This document shows, piece by piece, positions 1 to 64,000 of a stretch of DNA of 64,000 nt (positions within the stretch are counted from its first letter, which is position 1; the number at the start of each line of letters is the position of its first letter). Origin of the DNA: Allochromatium tepidum (GTDB lineage: Bacteria; Pseudomonadota; Gammaproteobacteria; Chromatiales; Chromatiaceae); NCBI RefSeq assembly GCF_018409545.1, contig NZ_AP024563.1:2316001-2380000 (forward strand), read 5' to 3'. Under the pieces are notes generated by a model that saw only the letters and a program-made list of their open reading frames with translations, searched no databases and was not told the origin of the DNA. Both the position numbers and the translations under genes were made by a program.

Positions 1-642
1 ACCGCGCACGGTACCGGCGATGCCGCCGCGATCGACCGGCGGCGTCATCAGGCAACGACCATCCCACAGGAAGACATTGGTCATGGTGCCGCTGACCAGT
101 TCGCCGGTCGACTCGAACATGAGCCCCTCGGCGATGGCCGGATCGTTCCACTCGGCGCGCGCCAGGACCGCGTCCAGACGGTTGAGATGCTTGATACCGG
201 CGAGCACCGGATTGATCGACACGGGTGTCTGACAGTAGCGCACGACCACGCCCTGACGCCGGTCGCGTCCCTGAGCGGACGGCAAGGGATAGGTCAGGAA
301 CAGACGCCGGGGCGAAGCCGGCACCGGCGGCGCATAGCCGCGTCCGCCCTCACCGCGTGACAGGATCAGCTTGAGGATGCCCTCGCGCTGTCCCCAGGTC
401 ACTTCGGCCGCCTCGGCGGCGAGCAGCGTGGTATCCGGCATGTCGATGCCGAGACGCTCCGCGCCCAGGATCAGCCGGTCCATGTGGCGCTGCCACTGAC
501 AGGGATAGCCGGCGGCGAGGCGGATGGTCTCGAACAGACCATCCCCGTAGTGCAGCGCCCGGTCGAGGACCGGGATCCGATCACCGGGCCGGCCATCGAT
601 CAGGATCCGAGACGGGGCGCCGATTCCTGGCGTCATAGCCAT
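1..642 (-). CDS. pabC: Aminodeoxychorismate lyase PabC (3' end outside window)
   Basis: PLP-dependent fold-IV lyase that splits 4-amino-4-deoxychorismate into p-aminobenzoate and pyruvate for folate synthesis in the cytosol. The minus strand encodes about 214 residues before the window edge, so roughly the last 50-60 residues of a usual 270-residue protein are missing. Visible family features are the N-terminal block LHYGDGLFETIR, the PLP lysine in AGIKHLNRLDAVLAR, and the cofactor block FESTGELVSGTMTNVF. Two in-frame ATGs compete. The one at 636 has AGGA about 9 nt upstream and may be the true start; the one at 642 has almost no room for a ribosome site. It follows fabF by about 50 bp in the standard fabF-pabC order, so it is probably the distal gene of the fab operon. 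Confidence 0.93.
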   Translation of the reverse strand, partial: MAMTPGIGAPSRILIDGRPGDRIPVLDRALHYGDGLFETIRLAAGYPCQWQRHMDRLILGAERLGIDMPDTTLLAAEAAEVTWGQREGILKLILSRGEGGRGYAPPVPASPRRLFLTYPLPSAQGRDRRQGVVVRYCQTPVSINPVLAGIKHLNRLDAVLARAEWNDPAIAEGLMFESTGELVSGTMTNVFLWDGRCLMTPPVDRGGIAGTVRG

Positions 643-691
643 GCGTCCTGCCCGACCGCTACCCTGGTCCTGTCTCCGGACGGAGACCGGA

Positions 692-1933
692 TCAGAGACG
701 CCGGAAGATCAGCGTCCCGTTGGTTCCGCCGAAGCCGAACGAGTTGGAGAGCGCGACATCGATCGTCATTTGACGCGCGGTGTTGGGCACGCAATCCAGA
801 TCGCAGTCCGGGTCCGGCGTGTGATAGTTGATGGTCGGCGGCGCGACCTGATCACGGATGGCCAGGATGGTGAAGATGGCCTCCGCGCCGCCGGCCGCGC
901 CCAGCATGTGCCCGGTCATGGACTTGGTCGAGCTGACCGCGAGCTTGTAGGCGTGATCGCCGAAGGCACGCTTGACGGCGCGCGTCTCGGCCACGTCGCC
1001 GGCGGGCGTCGAGGTGCCGTGCGCGTTGATGTACTGGACCTGCTCGGCGTTCAGCCCAGCGTCGTTCAGCGCGAGGTGCATGCACTCGGCTGCGCCCATG
1101 CCGTCCTCGGAGGGCGCGGTCATGTGATAGGCGTCGGAGTTCATGCCGACGCCGACCAGCTCGGCATAGATGGTCGCGCCGCGCGCCTTGGCGTGTTCGT
1201 ACTCTTCGAGTACCACGACACCGGCGCCGTCGCTGAGCACGAAGCCGTCACGATCCTTGTCGAAGGGGCGACTGGCGGCCTCGGGGTCGTCGTTACGGGT
1301 CGAGAGGGCACGCGCGGCGGCGAAGCCACCGAGACCGACCGGCGAGGTCGCCATCTCGGCACCACCGGCCAGCATCACGTCGACATAGCCGTGACGGATC
1401 ATGATCGCCGCCTCGCCGATGTTGTGCGTGCCGGTCGCGCAGGCCGAGACGATCGAATAATTGGGGCCCTTGAGGCCGAACTTGATCGAGAGATTGCCGG
1501 CCACCATGTTGACGATGTTGGCGGGCACGAAGAAGGGCGAGATACGACGCGGCCCCTTCTCGCGATAGACCTCGTAGTTGTTCTCGATGCCGGTGATGCC
1601 GCCGATACCGGAACCGATGGCCACGCCGATGCGCCGACAGTTGGACTCGTTGATCTCCAGTCCGGAATCGGCGATGGCCTGACAGCCGGCCGCCAAGCCG
1701 TAATGGATGAACTTGTCCATCTTCTTGGCGTCTTTTTCCGAGACATAGGGACTCGGATCGAAGCCATAGATCGGACCGCCGAAGCGGGTACTGAACGGGG
1801 CGATATCGAAATGGGTGATCGGTTTGATGCCGCTCTTTCCGGCGAGGATGTTGTCCCACGCGGACTTGACGTCCAGACCAACCGGTGCCACGAGGCCCAA
1901 TCCGGTGACTACTACCCTTCTGCCTGCCATCAC
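692..1933 (-). CDS. fabF: 3-oxoacyl-ACP synthase II (KAS II)
   Basis: Condensing enzyme that elongates acyl-ACP with malonyl-ACP in type II fatty acid synthesis and controls palmitoleate-to-vaccenate elongation. The 413 residues match the family length. The catalytic Cys lies in [11 protein letters not shown] (about residue 165), with the two active-site histidines in [11 protein letters not shown] and [13 protein letters not shown]. The N-terminal [15 protein letters not shown] is typical of KAS II. It starts ATGATG, so the second Met (1930) is equally possible. It lies 108 bp downstream of acpP and upstream of pabC. Confidence 0.97.
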
Positions 1934-2041
1934 TTACCTCTATCGTCGTTCAGAACGCCACGTTCGACGAGCCCATGCCGCGCCCTCGTGTCAAGGCCGA
2001 AGCCTGGCGCCTGGCGTGAAATCTATCCGCTCGGCCCGATC

Positions 2042-2278
2042 TCAGGCCTGGTGCGCGTTGATGTAGTCGATGGCCTGTTGGACCGTGGTGATCTTCTCGG
2101 CGTCTTCGTCCGGAATCTCGGTCTCGAACTCCTCCTCGAGGGCCATGACCAGTTCCACGGTGTCGAGCGAGTCCGCTCCCAGATCGTCGACGAAGGACGC
2201 CTCTGGGGTGACTTCTTCTTCCTTCACGCCCAACTGGTCCACCACTATTTTGCGAACTCGGTCTTCAACGCTGCTCAT
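2042..2278 (-). CDS. acpP: Acyl carrier protein
   Basis: Small acidic carrier of the growing acyl chain. The 78 residues contain the 4'-phosphopantetheine site [18 protein letters not shown], with the modified Ser at about position 37. The start is preceded by GGAG about 6 nt upstream. That Shine-Dalgarno begins immediately after the right end of the inserted element at 2288-2676, so the insertion stops only about 9 nt short of the start codon yet leaves the coding sequence and ribosome site usable. acpP must therefore be expressed from read-through across the element or from a promoter upstream of it (candidate at 2728-2756). Confidence 0.97.
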
Positions 2279-2287
2279 AAGTTTCTC

Positions 2288-2676
2288 CGCGAGAAACCCC
2301 GTCCTTCAGGGCGGGGAGGGATAGCGGCTGCGACCTCGCAGCCATCGAAATTGGTGCGGGCTTTCCACCTGCCGGGCCGTGAGGCTCTGCCCGTAAGGGC
2401 CTGGTGACGGTGCGGCGTCTCACGACGCGACACGCTCCCCTCGCCAATGTGTGCAACCGGCTCCCGCCTCGCGGCGGCGATCGGAACCTTCGGCGTTTTA
2501 CCTTGCGCCTGCATGATCCCGACCTTCCAGGGTCCGGGACTGAGGAAGCATCCCGGAGTGGGTCTTAGCGACCTGTTGCGCACGTAGCCCCTTTCGACCG
2601 TCCTGGTCAGGCGGGTTGAGGCTGGTCAACCCAGCTTGTTCTCACAAGCTCCGGCCTTCAGGCCGGGGTAGTTGAC
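2288..2676 (-). mobile_element. ISC-like mini-element carrying only an omega RNA, no iscB
   Basis: About 390 bp between fabG and acpP has mobile-element structure but no transposase or nuclease gene. Its right end (2288-2326) is identical over 39 bp to the right end behind iscB at 9966-10004, in opposite orientation. It contains the hairpin CCCCGCCCTGAAGGACGGGG and is preceded by a short stem-loop (GGCTGCGA/TCGCAGCC). The left end begins GTCAACTACCCCGGCC at 2676 and folds into a GGCC-TGAA-GGCC hairpin. Both ends resemble subterminal hairpins of IS200/IS605-type elements. I infer a non-autonomous ISC element mobilised in trans. An open frame of 102 codons inside (2275-2583) looks spurious. Confidence 0.75.
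2327..2676 (-). ncRNA. Putative stand-alone omega RNA (HEARO-type)
   Basis: The minus-strand sequence inside the mini-element is rich in strong hairpins: CCCCGGCC-TGAA-GGCCGG at the left end, GCTTGT-GAGA-ACAAGC just after it, and several further GC stems ending just before the right-end repeat. This layout matches omega RNAs that normally sit directly 5' of iscB. In that family the guide is copied from DNA flanking the left end at the RNA's 5' side; here that would be GAGAGGAATCAATCCT (2692-2677), from the fabG-acpP spacer. There is no nuclease gene within the element. Assignment is from structure and shared ends, not a covariance search. Confidence 0.65.
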
Positions 2677-2727
2677 AGGATTGATTCCTCTCGAATGACA
2701 AAAATCGGCCCCACTGGGCCACGGCGT

Positions 2728-2756
2728 ATTCTAGTGATAAACCAGATGCGATGAAA
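2728..2756 (-). promoter_or_regulatory. Candidate sigma-70 promoter for omega RNA and acpP
   Basis: On the minus strand TTTCAT is separated by 17 nt from TAGAAT. Predicted transcription would start near 2720, run about 45 nt of chromosomal leader containing the putative guide, traverse the omega RNA and continue into acpP. Motif match only. Confidence 0.4.
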
Positions 2757-2830
2757 GCCGAGATCTTCATCGATTCTCGGCATTCAACGTCTTGTTTTGC
2801 AACGAATAACAGAAAAACGCCGATAAAACC

Positions 2831-3571
2831 TCACGCCATGTGCATGCCGCCGTTGACATGCAGGGTCTCGCCGGTGATGTAAGCGCCGCCCGGCGAGGCC
2901 AGGAAGACCACGGCGCCGGCGATCTCTTCCGGCCGGCCGAGCCGCCCGAGCGGGATGGCGCCGAGCAGGGTCTGGCGGTGCGCTTCGGGCAGTTCCTTGG
3001 TCATGTCGGTGTCGATGAAACCGGGCGCGACACAGTTGACCGTGATCCCGCGCGAGCCGACCTCACGCGCCAGCGACTTGGTGAAGCCCATCATGCCGGC
3101 CTTGGCGGCGGCATAGTTGGTCTGACCGGCGTTGCCCATGGACCCGACGACCGAGGCGATGTTGATGATGCGGCCCTTGCGCGCCTTGGTCATGGCACGC
3201 AGACAGCCCTTGGAGAGCCGGTAGAGCGAGGTCAGGTTGGTGTCGATGACCGCGTCCCACTCCTCGTCCTTCATGCGCATCAGCAGGTTGTCGCGGGTGA
3301 TGCCGGCGTTGTTGACCAGGATGCTCGGTGCGCCGAGACGCTCGGTGATCTGAGCGAGAGCCGCCTCGACGGAAGCCGAGTCCGAGACGTTCAGCACCAG
3401 TCCCATGCCCTGATAGCCGGCATCGGTCAGCGCCTGTTCGATGGCCTGAGCACCGGATTCGGTGGTCGCGGTGCCGACGACAGCCGCACCCTGTTCGGCC
3501 AGCGCCATGGCGATGGCGCGTCCGATTCCACGCGAAGCGCCGGTGACCAGCGCGATTTCACCCTTAAGCAT
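2831..3571 (-). CDS. fabG: 3-oxoacyl-ACP reductase
   Basis: NADPH-dependent short-chain dehydrogenase that reduces 3-oxoacyl-ACP. The 246 residues carry the cofactor motif TGASRGIG (residues 10-17), NNAG (87-90) and the catalytic triad Ser140, Tyr153, Lys157 in the YAAAK motif. The C-terminal GETLHVNGGMHMA is standard for FabG. It overlaps the 3' end of fabD by 8 bp, so the two are translationally coupled. Downstream lies the 552-bp spacer with the omega-RNA element. Confidence 0.97.
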   Translation of the reverse strand: MLKGEIALVTGASRGIGRAIAMALAEQGAAVVGTATTESGAQAIEQALTDAGYQGMGLVLNVSDSASVEAALAQITERLGAPSILVNNAGITRDNLLMRMKDEEWDAVIDTNLTSLYRLSKGCLRAMTKARKGRIINIASVVGSMGNAGQTNYAAAKAGMMGFTKSLAREVGSRGITVNCVAPGFIDTDMTKELPEAHRQTLLGAIPLGRLGRPEEIAGAVVFLASPGGAYITGETLHVNGGMHMA

Positions 3572-4508
3572 TCGAGGTTGCCTCCAGTGCCGCCTCCAGC
3601 GTCTTCGGATCGAAGACCGGCAGCGTCGTCAGATTGTCAGCGATGCGTTTGTTCAACCCGGTCAGCACCTTGCCCGGACCGCATTCGAGTGCGGTCGTCA
3701 CGCCCTGCGCAGCCACCGAGGCGACCGTCTCGACCCAGCGCACCGGGCTGTAGAGCTGCTCGACCAGCAGGCGGCGCAGCGACTCGACGTCCTCGGCCGG
3801 AGCGACGTTGACGTTATGAATCACAGGCACGCCCGGCACGGCCAGCGCCACATCGGCCAGCCGCTCGGCCAGCCGGTCAGCCGCCGGGCGCATCAGAGCG
3901 CAGTGCGAGGGCACGCTCACCGGTAGCGGTAGCGCACGCTTGGCCCCAGCCGCCTTGGCCGCATCGATGGCACGCGCGACGGCGGCCGCCGAACCGGCGA
4001 TCACGACCTGACCGGGCGAGTTGAAATTGACGGCGGACAGCACTTCACCCTGGGCCTGTTCGGCACAGAGGGCCACGACCTGCGCATCCTCCAGTCCGAG
4101 CACGGCGGCCATGGCGCCCTCACCCGCCGGCACGGCCTCCTGCATGAAGCGCGCACGATCGGCGGCGAGCCGGATACCGTCGGCAAAGCCCAGCGCACCC
4201 GCCGCGACCAGTGCCGCGTACTCGCCGAGACTGTGCCCGGCCATCATGGTCGCCGGACGCCCGCCCGACTGCTGCCAGACGCGCCACACGGCGACACCGG
4301 CGGCGAGCATCGCCGGCTGAGTGTTCTCGGTGCGATCCAGATCCTCCTTCGGACCCTGACCGACCAGCGACCAGAGATCGCGCCCGAGCGCGTCCGAGGC
4401 TTCCTCGAAGGTGTGCTTGACACTCGGATGGGACTCGGCGAGCGCGTCGAGCATGCCGACCGCTTGCGAACCCTGACCGGGAAAGAAGACAGCGAGTTGT
4501 TGCGTCAT
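3564..4508 (-). CDS. fabD: Malonyl-CoA:ACP transacylase
   Basis: Transfers malonyl from CoA to ACP. The 314 residues include the N-terminal GQGSQ, the nucleophile elbow GHSLGEYAAL (Ser93) and the catalytic His in VPSHCALM (about residue 202). It lies between fabH (68 bp upstream) and fabG (8-bp overlap) in the usual fabH-fabD-fabG order. Confidence 0.97.
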   Translation of the reverse strand: MTQQLAVFFPGQGSQAVGMLDALAESHPSVKHTFEEASDALGRDLWSLVGQGPKEDLDRTENTQPAMLAAGVAVWRVWQQSGGRPATMMAGHSLGEYAALVAAGALGFADGIRLAADRARFMQEAVPAGEGAMAAVLGLEDAQVVALCAEQAQGEVLSAVNFNSPGQVVIAGSAAAVARAIDAAKAAGAKRALPLPVSVPSHCALMRPAADRLAERLADVALAVPGVPVIHNVNVAPAEDVESLRRLLVEQLYSPVRWVETVASVAAQGVTTALECGPGKVLTGLNKRIADNLTTLPVFDPKTLEAALEATSNA

Positions 4509-4576
4509 GGGCCTTGCAGAATCGTTCAGTGGTCGATGGTCACGAGCCGCGCGTCTGCGCTCGGCTCAAGGTGGAA

Positions 4577-5533
4577 TCAATAGCGAACGAGCACCGAGCC
4601 CCAAGTGAACCCGCCGCCGAAGGCTTCCATCAGCAGCGTCTCGCCGCGCCGGATGCGCCCATCGCGCACCGCCTGATCGAAGGCCAGCGGAATCGAGGCC
4701 GATGACGTATTGCCATGCTCGGCGACGGTCACGATCACGCGCTCCATCGGTAGGTCGAGCTTGCGCGCCGTGGCCTGGATGATGCGGATGTTGGCCTGAT
4801 GCGGGATCAGCCAGTCGATGTCGTCCTTGGTCATCCCGTTGGCTTCCAGGGTCTCGTCGACGATGCGCCCGAGCGTGGTGACGGCGAACCGGAACACCTC
4901 GTTGCCGCGCATCTCCAGCGCCGCCAGATCGGGCCGACCGTTGCCGTGACCGCCCGGAACCTGGAGCAGATCCTTGTAGGCACCATCGGCGTGGATATGG
5001 GTCGAGATGATGCCCGGCTCGTCGGCCGCGCCCAGCACCACGGCGCCCGCGCCATCGCCGAACAGCACGCAGGTGGTGCGATCGTTCCAGTCGAGGAGTC
5101 GCGAGATGGTCTCGGCGCCGACGACCAGCACATGCCGGGCCGCGCCGGTACGGATGTATTTGTCGGCCACGTCCATCGCATAGACGAAGCCGGCGCAGAC
5201 CGCCTGGAGATCGAAGGCCGGACAACCATGCACGTCCAGCCGCTGCTGGAGCAGACAGGCGGTGCTCGGAAAGAATTGATCGGGCGTGGTGGTCGCGACC
5301 AGGATCAGATCCAGATCGGCCGGATCGAGACCGGCGGCCTCCAGCGCCCGGCGTGAGGCGATCTCGGCCAGATCGCAGCAACTCTCGCCCTCGGACGCCA
5401 GATGACGCTTCTCGATGCCGGTGCGTTCACGAATCCAGCTATCCGTGGTATCGACGATCGCTTCCAGATCGGCGTTGGTCATGACCCGGCTGGGCAGATA
5501 GCCCCCGGTCCCGAGGATGCGGGAGAACTTCAT
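4577..5533 (-). CDS. fabH: 3-oxoacyl-ACP synthase III (KAS III)
   Basis: Initiates fatty acid synthesis by condensing acetyl-CoA with malonyl-ACP. The 318 residues show Cys113 in LQAVCAGFVYAM, His in PHQANIRI and Asn in EHGNTSSASIP, the complete Cys-His-Asn triad. Its start overlaps the plsX stop by one base, implying coupled translation. Confidence 0.97.
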   Translation of the reverse strand: MKFSRILGTGGYLPSRVMTNADLEAIVDTTDSWIRERTGIEKRHLASEGESCCDLAEIASRRALEAAGLDPADLDLILVATTTPDQFFPSTACLLQQRLDVHGCPAFDLQAVCAGFVYAMDVADKYIRTGAARHVLVVGAETISRLLDWNDRTTCVLFGDGAGAVVLGAADEPGIISTHIHADGAYKDLLQVPGGHGNGRPDLAALEMRGNEVFRFAVTTLGRIVDETLEANGMTKDDIDWLIPHQANIRIIQATARKLDLPMERVIVTVAEHGNTSSASIPLAFDQAVRDGRIRRGETLLMEAFGGGFTWGSVLVRY

Positions 5534-6618
5534 CAGGCCGATTCCCTGTACTGTTCAGTGTCGAGATGACGCCCGACTTGATCGCCGATGCGTTGCGGGA
5601 TGTTGGCGTGGATCTCCTTCTCGGCGATATAGATCGCGTTCTCGAAGGCGATCTCGTCGGCCCCGCCGTGACTCTTGACCACGATGCCGCGCAGACCCAG
5701 CAGACTCGCTCCGTTGTAGCGGCGCGGGTCCATGTCGCGGCGGAACTTCTTGAGGATCGGCAATGCAATCAGACCGGCCAGACGGGTCAGCAGGTTGCGC
5801 TTGAACTGCGCCGACAGCGACTGACCGATGAACTTGGCCACGCCCTCGCTGCTCTTGAGCGCGACGTTGCCGACGAAGCCGTCGCTGACCACGACGTCGA
5901 GATCGTCGAGATAGATGCCGTTGCCCTCGACATAGCCGACATAGTTGAGGTTACTGCGTGCCAGCCATTCGTGGGCCTGCTTGACCTGCTCGTTGCCCTT
6001 GATCTCTTCCTGCCCGATGTTGAGCAGCGCGACCTTGGGACGTTCGATGCCGTCGACGGCCGAGACCAGCTCGCTGCCCATGACGGCGAACTGGAACAGA
6101 TGCTCGGCGGTGCAGTCGACGTTGGCGCCGAGATCGAGCATGTGAGTATGCCCGTGGAGCGAGGGCACGGCGGTGCAGATGGCCGGCCGGTCGATGTGCG
6201 GCAGGGTCTTGAGCACGAAACGCGCCGTGGCCATGAGGGCGCCGGTGTTGCCGGCACTGACACAGGCTTGAGCCTCGCCGTCCTTGACCAGATCGATGGC
6301 CACCCGCATCGAGGAATCTTTCTTGCCGCGCAGCGCCTTGGACGGCGACTCGTCCATCCCGACTTCCTGAGTCGTATGACGGATGCGCAGCCGGTCGCGT
6401 GAAGCGTCGCCGAGCAGCGAGATGATGCGCGCCTCATCGCCGACCAGGATCAGATCGACGTGCGGATTGTCGGCCAGATAGCGCAGGGCCGCCGGAACCA
6501 CGACCTGGGGGCCGTGATCCCCGCCCATGGCGTCCAGGGCGATCGTGCAACGGGGTTTCGCGGCGCCGGAGCGCTCGTCCCTGGATTGCACGACGCTGAA
6601 GCGGCCCGGCGCCGACAT
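5533..6618 (-). CDS. plsX: Phosphate acyltransferase PlsX
   Basis: Converts acyl-ACP to acyl-phosphate, the donor for PlsY in phospholipid synthesis. The chosen start (MSAPGRF) overlaps the rpmF stop as TGATG and gives 361 residues, close to the family's usual 350. An upstream extension of the frame to 6852 only reads rpmF out of frame. Conserved blocks include [13 protein letters not shown] and [11 protein letters not shown]. Gene order rpmF-plsX-fabH is the standard proteobacterial arrangement. Confidence 0.95.
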
Positions 6619-6794
6619 CACTCGGCCCGATCCAGAACCTTGCGGCCGCGATAGAACCCGTCGGCCGTGATGTGATGACGGCGATGGGTCTCGCCGCTGG
6701 TCGGATCGACCGACAGGGTCGGCTTGGTCAGGGCATCGTGCGAACGGCGCATGCCGCGCTTGGAAGGGGTCTTGCGATTCTGTTGGACGGCCAT
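6618..6794 (-). CDS. rpmF: Ribosomal protein L32
   Basis: A 58-residue basic protein beginning [20 protein letters not shown] and ending [12 protein letters not shown]. It lacks the zinc-binding cysteines found in some L32 proteins, as is usual in gammaproteobacteria. Its stop overlaps the plsX start (TGATG), coupling ribosome and membrane lipid synthesis genes in one transcript with yceD upstream. Confidence 0.96.
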
Positions 6795-6856
6795 TGGTAC
6801 TCTCCAGTGTGGGAGGTGCGCGGAACCCGGCCGCCTCCCGGTCGTGTGTCAAAAAT

Positions 6857-7417
6857 CTATTGTTGCTTCAGGCGTTCGAGGACGGCGAATGGGTTGGGCG
6901 CTCGCTCCGGCTCCTCGGCGGACGGGCGATCCGGTTCGGACACCGGGCTCCCGTCGCCGCTCGCCGGCTCGGGTGCCCGGCACTCGCCGACCGGATGCCG
7001 GGGAAACGGCGGGATTGCGAGCAGGAGCTCGTCTTCGATGAGCTCGAACGGATCGAGACTGTCGTCCGTCACCACCAGCGTCTCATAACCGTTATCGTTC
7101 TCGGACGCCCTGGTGTTCGGTTCGACCCGCACCAGACGCAGCGCCAGAGGCGCGTCCAGATCGAGCCAAAAGTCGCTCAGACAGCGCTGACAGAGCAGGC
7201 GCAACCGCACCCGCGCCCAGCCTTCGAGGACCGGCCCCCGCTGTGCGTCGCGTCCGAAGTCGAGTCGATACGTGACCGGCGCCGGTGTCTCGCCCTCGTC
7301 GAAACTCCCGACCTCCAGCAGTCTGGGAAAGCGCGTCAAGGTCAACTCACCCGCGAACGACAGGCCGTTCTTGGCGGCGCGCCAGGGGTCGATATGATCA
7401 GGCAGGACGGTCGACAT
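6857..7417 (-). CDS. yceD: YceD/DUF177 protein, 23S rRNA accumulation factor
   Basis: The 186-residue protein has the DUF177 signature around [23 protein letters not shown], with a C-x2-C pair, and an acidic block [15 protein letters not shown]. Family members upstream of rpmF affect 23S rRNA accumulation in E. coli and plants; the exact mechanism is unsettled. It is the first gene of the fab block, 62 bp before rpmF. The C-terminal 40 residues are Pro/Glu-rich and probably disordered. Confidence 0.93.
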
Positions 7418-7488
7418 AAGCGTGCAAGCCTAACCGATGGCCAAGACCCGCGTCAATCGACGACGACAGTTGAAATCGGGACGCCCAC

Positions 7489-7541
7489 AAAAAAACTCCC
7501 CCGGCCTCTCGGCGGACCTCAGTCGACCGAGAAGCCGGGGG
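7489..7541 (-). terminator. Strong rho-independent terminator, minus strand
   Basis: A 15-bp stem (7498-7512 with 7527-7541; CCCCCGGC arms) with one mismatch is followed on the minus strand by a run of seven T. It lies 72 bp upstream of yceD, so it separates the fab operon from whatever is transcribed leftward from the response-regulator side. Confidence 0.85.
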
Positions 7542-7807
7542 TATGTGAGTGGATGAACGCGCTCTGTCACGGTGCCGGCCTGGAGATCCAGTTTCGGACG
7601 GCGGGCGCCGTGGGGCGCGATTTCGTGTGTCGGGCCTGCGGTCGGGCGGACCCGGCCGAGGCAGCTCCTCGTCTTCTTCTCTTTGTCCGCGAGCCTGGCG
7701 ATCGATGATCGGTAATTTCAATCGCCTGCATTGAGAAATTAGAATAGACGAGGCGCCCGGAAGGAGCTATCCGTAGGATCACTCAGTTGACGGCGAACAC
7801 TCCGTGG
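7542..7807 (-). other. Unassigned 266-bp stretch ending in a terminator
   Basis: Between the response regulator and the terminator there is no recognised gene. A 71-codon minus frame (7567-7782) has no familiar motif and is Arg/Pro-rich, typical of a chance frame in GC-rich DNA. Either this is the long 3' UTR of the regulator or it encodes a small RNA ending at the terminator; the sequence does not decide. Confidence 0.4.
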
Positions 7808-8446
7808 TCAGGCGCCGTTCGTAGTCGAGCGCGCGGCACTGGCCTGACAGACGGCCGACATCCGGCACAGTTCGGCCAGGTTGGCGGCGCCCATCTTCTC
7901 CATCATGCGCGCGCGGTGGTTCTCGACGGTGCGCGGGCTGATGCCGAGCTGACGCGCGATGTCCTTGTTGGTCAGGCCGCGCGTGGTCAGGGTCAGAACC
8001 TCGTGCTCGCGCGGGGTCAACTGCCGGAAACGTTCGAGGATGTCGTGTTCGGTCGCGGCCTCCTCGCGCCGGCGGCGGTCCTCGGCGAAGGCATCCTCGA
8101 TGCGCTGCAACAAACGCTCAGTGCTGGCCGGCTTTTCGAGGAAATCGATCGCGCCGCCCTGGATGGCGCGCACCGTGGTCGGTACGTCGCCGAAGGCCGA
8201 GAGAAAGATGATCGGCAGCAGGGCACCGCGTTCCAGCAGCTCGCTTTGCAGATCCAGCCCGGTCATGTCCGGCATGCGCTGGTCGAGCACCAGACAGCCG
8301 CGCGCATCGGGCGCGAAGTCGGCGAGAAAGGCGGCGGGCGTGGGGAAACTGCGTACCGGGTAACCGGCCAGTTCCAGGATCAGCGTCAGCGAGTCGCGCA
8401 TTCCCTGATCGTCGTCCACCAGAAAGACGGTTTGGGCTTCAGTCAT
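7808..8446 (-). CDS. FixJ/NarL-family response regulator, orphan
   Basis: A 212-residue two-domain regulator. The receiver has acidic residues VDDDQ, phospho-acceptor Asp55 in CLVLDQRMPDMTGL, and conserved Lys in FLEKPAS. The C-terminal LuxR-type helix-turn-helix reads LTPREHEVLTLTTRGLTNK and ISPRTVENHRARMMEK. This is the FixJ/TtrR subfamily. The start at ATG 8446 is chosen because MTEAQTVFLVDDDQ is the normal receiver beginning; the frame extends to 8497 without support. No sensor kinase is adjacent in the window, so signal and targets are unknown. The iscB gene is divergent from it. Confidence 0.9.
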   Translation of the reverse strand: MTEAQTVFLVDDDQGMRDSLTLILELAGYPVRSFPTPAAFLADFAPDARGCLVLDQRMPDMTGLDLQSELLERGALLPIIFLSAFGDVPTTVRAIQGGAIDFLEKPASTERLLQRIEDAFAEDRRRREEAATEHDILERFRQLTPREHEVLTLTTRGLTNKDIARQLGISPRTVENHRARMMEKMGAANLAELCRMSAVCQASAARSTTNGA

Positions 8447-8508
8447 GGTCCAAAGCCCGGTCCAGAGCAACAGCACACATCCGTCAGAACTCTCCAAAAC
8501 CGCTTTTA

Positions 8509-8522
8509 GGTAGAACTACGTA
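8509..8522 (-). promoter_or_regulatory. Candidate FixJ-type operator
   Basis: TACGTAGTTCTACC on the minus strand lies 63 nt upstream of the regulator start. It resembles the FixJ box as I recall it (GTA-M-GTAG-TTTCCC). It could serve autoregulation or mark a divergent target promoter now occupied by iscB. Single occurrence, motif match only. Confidence 0.35.
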
Positions 8523-8580
8523 TAGCATGTTGGTTTCGTTTGTAAAACGACCGCCGATCGGTTCGCGTCGGCTGACACAG

Positions 8581-9948
8581 ATGCGGGCGACCCGAAAAAT
8601 GGCCGTATTCGTACTCGACAAACAGAAACGTCCGCTGATGCCGTGCACGGAGAAACGCGCGCGACTGTTACTGGAGCGCGGACGCGCCGTGGTGGTGCGT
8701 CCGGCCCCGTTCACCATTCGCCTGAAGGATCGGCTCGGCGGAGCGGTTCAACCGCTGCGCCTGAAGCTGGATCCGGGCAGTCGCGTGACCGGGCCGGCCC
8801 TGGTGCGCGAATCCGAGACCTGTGATCCGGACACAGGTGCCGTTGAGCGACTCGAACATGGGCTGTGGTTTGGGGAACTGGCGCATCGCGGCCACCAGAT
8901 CCGGGACGCCCTGACGCTTCGGCGTCAGTACCGGCGCGCCCGGCGCGCTCGCAAGACCCGCTACCGGGCGCCGCGCTTCCTGAACCGCACTCGCCGTGAG
9001 GGCCGGCTGCCGCCGTCGTTACAGCATCGGCTCGACACCACCGTCAACTGGGTACGGCGCCTGTGCCGGATCGCCCCGATCAGCGCCCTCAGTCAAGAAC
9101 TGGTGCGGTTCGACACTCAGGCCATGCAGAACCCGGAGATCCGCGGGGTCGAATACCAACAGGGCGAATTGGCCGGTTACGAAGTGCGTGAATACCTGCT
9201 GGAGAAATGGAACCGCACCTGTGCCTATTGCGGCGCGACGCACGTGCCGCTGGAGATCGAGCACATCATACCCAAGAGCCGGGGCGGCTCGGATCGAATC
9301 TCGAACCTGACGCTTGCCTGCCGCGCCTGCAATCAGCGCAAGGGGAACCGGTCCATCGAGGACTTTCTGCAACGCCAACCGGCGCTCCTGCACCGGATAC
9401 GGACCCAAGCCAAAGCCCCGCTCAGGGATGCCGCCGCCGTCAATGCCACGCGCTGGGCGCTGTTCGCGGCGCTCAAAGCTACGGGTCTGGCGGTCGAAAC
9501 CGGCTCGGGCGGACGCACCAAGTTCAATCGCACGCGCCTGGACATCCCCAAGACCCATGCCCTCGATGCCGCCTGTGTCGGCGCCGTCGATCAGCTACGG
9601 GACTGGAACCGCCCGGTCCTGGCCATCCGCGCCACCGGACGCGGGGCCTACAGCCGCACCCACACATCCGGCAACGGCTTCCCGCGCGGCTATCTCACCC
9701 GTGAAAAGCGCGTCCACGGCTTCCAGACCGGCGATTGGGTGCGCGCCGAGGTGCCCAAAGGCAAGAAGGCCGGCGTGCATGTCGGGCGTGTGGCGGTGCG
9801 CCGAACCGGATCGTTCAACATCCAAACCCAGGGCGGAACCGTCCAGGGGATCTCCTACCGCCATTGCCGTCTCCTTCAGCGTGCCGACGGCTATGGTTAT
9901 TCATTTCAACCCAAACCACAGACGGAGGAAGCGAGACGGGCGGCTTGA
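8581..9948 (+). CDS. iscB: IscB RNA-guided nuclease (RuvC-HNH), no adjacent omega RNA
   Basis: Cas9-ancestor nuclease of ISC elements. The N-terminal PLMP domain reads KQKRPLMPCTEKRARLLL. RuvC-I Asp is in LKLDPGSRVTG, followed by an Arg-rich bridge helix (RRQYRRARRARKTRYRAP). The HNH domain has CAYCGATHVPLEIEHIIP, a C-x2-C zinc knuckle and RACNQRKGN. RuvC-III His/Asp are in THALDAACVGAV. All catalytic residues are present. Starts at 8527, 8581 and 8599 are in frame; the family normally begins near 8599 (MAVFVLDK) and no start has a clear ribosome site. Only 134 bp separate it from the divergent regulator, too little for a 200-400-nt omega RNA, and no left end is visible. Its right end (9966-10004) abuts folK. 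Confidence 0.93.
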   Translation: MRATRKMAVFVLDKQKRPLMPCTEKRARLLLERGRAVVVRPAPFTIRLKDRLGGAVQPLRLKLDPGSRVTGPALVRESETCDPDTGAVERLEHGLWFGELAHRGHQIRDALTLRRQYRRARRARKTRYRAPRFLNRTRREGRLPPSLQHRLDTTVNWVRRLCRIAPISALSQELVRFDTQAMQNPEIRGVEYQQGELAGYEVREYLLEKWNRTCAYCGATHVPLEIEHIIPKSRGGSDRISNLTLACRACNQRKGNRSIEDFLQRQPALLHRIRTQAKAPLRDAAAVNATRWALFAALKATGLAVETGSGGRTKFNRTRLDIPKTHALDAACVGAVDQLRDWNRPVLAIRATGRGAYSRTHTSGNGFPRGYLTREKRVHGFQTGDWVRAEVPKGKKAGVHVGRVAVRRTGSFNIQTQGGTVQGISYRHCRLLQRADGYGYSFQPKPQTEEARRAA

Positions 9949-9965
9949 CGGCGCTACGCGCCGCG

Positions 9966-10004
9966 CGCTATCCCTCCCCGCCCTGAAGGACGGGGTTTCT
10001 CGCG
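9966..10004 (+). repeat. Right end of the ISC element, shared with 2288-2326
   Basis: This 39-bp sequence is identical to the inverted copy beside acpP. It holds the hairpin CCCCGCCCTGAAGGACGGGG and ends TTTCTCGCG two bases before the folK start codon. In both places an unrelated short palindrome directly precedes it, and flanking DNA differs outside it, so it defines the element's right boundary. Confidence 0.85.
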
Positions 10005-10006
10005 CA

Positions 10007-10525
10007 ATGCTGATGAATCGGGAGACGCGCGCCTTCATCGCCATCGGCTCGAACATCGAGCCGGAGCGTCACATCGCGCTGGGTCTGGAGGCGCTGAATG
10101 GGATCGAGTCGACCCGGCTCGGGGCGGTTTCGTCCTGGTATCGCACTCATCCCTGGGGGCTGGAAGCGCAGGCGGAGTTCATCAATCTGGTGGTCGAGGT
10201 TCGGACACGGCTGACGCCCTCAGTGCTACTGGACGCGACCCAGAGGATCGAGACGCGGCTCGGGCGGGTGCGCGCTCAGGTCAATGGGCCGCGCACGCTG
10301 GATCTCGACATCCTGCTGTATGGCGAACGGATCGAGGACACAGCGGAGCTACGGCTGCCGCATCCGGGGTTGCTGCTACGTGATTTTATGCTGATTCCCC
10401 TGGTGGAGATCGCGCCCGAGATCGTGCATCCCGAGCGCGGACGTCCGATCGCCGGGCTGACCGACGAGATCCTTTACCGGCAAATCATCGAGCGGATTCC
10501 GGATCGCGATCAGGTTCGCGGATAG
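10007..10525 (+). CDS. folK: HPPK (folate synthesis pyrophosphokinase)
   Basis: 2-amino-4-hydroxy-6-hydroxymethyldihydropteridine pyrophosphokinase, a cytosolic folate step. The 172 residues include FIAIGSNIEPERHI, the Mg/ATP motif PRTLDLDILLYG, and LPHPGLLLRDFMLIPLVEIAPE. The start lies two bases from the ISC right end; either ATG 10007 or 10013 could be used and neither has a visible Shine-Dalgarno, since the upstream bases are transposon end. Expression probably depends on read-through from iscB. The usual pcnB/panBC neighbours are absent. It overlaps convergent batD by 16 bp. Confidence 0.93.
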   Translation: MLMNRETRAFIAIGSNIEPERHIALGLEALNGIESTRLGAVSSWYRTHPWGLEAQAEFINLVVEVRTRLTPSVLLDATQRIETRLGRVRAQVNGPRTLDLDILLYGERIEDTAELRLPHPGLLLRDFMLIPLVEIAPEIVHPERGRPIAGLTDEILYRQIIERIPDRDQVRG

Positions 10526-12363
10526 AGGTCGGGAATCGGCGATTCGCGATCCGAGGTGCTCGAACGAGTCGCGCCGAGATACGGTTCCAGACGCTTCCAG
10601 GCCGTCTCGCCGTCCCAGGTCTCGCTGGGTGGAGCATAGATGGCGCGGTCGATGGTGCGCAGGATGGTGTGAACCTCGGGGTCGTCGAAGCCGGTGGCGA
10701 CGGCCTCCAGTCCGGTCGGGTTTCGATCCGGCCAACGGGCGTGTGCCCAGTCGATGATGGCAGCACGGGCGGCGCGTGGATCTCGGGCGAGACAGGCGGC
10801 GCGGAAGGCGCGGCGTGCCGGGTCGAGTCCGGGAGGTGTCGGCGGCGGTGCGGATGGAGCGCCCCGGATGCCGGCATCGGTTGGTCGGCCGGCGGCTGTC
10901 CGGGCACGGCGCTCGCGCTGCCAGAGATAGAGCGTCGCTCCCCAGCCGCCGACAAGCAGGACGATCAGCGCCGGCCAAAGCCAGAATCCCCGACCTCGGT
11001 CGAACTCGGACGTCGGGCTTGGTTTGGACTCGGGCATTGAGTCCGATTCCGGCTGGGTCGCTTGAGTCGGTGCTGCGGCACCAGCCATCGGCTCGCTCGC
11101 GCCGGATGTACTGTCAGGCGCGGGCGCGACCTCGACGGTTCGCGCCGGTATCACGGCGACCCGCGCCCGATCCGTGCGTGTATCCCACCAGTCGAGCCGG
11201 ATCTCGGGGAGGGTCAGGGTGCCGGGGCGTGTCGGGACGAGCGCGAACTTGAGTGTCTTGATCGCAGCCGGCGATGGGCCATTGGTCAGATCCTCACCGC
11301 GCGGCTGGTCGGGATAGACCTGGACGCCGTCGAGCGCGCCCAGGGCGAGATCCGGCAGTTGCGCCGCCGCCGTCCCCTCGGCGGTGATGGTGAGGGTACG
11401 GGTGATCGGCTCGCCGACCTGGAAGACCGGCGGACTGGGTGTCCACTCGTCGGTGAGCTGGAGCGAGGTGGCGGGCAGCCAGTTCGTGCCTGCGTGTGAC
11501 GGCGGTTGGGGGCGGACCTGGAGTTCTATGTCGCGCGCGCGCTCGACCACGCGCCGCCCCGGATGGGTGACGCCCGGCATCGTCGGGAAGCCTTGGAAGA
11601 GCCGTCCACCGAAGGCTTGATCCAGCTCGGCGAAGGGATCCTGACGTGCGCCCTGGCGCGGATCCTCCAGCATGGCTTCCAGACGCGGCGACTGGACGGT
11701 GATCGGTCCGCTGCGCTGGGGTGTCAGTCGGTAGCGTCGTTCGATAACGCGATAGACCTGGCCATCGCGCGTCTCGTCATAGGCGCGGTCCTCGCCCAGA
11801 CGCTGCACGGTCGAACCCTCGACCTCGGGTTCTGAGAGGACGGCGCGCTGCGGCGGCTGACGATAATAGACCTTGATCCGGTATTCGATGGGTTGCAGGA
11901 CATAGGGCGTAGTGGTCTCGACCTCGGACTCGACGAAGAGCACCCTGGGGCCGGACTGATCCGTCTGACCGGATCGGGCCGTGGCTCTGCCCGGCTCGAT
12001 GACCTCGATGCTCAGCGGTCGGCTAGTGTCGCTGCCGGCCTGGATGGCGGGGATGGTCAGACGGCCCGCGCGCCTGGGTGCCAGTTGCAGGCTCCACTGG
12101 CGGCTGTGCGAGATGCGTCCGTTGATGATGCTGGTCATCTGGCTCTGACCCCGTCGCAGGATGTCGAAGTCCGGCTCCAGGGGCGTGAAATCCGGCTCGG
12201 CGTCCAGGTCGCCCTCGGCGACGAGCCGCAGTTCCAGCACCTCGCCCAGTTCCAGGCGCTGACGGTCCACCTGAACGCTCAAATCAGCCGCCTGGGCCGA
12301 TGCCGACAGCGTCAGCCACAGGAGTACAAGCAGGATCGCGCGTCCGTATCGTTGTGCCATCAC
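10510..12363 (-). CDS. batD: BatD-like protein (oxygen tolerance / aerotolerance)
   Basis: A 617-residue secreted and membrane-anchored protein. It has an N-terminal signal peptide (AILLVLLWLTLSASAQA), repeated immunoglobulin-like BatD regions over about residues 25-400, and a C-terminal transmembrane helix WLWPALIVLLVGGWGATLYLW followed by a cytosolic tail. It is the last gene of the moxR-bat operon and overlaps the upstream VWA-TPR gene by 4 bp. Bat proteins act with MoxR ATPases and VWA partners in envelope stress or maturation; the client here is unknown. Confidence 0.88.
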   Translation of the reverse strand: MMAQRYGRAILLVLLWLTLSASAQAADLSVQVDRQRLELGEVLELRLVAEGDLDAEPDFTPLEPDFDILRRGQSQMTSIINGRISHSRQWSLQLAPRRAGRLTIPAIQAGSDTSRPLSIEVIEPGRATARSGQTDQSGPRVLFVESEVETTTPYVLQPIEYRIKVYYRQPPQRAVLSEPEVEGSTVQRLGEDRAYDETRDGQVYRVIERRYRLTPQRSGPITVQSPRLEAMLEDPRQGARQDPFAELDQAFGGRLFQGFPTMPGVTHPGRRVVERARDIELQVRPQPPSHAGTNWLPATSLQLTDEWTPSPPVFQVGEPITRTLTITAEGTAAAQLPDLALGALDGVQVYPDQPRGEDLTNGPSPAAIKTLKFALVPTRPGTLTLPEIRLDWWDTRTDRARVAVIPARTVEVAPAPDSTSGASEPMAGAAAPTQATQPESDSMPESKPSPTSEFDRGRGFWLWPALIVLLVGGWGATLYLWQRERRARTAAGRPTDAGIRGAPSAPPPTPPGLDPARRAFRAACLARDPRAARAAIIDWAHARWPDRNPTGLEAVATGFDDPEVHTILRTIDRAIYAPPSETWDGETAWKRLEPYLGATRSSTSDRESPIPDLYPRT

Positions 12364-14312
12364 GGTAATTGGCCCTCGCGACGCAGATGTTGCAGGAGAA
12401 AACGCTGACGCAGCAGTCCGGCCGGGTCGTCCGGTACCTGACGCAATCGGGCTTCCATGGCCTGTTCGCGCTCGCGTTCTTCAGGCGAGCGGTCGTCCAG
12501 AGCTTCCGGTACTGAGCTTGAGGTATCCGGCGACGCATCCGCCTCCGCTTCGGTCGGCTCGGCACTCACCGGCCGGCTCGAATCCGAATCCGAATCCGCC
12601 GGCCGATCATCGACCGCGATGTCTTCCGGTGACGGTTCAGCGGCTTCCGATTTCCTTCCTGGCTGTTTGACCTGCTCCTGATCTGGACTGGAATCGGCAC
12701 CGGCGTCAGGTTCGGACGCTCGATCCGGATTCGCCGCCTGAGGTTCATTGGATTCCGTCTCACCGGATTCGTCCGCCTCGGACTTCGAGGCGTCGGCTTG
12801 CTGAGTGCCGGATTCGGACGCTTCCGGTGGCGAGGTATCGGTTGAGTCGGAGTCGGACTCCGATTCCGAAGACTCGGATGTCGATGAGGAATCCTGGCCA
12901 TCTCCGGATCGTTCATCCTGAGACTGGCCGTTCTGCGTCTGGTCGTTCCGGGGGGGCGACTGGTCGAGAAGCCGGCGCACCAGTTCCAGGTTGTGACGCG
13001 CGTCGGCATGGTCAGGGTCTTGTTCGAGCACGCGCTCATAGGCCGCCGCCGCCTCTTGCAGCCGACCCAGACGCGCGAGCGCATTGCCGCGATTGTACTC
13101 AGGCGTGGCTCCAGTGAGTCCGGCGAGCGCTTCGAGTGCCTGCTCGAACTTACCTGCACGATAGCTCGCCGCCGCGCGCCAGGCGGGATCGCTGAAGTGC
13201 TCGGCGGCTGAGTCCGGACGCCCTGCGGCCAGTTCACGCGCGCCCTGTTGATCGGCACTCCACCAAAGATCGGCCCAGTCGAACGCCAGCGCCCGATCGG
13301 GCGGCACCAGCAGCACCGCCGCCAGTGCCGGAACCAGCCAGCCGCGCCGGAAGGCCAGTGCCGCCAACGGCAGCAACAGCAGGATCAGCCAGGGGCCTTC
13401 CTCGCGCCAGCGGTCCGCCGTCAAGGATGACGCCTCGATCGTGGTTTCGGGTCGGGGTGCGGCCGCGATCAGGGCCTGAGTATCGGCCTCACCCACGCCG
13501 GCCTCCAGATAAAGTCCGTTGCCGGCCCGCGCCAGCTCGCGCAGTCGGTCGCGCTCCAGACGGGCGATCCGGAGCGCGCCGGCGTCATCCTGCTCGAAGC
13601 CGCCGCCCGGACGCGGCACGGGCGCGCCCTCCAGGGTACCGACCGCCAGCACCGAGAGCCGATGTCCGGCATCGGCCAGACGACGCGCCGACTCCAGTGA
13701 TCCGGCCGGATTTCCGACGCCATCCGTGATCAGAATCACATGTCCCGCACCGCCGCCCGCGCGCTCCAGCATCCCGGCGGCCATCTCCAGCGCGCGATCG
13801 GTACGGCGCGCGCCGGGCACGGGGATGAGATCGGTCGCGAGCATCGGCACCTGGGCGGCGATGGTGTTGGCATCGGCACTCAGCGGCGAGACCAGGAAGG
13901 GTTCGGGACCGAAGGCGATCAGGCCGACCTGTCCCTCGTGCATGGCCTTGAGCAGATCCAGGGTCTCGAATCGGGCGCGTGTCAGCCGCGAGGGCGAGAC
14001 ATCGGCGGCGTCCAGGCTCGGCGAGAGGTCGAGCAGGATCACCGAGCGTGCGTCCAGGCTGAAGACCGGCTGCGGGAGCTGACGCCAGACCGGCCCGGCG
14101 AGCGCGATCACCAGGATCAGCCAGCCCGCACCGAGCAGGACGAGCGGCCAGCGGCGCGCGTGCTCGGTTCCGCCGACCAGCAGATGCGGCAGCAGGTGCG
14201 GATCGACGAGTGCCGACCAGCTATCGGCATCCGTCCGACGGCGCCGGAGCCGCCACAGCAGCCAGACGAGCGGGATCAGGGCCAGGAACCAGTGTGGACG
14301 CAGAAACAGCAT
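12360..14312 (-). CDS. VWA-TPR membrane protein, BatB/BatC fusion type
   Basis: The 650-residue protein begins with a membrane segment (WFLALIPLVWLLWRL), then a VWA domain with a MIDAS-like DLSPSLD motif and LITDGVGNP. Two more hydrophobic helices follow (about 305-340), then a TPR repeat (YNRGNALARLGRLQEAAAAY) and a long Ser/Glu/Asp-rich acidic tail (about residues 450-620) likely to be disordered. BatB (VWA) and BatC (TPR) are separate genes in Bacteroides; here they are fused, which is common in proteobacteria. Four-base overlap with batD. Confidence 0.88.
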   Translation of the reverse strand: MLFLRPHWFLALIPLVWLLWRLRRRRTDADSWSALVDPHLLPHLLVGGTEHARRWPLVLLGAGWLILVIALAGPVWRQLPQPVFSLDARSVILLDLSPSLDAADVSPSRLTRARFETLDLLKAMHEGQVGLIAFGPEPFLVSPLSADANTIAAQVPMLATDLIPVPGARRTDRALEMAAGMLERAGGGAGHVILITDGVGNPAGSLESARRLADAGHRLSVLAVGTLEGAPVPRPGGGFEQDDAGALRIARLERDRLRELARAGNGLYLEAGVGEADTQALIAAAPRPETTIEASSLTADRWREEGPWLILLLLPLAALAFRRGWLVPALAAVLLVPPDRALAFDWADLWWSADQQGARELAAGRPDSAAEHFSDPAWRAAASYRAGKFEQALEALAGLTGATPEYNRGNALARLGRLQEAAAAYERVLEQDPDHADARHNLELVRRLLDQSPPRNDQTQNGQSQDERSGDGQDSSSTSESSESESDSDSTDTSPPEASESGTQQADASKSEADESGETESNEPQAANPDRASEPDAGADSSPDQEQVKQPGRKSEAAEPSPEDIAVDDRPADSDSDSSRPVSAEPTEAEADASPDTSSSVPEALDDRSPEEREREQAMEARLRQVPDDPAGLLRQRFLLQHLRREGQLP

Positions 14313-14322
14313 GAGTGGGATG

Positions 14323-15345
14323 TCAGGTCGTGCGGTCAGCGATGGACCGAGGAAGACGGACGCGGGTTCCCTCAGAGAAGACGACCAGCAGGACCGACAG
14401 GATCAGCGCCAGACCGGCGGGCCAGACGAAGAGCGCGCGTTGCGGGCGATAGGTGCGCTGCTCGCGCTCGCTCGGTTCCAGCCGGTCCAGCTCGGCATAG
14501 ATGGCTTCCAGTTCCTGCCGACTGCCGGCGACGAACGCGCGTCCGCCCGTGATTTCGGCGATGCGTCTGAGTGTGGTCGGGTCGAAGTCGTCGGCCTGGC
14601 GCATCAGACGCATTCCGAACAGCGAGCGCACGCCCAGTTCGCCGCCGCCGACGCCGATGGTGTAGATGCGCACTCCGGCTTGAGCAGCCAGTTCGGCCGC
14701 TTCCAGCGGATCGAGCGCACCGGCATTGTTGTCCCCATCGGTCAGGAGGATCAGGACGCGCTGCCCCTCGGGTTGCTCGCGCAGACGCTTGACCGCCAGG
14801 CCGATGGCGTCGCCGATCGCCGTCTCGCGTCCGGCCAGCCCGACGACCGAATCGCGCAGCATGGCGGCGACCGTGGCGCCGTCGAAGGTCAGGGGCGTCT
14901 GGAGATAGGCGCGGGTGCCGAAGAGGATGAGCCCGAGTCGGTCGCCCACGCGGCGTTCGACGAAGGCCGAGGCGACCGTCCGTACCACGGCCATGCGCGA
15001 AACCGGACGTCCGTCGAGTTCGTAGTCCTCCTGCTCCATACTCCCCGAGACATCGATCGCCAGCATCAGATCGCGTCCGGCCAGCGGCAACGGGATCGGC
15101 TCGCCGACCCATTGCGGACGCGCCGCCGCCAGCACCAGCAATCCCCAGGCGAGCAGCCCGATCAGCAAGCGTCGGCGGTACCGCTCGGACGGTCGGGATC
15201 GATGCCCGACGGCCTCGGTTCCAAGCCCGACATGGATCGGAAAACGCAGGGCCGCACCGCCTTCGTCACGCGCGGGCGGCAGCCGGCGTGCCAGCAACGG
15301 GAGCGGCAGAGCCAACAAGATCCAGGGCCAGGCGAGCGTGATCAT
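14323..15345 (-). CDS. batA: VWA membrane protein BatA-like
   Basis: The 340-residue protein starts MITLAWPWILLALPLPLLARR; upstream extension of the frame reads brnA antisense and was discarded. It has an N-terminal helix, a second helix LLIGLLAWGLLVLAAA, a VWA domain with intact MIDAS DVSGSM, LITDGDNNAG-type DGDNN, and a C-terminal helix ALFVWPAGLALILSVLLVVF. It lies 10 bp before the VWA-TPR gene. Between it and the upstream operon gene (DUF4381) sits the brnTA cassette. Confidence 0.9.
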   Translation of the reverse strand: MITLAWPWILLALPLPLLARRLPPARDEGGAALRFPIHVGLGTEAVGHRSRPSERYRRRLLIGLLAWGLLVLAAARPQWVGEPIPLPLAGRDLMLAIDVSGSMEQEDYELDGRPVSRMAVVRTVASAFVERRVGDRLGLILFGTRAYLQTPLTFDGATVAAMLRDSVVGLAGRETAIGDAIGLAVKRLREQPEGQRVLILLTDGDNNAGALDPLEAAELAAQAGVRIYTIGVGGGELGVRSLFGMRLMRQADDFDPTTLRRIAEITGGRAFVAGSRQELEAIYAELDRLEPSEREQRTYRPQRALFVWPAGLALILSVLLVVFSEGTRVRLPRSIADRTT

Positions 15346-15376
15346 CGTCTGCGATTTTGAAGCGTCGACAGGCGGC

Positions 15377-15712
15377 CTAGCCGCGTCGCTCCAGCCATTC
15401 GCGCATCGCCTCATTGACGCGCGTCTGCCAGCCCTTACCCGTAGCGCGCAACCCTTGGAGTACATCCGCATCGAAACGGATGGTGGTCGGCACCTTCTTC
15501 GGGGTTTTCTGCGGACCGCGCGTGCGTCGACGCTGCTCCAGAGCGGCCTTGACGGCCGGATAGCCGCCACCCGGAACGAAGAGCGCCTCCTTCCAATCGT
15601 CTGGGCGCGTCGGCGGAGAATCCGGATCGAAGGACACCATCTCAGGAGCCGCATCGATCATCGCCCGAATCTCTTCAGGACTGAAGATATGTGAAGAAGT
15701 CTTGGGTTTCAC
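15377..15712 (-). CDS. brnA: BrnA-family antitoxin
   Basis: The 111-residue protein has the BrnA ribbon-helix-helix signature VPTTIRFDADVLQGLRATG followed by WQTRVNEAMREWLE. It starts at GTG 15712 and its 5' end overlaps the remains of the brnT toxin. In functional modules BrnA neutralises the BrnT ribonuclease and represses the operon. Here the toxin is inactivated, so BrnA is a solitary antitoxin. It is 31 bp upstream of batA and shares its strand, so it could also act as an operon regulator. Confidence 0.85.
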   Translation of the reverse strand: MKPKTSSHIFSPEEIRAMIDAAPEMVSFDPDSPPTRPDDWKEALFVPGGGYPAVKAALEQRRRTRGPQKTPKKVPTTIRFDADVLQGLRATGKGWQTRVNEAMREWLERRG

Positions 15713-16018
15713 GCTTGTTACCGTATCGCAACGAAATCAGGTGCGGCCCTTCCTCCCGTTCCGTCCACACCAGCACCACCACGCGCCCATTCAGTACGCC
15801 AAGCGTTTTCAACCGCTGCTCGCCGTAGTCCTCGCGCGCGTCCTCGATCGGAAAACACTCGCACGCACCGGACGCCGCCCGCTCGAATTCGACCCGTAGT
15901 CCTCGCGCGCGTCCTCGATCGTGAACATCGGACCATCGAAAATCGCCTCAGCGCCGACGAAGTCCAAGCCGTGCTTGGCAAGATTGATCCGGCGCTTTGG
16001 TTCGTCCTAAGTGATCAT
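15675..16018 (-). pseudogene. brnT: BrnT toxin, broken by a stop and an internal duplication
   Basis: Reading from ATG 16018 gives M-I-T-stop, then DEPKRRINLAKHGLDFVGAE and FTIEDAREDYG, clear BrnT sequence. The fourth codon is TAG where a Trp (TGG) would fit the family. After REDYG there is a 71-bp insertion made by a 28-bp direct repeat; 71 is not a multiple of three, so the frame is lost. The remainder (EQRLKTLGVLNGRVVVLVWT ... LRYGNKRETQDFFTYLQS) reads on intact to a stop inside brnA. Two independent lesions make a functional ribonuclease very unlikely. Confidence 0.85.
15823..15921. repeat. 28-bp direct repeat inside brnT
   Basis: Two identical 28-bp copies (15823-15850 and 15894-15921), starting CCGTAGTCCTCGCGCGCG, are separated by 43 bp. 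The offset of 71 bp shifts the brnT frame. The repeats correspond to the codons for IEDAREDYG, so one is ancestral and one is gained. Confidence 0.9.
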
Positions 16019-16070
16019 AGGTTAATTGTATGAACAATGCAGGCGAAACGCACTTTTATCGTTAATACAA

Positions 16071-16556
16071 TCAAGTATCCCAGGATACATCAGCCGCGCT
16101 GTCGATCCACCGCCCGATCAGCGCCGTGAGTCGCTCAAGGTTGAAGTCCATCTGATCGGCGGGGCGATAGGCCGACTCGACCAGCACGCGCCCGACGCCG
16201 TCGCTGAACTCACCGGCACCGCCGGTCGCATCCAAAAAGGCCAGCCAGTCGTCCCCGGTCAAGCCCGCGACTTGGGCGCGTGGATACCGCGCCAGCGCCA
16301 GACGGCGCAACAGACGCGACAGCTCGGCCAGATAACGCCGCCGATCGCCGCCGGCCGCCAGCTCGCGCCCCATCTGTTCGAGTTCGCGCCGCGCGGCCCG
16401 CTGGAGCGAGGTCCGGCCTCGCCGGCGCAACCAAAGACGCACGACCAGAGCCAGCGCGATCAGAACCACAGCCGCTACCAGCCACCAGCCCGGCGCCGGC
16501 GGCCACCAGGACACCGGATCGGGTAGATGCCAGTCACGCAGATCGGCCATTGGCAT
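16071..16556 (-). CDS. DUF4381 membrane protein of the MoxR/Bat operon
   Basis: The 161-residue protein has DUF4381 architecture: a short N-terminal DWHLPDPVSWWPPAPGWW, one transmembrane helix (LVAAVVLIALALVVRLWL), and a cytosolic helical domain with ELSRLLRRLALARYPRAQVAGL and the conserved GDDWLAFLD. These proteins always sit in moxR-DUF58-VWA operons. The start abuts the stop of the PIN toxin gene (TGAATG); the second Met (16550) is the more usual beginning. Confidence 0.88.
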   Translation of the reverse strand: MPMADLRDWHLPDPVSWWPPAPGWWLVAAVVLIALALVVRLWLRRRGRTSLQRAARRELEQMGRELAAGGDRRRYLAELSRLLRRLALARYPRAQVAGLTGDDWLAFLDATGGAGEFSDGVGRVLVESAYRPADQMDFNLERLTALIGRWIDSAADVSWDT

Positions 16557-17003
16557 TCAGAGTTCCTCTTCCGGATCCTCCGAGCGCAGGCACAGGGCGG
16601 CGATCCCCGCCTGCCGGCCGGCTTTGACCAGCCGTTCATCCAGACTCAGTGTGATACAGGAATGACGGTGAGCAATGGCGAGATGCAAGGCATCTCCAGC
16701 CCGCAATCCCAGTCGCCAGTCTTGCAGCAAACGTGCGGCACTCAGGTAATCGTCGTGCAGCACGGGTAGATGGACGAAATGATCGCGCAGTCGCTCGTAT
16801 TGCTCCAGCGCCTTGCGCCTGTCGCTTTCCTCGACCTGCTCAGTTCGACACTTGATCCCAAGTGCCGACACCAGCTCGGTTTCAGTCCATGCGCTCAACG
16901 CCAGGGGGCGATGCGCCGGATCTCGCAACGAGAGATCAGCCAAAACCGAATATTTCTCCGGCACCAGATAGGCGATCAAGACGCTGGTATCGACGTAGTG
17001 CAT
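16557..17003 (-). CDS. PIN-domain toxin (VapC-like)
   Basis: The 148-residue protein begins MHYVDTSVLIAYLVPE, with the first catalytic Asp in YVDTS. It has Glu in SAWTETELVSALG and the distal acidic cluster in RAGDALHLAIA and TLSLDERLVKAG, the four-acid PIN site. Such proteins are Mg-dependent RNases. The start overlaps the antitoxin stop as TGATG. It is inserted inside the moxR-bat operon between DUF58 and DUF4381 and runs directly into DUF4381. Confidence 0.88.
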   Translation of the reverse strand: MHYVDTSVLIAYLVPEKYSVLADLSLRDPAHRPLALSAWTETELVSALGIKCRTEQVEESDRRKALEQYERLRDHFVHLPVLHDDYLSAARLLQDWRLGLRAGDALHLAIAHRHSCITLSLDERLVKAGRQAGIAALCLRSEDPEEEL

Positions 17004-17305
17004 CAATAACGATCCTGATCGCGCATGGCCCGACAAAAATCGCCGGCGCTGACTGTTTGTATCGGTAGGGTGGCGCGGAATTCCTCCAGATCGGGAAGCT
17101 CGAGCGTAGCGGCCGGCGCCATCATGATGTTTCCCGGTGAGGGAGGCGTGCCCATGCTCGACGCCTCGATCGGTTCATCCCTTGCGTGAATCATTGCCGG
17201 CTCATCCAAGGGCCGAACGATGATTTCAGTCTTGCGGTGACGGAACATTGCAGGGATCGGAATCGAATCCGGTGTATCTTCGTAAATAATACGCATAGGG
17301 TTCAT
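17003..17305 (-). CDS. Antitoxin of the PIN toxin (VapB-like)
   Basis: A 100-residue protein with a likely N-terminal swapped-hairpin type region (SIPIPAMFRHRKTEIIVRPL) and a C-terminal toxin-binding segment LEEFRATLPIQTVSAGDFC ending MRDQDRY, a pattern shared by many PIN-partner antitoxins. The start has GGAGAG 5 nt upstream. It overlaps the toxin start by one base. Assignment rests on position and C-terminal pattern, so family is less sure than role. Confidence 0.75.
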   Translation of the reverse strand: MNPMRIIYEDTPDSIPIPAMFRHRKTEIIVRPLDEPAMIHARDEPIEASSMGTPPSPGNIMMAPAATLELPDLEEFRATLPIQTVSAGDFCRAMRDQDRY

Positions 17306-17356
17306 GAGCTCTCTCCAGGATTGATCGACGCGACAGCGCGGCCGGCGGATCGGTCG

Positions 17357-18307
17357 TCATGACACTCGCCTCGCTGCAGGCAGCCGCCGCCGTGCACCGA
17401 GCGCCAGCGCCAAGGCCGGGCCGACCGGATCGACGGTCGACAGCCTGAGCCAATGCGCGCCATGCAACCGCGCCAGCCGTTCGAGCAACGCCAACCGCTG
17501 CTCGAACGCCGCCTGATAGCGTGTCCGCGAACCGACACCGGTCAGATCCAGGATTCCGCGTCGCCCGCCCATCAGCACCGGATAGCGGCCGGCGGGCGGC
17601 GCGCTGGCTTCGATCGGATCATGGATCAGCACCAGCAGCAGTTCGCTACCCGAGACCAGACGTGCGATCCAGGTTCCATCCGGCTCATCCAGATCAGCGA
17701 AGTCGCTGACGATCGCGATCAGACTCCCAGGACGTACCAAAGCGGCCAGATGCGACGCGGCGGCGGCTAACTTACAATCGCCCTCCCCCGTCGCCGGCTC
17801 CACCAGCTCAGCCAGACGTTCGAGCAACGGCAGCAGACCCGCGCCGCGCGCCGCGGGCCGTCGTTCCAGATGACCTGCCTCGTCGAATACCAGCCCGCCG
17901 ACCCGATCGCCGCGATCCACCGCCGCCCAGCCGAGCAGCGCCGCCACCCGCGCCGCGATCACGGATTTGAAGGCCACGCGCGTCCCGAACCGCATCGACG
18001 GCCCCTGATCGACCAGCAGCCACACCGGACGCTCACGCTCTTCGCGAAACAGCTTCACATGCGGCGTCCCGGCACGCGCCGTCACGCGCCAGTCCATGTT
18101 GCGCGGATCGTCGCCCGGCAGATAGACGCGCGACTCGTCGAACTCCATGCCGCGACCGCGAAAGCGCGACAGATGACCGCCGCTGCGCGTGGCCAGCACC
18201 CGCCCGCGCGGGGCCAGATCCAGCCGTCGCGCCTGGGTGCGGAGCGCGATGAGTTCCTTGAGATCAGCGCGGATGCCTGGTTGAACCCGGTCGTTCGAAT
18301 CCGCCAT
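17357..18307 (-). CDS. DUF58 protein of the MoxR/Bat operon
   Basis: The 316-residue cytosolic protein has the DUF58 core [19 protein letters not shown] followed by [12 protein letters not shown] and a VWA-like C-terminal half. DUF58 proteins accompany MoxR ATPases in all bat-type operons. Start MADSNDRV lies 13 bp after moxR. Downstream the operon is interrupted by the PIN toxin-antitoxin pair. Confidence 0.92.
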
Positions 18308-18320
18308 GCCCCGGCCTCGC

Positions 18321-19343
<1,023 letters not shown>

Positions 19344-19456
19344 GGCTCGCCTCCTCGCAAAGATCTCACACGCCTCCGACCGACGTGGATGGTCGACCGA
19401 TGTCTATAGGTTTGCAGGTTTCGCCGGTCGGCGCCGTTAAAATTTTTCCTGATTAT

Positions 19457-20400
19457 TAAACCACGTCCAGGCTGAGATGCGTAATTTCTGTGATACGCTA
19501 TCCACGTGACCTGAGCCGCCGTTGGCTTGATCCGCTGGGTGCATCGCTACAATGCCGAGGGCCCGAGGGCGTTGGAGTGTGTGCGCACGGGCGGGGTCTC
19601 CCCTTTTTTGACCCGCTGACGGCCCCGGCGCGCTGGACCCTCAAACGCCTGGTGGAGTGGATCGAGGGCACGTTCGAGCGCCGCGTCAGTCGCGAAACGG
19701 TGCGTCGGGCACTCAAGCGCCTGGGGTTTTCGTGGAAGAAAGCCAAGGCGTTGCTCAATCGCGCCTCCACGGCGGCGCGCGAAGCCTTCGTCGAGCGCCT
19801 CCAAGAGATCCTCCAGCGTACCCTGGGGCCGCAGGCCCCCTTGATGATCTATCCGGATGAAGCCCACATCATCAGGACGCCGCTCTGGGCGATGGCTGGG
19901 CACCGACGGGTGAGCGCCTGTGGGTCGGCTCCCACCGCCCCGGGTTGTCGGCCAAAGTCAGTTTCTATGGGCTGTATGTCTACAACCACGGCCAGGTCGA
20001 GATCTGGGATTTCCCCCGCGCCAACACCGAGCACACCCTGACGGTGCTGCGCCGTCTGCGCGAGCGCTACCCCAGCGGCGAGATCATCCTGTTCTGGGAT
20101 GGGGCCTCCTATCACCGCGCCGGGGCCGTGCGCGAACTGGCTCAGGAGCTGTCCATCACCCTCCAGCCCTTGCCCGGCTATAGCCCCGACTTCATGCCGG
20201 TGGAAGCGCTCCGGCGCCGGGTGCGCGAGGAGGTCACCTACCATCACCGTCACGCCACCGCCGAGGAACTGGTGCAACGGGTCAAGCACTTTGTCAACAC
20301 CATCAATGCCGATCCCGGCGCCATCGCGGATCGACTCTGGACCAAAACCACGCTCAATCCGGAGGAGGAAAATTACGCATCCCGGCCTAGTCGAGGTTTA
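19457..20400 (+). mobile_element. Decayed IS630-family insertion sequence
   Basis: A 944-bp element bounded by imperfect inverted repeats of about 31 bp (19457-19487, 20370-20400). Both ends share the TAAACC start and the GATGCGTAATTT block, and it ends at TA dinucleotides as expected for IS630/mariner target duplication. It carries only the broken transposase below. Its right end is 2 bp before the start codon of the glycosidase gene, so it has replaced that gene's upstream region. Confidence 0.8.
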
Positions 20401-20406
20401 GCATGA
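19490..20406 (+). pseudogene. IS630-family transposase, several frameshifts
   Basis: Fragments in three frames together give one DDE transposase. The first Asp is in MIYPDEAH, the second in ILFWDGASYHRA, the catalytic Glu region in GYSPDFMPVEALRRRVREE. The frame breaks near 19529 (RDLSRRWL to IRWVHRYNAEGP), at the T6 run 19604-19609, and near 19872 (DEAHI to HQDAALGDGW). The T6 break alone could be programmed slippage, which some IS630 elements use, but the other two look like ordinary one-base changes. The C-terminus runs past the right inverted repeat. Confidence 0.85.
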
Positions 20407-21242
20407 TCGAGTCCTGTTCCATGTCCGCTTCGATCAATCCCGTCGCTCGCTCTGTCCGGCTCGGCGTCCTCACGCTTTTGCTGGCGTTCTGCACCGTTCA
20501 GGATTCCGCGCGCGCCGACTGGCACCCACTGGCAGGCGGGGAACCCTGGCCCGCGCCCGATGCCCCCATCAGCCATCGTGAACGCACCCTGGAGTCGTCG
20601 ACGGGCCGCACCGTCAGAGTCCATCTGGCGCTGTTCGACTCACGCCGCTATCGGCTCGCCGTGCTCGATCTGGGGCCGGAACTGGCGCCGGCTTCGGCCT
20701 GGCCGGAGCGCACGCGCGCGGCCGGTCTGTCGGCGGCGGTCAATGGCGGCTTCTTCCATGCCGACGGTCAGCCGCTCGGGCTGGTCATCGCCGAGGGCGA
20801 GCGCTTCAACCGCTTCGAGACGGTCAAGCTCCTGAGCGGCGTGCTCTATGGCGACGCGCGCGGCATCCATCTGGAGCGACGCGCGCGCTTTCAGTCGCAT
20901 CCAGGCATCGACGCCCTGGTGCAGTCCGGCCCCTATCTGGTCGAGCAGGGGCGTGCGGTGCGCGGACTCTCGACGAACGATGTCAGCCGCCGTACCTTCA
21001 TCGCCACCGACTGGCGCCGTCACTGGATTCTGGGCGCCACGCGCGATGGCCTGACGCTGGCGGAACTGGCCGAGGCACTGGCCACGCCCGGCGCGCTCGC
21101 GCCCTGGCCGGTGGAGCGCGCGCTCAATCTCGACGGCGGCACCTCGACCGGGTTCCTCTTCGATCCCGGCGCCGGGCAGGAACCGATCCAACTGCGCTCG
21201 CGCCGTCCGGTGCGCAATCTCGTAGGCGTGCGGGCGCGTTGA
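20403..21242 (+). CDS. Phosphodiester glycosidase-family (NAGPA-like) secreted protein
   Basis: The 279-residue protein has a signal peptide (LGVLTLLLAFCTVQDSARA) and the family core: GLSAAVNGGFFHADGQPLG, SGPYLVEQG, FIATDWRRHWILGATRDGLTL and ALNLDGGTSTGF. This family hydrolyses phosphodiester-linked sugars or related exopolymers outside the cytoplasm; the substrate here is unknown. ATG 20403 overlaps the IS630 pseudogene stop and Met 20421 is an alternative. Loss of the upstream region to the IS may affect expression. Confidence 0.85.
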   Translation: MIESCSMSASINPVARSVRLGVLTLLLAFCTVQDSARADWHPLAGGEPWPAPDAPISHRERTLESSTGRTVRVHLALFDSRRYRLAVLDLGPELAPASAWPERTRAAGLSAAVNGGFFHADGQPLGLVIAEGERFNRFETVKLLSGVLYGDARGIHLERRARFQSHPGIDALVQSGPYLVEQGRAVRGLSTNDVSRRTFIATDWRRHWILGATRDGLTLAELAEALATPGALAPWPVERALNLDGGTSTGFLFDPGAGQEPIQLRSRRPVRNLVGVRAR

Positions 21243-22024
21243 TGGCGGCGCTGCTCTGGCTGATTCCGATCGCGCTGGCGGGGCTGGGTCTGGCGCTCTG
21301 GCGGCGGGCGCGGGCCATTCAGGGGTATGGTCGGGATGGCGAGCGTCTGGTCGGGGCGGCTCTGGAGCGGCTGTGCCCGGCGGTCGTCCATGACGTGATC
21401 CTGCCGACTGCGCGCGGCGGTCTGACCCAGATCGACCATATCGCCCTCACGCCCAAGGGCCTGCTGGTGGTCGAAACCAAGCACTATCGCGGCACCATCA
21501 CGGGCACGCCCGAAGACCGGCATTGGGTGCAGCAGCGCGATCAGGATCGTCGGACGTTCCAGAATCCGTGCCGTCAGAACTACGCCCATCTCAAGGCCGT
21601 CGAGGCGCTGGGACTCGGCGTGCCGATCCTGGATCTGGTGGTCTTCACGGATTCGGCGCGCTTTCCAAACGGGCTGCCGGAGGGCGTGTCGCAACTGGCG
21701 ACGCTGGAGGCCGATCTGGCGCCCTGGCGTCGCGGTCGAGTGTCGTCCGGGTTGCGCCGTGCCTGGAAGGAGTTACTGCAGGCGATCAGACAGGATGCCA
21801 AGGCCCGTCGTGCGCACAGGCGCGGACTGTGTGCGCAGCATGGTTGGGATCGGCGTCGGTTGACGGCTGGCGTCTGCCTGGTCTTGGCAGCGTTATCGGC
21901 ATTCGGACTCTGGCAATCGTCCAGTAGCCTGACGGAGGTCGGCCCTGGCGCGAGCGGATCGGCGCTCATCGAGTGGCTGACGCGCCTCTGGCCCGAATCC
22001 CTGCGATTCGACGCTCAAGGCTGA
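21242..22024 (+). CDS. NERD-domain membrane protein
   Basis: About 260 residues: an N-terminal helix (LLWLIPIALAGLGLALW), a NERD domain (IDHIALTPKGLLVVETKHY, with the nuclease-like D...E-x-K pattern), and a second helix near the C-terminus (GVCLVLAALSAFGLW). NERD is a predicted nuclease-related fold without a settled function. The chosen ATG 21242 overlaps the glycosidase stop (TGATG). It converges on cobE with a 10-bp overlap. Confidence 0.85.
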   Translation: MAALLWLIPIALAGLGLALWRRARAIQGYGRDGERLVGAALERLCPAVVHDVILPTARGGLTQIDHIALTPKGLLVVETKHYRGTITGTPEDRHWVQQRDQDRRTFQNPCRQNYAHLKAVEALGLGVPILDLVVFTDSARFPNGLPEGVSQLATLEADLAPWRRGRVSSGLRRAWKELLQAIRQDAKARRAHRRGLCAQHGWDRRRLTAGVCLVLAALSAFGLWQSSSSLTEVGPGASGSALIEWLTRLWPESLRFDAQG

Positions 22025-22413
22025 GATCGGCGCGCCACGGCTACCGTCACGCCTTTGCCGTCCTCACCGTAATGGACCTGTTTCGCGACGAGTAGCTCAC
22101 CGCCACCGGCGGCTAGCCGCACGGCGGCTTCCGCGACGCTCGGGGTGCCGACTTCGCCGACCACGCGCCCGGAGGGCGTCGGAACCTCGACCCCGGCCAG
22201 CACCTCGGCCGGATAGAACCGCAACGGCCAGCCGCGTCTGCGCGCCAGCTCCAGCAAGGCGGGTTCATCGGATTTGCGCGCGTGGCTGGCCAGACAGGCC
22301 ACCACGACCGCACCGAGCGGGTTCAGTGCCGCCTCGATGGCCTGCTCCAGACTGACCAGCGCCACGCCGCGCTGAAAGCCCAGGCCGACGGCAACCTCGA
22401 TACATTCATCCAT
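22015..22413 (-). CDS. cobE: CobE/CbiG C-terminal-domain cobalamin protein
   Basis: The 132-residue protein matches the CbiG C-terminal/CobE fold: VAVGLGFQRGVALVSLEQAI, LASHARKSDEPALLELA, FYPAEVLAGVEVPTPSG and VGTPSVAEAAVRLAA. It participates in ring contraction chemistry of cobalamin synthesis, though CobE's exact role is unclear. It stands alone here, away from other cob genes of the window (cobU and btuFCD at 32-36 kb). Confidence 0.85.
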   Translation of the reverse strand: MDECIEVAVGLGFQRGVALVSLEQAIEAALNPLGAVVVACLASHARKSDEPALLELARRRGWPLRFYPAEVLAGVEVPTPSGRVVGEVGTPSVAEAAVRLAAGGGELLVAKQVHYGEDGKGVTVAVARRSQP

Positions 22414-22560
22414 TGGCTCTGCTTTACGCCTCTTTGAGCACGTCGGTTAAACTGCCGCGCCTATGAATCCGACCAATACATGTGAAACACCGATGGCCTC
22501 CGAGGACTCGGACGACCCCGACAGTCCCGACTCGATCTTGAAACCCCCGAGGAGGGTGCG

Positions 22561-22970
22561 GATGCTTGAGTTCATCCCGATGCTGGCGGTGATCCTGATC
22601 CCGGTCGCGCTCAACGGACTGTTCGTGGCCGCCGAGTTCGCCATCATCGGCGCCCCGCGCGCGGTGCCGGCGGCGCTTGCCGAGGGCGGCGACCGGCTGG
22701 CGCGGCGTCTCCTGCACACGCTCGACGATCCGGCCCGACTCGACCGCTACGTGGCCACGGCGCAACTGGGCATCACCTTCGCCAGCCTGGGGCTGGGCAT
22801 GTGGCGACGCGCGTCTGCGCGAGATCCTACAACGCCATCGTCACACGCGCTATCCGGTCTATCAGGACGATCTCGACCACATCGTCGGCACCGTGCATAT
22901 CGAGGTCACGGGACTGATCGGGCGCGGTGTACGTCAGGTGATCGTGACCCGGCGCTCATTGGACGTCTGA
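22561..22970 (+). pseudogene. CNNM/CorC-type transporter, internal deletion
   Basis: The first part encodes the start of the membrane DUF21 domain ([53 protein letters not shown]) with a good GAGGAGGG ribosome site. At about 22802 the sequence jumps, in another frame, to CBS-domain sequence ([28 protein letters not shown]), then ends. Well over 100 residues of the membrane and linker region and the C-terminal half are missing. An upstream ATG at 22463 is also in frame. Confidence 0.8.
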
Positions 22971-23137
22971 CGATCATTCATCAGTCTTGCGCGAGAAACC
23001 CCAAGCCGTAGCGCCTCATGCCCTCGGGTTTGTCGACGCGCGCGGGCGGTCTACACTGTTGAAGATCCGGCCGGATCTCCATTTGACGGTGATCCCGTCC
23101 ATTCACCGACGTGCCTCAGTGTTGACCACGGTTCCCG

Positions 23138-23446
23138 ATGCAGATCCTCGGTTCACCGGTTTCGCTGTCCCATGCCATCGTTTCCGAGTCATCTTGGGAG
23201 CGGACGCTGCCGGTCGTACCCCCGCCGGCCGCCAGGACCGACGCCGATGCGCTGACAGAACGCCCGGTGACGCGGGCCGAACGCACCGAGGAGTCTACTC
23301 AGTATCGACGCCCCTACAGCGCCCCGGTCAGGGTGATGGCCGGCGATGGTTATGCACGGCGCGCCGTGGCGGCCTACGAAGCGACCCAACGCCTGGAGCG
23401 ACGCGATGATCTGCAATCCTTCCAGGGCGTCGATGACTATGCTTGA
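23138..23446 (+). CDS. Small hypothetical protein
   Basis: A 102-residue frame with no domain I recognise. It is Pro/Arg/Glu-rich in the middle, with a more ordered C-terminal helix (GDGYARRAVAAYEATQRLE) and an ending FQGVDDYA. That layout recalls small uncharacterised proteins of gammaproteobacteria, but this is an impression only. A ribosome site is not obvious. It converges on the J-domain gene. Confidence 0.5.
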   Translation: MQILGSPVSLSHAIVSESSWERTLPVVPPPAARTDADALTERPVTRAERTEESTQYRRPYSAPVRVMAGDGYARRAVAAYEATQRLERRDDLQSFQGVDDYA

Positions 23447-23467
23447 ACGCCGTCTCAGGGAGCACGA

Positions 23468-25054
23468 TCAATAGCGCGCCCTGAGTATGAGCCAGTCCGA
23501 GTCCTTGCTTTCCAGCAGCAGCTCGATGATCCCGGCCTGTGTCACCAGACGCGATTGCCGGTCGAGATAGCTGACCTGGAACACGGCCATGAGGGCGCAG
23601 CGCCGGCTGTCGGCGATGGGCCGGACCTGGATCTGCTCGAAGCCGATGCGCCGGGACGAGGTGGTACGGAACCACTCGGCATAGGTCTGGCGGATGGCGA
23701 ACCGGGTCGCCAGCTCGTTCTCCTTGGCCAGCGGGCTGTAGAGCGCCATCAGCCGATCGAGCGCGCCGGACTGATAGGCGCTCCGGAAACGGCTCAGGAT
23801 CTCGGGTGCGGCCTGGCAGTCATTGGCGAGCGGTGTGCCGGTGGGTGTGATGGTCGAGACGGCAGGAGCCGTACTCAATACTGGAGGCGTCTCGGGCGGT
23901 GCCGGTGGTTCGGGCGGCTCGGGTGTGGCCGCCGCCGGGATGTCGGCGTGTGGGGTGAGCGATGTCGTGGGGTCGGACCACGCCGAGGAGGGCGCTCCAG
24001 GCGGGGACACAGTGAGGGGCGGAGCCGCCGGCAGATCCGATGACCCGATGATCGCTGGAGTCGCTGCATCCGTTTTTGGCTCCGGCACGGGGTCCGGCCT
24101 TGGGTCCGATGCCGCTTGAGTCGGCCTCTCTTGCGCGGATCTATCGTGCTCCGCTGTCTCGGGCACAACGCTCGACTCCAGGTCGAGCAGGGTGTTTCCC
24201 TGGGACGCGACGACCGGCGCCTCGCTTGGAGACTCATCCGGCGTGCTCGTCGGTGCAATGATGGCCGGCCGTGGTGCCTCTGCCTCTGGAGCCGGATCTG
24301 TCGCGGCGATCTCTGGTGGCTGTGGCTCAGGCTCGGGTGCAGGTTCGTCCACGAACGCGGGAATCGGCTCGATCCCAAGCGGATGATGGATGATCCTGGG
24401 AACCGGTCTGGGCGGCTCCTCGGGCCAGAGCGCGATCGAGAGCATCAGAACGCCGGCGATGGCGGCCGTGCTCAACAGTCGCTTCTGGAGCGGTGTGAGT
24501 GCCGACCAACGATCGTGCGTCCAGACCCAGACCGGCGCGATCGGGTCTCTGAGTACGGGCGGAAGCCAGGCCGGCGGCAGGCGCCGGCCGGATGGCTTTA
24601 CGGCGTCTCGGTGTCCGTGCTCCTTGCGGGTGCCGGCGCGCGCCGCGCCGGTCTCGCCGCGCTGGAAGGCGGCGAAGGCGCGGTTGATCTGCTCGGTGCG
24701 ACGGGTCGCCCAGGCGGTGCGCTCGGGATGCCGGTCCGGGTGATAGACCTGTATCAGCCGACGATAGCGCTGCTTGGCCTGCGTGGCGGCAGTGCCGGGC
24801 ACGAACCCCAGGGTCGCGGGCGAAGGCGGGGCCTCGTCGGCGAAGAGCTGCCGGTCGAGCAGACGATAGGCGCTCGCGCCGGCCTGATCGCGTGCGAGCC
24901 GCTGCCGCCCGATGGCGCGTTCCAGTTCGGCCACGCGCGGGTTGTCCGGATTGCTCAGCCAGACGAGCAGGGCGTCGAGATGCAGCTCCAGGGCCAGGGT
25001 CGGCCGTCCGGTGGCGAGTGCTTTGGCGATCTGGTGCGTCCAGGACAGGCTCAT
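23468..25054 (-). CDS. Membrane-anchored J-domain protein
   Basis: A 528-residue protein. Residues about 75-135 form a J domain with the essential HPD in QVYHPDRHPE and an AFAAFQRGE end. One transmembrane helix (STAAIAGVLMLSIALW, about 195-215) follows. Then come a long Pro/Glu/Ala-rich linker to about residue 405 and a C-terminal globular domain (ILSRFRSAYQSGALDRLMAL, YLDRQSRLVTQAGIIELLLE) resembling NTF2/SnoaL-type folds. The HPD implies stimulation of a DnaK-type Hsp70; the C-terminal domain would lie in the periplasm if the N-terminus is cytosolic. The client is unknown. Confidence 0.75.
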   Translation of the reverse strand: MSLSWTHQIAKALATGRPTLALELHLDALLVWLSNPDNPRVAELERAIGRQRLARDQAGASAYRLLDRQLFADEAPPSPATLGFVPGTAATQAKQRYRRLIQVYHPDRHPERTAWATRRTEQINRAFAAFQRGETGAARAGTRKEHGHRDAVKPSGRRLPPAWLPPVLRDPIAPVWVWTHDRWSALTPLQKRLLSTAAIAGVLMLSIALWPEEPPRPVPRIIHHPLGIEPIPAFVDEPAPEPEPQPPEIAATDPAPEAEAPRPAIIAPTSTPDESPSEAPVVASQGNTLLDLESSVVPETAEHDRSAQERPTQAASDPRPDPVPEPKTDAATPAIIGSSDLPAAPPLTVSPPGAPSSAWSDPTTSLTPHADIPAAATPEPPEPPAPPETPPVLSTAPAVSTITPTGTPLANDCQAAPEILSRFRSAYQSGALDRLMALYSPLAKENELATRFAIRQTYAEWFRTTSSRRIGFEQIQVRPIADSRRCALMAVFQVSYLDRQSRLVTQAGIIELLLESKDSDWLILRARY

Positions 25055-25159
25055 GGATCGGGCTGCGGGCGTGGCGTGAGTGGAATCCGTGGCTCCTCGC
25101 CCTGAGGGCTGAGGAGGCGTGTTGTGTTAGGCTTCATCGAGACGGGATCGGGGTAAACC

Positions 25160-25300
25160 ATGACCGGTGAGACACGTCGCTTCCTTCGTCATCCGGCCGA
25201 TGCGCCCATCCGCTATTCATTGCGCGAGGTGATCACCGACGAGCGCGATTATCTGCGCAACATCGGCGAGGGTGGACTCTGCCTGGAGTCGGCTCAGTCG
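25160..25300 (+). pseudogene. PilZ-domain gene fragment
   Basis: About 46 codons encode the start of a PilZ c-di-GMP-binding domain: ETRRFLRHPADAPIRYS (R-x3-R motif) and NIGEGGLCLES, matching the [D/N]-x-S-x2-G block with Glu in place of Ser. Homology ends where the frame enters the 3' end of the oppositely oriented fxsA. The gene has a start and leader but lacks the rest of the barrel. Confidence 0.65.
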
Positions 25301-25722
25301 TCGCAGTGGAATTCGCCTTCGATCACCCGCACCCGTGTCTCGGTCCGGACCTCGCCGGGCGCCTGCATGTTCATGGGCTGGATCCGGATGTAACGCTCGA
25401 TCAGCCGGCGGCGCAGCGGCGGGATCAGGAGCAGGAAGCCCAGGCTGTCGGTGACGAAGCCGGGCAGGATCAAGCACAATCCGGCGACCAGGATGAGCGC
25501 CCCGTCCAGCAGCTCGATGGCGGGCACCTCGCCGCGATCGAGCAGGTCGCGCACCCGCATCAGGACGCCGAAGCCCTGATAGCGGACGATCCAGATACCG
25601 ACGACAGCGGTCAAGATCAAGAGCAGGATGGTCGAGAGGGCTCCAATCTCGGAACCGACCTGGATCAGGACATAGAGTTCGGTCAGCGGCAGACCGACGA
25701 AGAGCAGGAGCAACAGTGGCAC
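25294..25722 (-). CDS. fxsA: FxsA-family membrane protein
   Basis: The 142-residue protein has three or four transmembrane helices and the family motifs GLPLTELYVLIQVGSEIG, LTAVVGIWIVRYQGFG and LPGFVTDSLGFLLLIPPLR. FxsA overproduction suppresses F exclusion of phage T7 in E. coli; its normal role is unknown. It starts at GTG 25722 and is divergent from cutA. In many gammaproteobacteria it lies next to groES-groEL; those are not in this window. Confidence 0.93.
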   Translation of the reverse strand: MPLLLLLFVGLPLTELYVLIQVGSEIGALSTILLLILTAVVGIWIVRYQGFGVLMRVRDLLDRGEVPAIELLDGALILVAGLCLILPGFVTDSLGFLLLIPPLRRRLIERYIRIQPMNMQAPGEVRTETRVRVIEGEFHCDD

Positions 25723-25878
25723 GATGGGGTCTCCGTTGGATGACTGGGGCGTCGGGTCGGGCCGGATGGAATCTATCGCGGTCGGCGCGGTCAGAGTCCG
25801 GCGTTCGTCGACTCCGACGGTTGCGGAAACCTTACCCTGTCGGCGAGATCAAGTCCAAACGAGATCGAGTTCCCGAGT

Positions 25879-26217
25879 ATGTCGACCCAGTATCGTTTGA
25901 TTCTCTGTACCTGTCCCGACCGGGACACGGCGCTGCGTCTGGCCGATTCCCTGGTCGAAGAGCGGCTGGCCGCCTGTGTCAATCTGCTGACCGGTCTGAC
26001 TTCGGTCTATCGCTGGGAGGGGCGTACCCAGCACGATTCCGAGGTGCTGCTGCTGATCAAGACCGTCGAGGCGCGCGTCGAGCCGCTCACCGAGCGACTG
26101 CGCCAGTTGCATCCCTACGAGGTACCGGAGATCATCGCCCTCCCCATCGTCTCGGGGTCGGGCGATTATCTGAATTGGGTGAGCGAATGCGTGAACGCCG
26201 TGGAGCAGGACTCGTGA
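25879..26217 (+). CDS. cutA: CutA divalent-cation tolerance protein
   Basis: The 112-residue trimeric ferredoxin-fold protein matches the family: ILCTCPDRDTALRLADSLV, RLAACVNLLTGLTSVYRWEG and the metal/trimer block LHPYEVPEIIALPI. It overlaps dsbD by 4 bp. The cutA-dsbD arrangement is the classical E. coli cut locus. Confidence 0.96.
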   Translation: MSTQYRLILCTCPDRDTALRLADSLVEERLAACVNLLTGLTSVYRWEGRTQHDSEVLLLIKTVEARVEPLTERLRQLHPYEVPEIIALPIVSGSGDYLNWVSECVNAVEQDS

Positions 26218-28553
26218 AACGACCGTGGTTGTTGGCCGGGGCGTGGCTGTGGCTGATGGGGGCCTTGGGTGGTACTCAAGCCCTGGCCGAGGACTTCCCG
26301 ACCCAGGAGCAGGCGTTTCCGGTCGGCGCCGAGGTGATCGGGCCGGAAGCGGTGCGCATCGTCTGGGATACGGCGGACGGTTACTATCTCTACAAGAGCA
26401 AGCTCAGATTCGACTCCGAGACGCCCGGTATCAAGCTCGGCGCCGCTGTGCTGCCTGAGGCCGAGACCAAACGGGACGAGTTCTTCGGCGAGGTCGAGAT
26501 CTATCGCGGGCGGCTCGCGGCCGAGCTGCCCATCACGCGCGAACCCGGCTCCGGCAATCGTCTGACACTGCGGGTCGGCTCGCAGGGGTGCGCCGATGCC
26601 GGATTCTGCTATCCGCCGCATCGCGAAACCCTCGAGCTCGAATTGCCGCCGGCGGCTCCCGTGCCTGTCGCGGCGGCATCGGCACCCACCGAGGCCAAGC
26701 CGAACCGGCTGGCCGCCTTGCTGTCGTCCGCCGCGACCAGCCGGGAACTGACCGGCACGGATGAGATCCCCGAGGTCGAGCAGGCCTTCCGCTTCCAGTC
26801 CGAGGTCGTCGCGCCCGATCGCGTCCGACTCACCTGGGACATCGCGCCCGGAACCTATCTCTATGCCGATCTGGTCGAGATCGCGCTCGTCGAGTCGCCG
26901 GATGTCGCGCTCGATGTCGTCGAGCGTCCGGCGGGCACGCTCAAGCCTGATTCGGTGCTGCCCGACGGCTCGATCGGCGATGTCGAGATCCATCAGGGCC
27001 GACTCGATCTGACGGTGCCGCTCCAGCGCGCCACGACGGCGCCGACCGAGGCGACCCTGATCGTCAAGTATCAGGGCTGTGCCGAGATCGGGATCTGCTA
27101 TCCGCCGCAGACCCGGCGGGTGGCGCTGAGTCTCCCTGAAGCGCCGGCCGCGATCGTCGATGCTCTGACCAAGACGTCGGCGCCGGACTCGGTTCAGACT
27201 CCGGCGTCGGCACCGAAATCGACCGCCGGCTCGAGTCCGCCGGTCTCCGAGCAGGATCGCATCGCCGCCGTGCTCGCGGGCGAAGGGCTGTGGGTGATCA
27301 TCGCCGTCTTCTTCGGCTTCGGCCTGCTGCTGGCCTTCACGCCCTGCATCTTCCCGATGATCCCGATCCTCTCGGGCATCATCGCCGGGCAGGGCGCGGG
27401 ACTCACCGCGCGCAAGGCGTTCGTCCTCTCGCTGGTCTATGTGCTGGCGATGGCCCTGACCTATACGGTCGTCGGCGTGCTGGCCGGGCTGTTCGGCGCC
27501 AACCTCCAGGCCGTCTTCCAGGATCCCCGGATCCTGACCGCCTTCGCCCTGGTGTTCGTCGGACTGGCCCTGTCCATGTTCGGTTTCTACGAGCTGCAAC
27601 TGCCCTCCAGCCTGCAATCCAAGCTCGCGGAACTCAGCAACCGTCAGGAGGGCGGGACGCTGATCGGCGTGGCCATCATGGGTCTGCTTTCGGCGCTGAT
27701 CGTCGGACCCTGCGTGGCCCCCCCTCTGTTCGGAGCGCTGATCTACATCAGCCGGACCGGCGACGCGCTGCTCGGCGGGCTGGCGCTGTTCGCGCTCAGT
27801 CTCGGCATGGGCGCGCCGCTGATCGTCATCGGCACCTCGGCCGGTCGCTATCTGCCGCGCGCCGGGGCCTGGATGGATGCGGTCAAGGCGGTGTTCGGCG
27901 TGGCGCTGCTGGGCGTGGCCATCCTGATGCTCGAGCGGATCCTGCCGCCGGCGGTCGCCATGCTGCTCTGGGGTGGGCTGCTGATCTGCTCGGCGGTCTA
28001 CATGGGCGCGCTCACCCAACTCCAGCCGGGTGCGAGCGGCTGGAGCAAGCTGTGGAAGGGGCTGGGTCTGGTGCTGCTGATCTATGGTGCGCTCATGCTG
28101 GTCGGCGCGGCAGCGGGTGGGCGTGATACGCTCCAGCCGCTACGGGGACTGATGCCGACGGGCGGCAGCACGGGTAGCGCCGAGCATGTCGCCTTCAAAC
28201 GCATCAAGTCGGTCGCCGATCTGGAGCGCGAACTGGTTCAGGCCCAGTCGAACGGTAAGCCGGTGCTGCTCGACTTCTATGCCGACTGGTGCGTGTCCTG
28301 CAAGGAGATGGAGCGCTACACCTTCAGCGACCCGACCGTGATCGCCGAGATGAACCGCTTCGTCCTGCTCCAGGCCGATGTCACGGCTAATAATGCCGAG
28401 GATCGCGCCCTGATCCAGGGTCGTTTCGGTCTACCGGGACCGCCGGCGATCCTGTTCTTCGATCGCACCGGCCGGGAACTCACCAACTATCGCCTCGTGG
28501 GCTTCAAGCCCGCCGAGCCGTTCGCCGCGCATCTGCGCCAGGTCGCCCCATGA
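26214..28553 (+). CDS. dsbD: Thiol:disulfide interchange protein DsbD with two alpha domains
   Basis: Inner-membrane reductant importer passing electrons from thioredoxin to periplasmic thiols. The chosen GTG 26214 overlaps the cutA stop and has GGAG just upstream; a longer start at 26187 is possible. The 779 residues comprise a signal peptide (to ALA at 25) and a first alpha domain with GCADAGFCYPP (Cys126/132). A second, separate alpha-like domain follows with GCAEIGICYPP (Cys289/295), then an eight-helix beta domain with FTPCIFPMIPIL and GPCVAPPL, and a thioredoxin-like gamma domain with DWCVSCKEME (Cys693/696). E. coli DsbD has only one alpha domain in about 565 residues. Confidence 0.93.
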   Translation: MKRPWLLAGAWLWLMGALGGTQALAEDFPTQEQAFPVGAEVIGPEAVRIVWDTADGYYLYKSKLRFDSETPGIKLGAAVLPEAETKRDEFFGEVEIYRGRLAAELPITREPGSGNRLTLRVGSQGCADAGFCYPPHRETLELELPPAAPVPVAAASAPTEAKPNRLAALLSSAATSRELTGTDEIPEVEQAFRFQSEVVAPDRVRLTWDIAPGTYLYADLVEIALVESPDVALDVVERPAGTLKPDSVLPDGSIGDVEIHQGRLDLTVPLQRATTAPTEATLIVKYQGCAEIGICYPPQTRRVALSLPEAPAAIVDALTKTSAPDSVQTPASAPKSTAGSSPPVSEQDRIAAVLAGEGLWVIIAVFFGFGLLLAFTPCIFPMIPILSGIIAGQGAGLTARKAFVLSLVYVLAMALTYTVVGVLAGLFGANLQAVFQDPRILTAFALVFVGLALSMFGFYELQLPSSLQSKLAELSNRQEGGTLIGVAIMGLLSALIVGPCVAPPLFGALIYISRTGDALLGGLALFALSLGMGAPLIVIGTSAGRYLPRAGAWMDAVKAVFGVALLGVAILMLERILPPAVAMLLWGGLLICSAVYMGALTQLQPGASGWSKLWKGLGLVLLIYGALMLVGAAAGGRDTLQPLRGLMPTGGSTGSAEHVAFKRIKSVADLERELVQAQSNGKPVLLDFYADWCVSCKEMERYTFSDPTVIAEMNRFVLLQADVTANNAEDRALIQGRFGLPGPPAILFFDRTGRELTNYRLVGFKPAEPFAAHLRQVAP

Positions 28554-29143
28554 AAGCCCTGAAGGTCATCCTCGTCACCGTGCTCGCCGGCGGCATCAGC
28601 ATCGGTACCGCTATCATCGGTCAGCGCTGGGTCGATTTCGAAGACGGATCCGGCGACAGGCAAGCCGCGCGTTCCGAGCGCCGGACCGAGCCGCTCCAGA
28701 CCCTGCCCGACTTTCGCCTGACCGATCTCGAAGGGCGCGAGGTCGCCAGCAGCGCCTGGGCCGGCAAGGTGCTGGTGCTCAACTTCTGGGCGACCTGGTG
28801 TCCGCCCTGTCTGTCCGAGATCCCGCGTTTCGTCGAGATCCAGGAACGACTACGCGAGTCCGGCGTCCAGTTCGTCGGCATCGCCGTCGATCAGATCGAG
28901 GACGTGCGCGCCTTCGTCGCCGGGCAGCCTGTCAACTACCCGCTCCTGATCGCCACGCCCGAGGTGCTCAAACTCGCGGTCCAGCTCGGCAACCGACTGG
29001 AGGTGCTGCCCTTCACCGTGATCTTCGATCGGCATGGGCGGCGCGTCCATGGTCAGATCGGTGAACTGAGCGCCGAGGAACTGGCCGATTACCTCGATCC
29101 ACTACTCGTGAGAGAAGGGCCGCGCGTGTCGCGTACACCCTGA
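28550..29143 (+). CDS. TlpA/ResA-like membrane-anchored thioredoxin
   Basis: The 197-residue protein has an N-terminal anchor (VILVTVLAGGISIGTAII) and a periplasmic thioredoxin fold with WATWCPPCLSEIPRF and the cis-Pro loop VLPFTVIFDRHG. It overlaps dsbD by 4 bp, so it is almost certainly the electron acceptor of that DsbD, for example in cytochrome c maturation or a specific periplasmic reduction. Confidence 0.92.
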   Translation: MKALKVILVTVLAGGISIGTAIIGQRWVDFEDGSGDRQAARSERRTEPLQTLPDFRLTDLEGREVASSAWAGKVLVLNFWATWCPPCLSEIPRFVEIQERLRESGVQFVGIAVDQIEDVRAFVAGQPVNYPLLIATPEVLKLAVQLGNRLEVLPFTVIFDRHGRRVHGQIGELSAEELADYLDPLLVREGPRVSRTP

Positions 29144-29258
29144 TCGTCTCTGGACAAGATCCGACGAAATCCGCACAATTCGAGGCGATTTGCCGCCGAT
29201 TCCGGCCGGACGGCAATGACGCACATCCTTACCCTTTGGTCTGCAAGCGGTTGGCGCC

Positions 29259-29720
29259 ATGGCCTCGATCCTGGTCCTGAACGGACCCAATCTCAATCTG
29301 CTCGGTACGCGTGAACCCGGTCACTACGGGCGCGTTACCCTGGCCGACATCGAGCGCACGCTCACGGCCATGGCCCGGGACGCCGGCCATGAACTGGCCT
29401 TCGTGCAGAGCAACGCCGAGCATGTCCTGATCGAGACCATCCACCAGGCCGGCCGCGACGATGTGCGTTTCATCCTCATCAATCCGGCCGCCTTCACCCA
29501 CACCAGCGTCGCCTTGCGCGATGCCCTGCTGGCCGTGGCCATCCCCTTCATCGAGGTGCACCTGTCGAACGTGCACGCCCGCGAGCCATTCCGCGCCCAC
29601 TCCTATTTCTCCGACATCGCGGTGGGCGTGATCTGCGGACTCGGGGCCGAGGGGTATGCTCTGGCGCTACGCGCCGCGCTCGGTCGACTGGCCCAGAACC
29701 CAACGAACGAGAACCACTGA
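29259..29720 (+). CDS. aroQ: Type II 3-dehydroquinate dehydratase
   Basis: The 153-residue shikimate-pathway enzyme has [21 protein letters not shown]-type N-terminus (catalytic Arg and Tyr loop), [17 protein letters not shown] and [14 protein letters not shown] with the catalytic His. It precedes accB by only 4 bp, the common gammaproteobacterial aroQ-accB-accC operon. Confidence 0.96.
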
Positions 29721-29724
29721 AACG

Positions 29725-30198
29725 ATGGACATTCGCAAGGTCAAGAAGCTGATCGAGCTGTTGGAGCAATCCGACGTCGCCGAGATCGAGATCCACGAGG
29801 GCGAGGAATCGGTGCGCATCAGCCGCCAGGTGAGCGGCGGTGCGGCGATGCCGTTCTACATGCCGCAGGGGATGCCGATGCCCATGGCGGGCGCTGCGCC
29901 ACAGCCGGCCGCCGCGCCGGCTCCCGCCCAGCCGGCGGGCGATGACGACGAGGACGAGATCACCGGCAAGCTGGTGCGCTCGCCCATGGTCGGCACCTTC
30001 TATCGCGCACCCTCGCCGGGTTCCAAGGCCTTTGTCGAGGAAGGTCAGTCGGTCAAGGTCGGCGACACGCTCTGTATCATCGAGGCGATGAAGATCCTCA
30101 ACCAGATCGAGAGCGAGTATTCCGGGACGGTCAAGCGCATCCTGGTCGAGAACGGACAGCCGGTCGAGTACAACCAGCCGCTGTTCCTGATCGACTGA
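29725..30198 (+). CDS. accB: Biotin carboxyl carrier protein of acetyl-CoA carboxylase
   Basis: The 157-residue protein starts [16 protein letters not shown]. It has the Ala/Pro linker (about 42-72) and a C-terminal biotinyl domain with [10 protein letters not shown], biotin being attached at about Lys123. The start is taken at ATG 29725 since upstream codons belong to the aroQ end. Confidence 0.97.
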
Positions 30199-30209
30199 GG
30201 TGTGACACT

Positions 30210-31559
30210 ATGCCCGCAATGATCGAGAAGGTTCTGATCGCCAACCGTGGCGAGATCGCGCTGCGCATCCTGCGCGCCTGTCGCGAACTCGGCATCAAGA
30301 CGGTCGCCGTCCATTCCGAGGCCGACCGCGATCTCAAGCATGTGCTGCTGGCCGATGAATCGGTCTGTATCGGTCCGGCGCCGGCGATGCAGAGTTATCT
30401 GAACGTCCCGGCCATCATCAGCGCCGCCGAGGTCACGGACACGGTCGCCATCCACCCCGGCTACGGCTTCCTATCCGAGAACGCCGACTTCGCCGAGCGG
30501 GTCGAGAAGTCCGGCTTCATCTTCATCGGCCCGCGTCCCGAGACCATTCGTCTCATGGGCGACAAAGTCTCGGCCATCGCGGCGATGAAGGCGGCCGGCG
30601 TGCCCTGCGTCCCAGGGTCCGACGGTCCGATCGACGACAACAAGAAGCGCACCCTGGAGCTGGCGCGCGAGATCGGCTATCCGATCATGATCAAGTCCTC
30701 CGGCGGCGGCGGCGGGCGCGGGATGCGCGTCGTGCACTCGGAGGCGACGCTGCTCAACGCCATCGCCCTCACCCGAGCCGAGGCGGCGGCGGCCTTCAAC
30801 AACGACATGGTCTACATGGAGAAGTATCTGGAGAACCCGCGTCATATCGAGTTCCAGGTGCTGGCCGACCAGATGGGCAATGCCATCCATCTCGGCGAGC
30901 GCGACTGCTCGATGCAGCGGCGTCATCAGAAGGTGGTCGAGGAGGCACCGGCGCCCGGCATCACCGAGGAGCAGCGGCGCGAGATCGGCGAGCGTTGCGC
31001 GGCGGCCTGTCGTTCGATCGGCTATCGCGGGGCGGGGACGTTCGAGTTCCTCTACGAGAACGGGCAGTTCTATTTCATCGAGATGAACACCCGTGTCCAG
31101 GTCGAGCATCCGGTCACGGAGATGATCACAGGCGTCGACATCGTCAAGGAGCAGATCCTGATCGCCGCCGGCGAACCGCTGCGCTACCGCCAGTCGGACA
31201 TCCAGCTGCGCGGACATGCCATCGAGTGCCGCATCAATGCCGAGCATCCCGAGACCTTCATGCCCAGTCCGGGCAAGATCACCGACTTCCACGCACCGGG
31301 CGGTCCGGGGGTGCGGGTCGAGACCCATATCTATTCGGGCTATACCGTTCCCTGTCACTATGACTCGATGATCGGCAAGCTCATCACCCATGGCGAGGAT
31401 CGCGAATCGGCGGTGGCGCGCATGTGCAATGCCCTGCGCGAGACGGTCATCGAGGGCATCCACTCCAACATCAAGCTCCAGCGCTCGATCATGCGCGATG
31501 GGGCCTTTCTTGCCGGCGGCGCCAACATTCACTATCTGGAGAAGATGCTCGGCCTCTAG
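30210..31559 (+). CDS. accC: Biotin carboxylase
   Basis: ATP-grasp enzyme carboxylating AccB-biotin, the committed step supplying malonyl-CoA to the fab genes of this window. The 449 residues include [18 protein letters not shown], the ATP-grasp glycine loop [28 protein letters not shown] and [15 protein letters not shown]. It lies 11 bp after accB. A terminator follows at 31598. Confidence 0.97.
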
Positions 31560-31597
31560 CCGCCGAGGTTTCGCCATTGCCGGCAGGCCTCGAACGC

Positions 31598-31631
31598 AAA
31601 AACGCCTCGGCTCAGGAGCGCGAGGCGTTTT
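31598..31631. terminator. Bidirectional rho-independent terminator
   Basis: A perfect stem AAAACGCCTCG / CGAGGCGTTTT with an 11-nt loop sits between accC and the convergent sulfur globule gene. The A and T runs let it work for both strands. Confidence 0.85.
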
Positions 31632-31685
31632 CAGGGTGGCCGCGATCATTCGCGGCCGGGGCCGATCACCCTGGGCGGGAGAGCC

Positions 31686-32069
31686 TCAGCGGCTCGGAGC
31701 CGCCTGTGGCTGGGTGGGAGCGGCGGGCATCTGGGGCGGCACGGCGCCATAGGGGGGCATGCCATAGCCGTAAGGCGCGCCGTAACCATAGGGAGCGCCA
31801 TAGCCGTAGGGCGCGCCATAGGGATAGCCGTAGCCATAGGGGGCGTCGTAGCCGTAACCATATCCGCGACCATAGCCACGGCCATAACCGCGACCGCCGC
31901 CGCCCATGCTCATGTTGAAGTCGCCATAGCCATCGCCGAACATGTCGCCCATGTTGTCCCAGAGGCCGTTTCCGTAGCCGGGACCGCCCCACCAGGCGCT
32001 TGCGGAGAAGGAGGTGCCGGCGAAGAGCGCGGCGAGTGCGCAAGCAGCGATCCGGTTGGATTTGATCAT
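31686..32069 (-). CDS. Sulfur globule protein (SgpA/SgpB type)
   Basis: The 127-residue precursor has a signal peptide [18 protein letters not shown] cut after SASA, giving a mature protein of about 103 residues. The mature part is extremely rich in Gly, Tyr and Pro, with repeats of RGYG and of a six-residue APYGYG unit. Such proteins coat the periplasmic sulfur globules of purple sulfur bacteria during sulfide and thiosulfate oxidation. ATG 32069 is chosen for the signal peptide and the GAGGAAG ribosome site. It is monocistronic, with its own promoter and the terminator at 31598. Which sgp paralogue it is cannot be settled by eye. Confidence 0.9.
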
Positions 32070-32108
32070 CGTGTCTTCCTCATGTTGTGGAGCCGGAATG
32101 GCCGAGCC

Positions 32109-32137
32109 AGTATAGGGGTCTGGGTAGGCATCCACAA
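32109..32137 (-). promoter_or_regulatory. Sigma-70 promoter of the sulfur globule gene
   Basis: On the minus strand TTGTGG is 17 nt from TATACT, a near-perfect -10 at normal spacing, giving a leader of about 35 nt before the ATG. Confidence 0.6.
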
Positions 32138-32154
32138 TGCACCTGAAAAAATTT

Positions 32155-32177
32155 CCTGATTATCAACATAGCTCAGC
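32155..32177. repeat. Solo terminal repeat related to the 48.9-kb MITE
   Basis: These 23 bp match the MITE end of 48895-48917 at 18 positions with equal length: both start CCTGATTA and end AGCTCAGC. They are preceded by an A/T-rich stretch, as at the MITE. No partner end was found nearby, so this looks like a relic or a one-ended remnant. Confidence 0.5.
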
Positions 32178-32182
32178 CTGAT

Positions 32183-32342
32183 GCAGAGGTTGTCTTTACA
32201 GAAGACGCTCCGGTTACTTCACCGGAAGACTGGGCCAACGCGATCGCTCACAAGGGCTTGCCGGCTCCACTCCGTAAGACTCAGATCGCGCTCCGAGTCG
32301 ATGATAAGTCACCCGTTGCACATGACCAGGGAACGATATAAG
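32183..32342 (+). pseudogene. Remnant of a BrnA/DUF4415-type antitoxin
   Basis: An open frame without its own start reads AEVVFTEDAPVTSPEDWANA, then GLPAPLRKTQIALRVDDK. This is the N-terminal and early ribbon-helix-helix part of BrnA-like antitoxins (compare PTTIRFDADV in the copy at 15.4 kb). Similarity stops at about 32309, where the frame runs into the 3' end of the opposite ABC gene. Confidence 0.5.
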
Positions 32343-33096
32343 TCTGACCCTGATGTTTGCCCATCACAGCGCCGATGCCATAGGCCAGACGCAAATGATC
32401 CGCGCTCAGGACCGTCTCCACCGCGCCCAATGCCACCGTTCGCCCCTGGTGCAGCAGCAGCAAGCGGTCACAGAACCGGCTCGCCAGCGTCAGATCATGC
32501 AGCACCACGATCACGCTCGCGCCCTGATGTGCCTGGGCGCGCAGCAGTTCCATGACCTCGAGCTGATGGCGCGGGTCGAGTGCAGCGACCGGCTCATCGG
32601 CGAGCAGCAGCGGTGCCTCGACCGCCAGCGCCCGCGCCAGCCGCACGCGCGCTCGCTCGCCGCCGGAGAGCGTATCGGACGCACGCGCACGCAGTGACCA
32701 GACATCGGTCGCCCGCATCGCCGACTCGATGGCATGCCGGTCGGCCTCACTCGCCCGCCCGGCCCCGCGCCACCAGCCCCCTCGATAGGGATGACGCCCG
32801 AGCGCGACCAGATCGGCCACCGAGATCGGCCACTGGACGCGGTCGTCCTGGCTCAGATAGGCCAGTCGTCGCGCCCGCTCGCGCGCCGGGGTCCGGTCCA
32901 GCGACTCGCCATCCAGCCGAATCGTCCCCCGGTAGGGCAGCAGTTGTGCGATCGCCTTGATCAGCGTGCTCTTGCCGGCCCCATTGGGACCGATGAGTCC
33001 GACCAGCTCGCCCGCTCCGATCTGGAACGACAGTTCACGCACCAGCGTCCGCCCGCCCAGCTGCACGGCGACATCGACGAGTTCGAGCCGGCTCAC
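32281..33096 (-). CDS. btuD: ABC transporter ATPase, vitamin B12/siderophore class (BtuD-like)
   Basis: The 271-residue ATPase has Walker A GPNGAGKST, signature LSGGERARVRLARAL, Walker B LLLADEPVAALDP and the switch His in VLHDLTLA. It overlaps the permease by 4 bp. Context with cobU and a BtuF-like binding protein favours corrinoid import. The last ten or so residues lie in the junction with the antitoxin remnant and may be a novel C-terminus. Confidence 0.87.
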   Translation of the reverse strand: MSRLELVDVAVQLGGRTLVRELSFQIGAGELVGLIGPNGAGKSTLIKAIAQLLPYRGTIRLDGESLDRTPARERARRLAYLSQDDRVQWPISVADLVALGRHPYRGGWWRGAGRASEADRHAIESAMRATDVWSLRARASDTLSGGERARVRLARALAVEAPLLLADEPVAALDPRHQLEVMELLRAQAHQGASVIVVLHDLTLASRFCDRLLLLHQGRTVALGAVETVLSADHLRLAYGIGAVMGKHQGQTYIVPWSCATGDLSSTRSAI

Positions 33097-34070
33097 AGCA
33101 GATCCCTCCGCGAGCGCAGCACCAGGGCCAGGAAGAAGGGCGCCCCGATCAGGGCCGTCACCACGCCGAGCATCGGCTCACGCCCGGCCTCGGGCAGACG
33201 CAGTGCGATATCGGCCGCGAGCACCAGCACCGCCCCGCCAAGCGCGCTCGCCGGCAACAGCGGCCCCGGCCGGAAGCCGACGAAACGACGCAGCAGATGC
33301 GGCACCACCAGCCCGACGAAACCGATAGCGCCCGTGATCGCCACGGTCGAGCCGACGCTCAGCGCGGACCCCAGGATGACGAGCGTGCGCAGACGCCCCA
33401 GATCGACCCCCAGACTGCTCGCCTCGGCCTCCCCGAGCGCCAGTGCGTCGAGCGACGGCGCACACCACAGCAACAGGGTCAGACCCAGCAGCACGAAGGG
33501 CAGACAGAGCCGGACATCGTCGAAACTGCGGTCGCTGATCGAGCCGAGCAGCCAGAGCACGATGTCCTGCGCGTCGCTTGGATTGGGCGCGAGGTTGAGC
33601 GCCAGCGAGGTCAGGGCGCCGGCCAGCGAGGACAGCGCCACCCCGGCCAGGATCAGGGTCAGATTGTTCGAGCCGGCGCGCGTCAATGCCTGGAGCACCA
33701 GGGTGGCCAGCAGGGCGAAGAACATGGCCGCCGCCGGCAGCACCCAGGGACTGACCGGCGCCAGCCCGAAATAGAGCGTCAGCACCGCCCCCAGGCTGGC
33801 GCTCGCCGAGATCCCGAGCAGCCCGGGTTCGGCGAGCGGATTGCGCAGCAGCCCTTGGAGCGCTGCGCCCGAGGCCCCGAGCGAGATCCCGACCAGCCAG
33901 GCCAGCACCACGCGCGGCAGCCGGATCTCGCGCACGATCACCTGATGGGTCTCGGGTCCGGTGCCGAGCAGACCCGCGATTACCTCGCCGATACTGAGCG
34001 GCGCCTCGCCGAATCCGAGCGAGAGCAAACTGAGCAGCGACAGGGCGAGTAACAGGAAGAGGTTCGGCAT
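33093..34070 (-). CDS. btuC: FecCD/BtuC-type permease
   Basis: The 325-residue polytopic permease has about ten helices and family blocks GISLGASGAALQGLLRNPLA, PGLLGISASASLGA and VTGAIGFVGLVVPHLLRR-like IGFVGLVVPHLLRRFVG. The start (MPNLFLLLALSLL) gives a normal first helix; upstream codons belong to btuF. Partner of the ATPase and binding protein on either side. Confidence 0.88.
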   Translation of the reverse strand: MPNLFLLLALSLLSLLSLGFGEAPLSIGEVIAGLLGTGPETHQVIVREIRLPRVVLAWLVGISLGASGAALQGLLRNPLAEPGLLGISASASLGAVLTLYFGLAPVSPWVLPAAAMFFALLATLVLQALTRAGSNNLTLILAGVALSSLAGALTSLALNLAPNPSDAQDIVLWLLGSISDRSFDDVRLCLPFVLLGLTLLLWCAPSLDALALGEAEASSLGVDLGRLRTLVILGSALSVGSTVAITGAIGFVGLVVPHLLRRFVGFRPGPLLPASALGGAVLVLAADIALRLPEAGREPMLGVVTALIGAPFFLALVLRSRRDLL

Positions 34071-34074
34071 GTGG

Positions 34075-34944
34075 TCAGGGTGATGGCGTCCGGGATCGGT
34101 TGCGCTCGATCTCGGCGAGTTGCTCACTGATCCGCTTGGCGACGTCGAGCAGTTCCAGCCCGCCGCAGCCCCAGGCATTGCCCGGAAGTCCGATCACCGG
34201 GGTAAGCTCCAACAGCGAACGAAGCCGCGGATGACGGCCATAGGCCGAGCGCGCGGGCGACCGGGCCTGATCGAAATAGCCGAGCAGGAAGACATCCGGC
34301 GGTGTGCTCGCCAGACGTTCGAGCGGAAAGCGGCCCCAGCCTTCGATGCCCTGTTCGGCCGCCAGATTGCGCAGACCGAGCCGCGTGATCAGGTCATCGA
34401 CATAGGTGCCCTGCCCGGCCGTGCCGCCGCTCGGGCGCAGATAGAGCAAGCTGGGTGCCTGTTCGCGCTCGGGTTGGATGAACGTCTGCATCCGTCGCTC
34501 GAAATCCGCCGTCAGCGCCTCGCCGGTCTCGGCACGCCCGATGCGCGCCGAGATGTTACGCGCGGTCCGGAGCGCATCGTCCCAGCCCTTGGTATAGGGC
34601 AAGGCGATGACCTCGATCCCCTGCCCGGCCAACCGTTCGGCATGACGCCGCCCCATCCAGCCCTGATAGACGAGCGCGATGTCGGGTTTGAAGTACAGCA
34701 GATCTTCCACGCCGCCGCGATTGGCTGGATAGGCGCGTGCCTGGTCGGCTACGGGCGAGATCCGAGCATCCTGACTCTGGCGCGAGACCGAGCGAATCTG
34801 ACTCGGATCGGCGATCCGCAGCAGCAGCAGATCGGCGCAGAGATTGGTGCTCATGACGGTCGGGAGCGACGGTCCGGCCAGCCCTAGGACTGGAATGAGC
34901 CACAGGACGATGCCGGCACGCCGGAGGATGCGGCTGTGGCGCAT
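34075..34944 (-). CDS. btuF: Periplasmic corrinoid-binding protein, BtuF-like
   Basis: The 289-residue protein has a signal peptide (ILRRAGIVLWLIPVLGLAG) and the class III binding-protein fold: STNLCADLLLLRIADPSQI, GGVEDLLYFKPDIALVYQGW and PGNAWGCGGLELLDVAKRI. The N-terminal SxNxCADxLLL pattern is common in cobalamin-type binders. The start MRHSRIL is chosen over a long upstream extension that would run through the large inverted repeat at 34977-35046. Confidence 0.85.
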   Translation of the reverse strand: MRHSRILRRAGIVLWLIPVLGLAGPSLPTVMSTNLCADLLLLRIADPSQIRSVSRQSQDARISPVADQARAYPANRGGVEDLLYFKPDIALVYQGWMGRRHAERLAGQGIEVIALPYTKGWDDALRTARNISARIGRAETGEALTADFERRMQTFIQPEREQAPSLLYLRPSGGTAGQGTYVDDLITRLGLRNLAAEQGIEGWGRFPLERLASTPPDVFLLGYFDQARSPARSAYGRHPRLRSLLELTPVIGLPGNAWGCGGLELLDVAKRISEQLAEIERNRSRTPSP

Positions 34945-34976
34945 CGAAGGTCGCTTGGCAGGGGTTGGGCGGTGCC

Positions 34977-35046
34977 GGGTCGGGTGGCGGCCGGCGGGGG
35001 TCGCCGTGAATCCATCCCTGGAGGCTCGACGGCCGCCACCCGACCC
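34977..35046. repeat. Perfect 17-bp inverted repeat in the cobU-btuF spacer
   Basis: Arms 34977-34993 and 35030-35046 (GGGTCGGGTGGCGGCCG and complement) are perfectly paired around a 36-nt loop, all GC-rich. There is no T-run, so it is not a standard terminator. I looked for a cobalamin riboswitch and B12 box here and saw none. Confidence 0.8.
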
Positions 35047-35103
35047 TCTGACGGCGCGGACCAGATCCCAGACAACCAGACGATCGATCATGCCTGAACG
35101 CCT

Positions 35104-35673
35104 TCAGCGATCGATGGGGACGCCAAGCCGGCGCAGGTCGAGTGCGTGTCCGCCCGTCACCAGATAGGTCGCGGAACAGCGCGGACCGAGCCGGCGCACC
35201 AGACCGCCGAGCCGGTCGCGGAACAGACGTCCGATCGGATAGGCGGGGATGACGCCCCAGCCGGTCTCCTCGGCGACCAGGATGACCCGAGCCGTTGGGC
35301 ACTGTTCGAGCGCCGCGAGCAGACGTTCAGAGCGCGCCTGCCAGACGGCATCGTCCAGCTCGATCAGGTTCGCCACCCAGGTTCCGAGCGAGTCGATCAG
35401 CAGGCAGACGTCGCCCGCGCCCGCCGTCGTGATGGCGGCTTCCAGCTCGGCCGGGGCGCACAGGGTCGACCAGTGCGCGGGACGGCGTCGGCGATGCGCC
35501 TCGATGCGGGCCATCCAGTCGGCGTCATCCGGATCCTCGCGCGCGGTGGCGACATAGATCACCGGACGCCCCGATTCGTGCGCCAGCCGCTCGGCCCATT
35601 CGCTCTTGCCGCTGCGCGCCGGTCCCGTGACCAGGATGGCGGCCCCTTCGTTCTCGCGTGTCATGTGCGTCAA
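35104..35673 (-). CDS. cobU: Bifunctional adenosylcobinamide kinase / guanylyltransferase
   Basis: The 189-residue enzyme converts adenosylcobinamide to GDP-cobinamide in cobalamin assembly and salvage. Seen are the P-loop GPARSGKSE, VIYVATAREDPDDADW, RIEAHRRRRPAHW and LLIDSLGTWVANL. Adjacent btuFCD suggests a corrinoid-salvage function. Its start overlaps the alr stop by 4 bp. Confidence 0.93.
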   Translation of the reverse strand: MTHMTRENEGAAILVTGPARSGKSEWAERLAHESGRPVIYVATAREDPDDADWMARIEAHRRRRPAHWSTLCAPAELEAAITTAGAGDVCLLIDSLGTWVANLIELDDAVWQARSERLLAALEQCPTARVILVAEETGWGVIPAYPIGRLFRDRLGGLVRRLGPRCSATYLVTGGHALDLRRLGVPIDR

Positions 35674-36761
35674 GCGTCCTCGTACATCAGCGGCACACGC
35701 CGGCCGATCCCGGTGAAGAGCTGGTAAGCGATGGTGTCGCTCGACTCAGCGACGGCGGCGGCCCGCACGATCCGACCCCACAGCTCGACCGGGTCGCCGG
35801 GGCGGGCCTCATGGAACCCTGTGAGATCGAGCGTGATCATGTCCATCGAGACGCGGCCGATGATGCGCGTGAGCCGTCCGCCGACGGCGATCGGGGTGCC
35901 GTCGCGCGCATGACGCGGATAGCCGTCGGCATAGCCGATGGCGGCGACTCCGACACGGGTCGGCCGTTCGCAGACGAAGCGCCCGCCATAGCCGATCGAC
36001 TCGCCCGCCTCCAGGTCGCGGACGGCGATCAGGGCCGATTCGAGCGTCATCGCCGGACGCAGATCGTTCGCCTCGGCCATAGCACCGGCGAAGGGCGAGA
36101 CGCCATAGAGCATGATCCCCGGCCGCGTCCAGTCGCCGTGGGCCTGGGGCCAGGCGAGCACGGCGGCCGAGTTGGCGAGACTGCGCCCGATCCGAACGCC
36201 GCTCAGCGCCTGCTCGAAGGCGGCGATCTGCGTCGATGTATAGGGATGCGCTGTCTCGTCGGCACGGGCGAAATGGGTCATGGCCACGCGCTCGCCGACG
36301 TGCGGACAGGCGGCCAGGAGCGCATCGACCTCGGCGAACTCGGACGGGCTGAAGCCGACCCGGTGCATCCCGGTGTCGAGCTTGATCCAGCAGTCGAGCC
36401 GTCGGCTGGGCCGTGCCGCCAGCAGCCAATCCAGTTGTTCACGACAGTGCACCACCATCGCCAGCCCCGCGCGATCGACGAGCGCGATCTCATCAGGACT
36501 GAAGACCCCTTCCAGCAGCAGCATCGGCTCCCGAATACCGGATTCTCGCAGCTCCAGCGCCTCCTCGACACAGGCCACCGCGAACCCGTCGGCCTCGCCG
36601 GCCAGGGCGCGCGCCACGGCGATCGCCCCATGCCCATAGGCATTGGCCTTGACCACCGCGAGCGCGCGCGAACGCGGCGCCAGCGACTTGGCGCGACGAT
36701 AGTTGTGGCGAATCGCGTCCAGATGGATACGGGCGCGCAATGGACGGGCAGAGCGGGTCAT
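35670..36761 (-). CDS. alr: Alanine racemase
   Basis: The 363-residue PLP enzyme makes D-alanine for peptidoglycan. PLP Lys38 lies in AVVKANAYGHG; the C-terminal catalytic Tyr region is in RPGIMLYGVSPF with the conserved AIGYADGYPRHA. The start MTRSARPLRARIHLDAIRHNY is family-standard. Placement before cobU may reflect chance operon assembly. Confidence 0.95.
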   Translation of the reverse strand: MTRSARPLRARIHLDAIRHNYRRAKSLAPRSRALAVVKANAYGHGAIAVARALAGEADGFAVACVEEALELRESGIREPMLLLEGVFSPDEIALVDRAGLAMVVHCREQLDWLLAARPSRRLDCWIKLDTGMHRVGFSPSEFAEVDALLAACPHVGERVAMTHFARADETAHPYTSTQIAAFEQALSGVRIGRSLANSAAVLAWPQAHGDWTRPGIMLYGVSPFAGAMAEANDLRPAMTLESALIAVRDLEAGESIGYGGRFVCERPTRVGVAAIGYADGYPRHARDGTPIAVGGRLTRIIGRVSMDMITLDLTGFHEARPGDPVELWGRIVRAAAVAESSDTIAYQLFTGIGRRVPLMYEDA

Positions 36762-36872
36762 GGATGCGGTCGTGGGGCGGTGGAAACGAGGCCGCTCAGT
36801 GTCGCACAAGCCGGGCGCGAATGCGCGGCAGGCGTGTTGATCTTGATCTGTTGATCGGGAAAGATCACTGCC

Positions 36873-36902
36873 TTGACGCAGGCCCAAACGCAACCCTAGA
36901 CT
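36873..36902 (+). promoter_or_regulatory. Candidate promoter of the AbrB/PIN module
   Basis: TTGACG is separated by 18 nt from TAGACT, with the antitoxin start 36 nt further on. The palindromic GATC-rich stretch just upstream (36843-36865) might hold the antitoxin operator. Confidence 0.5.
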
Positions 36903-36937
36903 GAATTTTTTACAAAGTAAGAGAAGCGAGTCTGATC

Positions 36938-37207
36938 ATGTCGATGGTAACGGTTTCAGAGAAGGGACAGGTTGTCATTCCGGCCGCGATCCGGCATCGG
37001 CTCGGGATCAAGCCGGGGACGAAGCTCGACTTCGAACTCGAAGGCGACAGTATCCGTGTCAGACCCCAGCGAACGATGCCGCAGACGCGCCCTGAAGATG
37101 GCTATGGCATGCTGACCTGCACGCAACCGGGAACACGATCTCTTTCCGACTTCGATGTCGCCGAAGCCATGCGCGCATTGAACCGGCGTGACGATGATCG
37201 CTCTTGA
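36938..37207 (+). CDS. AbrB/MazE-type antitoxin
   Basis: The 89-residue protein carries a swapped-hairpin AbrB domain: VTVSEKGQVVIPAAIRHRLG and KPGTKLDFELEGDSIRV, followed by a toxin-binding tail (LSDFDVAEAMRALNRR). It overlaps the PIN toxin gene by about 14 bp, typical of vapBC. Confidence 0.92.
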   Translation: MSMVTVSEKGQVVIPAAIRHRLGIKPGTKLDFELEGDSIRVRPQRTMPQTRPEDGYGMLTCTQPGTRSLSDFDVAEAMRALNRRDDDRS

Positions 37208-37655
37208 TACGAATATCCTGGCCAGATTCTATGTCGCCGATCCCAGCGATCCGGAAGCCGCCAAGCAGCGTCCCATTGCCTACGAGCTCCTGACCCGTCA
37301 TCCAAGCCTGTTCGTTCCGCTCACCGTCGTGCTGGAACTCGAATGGGTTCTGCGCGCCTTCTATCGGTTCGAAGTCGCCGACATCATCCGGGTCTTCGAG
37401 CGCCTGCCGGGCCTGGCAAACGTCCATGTCGAGCAAGCCGATCGTGTCGTCAACGCCCTGGAGCGACTCGCTCAAGGTCTGGACTTCGCCGACGCCCTGC
37501 ATCTGTCGGGATGCGCGCACTGTGAGGTGTTCTATACCTTCGATGACCGTCGATTCGCTCGACGCGCACAGCGTCTCGTGACCGAACCGCCGGTCAGTGT
37601 GCCGATGCTCCGAACAGCGAACGCTTGGGGCGCTTGGGCAAATTCAATTATATGA
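37194..37655 (+). CDS. vapC: PIN-domain toxin (VapC)
   Basis: The 153-residue predicted ribonuclease begins MIALDTNILARFYVADP (first Asp in LDTN), with Glu in VVLELEWVLRAFY and the third and fourth acids in GLDFADALHLSGC and YTFDDRRFA. The start is taken at the third codon of a slightly longer frame. The FADALHL plus FDD pattern is the classic VapC site. Confidence 0.92.
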   Translation: MIALDTNILARFYVADPSDPEAAKQRPIAYELLTRHPSLFVPLTVVLELEWVLRAFYRFEVADIIRVFERLPGLANVHVEQADRVVNALERLAQGLDFADALHLSGCAHCEVFYTFDDRRFARRAQRLVTEPPVSVPMLRTANAWGAWANSII

Positions 37656-37660
37656 TTATA

Positions 37661-37689
37661 TTGATATTTTAGAGCCGATCTGTTATGCC
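37661..37689 (+). promoter_or_regulatory. Candidate promoter of the hydrolase-OsmC gene
   Basis: TTGATA and TATGCC are 17 nt apart in a short AT-rich patch directly after the vapC stop. The -10 is weak. Confidence 0.35.
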
Positions 37690-37741
37690 GATGCGCCCGG
37701 CTTGAGTATATTGCAGCGCAACATACAACAGGGTGGCTCGC

Positions 37742-39001
37742 ATGGCTCGCATCAAGCTCGAATTTCCCAACGCGAACGGACAGACCTTGGTCGGTCTCCT
37801 GGAGACCCCGCCCGAACGGGTGCCTGTGGTCCGTTACGCCCTCTTCGCTCACTGCTTCACCTGTAGCAAGGACGTGGCCGCGACCAGCCGCATCAGCCGG
37901 GCGCTCGCCGAGCGCGGCATCGCGGTGCTGCGTTTCGACTTCACCGGCCTGGGCAACAGCGACGGCGATTTCGCCAACACCAACTTCTCGTCCAACGTCC
38001 AGGATCTGCTGGCGGCGGCACGCAAGCTGGAGCAGGACTTTGAGGCTCCGGCCCTGCTGGTCGGTCACAGCCTGGGCGGCGCCGCCGTGCTCGCGGCGGC
38101 GCCGCAACTGCCCTCGGTGCAGGCGGTGGCGACCATCGGCTCGCCGGCGACGGCGGCGCATGTGAAGCACCTGCTGACCGGCGCACGCGATCAGCTCGCC
38201 GAGCGCGGCGAGGCCGAGGTCCAGATCGGCTACCGGCGCTTCCGGATTCGCCGGCAATTGCTCGAGGATCTGGATCAGTACGCCTCACCCGATCACATCC
38301 GCCGGCTCGGGCGACCGCTCTTGGTCTTCCACTCACCGCTCGACACCATCGTCGACATCAGCGAAGCGGCCAGGATCTATCAGTCGGCGCTGCATCCGAA
38401 GAGTTTCATCTCGCTCGACAAGGCCGACCACATGCTCACCAACCGTGAGGACGCCGAGTACGTCGCCGAGACCCTGGTCGCCTGGGCCAGCCGCTATCTC
38501 GGGATCAAGCGGCACGCCTTCGAGACCAGTACCGGCACCGCGCCCAAGGTCGAATCCGGTGAGGTCGTCGTGACCGAAATCGAGGCCGATAGCCCGTTCC
38601 TGCGCGGTCTCTACACCCAGCGTCATCAGTGGCAGGCCGACGAACCCAAGCCGGCCGGCGGCTCGGATCTGGGGCCGACGCCCTATGAGTTACTGCTGAT
38701 GGCACTCGGCGCCTGCACATCGATGACCCTGCGCCAGTACGCCAAGCGCCACGGCCTGACTGTCGACGACATCGAAGTGACCCTGAGCCACACGCGCGAC
38801 CATGCCGAGGATTGCGCGGCCAGCGCCGAGCGGCCGGTGAAGCTCGACCGCATCGTCCAGCGCATCGACATCCACGGCCATCTCAGCACCCTGGAACGCG
38901 AACGCCTGCTGGAGATTGCCGAGCGCTGCCCGGTACATCGCACGCTCGACGCCAATCCGCGCATCGAGACCCGCTATATCGAGGACGATCCCAAGCGCTG
39001 A
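37742..39001 (+). CDS. Bifunctional alpha/beta hydrolase-OsmC protein
   Basis: A 419-residue two-domain protein. The N-terminal half is an alpha/beta hydrolase (nucleophile elbow VGHSLGG, FAHCFTCSKDVAATSRISRA), and the C-terminal half (from about residue 265) is an OsmC-type peroxiredoxin with reactive cysteines in GACTSMTLRQYA and ERCPVHRTLD. Such fusions are widespread in proteobacteria and thought to act on organic hydroperoxides or their esters; the substrate is unproven. ATG 37742 is preferred over GTG 37733. Confidence 0.92.
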   Translation: MARIKLEFPNANGQTLVGLLETPPERVPVVRYALFAHCFTCSKDVAATSRISRALAERGIAVLRFDFTGLGNSDGDFANTNFSSNVQDLLAAARKLEQDFEAPALLVGHSLGGAAVLAAAPQLPSVQAVATIGSPATAAHVKHLLTGARDQLAERGEAEVQIGYRRFRIRRQLLEDLDQYASPDHIRRLGRPLLVFHSPLDTIVDISEAARIYQSALHPKSFISLDKADHMLTNREDAEYVAETLVAWASRYLGIKRHAFETSTGTAPKVESGEVVVTEIEADSPFLRGLYTQRHQWQADEPKPAGGSDLGPTPYELLLMALGACTSMTLRQYAKRHGLTVDDIEVTLSHTRDHAEDCAASAERPVKLDRIVQRIDIHGHLSTLERERLLEIAERCPVHRTLDANPRIETRYIEDDPKR

Positions 39002-39017
39002 CAGGTATCGTGCCGTC

Positions 39018-40577
39018 TCAGCGTTCGTAGCGATAGAGCGACCAGCGATGCAGCGGGCGGCGACAGGGCGGCTCGGTTCCCTCACTCAGCGGTCGGCCGG
39101 GACAGTCGAACAGACGTCGCGCGACCGTGACGCTGAAACCCTCGATCTCAGGCGGCGTGCCGGAGCGGGTCAGCAGCCAAAAGGGCGCCGTGACGGTCTG
39201 CGGATCGATCCGGGGCGCGATCCGGCCGCGCAGATATTCCGAGGGGCGCGTGAGTCCCGGCCACTGGCTGGTGGCGGTCAGATCGGGCCGATGGAAGCGC
39301 AGCATGGCTGTGAGCTGATAGCGATCGGCATGGACGGGCGCATCGAGTCCGGCGGCGATCCCGGCCAGCTCCGCGAAGCCATGCGTCTCGCGCAGGATGC
39401 GGTTCTGACTGTCCGGCAGCGGGAGTGCGGCCGTCGCGGCATGGATCGCATAGAGCGTGACCAGCGCCAGATTGGCCAGGGCCGCCATCCAGGCCCAGAA
39501 GCGCGCCCGACGCAGCCAGAGTGCCGCCAGGGGCGCGGCGCCGAGCAGATACATGGCCGGCCAGTTGGCCTCGACCTCACTGATCAGGGCGACCAGGGCG
39601 AAGAAACCCAGGGGAAAGAGGCTCGCCGCGAGCAGCAATGTCCATCCGAGTGTCGTCAGCCGCGAGTCGGATACCGACTCCGTAAGGCTGAGGCGGGGTT
39701 TCGCCTCACGGCGGCCGAGCCAGGGCACGAGCATCATCGGCAGCGCGATCAGCCCCCACAGGACGAACTGGACCCCGACGTACTCCAGCAGACTCGCGGC
39801 ACGTTCGCCGGGCGTCTCGGGACCGGAATGCACGATGGCCCCGGCCTCGGGCGCGACCGCCCCGCCGACCTCGGTCGCGAAGCCGTGCCCGAACTGAAAG
39901 CCCAGCGTCAGCCAGTCGTTCTGCGCGTTCCAGATCAGATTCGGTGCAAAGACCAGCAACGCCACCCCGGCTCCCAGATAGGGCCAGCGCGTGAGCAACT
40001 GACGCCGGTTCGCGCCCAGGATGGCCAGCAGCAGCACCGGACCGATCAGGAACATGGTGTACTTGCCCAGCAGCCCCAGACCGATGGCGATCCCCGCCGT
40101 GATCCAGCGGCGCGGATCGACGGCGAGCGCCCGCTCGGCCTCGTGCAGGGCCAGCGCCCAGGCGAGCGCCAGCACGCTGTCGGGCGTGGTGATGACGCCG
40201 CCGGCCACCCCGGCCAGGGTCGTGCCGGCCAGCAGCAGCGCCAGCGCCCGATCGCGGACATCCGTCAGACCGCAACGGCGATAGAGACGATCGAGCACCA
40301 CCAGGGTCGCCAGCCCCGCCAGCAGCCCGCCGAGCCGCGCCATGAACACCGAGCCGGGTTCCAGCCGCACACCCAGCCCAAGCAGCGCCACGCCCGGCGG
40401 ATGGTCGAAATAGCCCCAGGCCAGATGGCGCGCCCAATCGAAGTAATAGGCCTCATCCTGCGTCACAGGCATCAGGGCCGCGATGGCCAGACGCCAGACG
40501 GCCAGGCCGCCGAGCACCAAGAGCAGTAGTCGTCTGCCATCCAAGCGTGCAAGCGAGTCGTCAGGGAAGTGCATCAT
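39018..40577 (-). CDS. GT39/ArnT-like membrane glycosyltransferase
   Basis: The 519-residue multi-spanning protein (about ten to twelve helices) has the PMT-family extracytoplasmic acidic motif TQDEAYYFDWARHLAWGYFD and HPPGVALLG, followed by FLIGPVLLLAILG-type helices. These enzymes transfer sugars from polyprenyl phosphate to lipid or protein acceptors. The divergent neighbour makes such polyprenyl-sugar donors, so the two probably form a pathway. Acceptor unknown. Confidence 0.87.
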   Translation of the reverse strand: MMHFPDDSLARLDGRRLLLLVLGGLAVWRLAIAALMPVTQDEAYYFDWARHLAWGYFDHPPGVALLGLGVRLEPGSVFMARLGGLLAGLATLVVLDRLYRRCGLTDVRDRALALLLAGTTLAGVAGGVITTPDSVLALAWALALHEAERALAVDPRRWITAGIAIGLGLLGKYTMFLIGPVLLLAILGANRRQLLTRWPYLGAGVALLVFAPNLIWNAQNDWLTLGFQFGHGFATEVGGAVAPEAGAIVHSGPETPGERAASLLEYVGVQFVLWGLIALPMMLVPWLGRREAKPRLSLTESVSDSRLTTLGWTLLLAASLFPLGFFALVALISEVEANWPAMYLLGAAPLAALWLRRARFWAWMAALANLALVTLYAIHAATAALPLPDSQNRILRETHGFAELAGIAAGLDAPVHADRYQLTAMLRFHRPDLTATSQWPGLTRPSEYLRGRIAPRIDPQTVTAPFWLLTRSGTPPEIEGFSVTVARRLFDCPGRPLSEGTEPPCRRPLHRWSLYRYER

Positions 40578-40663
40578 GAAAGCGTCGTCGGTTATAGAAT
40601 GGCGCGCCGGCGCGCCGCCTGCCGGCACCCATTGTCCACCGGACCACACCAAGGTTGCACCCG

Positions 40664-41800
40664 ATGTCCGATCGCTCGACCCCAACCACTGACCACCGCC
40701 CGCCCGAACTGGCCGTCATCGTGCCGACCTACAAGGAGGTCGACTCGGTCGCCGAGGTCGCGCGCCGGGTCGCGGCCGTGCTCGACGGGATCGACTGGGA
40801 ACTGATCTTCGTCGACGACGACTCGCCCGACGGCACCGCCGAACGCGCACGAGAACTGGCGCGCCGGGATCCGCGCATCCGGGTGATCCAGCGCATCGGC
40901 CGGCGCGGACTCTCCTCGGCCTGCATCGAGGGAATGCTCTCGACCACGGCGCCCTATCTGGCCGTGATGGACGGCGACCTCCAGCACGACGAGACCCTGC
41001 TGCCCCGGATGCTCCAGGCCATCCGCGACGAGGATCTGGACATCGTCGTCGGCAGCCGCTATGTCGCGGGCGGCGACGTCGGCGACTGGAGCGCGCGACG
41101 CCAGGGCATGAGCCGACTGGCGACCCGACTCGGCCAGATCCTGATCCGCGCCGAACTCAGCGACCCCATGAGCGGCTTCTTCATGGTGCGCGAGCGCGTC
41201 ATCCACGGCTGCGTGCGGCGTCTGACCGGCGTCGGCTTCAAGATCCTGCTCGACATCTTCTCCGCCGCCGAGACGCCCCTGCGTTTTCGCGAACTGCCCT
41301 TCAGCTTCCGCCGGCGCCAGGCCGGCCACAGCAAGCTCGATAACGGGGTCCTGTGGGAATACCTGCTGATGCTGACCCAGAAACTGATCGGTCCCCTGAT
41401 CCCGCTACGCTTCATCGCCTTCTCGCTGATCGGCGCCTTCGGCGTGCTGGTGCACCTGAGCGTGCTCTGGCCGATCCTGCGGATCTTCGGTGAAAATGCC
41501 TTCCTGGCCGGACAGGCCACGGCGACCCTGGTGGCCATGACCAGCAACTTCTTCCTCAACAACATCCTGACCTATCGCGACATGCGTCTGCGCGGCCGTC
41601 AACTGCTCTGGGGTTGGTTCAGTTTCGTACTGGCCTGTAGTCTGGGCGCGCTGGCCAATGTCGGCATCGCCGATTATCTGTTCCGGAGCGGACAGTCGGG
41701 CTGGGTGCTGTCGGCGCTGGCCGGCATCCTGGTCGGCGCGGTATGGAACTATGCCGTCACCGCCGTCTATACCTGGAAGCGACCAGCCAACCCGATCTGA
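40664..41800 (+). CDS. Polyprenyl-phosphate sugar synthase fused to GtrA
   Basis: A 378-residue fusion. Residues about 15-235 form a GT2 domain (AVIVPTYKEVDSVAEVARR, FVDDDSPDGTA, VMDGDLQHDE, the dolichol-phosphate mannose synthase pattern), and the C-terminal 130 residues form a four-helix GtrA domain (RFIAFSLIGAFGVLVHLSVL). It should make an undecaprenyl-phosphate hexose and flip or retain it in the membrane. The divergent GT39 enzyme is the likely user. ATG 40664 is chosen over an upstream TTG. Confidence 0.9.
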   Translation: MSDRSTPTTDHRPPELAVIVPTYKEVDSVAEVARRVAAVLDGIDWELIFVDDDSPDGTAERARELARRDPRIRVIQRIGRRGLSSACIEGMLSTTAPYLAVMDGDLQHDETLLPRMLQAIRDEDLDIVVGSRYVAGGDVGDWSARRQGMSRLATRLGQILIRAELSDPMSGFFMVRERVIHGCVRRLTGVGFKILLDIFSAAETPLRFRELPFSFRRRQAGHSKLDNGVLWEYLLMLTQKLIGPLIPLRFIAFSLIGAFGVLVHLSVLWPILRIFGENAFLAGQATATLVAMTSNFFLNNILTYRDMRLRGRQLLWGWFSFVLACSLGALANVGIADYLFRSGQSGWVLSALAGILVGAVWNYAVTAVYTWKRPANPI

Positions 41801-41931
41801 GCCTGGATCGATGGGGCGGATGTCGCTAGCGGCCGAGACCCGAAGGGGTTAAGCTTAAGCCCCATTGGCCAGTCCGCGCCCCCTGAGTCGCGGACCGTTC
41901 GACAGGCTCGAAACACCCTGGGGTGACGGCG

Positions 41932-42249
41932 ATGGACGATACACTCAAACGCTTGCTCGATGCCGAGATGCGCGCCGAACGGCTCGCCCAGCAGGCCGAG
42001 GCCGAGCAGGACAGTCTCATCCAGCAGGCCATGGCCGATGCCAAGGCCGAGAACGAGCGTTTCACCGCGCGCATCCCAGAGCTGCACCGGACCTTCATCG
42101 CCAAGGCCGAGGAGCGCGCCGAGCAGAACATCGCCGAACTGCGCCGCCGTTATGACGAGCGTCACGTCCAGTTGCGCGATCAGGCCGAGCAGCGCGAATC
42201 CGAGGCGCTGGAAGCCGCCTTCCAGATCCTGATCGGTCTTGAACACTAG
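41932..42249 (+). CDS. V/A-type ATPase peripheral stalk subunit (G/H type)
   Basis: A 105-residue, almost wholly helical and charged protein (RLLDAEMRAERLAQQAEAEQ, coiled-coil heptads throughout). It matches stalk G/H subunits by position and composition and would pair with subunit E. Starts MDDTLKRLL with GGGGTGA upstream. First gene of the ATPase operon. Confidence 0.82.
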   Translation: MDDTLKRLLDAEMRAERLAQQAEAEQDSLIQQAMADAKAENERFTARIPELHRTFIAKAEERAEQNIAELRRRYDERHVQLRDQAEQRESEALEAAFQILIGLEH

Positions 42250-42279
42250 ACCCGGCCCGGACAGCGCGGAGTCCATCCA

Positions 42280-43326
42280 ATGAGTCAGGTCGCCGATCAA
42301 GCCTATCTCAACACCCGTGTCTCGGTGATGGCCGCGCGGCTGTTCGCGCCGAGTCTGGTCGAGCGTCTGGCCCATCTGCCGCTGTCGGCGCTGGTCGAAG
42401 AATTCGGACTCGCCGCCCTGCTCGACGATCAGGCCGTACCGGCGGCGCGCCGCCGCGCCGTCGAACAGAGTCTCTTCCAGCTCCTGCTCTCGGAACTGCT
42501 GGTGCTCACGCGTCCCATGAACGCCAACGAGCGCGCCCTGATGCTCGACTGGGGCCGCAAATACGCCCTCTACAACCTCAAGACCCTGATCCGCGGCAAG
42601 CTCCACGACCTCGACCGGCGCGAGATCAACGACAACCTCTTCGAACTGCCGGCCCATATCCGGCTGGCCGACAAGGAACTCTTCGGCGCCGAGAACGTCC
42701 TCGAACTCCTGCGCCAACTGGAGGCCGGGCCGCAACGTCAGATCGCCCGTCAGGCGCGCGAGGTCTACGAGCAGCAGCGCGAACCCTTCGCCCTGGAGGC
42801 GACGATCGATCAGCGCTATTTCATCGGTCTGGTGCGGCGCGTCCAGGTCTTCGACGAGCCGCATCGCCAGTGGCTGCGACGGCTGATCTCGGCCGAACTC
42901 GACCGCATCGGGCTACTCTGGATGCTGCGTTTCCGCTTCACCTACGGGCTGTCGCCGTCCGAGACCTATTACTGGCTGGTGCCCTCGATGCGGCTGCTCA
43001 CGCGCGAGCGTCTGCTGCATCTGGTCGATCTCGACGGTTTCGAGCAGGTGCTGGAGGCGCTGCCCGAACCGCTGCGCACGCGCTGCGCCGATTGCCGCTC
43101 GATCGCCGAGATCCAGCCGCGACTGGCGCGTCACAGCCTCGACGAGATCCGCCTGGTGCTGGCGCGCAGTCCCTCGGCCGTGGCGCGCGCACTGGCCTAT
43201 CTGATGCTGCGCGAGGCCGATCTATTGCGTCTGTTCGCCGTGATCCAGGGGCGTCTGCTCGGATTCGACGACCGGATCATCCAACATGCGCTCGCGCAGA
43301 TCGAGCCGGGCGTGCCGGGGAACTGA
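42280..43326 (+). CDS. V/A-type ATPase subunit C
   Basis: The 348-residue helical central-stalk subunit (AtpC/NtpC, eukaryotic d) links the rotor ring to the central axle. Recognisable stretches are YLNTRVSVMAARLF, YALYNLKTLIRGKLH (the N-terminal helical pair) and LRFRFTYGLSPSETYYWLVP. It lies 30 bp after the G/H gene and 3 bp before subunit I. Confidence 0.87.
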   Translation: MSQVADQAYLNTRVSVMAARLFAPSLVERLAHLPLSALVEEFGLAALLDDQAVPAARRRAVEQSLFQLLLSELLVLTRPMNANERALMLDWGRKYALYNLKTLIRGKLHDLDRREINDNLFELPAHIRLADKELFGAENVLELLRQLEAGPQRQIARQAREVYEQQREPFALEATIDQRYFIGLVRRVQVFDEPHRQWLRRLISAELDRIGLLWMLRFRFTYGLSPSETYYWLVPSMRLLTRERLLHLVDLDGFEQVLEALPEPLRTRCADCRSIAEIQPRLARHSLDEIRLVLARSPSAVARALAYLMLREADLLRLFAVIQGRLLGFDDRIIQHALAQIEPGVPGN

Positions 43327-43329
43327 CCT

Positions 43330-45369
43330 ATGCGGCTGTCGAAACACCTGTCGATGAAGCGCATCCGTTCGTGGCCGGCGCTGTTGAAGCCTGAACCGTT
43401 GAAGCAGCGTGCCCTTGCATGGCTGGCGCTGCTGCGGTCCAAGCCGCTGCATCAGCATGTCCATCCGTGGGTGTCGACGCTCAAACCCACGCCGATGAAG
43501 CATGTTCGTCTGCTGGTCCTGACCGACGACCTGCCGCGCGCCTCGCTGGCGCTCGCCGAGACCCAGTGCTTCCATCCCGACCGGCGCGAACCCGAGAGCG
43601 AGCGTTTCGCCACCCTGCCCGGCCGTACCTTCCACGAGATCCACACCCAGGCCCGGGCGCGACTCGACAAGATCGCGCGTCTCATCCCCTTCGAGCCGGC
43701 GACGAGCCTCGAACCGGCGCGGGTGATCGATCAGGCCGAGCTGGCGCGGCTCAACGACTGGCTCGGGCGGCTGTGGGACGAAACCTCCAGCTATGAGGAA
43801 GACTTCCGGCAGCTCGACGACGAGCGGCACCTGATCCACGAGCAGCAGGCGGCGCTGGAGAACTTCAGTCATCTCAACATCGATCTCGGGATGCTGCGCG
43901 CCAAGACCCGGTTTCTGAACATCCATGTCGGTCTGGTGCCGCGCGAGAATCTGCGTCAACTCGAAGGTGCCGTGGCGCTGGCCGGATACATCCTGCACGT
44001 CTATCTGGAGCGCGGCGACAATACCCATGTGGTCATCGTCGGTCCGGCCGACGCCAAGGACGCCGGTCTCGCTTCGGTGCTCGCCGCCGCCGGGTTCCAG
44101 GCCATCCCCATCCCGGAAGGACTCGACCGCGAGCCGACCGAACTGCAACGCGACTTCGAGCGGCGGTTGGCCGCGATCGCCGAGGAGCGCGCTCAGCTCA
44201 CCGAGACCCTGCAACGCTGGTCGGAGCGCTACCACGAGCCCTTGCGCGAGGCCCAGCGCACCCTGCAACTGGCCGATCCGTTGGTCAGCCTGGACGAATC
44301 GCTGCGCAGTTGCGGCCATCTGACCCATCTGGCCGGCTGGGTGCCGGCGCACACCGTCGCGGCCTTACGGGAGCGTCTCGATGCCGCCCTGGCCGGAACC
44401 TATGACCTGAGCATACGCGACCCCTTGCCCGAGGAACGCCCGCTGGTGCCCACGGTGCCGGTCAAGAGCCGGCTACTGGCGCCCTTCGCGCTGCTGGTCA
44501 ATCAGTACGGCATCCCGTCCTATGGTGAGGTCGACCCGACGCCGCTGTTCGCCCTGACCTTCCTGATCATGTTCGGAAGCATGTTCGGCGACGTCGGCCA
44601 GGGCGCGGTGATCGCGCTCGCCGCCTGGACGCTGCGCGACAGGTTCGGACGCTTCTGGCCGTTCGGACTCATGGCCGGCGGGTCATCGGTCCTGTTCGGC
44701 TTTCTCTATGGCAGTCTCTTCGGCTATGAGCACGTCCTGCCGGCGCTGTGGATGAATCCGCTCAGCGATCCGCTGCTGATGCTGCGTCTGGCGCTGATCT
44801 GGGGCGTGTTCTTCATCGTCGTCGCCTGTCTGCTGGCGATCTACAACCGCTGGGCGGTCGGGCAGTGGCGCGAGGCGCTGTTCGGACATCACGGCGTGGT
44901 CAATCTGGTGTTCTATCTGGCGCTGATCGCCGGTGGCGCCGGACTGGCCGACGGCACGGGGTTCGGCACGGTGCCCGCGCTGCTGGTGGCGGGGAGTCTG
45001 GCGGCCCTGGCCTGGCACAGTTGGCTGCATCAGCAGGCACCCGTGGGCGAGAAGATCCTGGTGGTCGTCATCGAGACCCTGGAGACCCTGATCGGCTATG
45101 TCTCCAACACCCTGTCGTTCCTGCGCGTGGCGGCCTTCAGTCTCAACCATGTCGCGCTCTCGATCGCCGTCTTCACCCTGGCCGACATGATGGGCACCTT
45201 CGGCCATTTGGTGACGGTCGTCCTGGGCAATGTCTTCGTGCTGGTGCTGGAGGGCGGCATCGTCATGATCCAGGTGATGCGCTTGCAGTATTACGAGGGC
45301 TTTTCACGCTATTTCTCGGGGGATGGCCACGCCTTCAGGCCGATCCGGTTCGGGCGCGGACCGGCCTGA
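43330..45369 (+). CDS. V/A-type ATPase subunit I (a-type stator) with extended N-terminus
   Basis: Membrane stator that forms the ion half-channels. The cytosolic N-terminal half (to about 385) precedes seven or so helices including EVDPTPLFALTFLIMFGSMF and the channel helix VSNTLSFLRVAAFSLNHVALS, with the essential Arg in FLRV. The family normally begins near MKHVRLLVL (Met at 43495); here 55 extra residues precede it and look like degenerate copies of that start (see findings). The true start may be 43330 or 43495. Confidence 0.92.
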   Translation: MRLSKHLSMKRIRSWPALLKPEPLKQRALAWLALLRSKPLHQHVHPWVSTLKPTPMKHVRLLVLTDDLPRASLALAETQCFHPDRREPESERFATLPGRTFHEIHTQARARLDKIARLIPFEPATSLEPARVIDQAELARLNDWLGRLWDETSSYEEDFRQLDDERHLIHEQQAALENFSHLNIDLGMLRAKTRFLNIHVGLVPRENLRQLEGAVALAGYILHVYLERGDNTHVVIVGPADAKDAGLASVLAAAGFQAIPIPEGLDREPTELQRDFERRLAAIAEERAQLTETLQRWSERYHEPLREAQRTLQLADPLVSLDESLRSCGHLTHLAGWVPAHTVAALRERLDAALAGTYDLSIRDPLPEERPLVPTVPVKSRLLAPFALLVNQYGIPSYGEVDPTPLFALTFLIMFGSMFGDVGQGAVIALAAWTLRDRFGRFWPFGLMAGGSSVLFGFLYGSLFGYEHVLPALWMNPLSDPLLMLRLALIWGVFFIVVACLLAIYNRWAVGQWREALFGHHGVVNLVFYLALIAGGAGLADGTGFGTVPALLVAGSLAALAWHSWLHQQAPVGEKILVVVIETLETLIGYVSNTLSFLRVAAFSLNHVALSIAVFTLADMMGTFGHLVTVVLGNVFVLVLEGGIVMIQVMRLQYYEGFSRYFSGDGHAFRPIRFGRGPA

Positions 45370-45432
45370 TCGGGGCCTTCGCCCGCTTACCGAACACCTT
45401 AAACCGGACTTCAAACACTAGGGGATTCGTCC

Positions 45433-45885
45433 ATGCTCTGGCTCGTCGCACTCATGTCATTCGCCATTCTCGGCCTGATCGTCGCCGGGTTCCTGCTCGA
45501 TCAGCGCCCGCAGACCGTGAGCGCCATCCGCTCCTGGTTCCGGCCGCTACTCGGTTCGCAACTGGCGGTCTTCGTCGGCGCCCAGATTGCGCTGCTGGCG
45601 CTCGGCGTCAGCGACGCCCTGGCCTCGCCCGAGACCGGGGCCGCCGCCGAGGGACTCAAGGAGATGTCGGTCGGCCTGGGTCTGGCCATGATCGGCGTCG
45701 GCATCCCGACCGGACTCTCGACCATCGGCGCCGGCATCGCCGTGGGTCCGATCGGCGCGGCCTCGCTGGCGGCCATCACCGAGAAGCCCGAGAACCTCGG
45801 GCGCACGCTGATCTATCTGGGTCTGGCCGAGGGTATCGCGATCTATGGTCTGGTCATCTCGATCCTGCTGCTCAACAAGCTCTGA
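45433..45885 (+). CDS. V/A-type ATPase proteolipid subunit K
   Basis: The 150-residue protein has four membrane helices in two hairpins. Only the last helix carries the ion-binding carboxylate (LGLAEGIAIYGLVISILL); the second helix has Gln (AVFVGAQIALLALG). This is a duplicated c-type subunit with one site, like enterococcal NtpK. Residues next to the Glu are Gly-Ile rather than Ser/Thr, so proton coupling seems likelier than sodium, but that is an inference. Confidence 0.9.
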   Translation: MLWLVALMSFAILGLIVAGFLLDQRPQTVSAIRSWFRPLLGSQLAVFVGAQIALLALGVSDALASPETGAAAEGLKEMSVGLGLAMIGVGIPTGLSTIGAGIAVGPIGAASLAAITEKPENLGRTLIYLGLAEGIAIYGLVISILLLNKL

Positions 45886-45897
45886 GCGACGCCGACC

Positions 45898-46272
45898 ATG
45901 ACCGAGCACGCGCCGGACCTGGACCATCCGACCCGCCTGCTGTTCCTCGGCGAGGAGACGCTCGCCGACGGCTTCCGGCTGATCGGTTTCGAGACCCATC
46001 CGAATCCGACCCCGGAGGACGCCGACCGGCTGCTGCGCGATCTGCGCCGTGATCGGGCCAAGGCCCTGGTCATCGTCGACGACGCGCTCATGGCGCAACA
46101 GATCCCGAACCTGCATCGGGTGCGGCAGGAGGGCGGACGCATCGTGGTGATCGCCGTCCCCGCGCTCGGCGCGCAACCCCGTCTGACCAGCGAGGTCGCC
46201 CAGCGGCTGGCCTCGCTCTTTGGAACCGCGACCCTGGAGACCGCCCCGAGCGGCGAGCGAGAGTCATCGTGA
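45898..46272 (+). CDS. V/A-type ATPase subunit F
   Basis: The 124-residue Rossmann-like central-axle subunit shows LLFLGEETLADGFRLIGFE, LVIVDDALMAQQIP and RIVVIAVPALG, as in NtpG/AtpF of V/A ATPases. It overlaps subunit E by 4 bp. Confidence 0.88.
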   Translation: MTEHAPDLDHPTRLLFLGEETLADGFRLIGFETHPNPTPEDADRLLRDLRRDRAKALVIVDDALMAQQIPNLHRVRQEGGRIVVIAVPALGAQPRLTSEVAQRLASLFGTATLETAPSGERESS

Positions 46273-46916
46273 ATCAGGTCGAAGAACTCGAACGCGCCAT
46301 CCTGGCGCGCGCCGAACGGCTCGCGTCCGAGTACCGCGAGCGTGCCGCGCGCAGCCGTGACAGCATTCTGCGCGAGGCCGCCGAGCGTCTGCGTCTGCGC
46401 GAGGCACGCGAGGAAGGCATCGCCAAGGCCCTGGCCGAGCGGACGTTCCGCCAGCGGGTGCAGGCGAGCGAACTCAAGATGCAGACCCATCTCGACCGCA
46501 CGCGCTGGAATCTGGTGCTCGGCGTCGAGCGGCGGCTGGCCGAGCGGATGCGGGCCTTCATCGAGGATCAGGTGACCTATGATGCCTGGTTGCTGAGTCT
46601 GATCGTCGAGGCGGCTGGGGTCATCGAGTCGCCCGAGATCCAGGTCGCCGCCAATGCGCATGATCAGCGCCGGCTGTTCATGAACTGGGATACGGTCATC
46701 GCCGCCCTGCCCCATGACAAGACGGCCACGCTCGTGCCCGCGCCCGAGGCGCTCCATACGCTCGGCGGCGTGCTGGTGACGAGCGCCGATGGACGCATCC
46801 GCGTCGACCACACCTTCGAGGGCCGGCTCGAACGTCTGCGCCCGCGTATCCGGCAGACGATCCTGGAGCGTCTGCTGCCCGGCGGCTTCGATACCGGCAA
46901 CCTCTTCATCGGATGA
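46269..46916 (+). CDS. V/A-type ATPase subunit E (peripheral stalk)
   Basis: The 215-residue protein has an N-terminal coiled coil (to about 100) and a C-terminal globular head with GGVLVTSADGRIRVDHTFEGRL-type sequence, the hallmark of subunit E. It overlaps both F and A by 4 bp. Confidence 0.9.
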   Translation: MNQVEELERAILARAERLASEYRERAARSRDSILREAAERLRLREAREEGIAKALAERTFRQRVQASELKMQTHLDRTRWNLVLGVERRLAERMRAFIEDQVTYDAWLLSLIVEAAGVIESPEIQVAANAHDQRRLFMNWDTVIAALPHDKTATLVPAPEALHTLGGVLVTSADGRIRVDHTFEGRLERLRPRIRQTILERLLPGGFDTGNLFIG

Positions 46917-48742
46917 GCCAGAGCGAGACAGCGAAGATCACGACCATGAGCGAAACCAACAAGATCGGCGTCATCCGCGACATCAACGGTCCCATCGTTA
47001 CCATCGAGCTTCCGGGCGCGCGTAGCGGCGAGCAGGTCAAGATCGGCGAACTCGGGCTCTATGGCGAGATCCTCTCGCTCAACGGCGAGCGGGCGGTGGT
47101 CCAGACCTATGAGTCGACCGATGGGGTGCGGCCGGGGGAGCCGGTGGTGGGGCTGGGCCGGCCGCTGTCGGTCGAGCTGGGGCCGGGGCTGCTGGGCGGC
47201 ATCTTCGACGGGGTGCAGCGTCCGCTGACCAAGCTGGCGCTCCAGTCGGGGGATTACATCCGGCGTGGTCTGAGCGTGCCGGCGCTCGATCGCACCAAGC
47301 TCTGGGTGTTCGAGCCGAATGCGGAGCTGGAGCCTGGGGCCAAGGTCGGGCCGGGGACGGTGCTCGGGCGGGTGCAGGAGACGCTGACCATCGAGCATCG
47401 GATTCTGGTGCCGCCCGGCGTCGAGGGCGAGCTGGAGGAGATCGCGCCGGCGGGTGAGTACGATATCGAGTCGAATATTGCGCGGGTGCGCGATCATCGG
47501 GGCGTGAGTCATCGGCTCAGCCTGTATCAGCGCTGGCCGGTGCGTAAGCCGCGTCCGTATCTGAAACGCGATGATGGCGTGTCGCCGCTGATTACCGGGC
47601 AGCGGGTGATCGATACGTTTTTCCCTCAGCTCAAGGGGGGCAAGGGCGCGGTGCCGGGTCCGTTCGGGGCGGGCAAGACCGTGGTTCAGCAGCAGATCGC
47701 GCGCTGGTCGAATGCGGACATCGTGATCTATGTCGGCTGTGGCGAGCGCGGCAATGAGCTGGTCGATGTGTTGGAGACCTTCCCGGAGCTGGACGATCCC
47801 TACTCCGGGCGCAAGCTGATGGAGCGGACGCTGCTGGTGGCGAATACGTCGAACATGCCGGTGGTGGCGCGCGAGGCGTCGGTCTATGTCGGGATCACGA
47901 TGGCGGAGTATTACCGTGACATGGGCTATGACGTGGTGATGCTGGCGGATTCGACCAGTCGCTGGGCCGAGGCGTTGCGCGAGGTCTCGGGGCGGCTGGG
48001 GCAGATGCCGGTGGAGGAAGGCTATCCGGCGTATCTGGCGTCGCGGTTGGCGGCGGTCTATGAGCGTGCGGGTCGGGTGGAGACCTTTGGGGCGGGGTCG
48101 GGTTCTGTGACCTTGATCGGGGCGGTGTCGCCGCCGGGAGGGGACTTCTCGGAGCCGGTGACGAGTCATACCAAGGACATCATCGAGACGTTTTGGGCGT
48201 TGTCGAAGGAGTTGGCGGATGCGCGGCATTATCCGTCGATCGATTGGGTGACGAGCTTTTCGGGGCATGTGAAGACGGCGGCCGAGTGGTGGCACAAGGA
48301 GATCGATCCGGATTGGGAGAAGCGGCGCGGGGCGGCATTGGCGTTGCTGGCGCGGGATGCGGAGTTGTCGCGGATCGTGAATCTGGTGGGGCCTGAGGCG
48401 TTGTCGGATGCGCAGCGGTGGGAGTTGGAGGGGGCGTCGTTGATCAAGGAGGGGGTGTTGCAGCAGAGTGCGCTGGATGAGATCGATACCTTTTGCTCGC
48501 CGGCGAAGCAGTATGCGTTGCTGGATCTGGCGATTACGATCTATAAACGGGGTGAGGCGTTGGTCAAGCTCGGGGTGCCGGTGACCGAATTGCAGCGTCT
48601 GCCGTTGCTGGCCAAGATGCGGCGGATCAAGTCGATGTATTCGAGTGAGCAGTTGGAGCAGATTCAGGCGTTTCGGCAGGAGGTCGATCAGGCGATGGAG
48701 GCGATACGGATTGAGTATGCGAAGCAGGGGGGGGCTGTTTAG
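46913..48742 (+). CDS. V/A-type ATPase catalytic subunit A
   Basis: The 609-residue catalytic subunit has the bulge domain and P-loop GPFGAGKTVVQQQIA, GCGERGNELVDVLETFPEL, SRWAEALREVSGRL and SYVDTF-type SALDEIDTFCSP. ATG 46913 overlaps the E stop; Met 46949 is the more typical beginning. From about 47100 to the stop, synonymous choice switches to G-ending codons (GGG, TTG, GTG) unlike its neighbours, and the gene ends in an eight-G run. The island insertion begins directly after its stop. Confidence 0.96.
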   Translation: MSQSETAKITTMSETNKIGVIRDINGPIVTIELPGARSGEQVKIGELGLYGEILSLNGERAVVQTYESTDGVRPGEPVVGLGRPLSVELGPGLLGGIFDGVQRPLTKLALQSGDYIRRGLSVPALDRTKLWVFEPNAELEPGAKVGPGTVLGRVQETLTIEHRILVPPGVEGELEEIAPAGEYDIESNIARVRDHRGVSHRLSLYQRWPVRKPRPYLKRDDGVSPLITGQRVIDTFFPQLKGGKGAVPGPFGAGKTVVQQQIARWSNADIVIYVGCGERGNELVDVLETFPELDDPYSGRKLMERTLLVANTSNMPVVAREASVYVGITMAEYYRDMGYDVVMLADSTSRWAEALREVSGRLGQMPVEEGYPAYLASRLAAVYERAGRVETFGAGSGSVTLIGAVSPPGGDFSEPVTSHTKDIIETFWALSKELADARHYPSIDWVTSFSGHVKTAAEWWHKEIDPDWEKRRGAALALLARDAELSRIVNLVGPEALSDAQRWELEGASLIKEGVLQQSALDEIDTFCSPAKQYALLDLAITIYKRGEALVKLGVPVTELQRLPLLAKMRRIKSMYSSEQLEQIQAFRQEVDQAMEAIRIEYAKQGGAV

Positions 48743-48879
48743 AATTTTTCGCTTGGAGGCTAAATTTGCGCGACCTAGACTGCTTTCAGTCTAGAAAGCT
48801 TAGCGTTCCATTGCAATCTAAATACACTGTTAGGCTTGGGATTTTCCAGCTAACGACTAAAGCAAATTGGAGGATACAC

Positions 48880-49259
48880 ATGACTAAAATTATTCCTGAT
48901 TAGTTACGAAGCTCAGCACATTCACGCTCACTGTAATTCATTGTTTTTATGAAATTATTTTCAGCCATCTGAGTTTGTGCCAGGTACGCTGGTCGTCTGC
49001 GCTGACTTGGAGGCCGCGCTTAGGTGGTCAGAGATTGACCGGGCAAGAGAAAACAAAAACTTGGCCTGAGAGTTCTCGCACCGCAGTGCTGAGCTTCGTA
49101 ACTAATCAGGAAATTATTTGTTCATTATGCCATGGGCGTGGGGAAGATGTTGAAGTGCCTTGTCCCGAATGCGGAGGCTCAGGCTATGATACTCTTCATG
49201 AGAACCCATTTGCTCAATGTGATGAATGCTGTGGAGAAGGCACGATAAAAGTCGATTGA
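48880..49259 (+). pseudogene. Small CxxCxGxG zinc-finger gene split by a MITE
   Basis: A very good ribosome site (GGAGGA, 5 nt) leads to ATG ACT AAA ATT ATT, after which the MITE 48895-49110 brings a stop within three codons. Removing the MITE and one 8-bp target copy restores a 51-residue frame: MTKII joined to CSLCHGRG, CPECGGSG and CDECCGEG, three DnaJ-type zinc motifs, ending GTIKVD. The downstream part also remains open through the MITE from a TTG at 48975, so a fusion product is conceivable. Function is unknown. Confidence 0.8.
48895..49110. mobile_element. 216-bp MITE with 25-bp perfect inverted repeats
   Basis: The ends 48895-48919 and 49086-49110 are perfect 25-bp inverted repeats starting CCTGATTAGTTACGAAGCTC. 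Both flanks carry the same 8 bp AAATTATT (48887-48894 and 49111-49118). The interior has no gene. A related single end lies at 32155-32177. The parent transposase family is not identifiable from the ends alone. Confidence 0.9.
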
Positions 49260-49279
49260 ACGCATCCAGGGGGCTGATC

Positions 49280-49531
49280 GTGATTAAAATTCTTGAGGCA
49301 AACTATTTGGGAGACGGATGCCTGGAATTGATTTTTTCCGATGGCATGAGAGGGATTTTTAACGTATGGGCTTATTGCTCTAGTCGGAGCGGCCCCTTGC
49401 TCGAACCGCTCGCATCAGAAACCTATATCAAACGTTGCTTCATCGACATGGGCGCTCTCGGATGGCCCAATGGATTGGAGTTATCTCCGGCACGTCTTTA
49501 TGAGCTTTGCGAAATGAAAGAGGCGGCATAA
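49280..49531 (+). CDS. DUF2442-type small protein
   Basis: The 83-residue protein begins at GTG 49280 with AGGGGG upstream. It reads IKILEANYLGDGCLELIFSD, then a central GPLLEPLASETYIKRCFID and a C-terminal ELSPARLYEL, the DUF2442 pattern. DUF2442 genes are often paired with DUF4160 partners in what look like toxin-antitoxin-like cassettes; no partner is present here. The base composition is AT-richer than the ATPase genes. Confidence 0.75.
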   Translation: MIKILEANYLGDGCLELIFSDGMRGIFNVWAYCSSRSGPLLEPLASETYIKRCFIDMGALGWPNGLELSPARLYELCEMKEAA

Positions 49532-49648
49532 TGAAACAAAATAGGGGGCAGACCTCTATTTTCTACAAACCGCATCGATCGCGAAAGATGTACTTTGCAA
49601 GCTCACCGCATCCTACGATTCTAGTAAATATGACATGAGGAGGATGGC

Positions 49649-50125
49649 ATGGAATGGAGCCAGGTTTTGCAAGACCCTGTACTCAAAGAGCTTCCATATA
49701 AAATCGAACTCAACGAGGACGGCAATATCGTCATGAGTCCGGCGTCGAACCTGCATGGTTACTTGCAATCCCGACTCGTCATGGAACTGGCAAAAAAGAT
49801 CGACGACGGCGACATCCTGGTTGAGACGAGCATCCAAACATCCAAGAACGTCAAAGTAGCGGATGTATGCTGGGCGTCATCTCAGTTCATCGAAAAATTT
49901 GGATTCGAGACGCCTTACCCGAAAGCCCCTGAGCTGTGCATCGAGGTTCGATCGCCCAGCAACACCGACAGAGAGATGAACGAGAAAATCGAACTCTATC
50001 TTGCCAAGGGCGCTCTGGAAGTGTGGATTTGTGATAGCGAAGGGCTGGTGAGATTTTTCTGTCATGAAGGCGAAATCGCGGAATCTGGGATTGTCCCTGG
50101 ATTTCCAACACATATTCGCGTCTGA
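49649..50125 (+). CDS. Uma2-family (DUF820) predicted nuclease
   Basis: The 158-residue protein shows the restriction-like fold signature: IVMSPASNLHGYLQSRLVME, VADVCWASSQFIEKFG and PELCIEVRSPSNTDREMNE with the D..ExR/K site and LYLAKGALEVWICD. Uma2 proteins are PD-(D/E)XK-like, common in cyanobacteria and purple bacteria, with no established role. Excellent ribosome site GAGGAGG. Part of the island in the ATPase operon. Confidence 0.85.
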   Translation: MEWSQVLQDPVLKELPYKIELNEDGNIVMSPASNLHGYLQSRLVMELAKKIDDGDILVETSIQTSKNVKVADVCWASSQFIEKFGFETPYPKAPELCIEVRSPSNTDREMNEKIELYLAKGALEVWICDSEGLVRFFCHEGEIAESGIVPGFPTHIRV

Positions 50126-50181
50126 TCAGACAACAACAAATCACATGAATCAATTGCAACAAACTGAACAAGCGGCGTGAT

Positions 50182-50478
50182 TCAAGATTGTTCGCGCAGC
50201 CGAGAAAGCGCAATGTCGTAAATTTCATTGCGATCACGTTTGCCGACTGCGACAACTGTCACAGTGACAACCTTATCCTCGACGTAGTAAACCAACCGAT
50301 AACCGAGTCGGCGGAGTTTGATCTTGTAGATGTTCTTGGCACCCGACAGAGCCGCCGCAGGAACATGAGGATTTTCAAGTCGTTCTTTGAGTTTTTTCTT
50401 GAATTGCTCTTTTACGGTGTGGCCTAAATTTTGCCATTCCTTGAGCGCGGACTTTTTGAATTCCAGTTCATAGGTCAT
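50182..50478 (-). CDS. relE: RelE-family toxin
   Basis: The 98-residue protein has RelE/ParE features: YELEFKKSALKEWQNLGHTV, KIKLRRLGYRLVYYVEDKVV and TVVAVGKRDRNEIYDIA. RelE proteins cut mRNA in the ribosomal A site. It overlaps the antitoxin gene by 11 bp. It is encoded opposite to the ATPase operon, as the last module before subunit B. Confidence 0.93.
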   Translation of the reverse strand: MTYELEFKKSALKEWQNLGHTVKEQFKKKLKERLENPHVPAAALSGAKNIYKIKLRRLGYRLVYYVEDKVVTVTVVAVGKRDRNEIYDIALSRLREQS

Positions 50479-50716
50479 CGAGTGTCACCTTGACAGCTGG
50501 CTCATCCAGGCGCTCTTTGACGATTTTCAACAGTTCGACATCATCGATCAGTTCCATCATGGCTTCGTAAGCGGCGGCGGGCACACAGTAAAAAGCGGGT
50601 TCATTACGGTTCAGAACGGCGATCGGCATACCCTGCCCACTGGAAACTACCTTCATTGGATTGGCCTTGAGTTCGGATATACTGGCCGCGATTTCTGTAA
50701 GCACTTGATATGTCAT
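50468..50716 (-). CDS. Antitoxin of RelE (Phd/YefM-like)
   Basis: The 82-residue protein starts MTYQVLTEIAASISELKANP and continues GQGMPIAVLNRNEPAFYCVP, the Phd/YefM DNA-binding fold, with a C-terminal acidic helix (VKERLDEPAVKVTLDDL) that binds toxin. Upstream codons to 50740 are unlikely to be used. Confidence 0.9.
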   Translation of the reverse strand: MTYQVLTEIAASISELKANPMKVVSSGQGMPIAVLNRNEPAFYCVPAAAYEAMMELIDDVELLKIVKERLDEPAVKVTLDDL

Positions 50717-50873
50717 GATATTTATCCAGATAACAGCCAATGAAACCAGATTGTAGGTCTTTCAAATGGTCTCGTAAAGGTGATGACCGCCGTCTCCCGT
50801 TCAACGCCTTATCGATACCCGGCATTCGGCATGACCAATTGCCCAAGCGTCTAGAGGTCGAGATCCAAAGCTC

Positions 50874-52256
50874 ATGAGCATCAAGGAATACCGCACCGCC
50901 GTCGAGGCCCGAGGCGGCTTGCTGGTGGTCAGACACACCCCCAATGTCGCTTTCGGCGACCGGGTCCGCATCAAGGACCACGCCGGCCACGTCCGCAACG
51001 GCCAAGTCATCCGCGCCGCCGATGACGAGGTGCTGATCTTGGTCTTCGAGGGCACCGAGGATCTGGACCTGGAGAACACCTGGGTCCGCTTCCTCGACGA
51101 GCCGATCGAGATCGCGCTCTCACCCGAGATCCTCGGCCGCGAACTCAACGGCCTGGGCGAACCGCGCGACGGACGCCCGCCGATCCTCTCGGCCATCCGC
51201 CGTCCGGTCGGCGGCTCGGCCATCAACCCGGCCGCGCGCACCTACCCGCGCGAGTTCATCCAGACCGGCATCTCGACCATCGACGGTCTCAACTCACTGG
51301 TGCGCGGCCAGAAACTGCCGATCTTCTCCGGCTCGGGTCTGCCGCACAACCGGCTCGCGGCCCAGATCGTGCGTCAGGCCAAGCTGGTCGACGAGTCCGC
51401 CAGCTTCTCGATCGTCTTCGCCGCCATGGGCGTCTCCTACGCCGACGCCAAGTTCTTCCGCGACGAGTTCGCCAACTCGGGCGTACTGCGCAATGTGGTG
51501 ATGTTCGTCAATCTGGCCGACGACCCGCCGGTCGAGCGCCTGACCCTGCCGCGCACCGCGCTCACCGCCGCCGAATATCTGGCCTACGACCTCGACCGTC
51601 ATGTGCTGGTGGTGCTCACCGACATGACCAACTATGCCGAGGCCCTGCGCGAGGTGGCCACGGCCAAGGGCGACGTGCCGGCGCGTAAGGGCTATCCGGG
51701 CTATCTGTATTCCGACCTGGCCGAGCTCTACGAGCGCTGCGGACGCATCCACGAGCGCCACGGCTCGATCACCATGATGCCTGTGGTGTCCATGCCCTCC
51801 GACGACATCACCCACCCGATCCCGGACCTGACCGGCTATATCACCGAGGGCCAGATCGTGCTCTCGCGCGAGCTGCACAACCAGGGCGTCTATCCGCCGG
51901 TGAACATTTTACCGAGTCTGTCTCGATTGATGAAGGACGGCATCGGCAAGGACGACACCCGCGAGGACCATCCGCGTGTGGCCGCCCAGCTCTATGCGCT
52001 CTATGCGCGTGCGCAGGAGACGCGCAATCTGGCCTCGATCATCGGCGCCGATGAACTTTCCGAGCGCGACCGGCTCTATCTGACCTTCGCCGACGCCTTC
52101 GACCAGCGCTTCGTCGGCCAGGGCGAGAACGAGGACCGCTCGATCGAAGCCACGCTCAATCTGGCCTGGGATCTGATGAGCACCTTCCCGCGCGACATGC
52201 TCACGCGCCTCAAGGAGACCGATCTGGCCAAGTACTACCGGGAGAGCGCGGCATGA
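50874..52256 (+). CDS. V/A-type ATPase regulatory subunit B
   Basis: The 460-residue subunit has IEIALSPEILGRELNGLGEP and SGSGLPHNRLAAQIVRQAK (degenerate P-loop as expected for B). It is separated from subunit A by the 2.1-kb island, so if A and B are still co-transcribed the message must cross the antisense relE module. No obvious strong promoter was seen in the 130 bp upstream. Confidence 0.96.
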   Translation: MSIKEYRTAVEARGGLLVVRHTPNVAFGDRVRIKDHAGHVRNGQVIRAADDEVLILVFEGTEDLDLENTWVRFLDEPIEIALSPEILGRELNGLGEPRDGRPPILSAIRRPVGGSAINPAARTYPREFIQTGISTIDGLNSLVRGQKLPIFSGSGLPHNRLAAQIVRQAKLVDESASFSIVFAAMGVSYADAKFFRDEFANSGVLRNVVMFVNLADDPPVERLTLPRTALTAAEYLAYDLDRHVLVVLTDMTNYAEALREVATAKGDVPARKGYPGYLYSDLAELYERCGRIHERHGSITMMPVVSMPSDDITHPIPDLTGYITEGQIVLSRELHNQGVYPPVNILPSLSRLMKDGIGKDDTREDHPRVAAQLYALYARAQETRNLASIIGADELSERDRLYLTFADAFDQRFVGQGENEDRSIEATLNLAWDLMSTFPRDMLTRLKETDLAKYYRESAA

Positions 52257-52537
52257 ACGCGCCCTCCCCCGCCGTCACCTGCGACGACTGCGCGGCGGCC
52301 TGCTGCAAGCTCGAAGTCGTGTGTCTGACCGAGACCGGAGTGCCGCGCCACTTCACCGCGCGCGATGCCTGGGGCGCGGTCGTCATGGAGCGTCTGGACG
52401 ATGGCTGGTGCGCGGCGCTCGACCGCGACAGCCTGCTCTGCCGCATCTATGAGCAACGCCCGCTGCTGTGCCGCGAGTTCGAGATGGGTGGCCCCGACTG
52501 TCTCGCCGAGCGGGAGGCCGCATGGCACAACAGTTGA
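52253..52537 (+). CDS. YkgJ/UPF0153 cysteine-cluster protein
   Basis: A 94-residue protein with eight cysteines in the pattern C-x2-C-x3-CC, then CAALDRDSLLCRIYEQRPLLC and PDC. The YkgJ family probably binds zinc or an iron-sulfur cluster and is functionally uncharacterised. It overlaps subunit B by 4 bp and subunit D by 16 bp, so it is translated with the ATPase and may serve its assembly or regulation. Confidence 0.88.
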   Translation: MNAPSPAVTCDDCAAACCKLEVVCLTETGVPRHFTARDAWGAVVMERLDDGWCAALDRDSLLCRIYEQRPLLCREFEMGGPDCLAEREAAWHNS

Positions 52538-53142
52538 TCAAGGTTCCGCCGACCAAGAACACCCTGCTCAAGCTCAAGAAGCAGGTCCGGTTCCTGGAGG
52601 ACGGCCACGACCTGCTGGAGCGCAAGCGCGAGCTGCTCACGCGCCTGGTCTATGAACGCATCGGCGAATATCGCCGTCTGCGCGCCGAGTCCGAACGCGC
52701 GCTGACCGAGGCGTACCAGTGTCTGGCCATCACCCATCTGCGCATGGGCAGCCGCGCCATCCGTCAGGCCTCGCTCGGCGTGGAGCCGGCCCTACAGGTC
52801 GACATCCTGCCGCGACGGGCGCTCGGGGTGGAGTATCCGGCGGTCACGAGCGAGCGTCTGCCGCTCAAGCCGGTCGGATTGCTGGGGACGGACGTGAGCT
52901 TCGACACCACGCGCGACCATCTGGCCGAGGCCGCCGTGCAGCTCGCGCGGCTCTCGGAGGTCGAGACCGCGCTCCATCGTCTGCTCGAAGAACAGCGCAA
53001 GGCCCGGAAGCGGGTCAATGCGCTCAAGTACAACATCATCCCACGCTATCACCGCACCATCCGCTTCATCCAGTCCTCGCTGGAGGAGGAGGAGCGCAAT
53101 ACGCTGTTCCAGGTCAAGCTGTTGCGCGGGCAGACGCGCTAA
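52522..53142 (+). CDS. V/A-type ATPase central shaft subunit D
   Basis: The 206-residue rotor axle forms a long antiparallel coiled coil: PPTKNTLLKLKKQVRFLEDG, HDLLERKRELLTRLVYE and a C-terminal RVNALKYNIIPRYHRTIRFI, which is the family signature. The start MAQQLIK lies inside the ykgJ end. It converges on bphP with a 4-bp overlap. Confidence 0.95.
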   Translation: MAQQLIKVPPTKNTLLKLKKQVRFLEDGHDLLERKRELLTRLVYERIGEYRRLRAESERALTEAYQCLAITHLRMGSRAIRQASLGVEPALQVDILPRRALGVEYPAVTSERLPLKPVGLLGTDVSFDTTRDHLAEAAVQLARLSEVETALHRLLEEQRKARKRVNALKYNIIPRYHRTIRFIQSSLEEEERNTLFQVKLLRGQTR

Positions 53143-54719
53143 CGCCCCAGGAAACGGGCGTTGATGTCGTGCAGCACCAGGCTCCTGAACTTCTTGGCGC
53201 GTAGCAGATCGGCCTCGGTCCAGGGCTCGGACTGGCGCGCCGTGGTCTCGATCCAGCGCGCGAAGGATGAACGCGGCGAGAGCACCTGACGCTGTTCGTC
53301 GAAGAGCGCGCTCTTGCGCGGGTCGCCGGCCCAGTAGACGGTGTGCGGCTGCTCGGGACGCCACCACAGGAACCAGCGGTCGCCGGTCTCGCGATAGCCG
53401 TCGACGCGCACCGCCAGCAAGCCGCTGGCTTGCTCGGCATAGTGCATGGATTCCGGGAACAGCGATGAGAGCCGGTCGGTGGCGAAGATCGGGTCGGGCA
53501 CCGTCTCGCGCAGCCAATCGACCAGGGCGCGGATGTCGGAGGACGCCGGCGTCTGGCCGAAGGTCACGATGGTGTGATCGTCGACGAGCGCCGCGCCCGT
53601 GGCGCGTGCCAGCGACAACAGCGCCTGGCCGAGCGTCCTGTCGACCAGATTGGCCTGTCCGTCCTTCATCTCCATGATCAGATCGCGCTCGTCCTCCGAG
53701 AGCCGTAGCGCCGAGAGCAGGGCCAGGATCTCCTGATCGCTCTCGTTGAGATCCATCAGCCGCCGTGTGCTCTGATAGCCGGAGATGGCGAGCGTGAACA
53801 CCTGGGTCATCTCGGCGCAGCGCAGACGCACCGGTAGCGGCAGCCGACGCGGCTCGGAATGATGGCAGGCGATCAGTCCCCACAGCTCGCCGGCGATCAG
53901 GATGGAGAACGAAATCGAGGCGGTGACGCCCATGTTCCGGAGATATTCCAGATGCACCGGCGAGACGGCGCGCAGATCCGAGAGCGAGAGATCGGCGATC
54001 TCGCCGGGGTCGAGGCTCAGGATCGGGACGTTGGTCGTGTGGATATCGGGGATCTGACGATGCGAGTTGAGCCGGTAGAGATTGCGCGCGATCTGGGGGA
54101 TGTCTGAAGCCGGATACCTCAGGCCCAGATAGGGCGGCAGGCCCTCCACCAGACTCTCCGAGATGACCTCGCCGCAGCCGTCGTCACGAAAACGGTAGAT
54201 CATGACCCGTTCGAAGCCGGTCGCCGCGCGCATCTCGTCGGCCAGATACCGGCAATGGCTCGCCCAGTCGCGCTCGGAATAGGGCATCCGGTAGAGCCGG
54301 TGCGGCACGGGCCGGTAGGCTTCGCCATACTGGGCGGCGGGCAAGGCGAGTTCCAGCTCCAGCAGCCAGTTGTGTTCGTTGCAGGAGAGCAGACCATCGA
54401 GTCGGCCTTGCGGACCCGACAGCAGATCCGGATAGAGACGCTTGCCGGCACTGGCGCGCATCCAGGCGTCGGGCGCGCCGGCGATGTCGGCCGGCTCGGT
54501 CTTGGGCGGAAAGTCCGGCAGCCGTTCGGTGAGCACCCGACCAAGGACCGATTCAGGCGACCAGCCGGTCCAGGACTCCAGATTGGCGCTCGCGAAACGA
54601 ACGAGCGGATCCCCCGTCCGACCGCCTAGCAGACAACCCCAAGGTTGGATAGACTGCACGCGATGAAGCTGCTCGCGCTCGCATTCGGCCAGGAAGCCCG
54701 GGGCTAGGGATTCGCTCAT
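53139..54719 (-). CDS. bphP: Bacteriophytochrome photosensory core without output domain
   Basis: A 526-residue PAS-GAF-PHY module. The biliverdin-binding Cys13 lies in AECEREQLHRVQSIQPWG. The GAF domain has LRYPASDIPQIARNLY and the chromophore His in IACHHSEPR. The PHY tongue is recognisable from WRPEQPHTVYWAGDPRK and SPRSSFARW. The protein stops about 25 residues after the tongue, where a histidine kinase or GGDEF domain normally starts. It is divergent from bphO (49 bp apart). It could act as a stand-alone photosensor signalling through protein contact. Confidence 0.92.
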   Translation of the reverse strand: MSESLAPGFLAECEREQLHRVQSIQPWGCLLGGRTGDPLVRFASANLESWTGWSPESVLGRVLTERLPDFPPKTEPADIAGAPDAWMRASAGKRLYPDLLSGPQGRLDGLLSCNEHNWLLELELALPAAQYGEAYRPVPHRLYRMPYSERDWASHCRYLADEMRAATGFERVMIYRFRDDGCGEVISESLVEGLPPYLGLRYPASDIPQIARNLYRLNSHRQIPDIHTTNVPILSLDPGEIADLSLSDLRAVSPVHLEYLRNMGVTASISFSILIAGELWGLIACHHSEPRRLPLPVRLRCAEMTQVFTLAISGYQSTRRLMDLNESDQEILALLSALRLSEDERDLIMEMKDGQANLVDRTLGQALLSLARATGAALVDDHTIVTFGQTPASSDIRALVDWLRETVPDPIFATDRLSSLFPESMHYAEQASGLLAVRVDGYRETGDRWFLWWRPEQPHTVYWAGDPRKSALFDEQRQVLSPRSSFARWIETTARQSEPWTEADLLRAKKFRSLVLHDINARFLGR

Positions 54720-54768
54720 GATCTGTGCTCGGGGGTATTTGGTTCGGTTAGCGCGATATTAAACCATT

Positions 54769-55422
54769 ATGGACACATGCATGTCGTCTCCCAAACCCTG
54801 TTCCAGACCACGAATCGAAATCGACCTGGTCGAAATCGACCTGGCCGGCGCGCTGCGCCGGGCCACGGCCGGCGTCCATGCCGAGATCGAACGGCTTCCC
54901 CTGATGTCGCGTCTGACCTCGGAGACGGCGACGCTCGATGACTATCAGTGCTATCTGCGCGCCATCCTGACCATCCATGCGCCGCTGGAACAGGTACTCT
55001 ACGACGGGCTCGACGAGACGGTCCGCGATCGGCTCGGCGTTCGCCCCAAGCTGCCGGCCCTGCTGGCGGATATGGAGGAGCAGGGCCTGACGTTCGACAG
55101 GCCCGTACCGGCGGTCGCGCCGGCCCCGCTGCTTCCCGACGATCTCAGTGCCCGTGTGGGCGGACTCTATGTCCTGGAAGGCGCCACGCTCGGCGGACGG
55201 ACCATCGCCCGCCATCTACGGCGCCTCATCGGTGAACCACTGGGTTCGACGCACTTCCTCGACTTCCACGGCCGGCAGACCTCGGCCGCCTGGAAGGGCT
55301 TCACGAGCGGACTCAATGCGCTCGCCGCGCAACAGGCACTGATTCCGGATCGGGTGATCGCGGGCGCCCTGGCCGTGTTCGCCTACGTCCACACACGCCT
55401 CGAACCGGCCGCTGGTACCTGA
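54769..55422 (+). CDS. bphO: Heme oxygenase (biliverdin-forming)
   Basis: The 217-residue protein resembles BphO heme oxygenases: the proximal His in ALRRATAGVHAEIERLPLM, and YVLEGATLGGRTIARHLRR with the Gly-rich distal helix. It makes biliverdin IXa, the chromophore of the divergent BphP. The pair shares a 49-bp intergenic region. Met 54781 is an alternative start. Confidence 0.93.
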   Translation: MDTCMSSPKPCSRPRIEIDLVEIDLAGALRRATAGVHAEIERLPLMSRLTSETATLDDYQCYLRAILTIHAPLEQVLYDGLDETVRDRLGVRPKLPALLADMEEQGLTFDRPVPAVAPAPLLPDDLSARVGGLYVLEGATLGGRTIARHLRRLIGEPLGSTHFLDFHGRQTSAAWKGFTSGLNALAAQQALIPDRVIAGALAVFAYVHTRLEPAAGT

Positions 55423-55467
55423 CCGGCCAGTCTCAGTCGACCAGCTCTATATGGAGAGGAGCGCCCC

Positions 55468-58400
55468 ATGACGACACCCCAGAGCCATGGCCGTGAGCGA
55501 CGGCTCCATGCACGCTATCGCGTCGATCTCGGTGCCGAGATCCAGGGAACGCACGGTCTGGTGATCCACGGCCGGGTGCGCGACATCTGTTCCGGCGGAC
55601 TCTTCCTGGAACTCGAACTCGGCCAGGTGAGTGACTGTCCATGCATTGGCGAACAGTTGCACATACACATCGCCCTTCCCGATGGACGAGAATCCGCGAG
55701 CGCCCTGGCCGAAGTCATGCGTCTGACACCCCAGGGATTCGGGCTGAGGTTCATGAGCCTGCTCGATGACACCCAGGTCAGACTCGGTCACTTCATCGGC
55801 CAGACCGCGGCATCCACCCCGCCGGACCAACAGGACGAGCACCCGAGTCCGCTCGATCACAATGCACTCAGGTCGATGCGCGACTCGAGTCTGGAGCTGT
55901 TGCCTGGGATTTTCGACAGATGGATCGAGTATCTCGTCGAGGCACTCTGGAAATACAGCGAGACTGCGGAGTCCGATTTTCATCGATCACTTGCCGGCAG
56001 TGAGATCGGCCTGCTCTTCCAGGCTCGACAATCCGGACGCCTGGCGCTTCAGATGCGCGATGCCATCCATGAGTCGTTCGATGGTCCCGCGCTCGCCTCT
56101 ATTCCGTCGGACGAACAGCGTAGCGAACTCAAGCTACTCGATCAGGACGAGTTCGAAAACTGGTTGGTGAAATCCGAACTCAACGCTCGGCTCGAACAGG
56201 CCTTGCAAGAGCCGCTCGGCCGACTGCGTTCACAAGCCGCGCAACTGCCGGGTCAACCGCTGCGACCGATCGAACCCGATCGTCTGATCGATCTACTGGA
56301 AAACGGCTTGGGTCAGATCGGCCTCGGTAGTCTGGTCTTGCGCATCGGCCTGCGGAGCGCCGGGCATCGGATTGCCGGAGAACTCGCCGAGTTCTATCGC
56401 GCGATTGCCGAGGGTTGGTCTCGTCTCGGCATCGAGGCCATCGAAACCACCTCCCCGCAACAACCAGTACCACCGCCAAGGGAGGATACGCCGGCCGCCG
56501 ATCCCTGGGACAGATTCGTCCCGCCGGCGGATTCGGGGCCGGATTCGGATGCGCCCCCGGTCCACCGTCCCCTACCGGCGACACCGCTTCGACGGCGTCC
56601 CGAACCGCCCCGGCGCCTGCCGTGCCCGCCGACAGCTCGCCGCCCCCGACCTGTCCCCAATTGCGAGAACTGTTCGACAACCTGCGCGCTCAAGCCGGTC
56701 AGACGCCTCCGGACGTTTCGCCCCCCAGGCTCGCGCCTTTTCAGCGCTGGCTGCGCAATCGCGACGCCCTTCAGGGCGATCCCCTGACGCTGCCCCGTAC
56801 CCATGAGCGCGTCGCCCTGACCGAGCGTCTCGTCACCGAGATCCTGACCGATAGATCCACGCCGACCCCGCTCAAGACCGTGCTGGAGCGCATCCCCGCG
56901 CACCTGCTTTCCATGGCGGTGACCTATCCGGGTGCACTCCTCGATGACCAGCATCCACTGGTACGGCTGCTCGATCGAGTCGATCGACTCGCGCGTCTGC
57001 TGCCCAATGGCGCCCGCGACGACGCCGAGCATCAGCAGGCGTTCGAGCGCCTGATCGAGCGTCTGGTGGCCGCCGAGGCCGACGACCTCTCGACCCTGGA
57101 CGCACTCGACGCGCAGATGGACGACCTCAATGGACGTCTCGACCGACAGAGCCGCTCGAATCGAGCCCATTGGGTATCGGTCTGCGAGATCCGCGAGCGT
57201 CATCGCCAGGCCCGTGAAGCGGTTCGTCTACGGATCAACGGGATCCTGGCCGATCGGCCCATCCATCCGGTGCTCATCGAGTTACTGGAGCGCGGCTGGC
57301 GTACCCTGCTGGAAACGGCCTGTCTCGCCGGCGGTTTGGACGGCCCGCGTTGGCGTCGTCATTGGCGCACCCTGTGGCAGCTGCATCTCGAGACCTGTGG
57401 CGGCTCTCCCGAGACCGAACCCTCCATCGCCGTGGACGGCCAAAGGGTGTTACTCGAGGAGCTGCTCGACGGATTGGGCGCCATGGGGCTCACGCCCGAG
57501 GAATGCAGCGAGCTGACCGACCGCGCGCGCCAAGTGCTCGAACAGGCCCAGGCGGGGCAGATCGAACCCGGACTCTGTCGGCCCTTCACACCACTCGCAC
57601 CCGCGCCGGACGACGCCCCGGACAGCGTCGCGGGAAATGTCGCGGAAGCGGACTGGAACGCAGCCGGCAACCGGATCGACGCCCTGCCCCTTGGGGCTCT
57701 CGTCTGGAGTCACGAACGCGAAGGCCCAGTGGCGCTGCGCCTGATCTGGCGCAGCCAGGACGGCTCCCGCCTCGGTCTCACCGACCCCTTGGGCAAGCGC
57801 CTCATCAGCCTGCGTCGCAGCCGACTGATCAAAAAGCTCTTGCGCGAACAGCTCGTCATCGACATGACCGCGCCCGAGGGGAGCGTGCAACGCGCCGCCA
57901 CGATTGCGCTGGAGCGCATGCAGTCGAAGATCCGGGAGCACGACCTCCCCGATCCCCTGACCGGTCTGGCAAACCAGCACCGCCTGCGCGGAACCCTGGT
58001 CGAGCTGCTCGCGGACCCGAGTGCCAGGGACAGACCCCATGTCCTGGGATTCCTGGAACTCGACCGCTTCGATCTCATGACGTCGCAGTATGGGTTCACC
58101 CGTAGCGAGCAGATCCTCAAGGCCGTTGCCGAACTACTGCTCGCTCAGCTCCCCGAGGCCCGTTGTCTGGCCTATCTGGGCGCCGGTCGTTTCGGTGTAC
58201 TGACCGCGATCGGGGATGACGACGAAGCCCTGGCGCTCGGCGAACGTTTACGCACGGCGCTCGGGGCGCTCCCGTTCGCACCCGAGGCGAAGCCGGGGGC
58301 GCGCCGGTTCTCCTGGAGTCTGGGCCTCAGCCTGCTCGATGGTCCCCCGGCCATGCCCGAGCACTATCTCTCGGCCGTGAATCTGGCCTGTCTGACCGCC

Positions 58401-59249
58401 CGGCGCCAGGGTGGCGACCGGGTCGTCCTCTTCCGCGACGAGGATCCGCTCATCCTCAAGCAACTGGAGCAGCTCCATGCCTGGGTGCAAGCCGAGGACG
58501 CCATCCGGTCCGAACGCATACGCCTGCGTTTCCAGCCCATTGCCCCGCTCGCCGAGCTCGACCTCGAGCGCCCGGACCAGGGGGCGCATCACTCCGAGAT
58601 CCTGCTCAGCGTCTACGACGAGAACCATCAGCCGCTGCATCTGGGTGACTTCATCGCCGCCGCCGAGGCGCTGAACATGATGCCTACCCTGGACCATCAG
58701 GTCATAGAAACCACACTGCGCCGGCTCCACGAGCATCCTGAGTTCGTCGAGGGGCCGCTCGGCAGCGTGGCCATCAATGTCTCCGGTCAGACCATCGGCG
58801 AGGCCGACTTCGTCACCTGGGTCGGCCGGCGCCTGGAACATTGGGCGATTCCGGCGCAGCGCGTAGGGTTCGAAGTGACCGAGACGGCGGCCATCGTCGA
58901 CATCGAGCGCGCGGCCGCCAATCTCGCGCAACTCAAGGCACTCGGCTGTTCGCTCTATCTCGACGACTTCGGTTCGGGGCTCTCGTCCTACGGCTACCTC
59001 AAGCGTCTGCCGTTCGATTACGTCAAGATCGATGGTTCCTTCATCAAGGACATCATCAACAACCCCCATGATCAGGCCATCGTGCGCTCCTTCAATGAGA
59101 TCGCGCATTTCATGGGCAAGCAGACTGTGGCCGAATTCGTCGAGAACGCCGGCATCATCGCCCTGCTGCGCGAGATCGGTATCGACCACGTCCAGGGTTA
59201 TGCCATCGCGCGTCCCGATTTCATCGACGAGGTCGTCACCCGGCACTGA
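55468..59249 (+). pseudogene. PilZ-DUF1631-GGDEF-EAL gene with a frameshift
   Basis: Two overlapping frames (55468-56787 and onward to 59249) together read as one protein of about 1260 residues. An N-terminal PilZ domain has ERRLHARYRVDLGAEIQG and ICSGGLFLELELG. A long helical DUF1631-like region follows, then a degenerate GGDEF (GAGRF in place of GGDEF) and an EAL domain with SEILLS, NVSGQTIGE, EVTETAAI, DDFGSGLSSYGYLKRL and AEFVENAG, in which metal and base residues are kept. The frame changes by one base in a Pro/Gly-rich linker near 56550-56575, where C5 (56554-56558) and C4 runs lie. A real lesion or a homopolymer sequencing error are both possible. If intact it would bind and degrade c-di-GMP. 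Confidence 0.8.
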
Positions 59250-59397
59250 GAAACGCCGGCGTCGACATACCGGGATCCGGGCCGCTTGGCGTCCATGACG
59301 GCACCCGGTCATTTCGGCCTGGCCGGCGACTTGCGCAATCCGTCCAGCCCGAGGACGAGCGCCGGACCGAGCCAGGCCAGGGCTTAGGTTCCAGCAA

Positions 59398-59598
59398 ATG
59401 CGTTTCGAGCCGCACGCCCTGAGACTCACATTCCAGCCGCAGACGGTCGAGCTTCTCGGCCAGTCGTGAGGACTCGACCCGTCCGTCCCGGACATGGACC
59501 AGCCTCAGAGTCCGGTCGGGATGGGTGCCCGCCAGTTGCACCGCATAGTGACTGACCCAGTCGCCGTTGATCGAGCCATCGTAAGCGAAGCCGAACAT
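59398..59598 (-). pseudogene. Universal stress protein fragment
   Basis: About 66 codons from MFGFAYDGSINGDWVSHYAV to RLETHLLEPKP match the start of a UspA domain (ATP-binding fold N-terminus). After that the frame continues into Arg/Ser-rich sequence without Usp character. The usual 140 or 280 residues are not present, and no glycine-rich ATP loop was found. Confidence 0.6.
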
Positions 59599-59650
59599 CT
59601 TGAACCGCGTCCATGATGAGTCCTGGCCACGGCTCAAAGCCTAGTCGATC

Positions 59651-61015
59651 TCAGGCCTCCTCGGGGGCGGATTCCAGACGCGGACGTGCGAAATAGTCGC
59701 GCGTCAGCCGGAAGACGATCGGACTGAGCAGCAGCAGCGCCACCAGATTCGGCAGGGCCATGAGCGCGTTGAGCGTGTCGGCCACCAGCCAGATGAAGTC
59801 CAGTTGCGCGATGGCCCCGATCGGCAGCGCCAGCACCCAGAGTACCCGGAACGGCAATATGGCCCGGTCGCCGAGCAGATACTGCGCGCAGCGCTCGCCG
59901 TAGACGCTCCAGCCGAGGGTGGTCGTGTAGGCGAAGAGCATCAGTCCGATGGCGACGATGTAAGAACCGACGCCGGGTAGCGCACTCTCGAACGCCTGCG
60001 AGGATAGGGCCGCGCCGGTCGCACCCGAGTCCCAGGCGCCCGTGACCAGAATCACAAGGCCAGTGATGGAGCAGATGATGATGGTGTCGATGAAGGTGCC
60101 GATCATGGCCACCGCGCCCTGTGCGACCGGATCGTTGGACTGCGCGGCGGCATGGGCGATCGGGGCGCTGCCGAGACCGGCCTCGTTGGAGAAGACACCG
60201 CGCGCCACGCCGTATTGGATCGCCGCCGCGACCGTGGCGCCCGCGAAACCGCCGGTCGCTGCCGTCGGGTTGAACGCCTGGACGAAGACCAGTTCCAGCG
60301 CCGGCAGGATCTGCTCGCTGTTGAGCGCCAGCACCACCAGACCGCCGCTGACATAGATGATCGCCATCAGCGGCACCAGCGCCGCCGAGACATCGCCGAT
60401 GCGCTTGATGCCGCCGAGCAGCACCAGACCGGTGAACACCGCCATCACCACACCCGTGACCCAGAAGGGCACGCCGAAGGCATCCTGGGTCGCGTGGGCC
60501 ACAGAGTTGGCCTGGACCGTGTTGCCGATACCAAAGCCCGCCAGCACGCCGAAGACGGCGAAGGCCGTGGCCATCCACAGCCATTTCTTGCCCAACCCCA
60601 GCTTGATGTAGTACATGGGACCGCCGAGATGGCTGCCCTTGCCGTCGACCTCGCGATAGTGCAGCGCCAGCACGGCCTCAGCGTACTTGGTCGCCATGCC
60701 GACCAGGGCCGTGCACCACATCCAGAACAGCGCGCCCGGTCCGCCGAGGAAAATGGCCGTGGCCACGCCCGCGATGTTACCCGTGCCGACGGTCGCCGAG
60801 AGCACCGTCATGAGCGCGTGATAGGGCGGGATGTCGCCATTGCCCTGGCTGACGCGCCCGCGCCAGAGCATACGAAAACCGAAGCCGAGCTTGATGAGCG
60901 GCATCAAGCGCAGCCCCAGCATCAGAAAGAAGCCGACCCCAAGGATCAGGATCAACATCGGCGGCCCCCAGACCCAGCCGTTCAAGACGTTGATCCACGC
61001 AGTTATCTGTTCCAC
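59651..61015 (-). CDS. AGCS-family sodium:alanine/glycine symporter
   Basis: A 454-residue carrier with about ten helices. Family blocks are WGPPMLILILGVGFF, HALMTVLSATVGTGNIAGVA, GGPMYYIKLGLGKKWLWM and GVARGVFSNEAGLGSAPIAHA. It imports a small neutral amino acid with sodium. The chosen start is GTG 61015 (VEQITAWINVLNG) with a G-rich site upstream; a GTG at 61090 adds 25 residues without support. Confidence 0.93.
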   Translation of the reverse strand: MEQITAWINVLNGWVWGPPMLILILGVGFFLMLGLRLMPLIKLGFGFRMLWRGRVSQGNGDIPPYHALMTVLSATVGTGNIAGVATAIFLGGPGALFWMWCTALVGMATKYAEAVLALHYREVDGKGSHLGGPMYYIKLGLGKKWLWMATAFAVFGVLAGFGIGNTVQANSVAHATQDAFGVPFWVTGVVMAVFTGLVLLGGIKRIGDVSAALVPLMAIIYVSGGLVVLALNSEQILPALELVFVQAFNPTAATGGFAGATVAAAIQYGVARGVFSNEAGLGSAPIAHAAAQSNDPVAQGAVAMIGTFIDTIIICSITGLVILVTGAWDSGATGAALSSQAFESALPGVGSYIVAIGLMLFAYTTTLGWSVYGERCAQYLLGDRAILPFRVLWVLALPIGAIAQLDFIWLVADTLNALMALPNLVALLLLSPIVFRLTRDYFARPRLESAPEEA

Positions 61016-61232
61016 TGCCGTCGTGCCCCCGTAAAATGCGTCGAGTTGAAGGAAGACCGTCGAAAACCGAGCCGTTCGCTTCCGATCCACGCCGGACGCG
61101 ACCCGCGCGACACTATATCAAGCCCAGACGGACGACAAGGGACGCACGGCACGTGCTTTCCATGCGCACGGCTTTACCGCGAACGCCTCCAGGCCGTATG
61201 CTGGCGCGATTCTCTTCAAGCTGCGGGTTTGC

Positions 61233-61913
61233 ATGAAACTCCTCATCGACTTCCTTCCGATCCTGCTGTTCTTCATCGCCTACAAGTTCGCCGGCATCTA
61301 CTGGGCGACGGCTATGGCCATCGGTGCGACGGCGATCCAGGTCGCCTGGCTCTGGGCGCGTCATCGTCGGGTCGAGAAGATGCCGCTGGCTACCCTCGGA
61401 CTGCTGATCGTCTTCGGCGGACTGACCATCGCGCTCCACGATCCCATCTTCGTGATGTGGAAACCGACCCTGGTCAACTGGCTGTTCGCCGCCGTCTTCA
61501 TCGGCAGTCACCGGATCGGCGAGCGCACCCTGATCGAGCGCATGATGGGCCAGGCCATCGAACTGCCCAAGCCGATCTGGACGCGGCTCAATGCGCTCTG
61601 GAGCGGATTCTTCGTCTTTCTCGGGCTGGCCAATCTGTTCGTGGTCTATGTCGGCAGCGGTTTCTACGAGGCGCATCAGGCGCTGCTCGCGGCGACCGGC
61701 GAGTCCGGCACGGATCTTTCGGCCTGCGCGACGCTCTATAGCGGCGCGGTGCTGGATCTCTGCAACACGGCCCAAGCACGCGAGTCGACTTGGGTCGACT
61801 TCAAGCTCTTCGGTATGATGGGGTTGACGATCGCCTTCGTGATCGCGCAGACGCTCTATCTCTCGCGTCATGTCAAAGAAGACCCGGAACCCCAAGCCCT
61901 GGAGGCGGATTGA
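61233..61913 (+). CDS. yciB: Septation protein A / YciB (IspZ)
   Basis: The 226-residue protein has five or six helices and the family blocks [35 protein letters not shown] and [16 protein letters not shown]. YciB affects cell-envelope integrity and division in E. coli. It carries a 40-residue insertion ([18 protein letters not shown] region) absent from short homologues. Two bases separate it from yciI. Confidence 0.93.
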
Positions 61914-61914
61914 C

Positions 61915-62214
61915 GTGCTCTACGCCATCATCGCTGTCGATCATCCCAACAGCCTGTCGGCGCGCCTGCAGGCGCGGCCGGCGCATCTGGCCCGACTGGA
62001 AGCGCTACGCGACGAAGGGCGGCTGATCCTCGCCGGTCCGCATCCGGCCATCGACAGCCCGGACCCCGGCGAGGCCGGCTTCAGCGGCTCGCTGATCGTC
62101 GCCGAGTTCCCCGACCTGGCGGCGGCCGAAGCCTGGGCGGCGGACGATCCCTATCGCGCGGCGGGTGTCTACAGCGCCGTCGGCGTCAAGCCGTTCAAAC
62201 AGGTCTTTCCCTGA
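61915..62214 (+). CDS. yciI: YciI-family protein
   Basis: A 99-residue ferredoxin-like protein: [40 protein letters not shown] and [10 protein letters not shown], with the conserved His and Asp of YciI. GTG 61915 has GGAGG upstream; translation is likely coupled to yciB. Role unknown, possibly dehydratase or peroxidase-like. Confidence 0.9.
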
Positions 62215-62308
62215 GTCTTCGCGTCCGGGTTCACGCCTCACGTTGAACCTGGACCGGATCACCCCGTTCCGACCACTCCATTCTGTTCAATCGATGGAAT
62301 CTTTACTC

Positions 62309-63172
62309 ATGAAGAAAACACCCCTTGCGCTCTTGCTGTGCAGTCTGCTCGCCACCGGCGGTGCCATTGCCGAGGACAACAAGAAGGACACCGACTCGCC
62401 CGAGACCCTGATCGCCACCGTCAACGGCACGCCCTATCGGCTCGATGTGTTCCGGGTCTTTTTCATGGAGCGCCTCCAGGGACGCCCGACCAACAATGAC
62501 CCGGCGGTGCAGCAGCAGATCTTCGACGAATTCATGAATCTGATCGTCGCCTCGCAGGAAGGCGACCGCCGCAAGCTCGAGGGTGAGCGCAATGTGGTCG
62601 CAGCGCTGGAACTCGAGCGTATGAAGGTGATGTCCAACGCCGCGCTCTCGGCCATGGCCGACGAGATCGAGCCGAGCGAGAAGGAACTGAAGGAAGCCTA
62701 TGACCGGATCAAGGAGCAGGCCAGCCGCACCGAATACAAGGCCCGTCACATCCTGCTCAAGAGCGAGGACGAGGCCAAAAAGCTGATCAAGCAATTGGAC
62801 AAGGGCGCCAAATTCGAGGAACTGGCCAAGAAGCACTCCGAAGGTCCGACCGGCAAAGACGGCGGCGATCTGGGCTGGTTCGACCCGGCGCAGATGGTGG
62901 CCCCCTTCGCCGAGGCCGTGACCAAGCTGGAGCCGGGTACCTACACCAAGGAACCGGTCCAGACCCAGTTCGGCTGGCACATCATCGAGCTCCAGGAGAC
63001 CCGCAAGGCCGAGCCGCCGTCCTTCGAGGACGCCAAGCCGCAGCTGACCGCGCTCGTCAAGCGCCAGAAGCTCGGCGAGAAGCTCGCCGACATGCGTAAC
63101 AACGCTATGGTGGATCTCAACGAGGACGTGGTGCGTCTGAAGGCCGAAGGCGAGGACGCCAAGAAGGACTGA
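62309..63172 (+). CDS. Periplasmic parvulin-type peptidyl-prolyl isomerase
   Basis: The 287-residue protein has a signal peptide (KKTPLALLLCSLLATGGAIA), an N-terminal SurA-like chaperone region, and one rotamase domain (YKARHILLKSEDEAKKLIKQ, GGDLGWFDPAQMV, QTQFGWHIIELQ). It belongs to the PpiC/PrsA group acting in the periplasm. Met 62294 is an alternative start with five extra residues. Confidence 0.92.
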   Translation: MKKTPLALLLCSLLATGGAIAEDNKKDTDSPETLIATVNGTPYRLDVFRVFFMERLQGRPTNNDPAVQQQIFDEFMNLIVASQEGDRRKLEGERNVVAALELERMKVMSNAALSAMADEIEPSEKELKEAYDRIKEQASRTEYKARHILLKSEDEAKKLIKQLDKGAKFEELAKKHSEGPTGKDGGDLGWFDPAQMVAPFAEAVTKLEPGTYTKEPVQTQFGWHIIELQETRKAEPPSFEDAKPQLTALVKRQKLGEKLADMRNNAMVDLNEDVVRLKAEGEDAKKD

Positions 63173-63450
63173 GGTCGAGGATCGACAGCCTGGATGGGTT
63201 CGGCGGACGAACTCATCCAGGCCGGTCGGCAATCCGGAAAGCGAAAACCGTCAGGCTTCCGGCTTGTCCCGCGCGGCGAGGACGTTCTCGACCAATGGAT
63301 AGACGGTCGTTTGCCCAAGGCTTCTTGGCCAATCCCTGCACGGCGGATGATTGCGCTTCTTGGCCCGACGAATCGCCTCGTCGATCCGTGCCGAACCGAT
63401 CTTCCGAATATCGATGCGGATCGGGCGGATACATGCGAGGGCGGACAGGT
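63173..63450. other. Intergenic stretch without a recognised gene
   Basis: The 278 bp between the PPIase and the next gene contains short frames on both strands, none with motifs I recognise. A minus frame over 63251-63420 ([20 protein letters not shown]) looks somewhat protein-like and may be the relic of a gene, but has no credible start. Confidence 0.3.
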
Positions 63451-63723
63451 TCAATTGGGCCGACGCTTGAGCGTATCGAACGCCACGAGCTGCACGTCCT
63501 GCCGCTCGTCGCTGTAGTAGGGCCGCTCGCCGCCGCGGCCCTGCTCCAAAGCCAGCTCCTGCTCGCGCTCGGCGATCAGTCCCAGACACTGGCGCACCTG
63601 CCGGATGGTCGCGTCCGAGAGCGGATGACGCATCCCCGGCGGCGGTGTGACATCCTTGACGATCGCCGTCAGCGTCTTGCGCATGGCGATCAGGATGTGT
63701 TGTTCCTTCGATAGATCAGTCAT
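63451..63723 (-). CDS. Conserved small protein next to ligA
   Basis: The 90-residue protein reads [57 protein letters not shown] recall similar small proteins beside ligA in Chromatiaceae, some carrying an unsupported segregation/condensation label. Biochemical function is unknown. It lies 14 bp after ligA on the same strand, so the two are likely co-transcribed. Confidence 0.7.
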
Positions 63724-63737
63724 CGGGTGTCCCCCAA

Positions 63738-64000
<263 letters not shown>

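Follow-up and report, generated by a model that had tools for sequence, protein, structure and literature searches.

Omega RNAs are generally viewed as attachments of their nuclease gene, and HEARO elements have been described as inserting at ATGA or GTGA; an Allochromatium IscB presumably uses ATGA as its TAM. Stand-alone omega RNAs were reportedly noted in Ktedonobacter by Altae-Tran and co-workers in 2021, but we know of no Shine-Dalgarno (SD)-bearing end or start-codon position described for them. If this background on ATGA insertion and TAM holds, the target motif of the element analyzed here is known, and an SD-bearing stand-alone class is the new part. The element shares with the HEARO/omega RNA of IscB (RF02033) a whole-model covariance match, covarying pairs and a putative guide position 5' of the scaffold, but it is a mini-element without downstream iscB that ends in an SD and a host start codon, and any function of its RNA would be in trans. 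Compared with IscB-bearing ISC/IS200-IS605 elements, it has the same sub-terminal hairpins, ATGA-adjacent insertion without target duplication and 39-bp right end, but lacks tnpA and iscB and has its right end rebuilt with an SD. MITE/PATE-type derivatives of the IS605 family are likewise short and multi-copy, keep both ends and move in trans; unlike them, the mini-element has retained a guide RNA and brings a ribosome-binding site (RBS) to start codons. With the Ktedonobacter RNAs it has in common that no nuclease gene is adjacent. In one survey, RF02033 matched 65% of IscB 5' regions, and tnpA lay nearby in few (PMC9755519). Our literature search, the reach of which ended before the core work on stand-alone omega RNAs and on the target sites of ISC elements, returned no report of such elements.

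The window analyzed is a 64,000-nt stretch of the Allochromatium tepidum genome (NZ_AP024563.1, positions 2,316,001 to 2,380,000; Table 1). An initial annotation made from the sequence had proposed a stand-alone omega RNA in the fabG-acpP spacer, to be checked with the covariance model. Indeed, HEARO (RF02033) matched 2676-2429 on the minus strand over model positions 1-211 with 100.2 bits (E 2e-19), above the gathering score of 83 bits. Downstream of the RNA lies acpP, not iscB, and the RNA is therefore classed as stand-alone rather than as an iscB locus. As had been claimed, no protein gene is attached; neither tnpA nor any other protein gene was found within the mini-element. An ORF reading through the element at 2275-2583 (-) was not taken as a gene, because the copies vary by 1-2 nt indels. 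The sigma-70 pattern scan of 2200-2900 found no promoter.

Table 1 Features of the mini-element upstream of acpP and of the neighboring iscB element (positions in the window)
Feature	Position	Strand	Basis or remark
Complete mini-element	2279..2676	-	398 bp; aligned copies and exact empty site in six congeners
Omega (HEARO) RNA	2429..2676	-	RF02033, 100.2 bits; compensatory changes across 35 stand-alone copies
Left-end hairpin CCCCGGCCTGAAGGCCGGAG, also first omega RNA stem	2649..2668	-	Sequence and Rfam structure line
16-nt left flank GAGAGGAATCAATCCT, putative guide position, with displaced native acpP RBS	2677..2692	-	Sequence; empty congeners
88-nt omega RNA segment, mosaic	2478..2565	-	Alignment
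Non-coding spacer, omega RNA to right end	2327..2428	-	Aligned copies
Right-end block common with iscB element	2288..2326	-	Hairpin CCCCGCCCTGAAGGACGGGG at 2297-2316
SD hairpin GUUUCUC-GCG-GAGAAAC	2281..2297	-	Fold of isolated 25-mers
SD core GGAGAA	2283-2288	-	4 nt before acpP ATG
Target motif ATGA, acpP start codon plus A	2275..2278	-	acpP confirmed as PP-binding
5'-truncated iscB element	8594..10012	+	Full iscB (ATG 8599, stop codon 9948); right end present, omega RNA and left end missing

The ends and the insertion site define the element more closely. The 39-bp block at 2288-2326 recurs exactly, in inverted orientation, as the right end of the iscB element at 9966-10004 (7639 bp between the arms), in agreement with the identical right end that had been noted 7.6 kb away, and sub-terminal hairpins are present at both ends of the mini-element (2649-2668 and 2297-2316). 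The proposed insert is real, but its length of about 390 bp and its end at 2288 have to be revised. The genome's 14 stand-alone copies can be aligned from GTCAACTACCCC through GTTTCTCGCGGAGGAACTG, followed by ATGA, and because they are conserved right up to ATGA, the boundary was placed at 2279, abutting the acpP ATG. This boundary is also the joint of the empty site in congeners: six congeneric genomes have a fabG-acpP spacer without the insert, joined exactly where predicted, with the native RBS region (GAGGAATCAATCCT in the version of this genome) running straight into ATGAGCAGC. The insertion at acpP was thus precise and without target duplication, placing the mini-element between the gene's own RBS and its start codon. 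Hairpin ends, shared right end and empty spacer bear out the assignment to the iscB/IS605 kind. Several other insertion sites are likewise empty in one or more congeners. One site is occupied in both G000 and G001 (L014/L093); the two elements there are 91% alike, no closer than other copies, and this ordinary similarity would fit common descent as well as independent insertion.

At its right end, the mini-element runs past 2288 into an SD sequence and then the acpP ATG(A). The SD was present at the right end of 43 of 46 stand-alone copies versus none of 39 iscB-bearing copies (p 5e-21), and it may keep the interrupted gene translated. Such an end would be a simple rule for transposon entry into the leaders of essential genes. 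In folds of isolated 25-mers, the SD can be paired in a 7-bp hairpin, which does not form when the longer acpP leader is folded to minimum energy. This pairing, the sense orientation of the element within the leader and the existence of a second family with a different SD-bearing end would also suit co-option by the host, either as a cis-acting 5'-leader, in which the SD hairpin would make a riboregulator of acpP, or as a repressor guided by the RNA and acting with IscB at the promoter. We consider co-option improbable, for the copies lie upstream of unrelated genes (acpP, surE, fliL, hcp, rph and others), close relatives lack an insertion at the acpP site and at several further ones, the resident IscB matches the RRXRR and HNH families across their full profiles, and the guide matches its own flank and not a separate promoter.

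The RNA does stand alone, as the initial annotation had proposed, but it is one of 14 stand-alone copies and belongs to a family found across several genera. As a whole, the interpretation given in that annotation is partly supported, and the multi-copy family, the SD supplied at the start codon and the truncation of the neighboring iscB element are additions to it. The genome contains 18 HEARO matches over the cut-off, 14 of them stand-alone, and four full-length IscB genes, so a nuclease from elsewhere is available. The omega RNA is hence the sole cargo of a mini-element with 14 copies versus four iscB genes in one genome, and 10-23 HEARO matches versus one or two full iscB genes were counted in other genera: ten versus one in T. 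sibirica, fifteen versus one in a Chromatium MAG and twenty-three versus two in Ectothiorhodospira magna. With such an excess of copies over iscB, the use of guide RNAs in trans by IscB becomes directly testable in natural sets with many guides. In a scan of the genome collection, the SD-bearing right end was found in 52 stretches, none with iscB attached, spread across several genera of Chromatiaceae and Ectothiorhodospiraceae; the stretches came from Allochromatium, Thiorhodospira, Halochromatium, Ectothiorhodospira, MAGs labelled Thiorhodococcus, Chromatium and Competibacteraceae, and others. The scan pattern included ATGA and is therefore uninformative on target choice. The SD-bearing end in E. 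magna has a different sequence and represents a second family. As side observations, two micro-elements of about 47 bp (L042, ~C1:2559015; L043, ~C2:114924) have left and right hairpins fused into one and keep the SD and ATG, and a stand-alone omega RNA of a different subtype (L086, G001:C1:1591480-1591736, 124 bits) has the same SD-bearing right end as the mini-elements.

It is highly unlikely that the stand-alone copies are independently decayed remnants of iscB elements rather than a mobile family. Decayed and truncated copies do exist, but the stand-alone copies share their architecture, their non-coding spacer and an SD-bearing right end found in no iscB copy, their insertion sites are unrelated and several are empty in relatives, and repeated identical deletions would be needed to yield this common architecture.

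The omega RNA itself appears to be structurally maintained. When 35 stand-alone omega RNAs were placed on the Rfam structure, 16 pairs were changed on both sides in 61 such cells, versus 10.5 expected in shuffles that do not preserve relatedness among the copies (none of 500 reached the observed count), and at most 9 in slid versions. Such conservation of structure could also mean that the copies descended recently from structured sources, or that gene conversion took place. Indeed, the omega RNA of the acpP copy is a mosaic, with an 88-nt segment that is shared without a single change with the genome's iscB-borne omega RNAs and differs from the sister mini-elements. The mini-element is short, multi-copy and polymorphic in insertion and has ends in common with a larger relative, as a MITE does. 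It might accordingly be an ordinary MITE-like deletion derivative moved in trans, for which the hairpin ends alone matter and the omega RNA is a functionless passenger; the SD would then have been selected since translation would otherwise be lost on insertion 5' of a start codon. This explanation fits the many persisting copies in which most of the omega RNA is gone and just 47-160 bp with the SD-bearing right end are left, and conversion, to which the mosaic copies point, could alone keep the RNAs similar. Nevertheless, we regard a functionless RNA as unlikely, because near-full-length copies retain a scored and covarying omega RNA. Moreover, the two genomes that have the SD end and lack iscB (G041 and G045) contain truncated copies only, with zero HEARO matches, whereas several genomes rich in stand-alone omega RNAs have at least one full iscB; an exception is a MAG (G044) with a HEARO match of 75 bits and no clear iscB.

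ATGA directly follows all 35 of 35 iscB-type right ends, and both the stand-alone and the iscB-bearing class insert 5' of ATGA, which is often a start codon. A codon-usage score classed 19 of 35 stand-alone sites as gene starts versus 114 of 1397 ATGA (8.2%) in a genome sample (p 2e-12); among iscB-bearing sites, 15 of 33 were so classed. Against an intergenic-only null, in which 77 of 246 tolerated ATGA are start sites (expected share ~31%), start codons are only modestly in excess (p 0.004 at stand-alone and 0.06 at iscB-bearing sites). A first start-codon classifier was dropped as too strict for a GC-rich genome and replaced by the codon-usage score with the same control. Genes directly 3' of stand-alone copies include acpP, surE, fliL, hcp (prismane family) and rph, and inspection of translations alone adds pheS, argS, atpE and others. 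One stand-alone copy (L010) appears by inspection to lie inside a response-regulator gene.

On balance, we think it probable that the locus is a non-autonomous mini-element of ISC/IS200-IS605 type that is moved in trans, whose omega RNA is usable by IscB made elsewhere and whose SD preserves translation. As inferred from the sequences, a Y1 transposase acting in trans would insert the element 5' of ATGA, often at a start codon and without target duplication. From the host promoter at acpP, transcription would then run through the native RBS and 5'-UTR, which would serve as guide, and on through the omega RNA scaffold and the acpP message; the flank at 2677..2692, which sits directly 5' of ATG in the empty congeners, is assigned as the putative guide from the known layout of IscB systems. 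It is plausible that this RNA loads IscB made from other loci. The element starts with GTCA and the empty site reads ATGA, and the IscB complex would cut a re-formed empty site (guide, then ATGA) and spare the occupied one (guide, then GTCA), thereby favoring retention of the element. This retention step is modelled on the TnpB/IscB homing that Meers and co-workers reportedly described in 2023. The TAMs accepted by OrufIscB are of the NTAAA/NWRRN kind (PMC13180657); ATGA seems similar to these, and GTCA does not. The built-in SD would maintain acpP translation, so that insertion before an essential gene would be tolerated. The account in its full form, namely that a mini-transposon family inserts between host RBS and start codon, directs a host-promoter-driven guide against its own empty site, is kept by IscB encoded elsewhere and lets essential genes survive through its SD, is offered tentatively, with a chance that we put slightly below even.

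Y1 transposases are present elsewhere in the genome in IS605-type units; no transposase with an ATGA target was identified. Two loci (L154, C1:132919-133400; L155, C1:2258790-2259300) carry an IS605-type tnpA, at C1:132996 and C1:2258888, respectively, together with a divergent neighboring gene and an end hairpin near-identical to that of the mini-element, followed by GGGTAA, not ATGA. The same GC hairpin also occurs in pairs 1481 bp apart (C1:1055345/1056826, C1:2551033/2552514 and C2:61703/63184), probably marking another IS with similar ends.

The neighboring iscB element precedes folK (HPPK domain), having inserted 5' of its ATGA at 10013. Over 1424 bp the element shows 100% identity with a complete copy at C1:742318, the homology beginning just 5 bp before the ATG, and an Rfam search in sensitive mode found no omega RNA 5' of iscB at 8599. 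The window therefore contains an iscB copy and a mini-element, each without its partner. At 9973-10094, HgcC and other Rfam families gave weak matches, which were attributed to chance, being below gathering scores and overlapping the right-end hairpin. In addition, a second, diverged iscB type (48-56% identity) was observed at L125 (G004:C18) and several loci of G011, where the HEARO matches mostly lack the GTCA start.

What the first reader, a model, noticed from the sequence alone, without database searches (positions are those of the whole stretch)
48880..49259. MITE insertion with a perfect, reconstructable empty site
A 216-bp MITE with 25-bp perfect inverted repeats and an exact 8-bp target duplication (AAATTATT) sits between codons 5 and 6 of a small gene. 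Deleting it restores a 51-residue protein with three CxxCxGxG motifs and a strong ribosome site. The signature is fresh: no mismatches in the repeats or the target copies.
Basis: seen in the sequence. Interest (0 to 1): 0.6.

Follow-up and report, generated by a model that had tools for sequence, protein, structure and literature searches.

The report
A hitchhiking mini-transposon and its driver
A tiny gene-less jumping element has landed in an already shortened small gene of a purple sulfur bacterium; the same genome carries the full-size element that moves it, and two hybrids that combine one end of each show the pairing directly.

Summary
In detail: 216 bp (48895-49110), 25/25 perfect inverted repeats, exact 8-bp duplication AAATTATT. 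It is a real mobile family: five uninterrupted copies in this genome (four identical, one with one change), one copy split by an insertion sequence (IS), and an 89%-identical copy in Thiocystis violacea. The matching transposase was found: a 1035-bp IS1595-family element in 12 full-length copies. Two hybrids (1087 and 1207 bp), each one end of the mini-element plus the whole IS, each flanked by its own perfect 8-bp duplication, show that the transposase accepts the mini-element's ends. A natural empty site exists in T. violacea (207 bp continuous, 88%). One correction: the '51-residue protein' is not the native product. Intact relatives are 84 and 85 residues, with a fourth CxxCxGxG motif and an acidic tail; the window copy was also cut at its 3' end by a junction into a dhiT toxin-gene remnant. 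The gene is hit twice and almost certainly dead. Kind: a type II MITE of the IS1595 family, known in outline (a 165-bp one is in print for Haloquadratum). The IS/MITE hybrids are the most useful part.

The parts
48869..48874 (+). ribosome-binding-site-like GGAGGA of the interrupted gene
   Evidence: sequence
48880..48894 (+). first five codons (MTKII) of the interrupted small CxxCxGxG gene; now reads MTKIIPD then stop at 48903
48887..48894 (+). left target duplication AAATTATT
48895..49110 (+). 216-bp MITE of the IS1595 type
   Evidence: identical in three other copies in this genome
48895..48919 (+). left terminal inverted repeat, 25 bp; 23 of 25 identical to the left end of the 1035-bp IS, 19 of 25 to its right end
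49086..49110 (-). right terminal inverted repeat, 25 of 25 identical to the left one
48953..49069 (+). 38-codon frame fragment inside the MITE core (no start codon of its own proven); only convincing matches are other MITE copies and the T. violacea copy
49111..49118 (+). right target duplication AAATTATT
49119..49259 (+). codons 6-51 and stop of the interrupted gene; truncated at the 3' end compared with relatives
49250..49287 (+). remnant of the 3' end of a dhiT-type (DUF4160) toxin gene, whose junction supplies the stop codon of the 51-codon frame
49280..49531 (+). DUF2442 gene (dhiA-type antitoxin) left without its toxin gene

Best explanation
A non-autonomous 216-bp MITE is moved in trans (cut-and-paste or copy-out; not distinguished here) by the transposase of a coresident 1035-bp IS1595-family element that recognises the shared CCTGATTAGTTACGAA-CTCAGC ends and makes 8-bp duplications at A/T-rich WANNNNTW-like sites. 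In the window it landed in a small zinc-finger-like gene, probably laterally acquired, that was also fused, by a separate junction, to the tail of a dhiT gene. Shown: family, ends, duplications, partner IS, IS-MITE hybrids, empty site in a relative. Inferred: that the IS transposase is active today, the transposition chemistry, and that the interrupted gene makes no functional product.
For: MITE copies and flanks. IS: 12 full-length copies at 99-100%; transposase matches NF033547 IS1595 at 1.5e-59, PF12762 at 2.3e-29 and PF12760 at 3.8e-18. Trans-mobilisation: at C1:1588682-1589940 the IS sits inside a MITE with its own duplication CATTGTTT, the outer MITE keeping TATCACTT. At C1:2074067-2075153 the 52-bp MITE half plus the IS is a 1087-bp unit flanked by AAGATATA. 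At C2:43337-44543 the 172-bp half plus the IS is a 1207-bp unit flanked by TAAATCTT. The first pairs a MITE end with the IS left end, the second with the IS right end. The 1087-bp hybrid also shares the C-to-T change of the split MITE. Empty site: 207 bp continuous at 88% in L051.
Against: Two of the five uninterrupted MITE copies (C2:175142, C1:408915) have no matching flanks (3 and 4 mismatches of 8), unexplained; a search for a clean empty site of the second among 8 genomes did not resolve it. No activity was measured. No other strain of this species was available, so there is no empty allele within the species.
Confidence: 0.93

Rival explanations
1. The MITE does not kill the gene: its right half is open in frame with codons 6-51 and supplies a new N-terminus (in-frame GTG 49086, TTG 49035, TTG 48975), so a fusion protein is made.
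For: The frame is open from 48900 through the right TIR into the gene.
Against: I saw no Shine-Dalgarno-like sequence close to these starts on reading the sequence; no promoter-like site on the + strand in the scan; the 3' third of the gene is missing anyway.
Confidence: 0.06
2. The MITE is an internal-deletion derivative of the resident 1035-bp IS (type I MITE).
For: Ends agree 23 of 25 with the IS left end. True IS deletion derivatives do exist here, such as the 225-bp element at C1:2436121-2436345.
Against: Outside the terminal 24 bp nothing beyond a 9-bp chance match aligns with the IS; both MITE ends resemble the IS left end, and the IS right end differs from the MITE end at 6 of 25 positions.
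Confidence: 0.05
3. The 216 bp is unique host DNA and the repeats are chance.
For: None found.
Against: Multi-copy with independent flanks and a continuous empty site in T. violacea.
Confidence: 0.005

Closest known systems
IS1595-family MITE partnered with ISHwa6 in Haloquadratum walsbyi (table row in PMC3852290, passage read)
   Same: Partner of the IS1595 family, 25-bp repeats, 8-bp duplications, copy number 7, small size.
   Different: 165 bp, in an archaeon; I did not compare sequences. No IS-MITE hybrids were mentioned in the passages I saw.
ISApl4 (IS1016 group of IS1595) and its pseudo-compound transposon Tn7560 (PMC12561309, abstract and passages read)
   Same: IS1595 family, A/T-rich 8-bp duplications, two directly oriented IS copies moving a segment between them, as in the IS-291bp-IS unit here.
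   Different: 712-bp IS, resistance cargo, no MITE-end hybrids in the passages seen.
MITEAba12 and MITEPye1 (PMC6382973 and PMC11578231, passages read)
   Same: Bacterial MITEs whose proposed driver is inferred from shared ends; type I/II distinction.
   Different: MITEPye1 is tied to the IS1182 family, MITEAba12 to ISAba12; in the passages seen the drive in trans rests on end similarity, whereas here TSD-flanked hybrids show it more directly.

Membership tests
MITE (non-autonomous mini-element) | Small (about 50-500 bp), terminal inverted repeats, no transposase gene | tested here: met
   216 bp, 25/25 TIRs, no transposase frame
MITE (non-autonomous mini-element) | Multiple copies with target duplications | tested here: met
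   Three of five uninterrupted copies plus the IS-split copy have perfect 8-bp TSDs; two do not
MITE (non-autonomous mini-element) | Mobilised by a coresident transposase | tested here: met
   By genomic footprint only: two TSD-flanked IS-MITE hybrids; no assay
IS1595 family (partner IS) | IS1595-type transposase with N-terminal zinc ribbon and ISXO2-like DDE domain | tested here: met
   NF033547 201 bits (cut-off 75), PF12760 and PF12762 above cut-off
IS1595 family (partner IS) | 8-bp target duplications | tested here: met
   one IS copy (C2:70517) differs, on inspection only by the length of a T run
IS1595 family (partner IS) | Subgroup assignment (e.g. ISPna2, IS1016, ISNwi1; names partly recalled) | not tested
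   No ISfinder access
Type II MITE (ends only shared with the IS) | Similarity to the IS confined to the TIRs | tested here: met
   Only 24 bp at each end align
DnaJ-like small CxxCxGxG protein (interrupted gene) | Above Pfam gathering score for PF00684 | tested here: not met
   23.0 bits for the 51-aa joined frame, 27.5 for T. violacea and 30.1 for E. roggenkampii, cut-off 32.7; resemblance only

The most novel reading that the evidence does not exclude
Nesting of an IS in its own MITE acts as an end-swapping step: it yields new, larger autonomous elements with one IS end and one MITE end (1087 and 1207 bp), carrying MITE DNA as cargo. A MITE without a gene can thus become a terminus of a live transposon, and the transposase tolerates a MITE end paired with either of its own two non-identical ends.
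Probability: 0.75. Interest if true: 0.45.

Novelty: new member of a known kind. Interest (0 to 1): 0.32.

Why it matters
In the papers I read, bacterial MITEs are tied to a driver because their ends look alike. Here the genome itself records the pairing: two duplication-flanked hybrids use one end of each. That gives a clean, non-pathogenic system for asking what an IS1595 transposase requires of its ends. The correction about gene length also matters: an exact empty site is not proof that the gene was whole before the insertion.

Tried and rejected
Rfam scan of 48700-49700: no match. Promoter/terminator scan: two weak promoter-like sites, both on the - strand, and no terminator. MITE against plasmid and phage collections: no match. 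Protein search for the MITE core frame: apart from MITE copies, only matches at E 0.018 or weaker, taken as chance. Flanks of the TSD-less copy M4 and of the IS-split MITE in 8 relatives: conserved on one side or interrupted, no clean empty site. Plasmid searches with L002 and L006: no informative empty site. An all-against-all comparison of flanks for swapped partners of the TSD-less copies: no identical pair. RNA fold of the MITE is strong (-88.9 kcal/mol, z -6.3), but the TIR stem alone explains much of it, so I drew no functional conclusion. An attempt to confirm the species through a paper gave nothing decisive.

Rows left out of the 18-element flank count: the two IS copies inside the IS-291bp-IS unit taken singly, and the IS copies inside the two hybrids taken singly (no matching flanks, as expected); the 225-bp deletion derivative (6 mismatches of 8); and the IS fragments at C1:667697, 1454966 and 1730864, which are not full-length.

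Full report
What is there. The window is base 2316001-2380000 of contig C1 of a two-contig genome (3.21 Mb plus 176 kb). The only plasmid record similar to a stretch of its smaller contig is Allochromatium vinosum pALVIN01, so it is a Chromatiaceae genome, probably Allochromatium; the species was not established. At 48895-49110 lies a 216-bp element with inverted repeats identical at 25 of 25 positions, flanked by AAATTATT on both sides. It splits a frame after codon 5; the left piece now reads MTKIIPD and stops.

It is a mobile family. A search of the own genome found the same 216 bp, uninterrupted, at four other places (C2:30417, C2:175142, C1:408915, C1:1364558); three are identical to the window copy and one differs at one base. 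A sixth copy is split by an IS, and two more places hold only one half of the element joined to an IS. Among 210 genomes of the family only the own genome and G058 have it. G058 has the match at contig 102, 7206-7423, the same numbers as in Thiocystis violacea DSM 207 scaffold0102, so I take G058 to be that strain. The T. violacea copy is 218 bp, 89% identical, with its own duplication TGCGAACA and again 25/25 repeats.

The driver. Ends of the same type (CCTGATTAGTTACGAACCTCAGC) belong to a 1035-bp element present in 12 full-length copies at 99-100% identity, plus fragments. Its 315-aa protein matches the IS1595 transposase model (1.5e-59) and the IS1595 zinc ribbon and DDE domains. In the 18-element comparison (17 from the own genome, one from T. 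violacea) 15 have identical 8-bp flanks, against 0 of 918 mis-paired comparisons. In the 15 duplications position 2 is A in 12, position 7 is T in 11, and position 8 is A or T in all 15. The exceptions are two MITE copies (3 and 4 mismatches) and one IS copy, where the left flank AACTTTTTTTT against AACTTTTTT on the right looks like a change in T-run length.

Direct genomic evidence that the IS moves the MITE. At C1:1588682-1589940 an IS lies inside a MITE: the IS has the duplication CATTGTTT within the MITE and the MITE has TATCACTT outside. Elsewhere the two halves of this nested structure are found as separate units, each with the whole IS and each with its own perfect duplication: 52 bp of MITE plus IS (1087 bp, AAGATATA, C1:2074067) and 172 bp of MITE plus IS (1207 bp, TAAATCTT, C2:43337). 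Simple deletion of half of the nested structure would not leave identical 8-bp flanks at new sites. In the first unit the outer ends are the MITE left end and the IS left end; in the second, the MITE right end and the IS right end. The first hybrid also carries the single-base change (CATTCATG) of the nested MITE. So the machinery pairs MITE ends with either IS end. A third product, two IS copies with 291 bp between them, occurs at C1:1956828 with one duplication per IS, and again at C1:2067565 with an outer duplication TTGTGTTT: a composite transposon that has moved.

Origin of the MITE. Beyond the terminal 24 bp nothing but a 9-bp match aligns with the IS, so it is a type II MITE in the sense of the review PMC10969869 (passages read). 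The core holds a 38-codon frame fragment with no convincing relatives outside the MITEs.

The interrupted gene. In L051 (G058) the region is continuous: 207 bp, 88% identical, crossing the insertion point without a gap. This is a natural empty site, and it includes 54 bp upstream of the start. But the gene there is 84 codons long, and a homologue on an Enterobacter plasmid is 85 (annotated 'molecular chaperone DnaJ'); both go on into a fourth CxxCxGxG motif and an acidic tail. In the window, similarity to L051 ends near 49256, and from 49250 the sequence follows the end of a DUF4160 gene that stands complete before the DUF2442 gene in G004. DUF4160/DUF2442 is the dhiTA toxin-antitoxin pair (PMC8198452, passages read; NCBIfam DhiT 75 bits, under its cut-off of 100). 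So the window gene was recombined into the dhiT position, losing its last third. Which hit came first cannot be told. A full-length match of the small protein was found in 2 of 146 family genomes, the own and G058; the matches in 27 other genomes lie mostly in frames of about 380 residues, as expected for DnaJ itself. In a class-wide sample of 369 genomes only the own genome showed the small gene (2 of 369 had any match at 1e-6, the other in a 377-residue frame; G058 was not among the matches and, by the tally, apparently not in the sample). Lateral acquisition is therefore likely.

Rivals. A fusion protein using in-frame starts in the MITE is possible but poorly supported. A type I origin from this IS is not supported. 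Chance repeats are excluded.

What is known. An IS1595-type MITE of 165 bp with 25-bp repeats and 8-bp duplications is tabulated for Haloquadratum walsbyi (PMC3852290, passage read). Movement by compound structures is in print for IS1595 (PMC12561309, abstract and passages). For hybrids with one MITE end and one IS end I ran two searches of the paper library and saw no description in the listings; subscription papers are not held, so this is weak evidence of absence. Verdict: a new member of a known kind, with an unusually clear record of its partnership.

Noticed in passing
window 49250-49531: A dhiA-type (DUF2442) antitoxin gene stands without its dhiT toxin gene, of which only the last codons remain; G004 has the complete pair.
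   Followed up: partly
window 48743-50873: Between two A/V-type ATPase subunit genes (609-aa and 460-aa frames) sit accessory genes: the dead CxxCxGxG gene, DUF2442, Uma2 and, on the other strand, a ParE/Phd-type pair. G004 has a similar but different set there, so the spot looks like an exchange hotspot.
   Followed up: partly
C2:70517-71551 (L030): An IS copy sits between cas1 and a CRISPR-like repeat array; A. vinosum pALVIN01 has the site without the IS. It may separate the array from its leader or adaptation genes.
   Followed up: partly
C1:2067565-2069925 (L031) and C1:1956828-1959188 (L032): Two directly oriented IS copies with an identical 291-bp segment between them; the second locus looks like the birthplace (one duplication per IS), the first like a transposed composite copy (duplication TTGTGTTT).
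   Followed up: yes
C1:2436121-2436345 (L025): A 225-bp internal-deletion derivative of a related IS, a second type of mini-element, without a matching duplication.
   Followed up: partly
C2:175142 and C1:408915: Two MITE copies identical to the window one lack target duplications; no swapped partner was found.
   Followed up: partly
plasmid collection: Homologues of the small CxxCxGxG protein occur in 463 plasmid records, mostly Klebsiella; in the one region opened it lies near genes annotated as an AAA ATPase and ParB.
   Followed up: no
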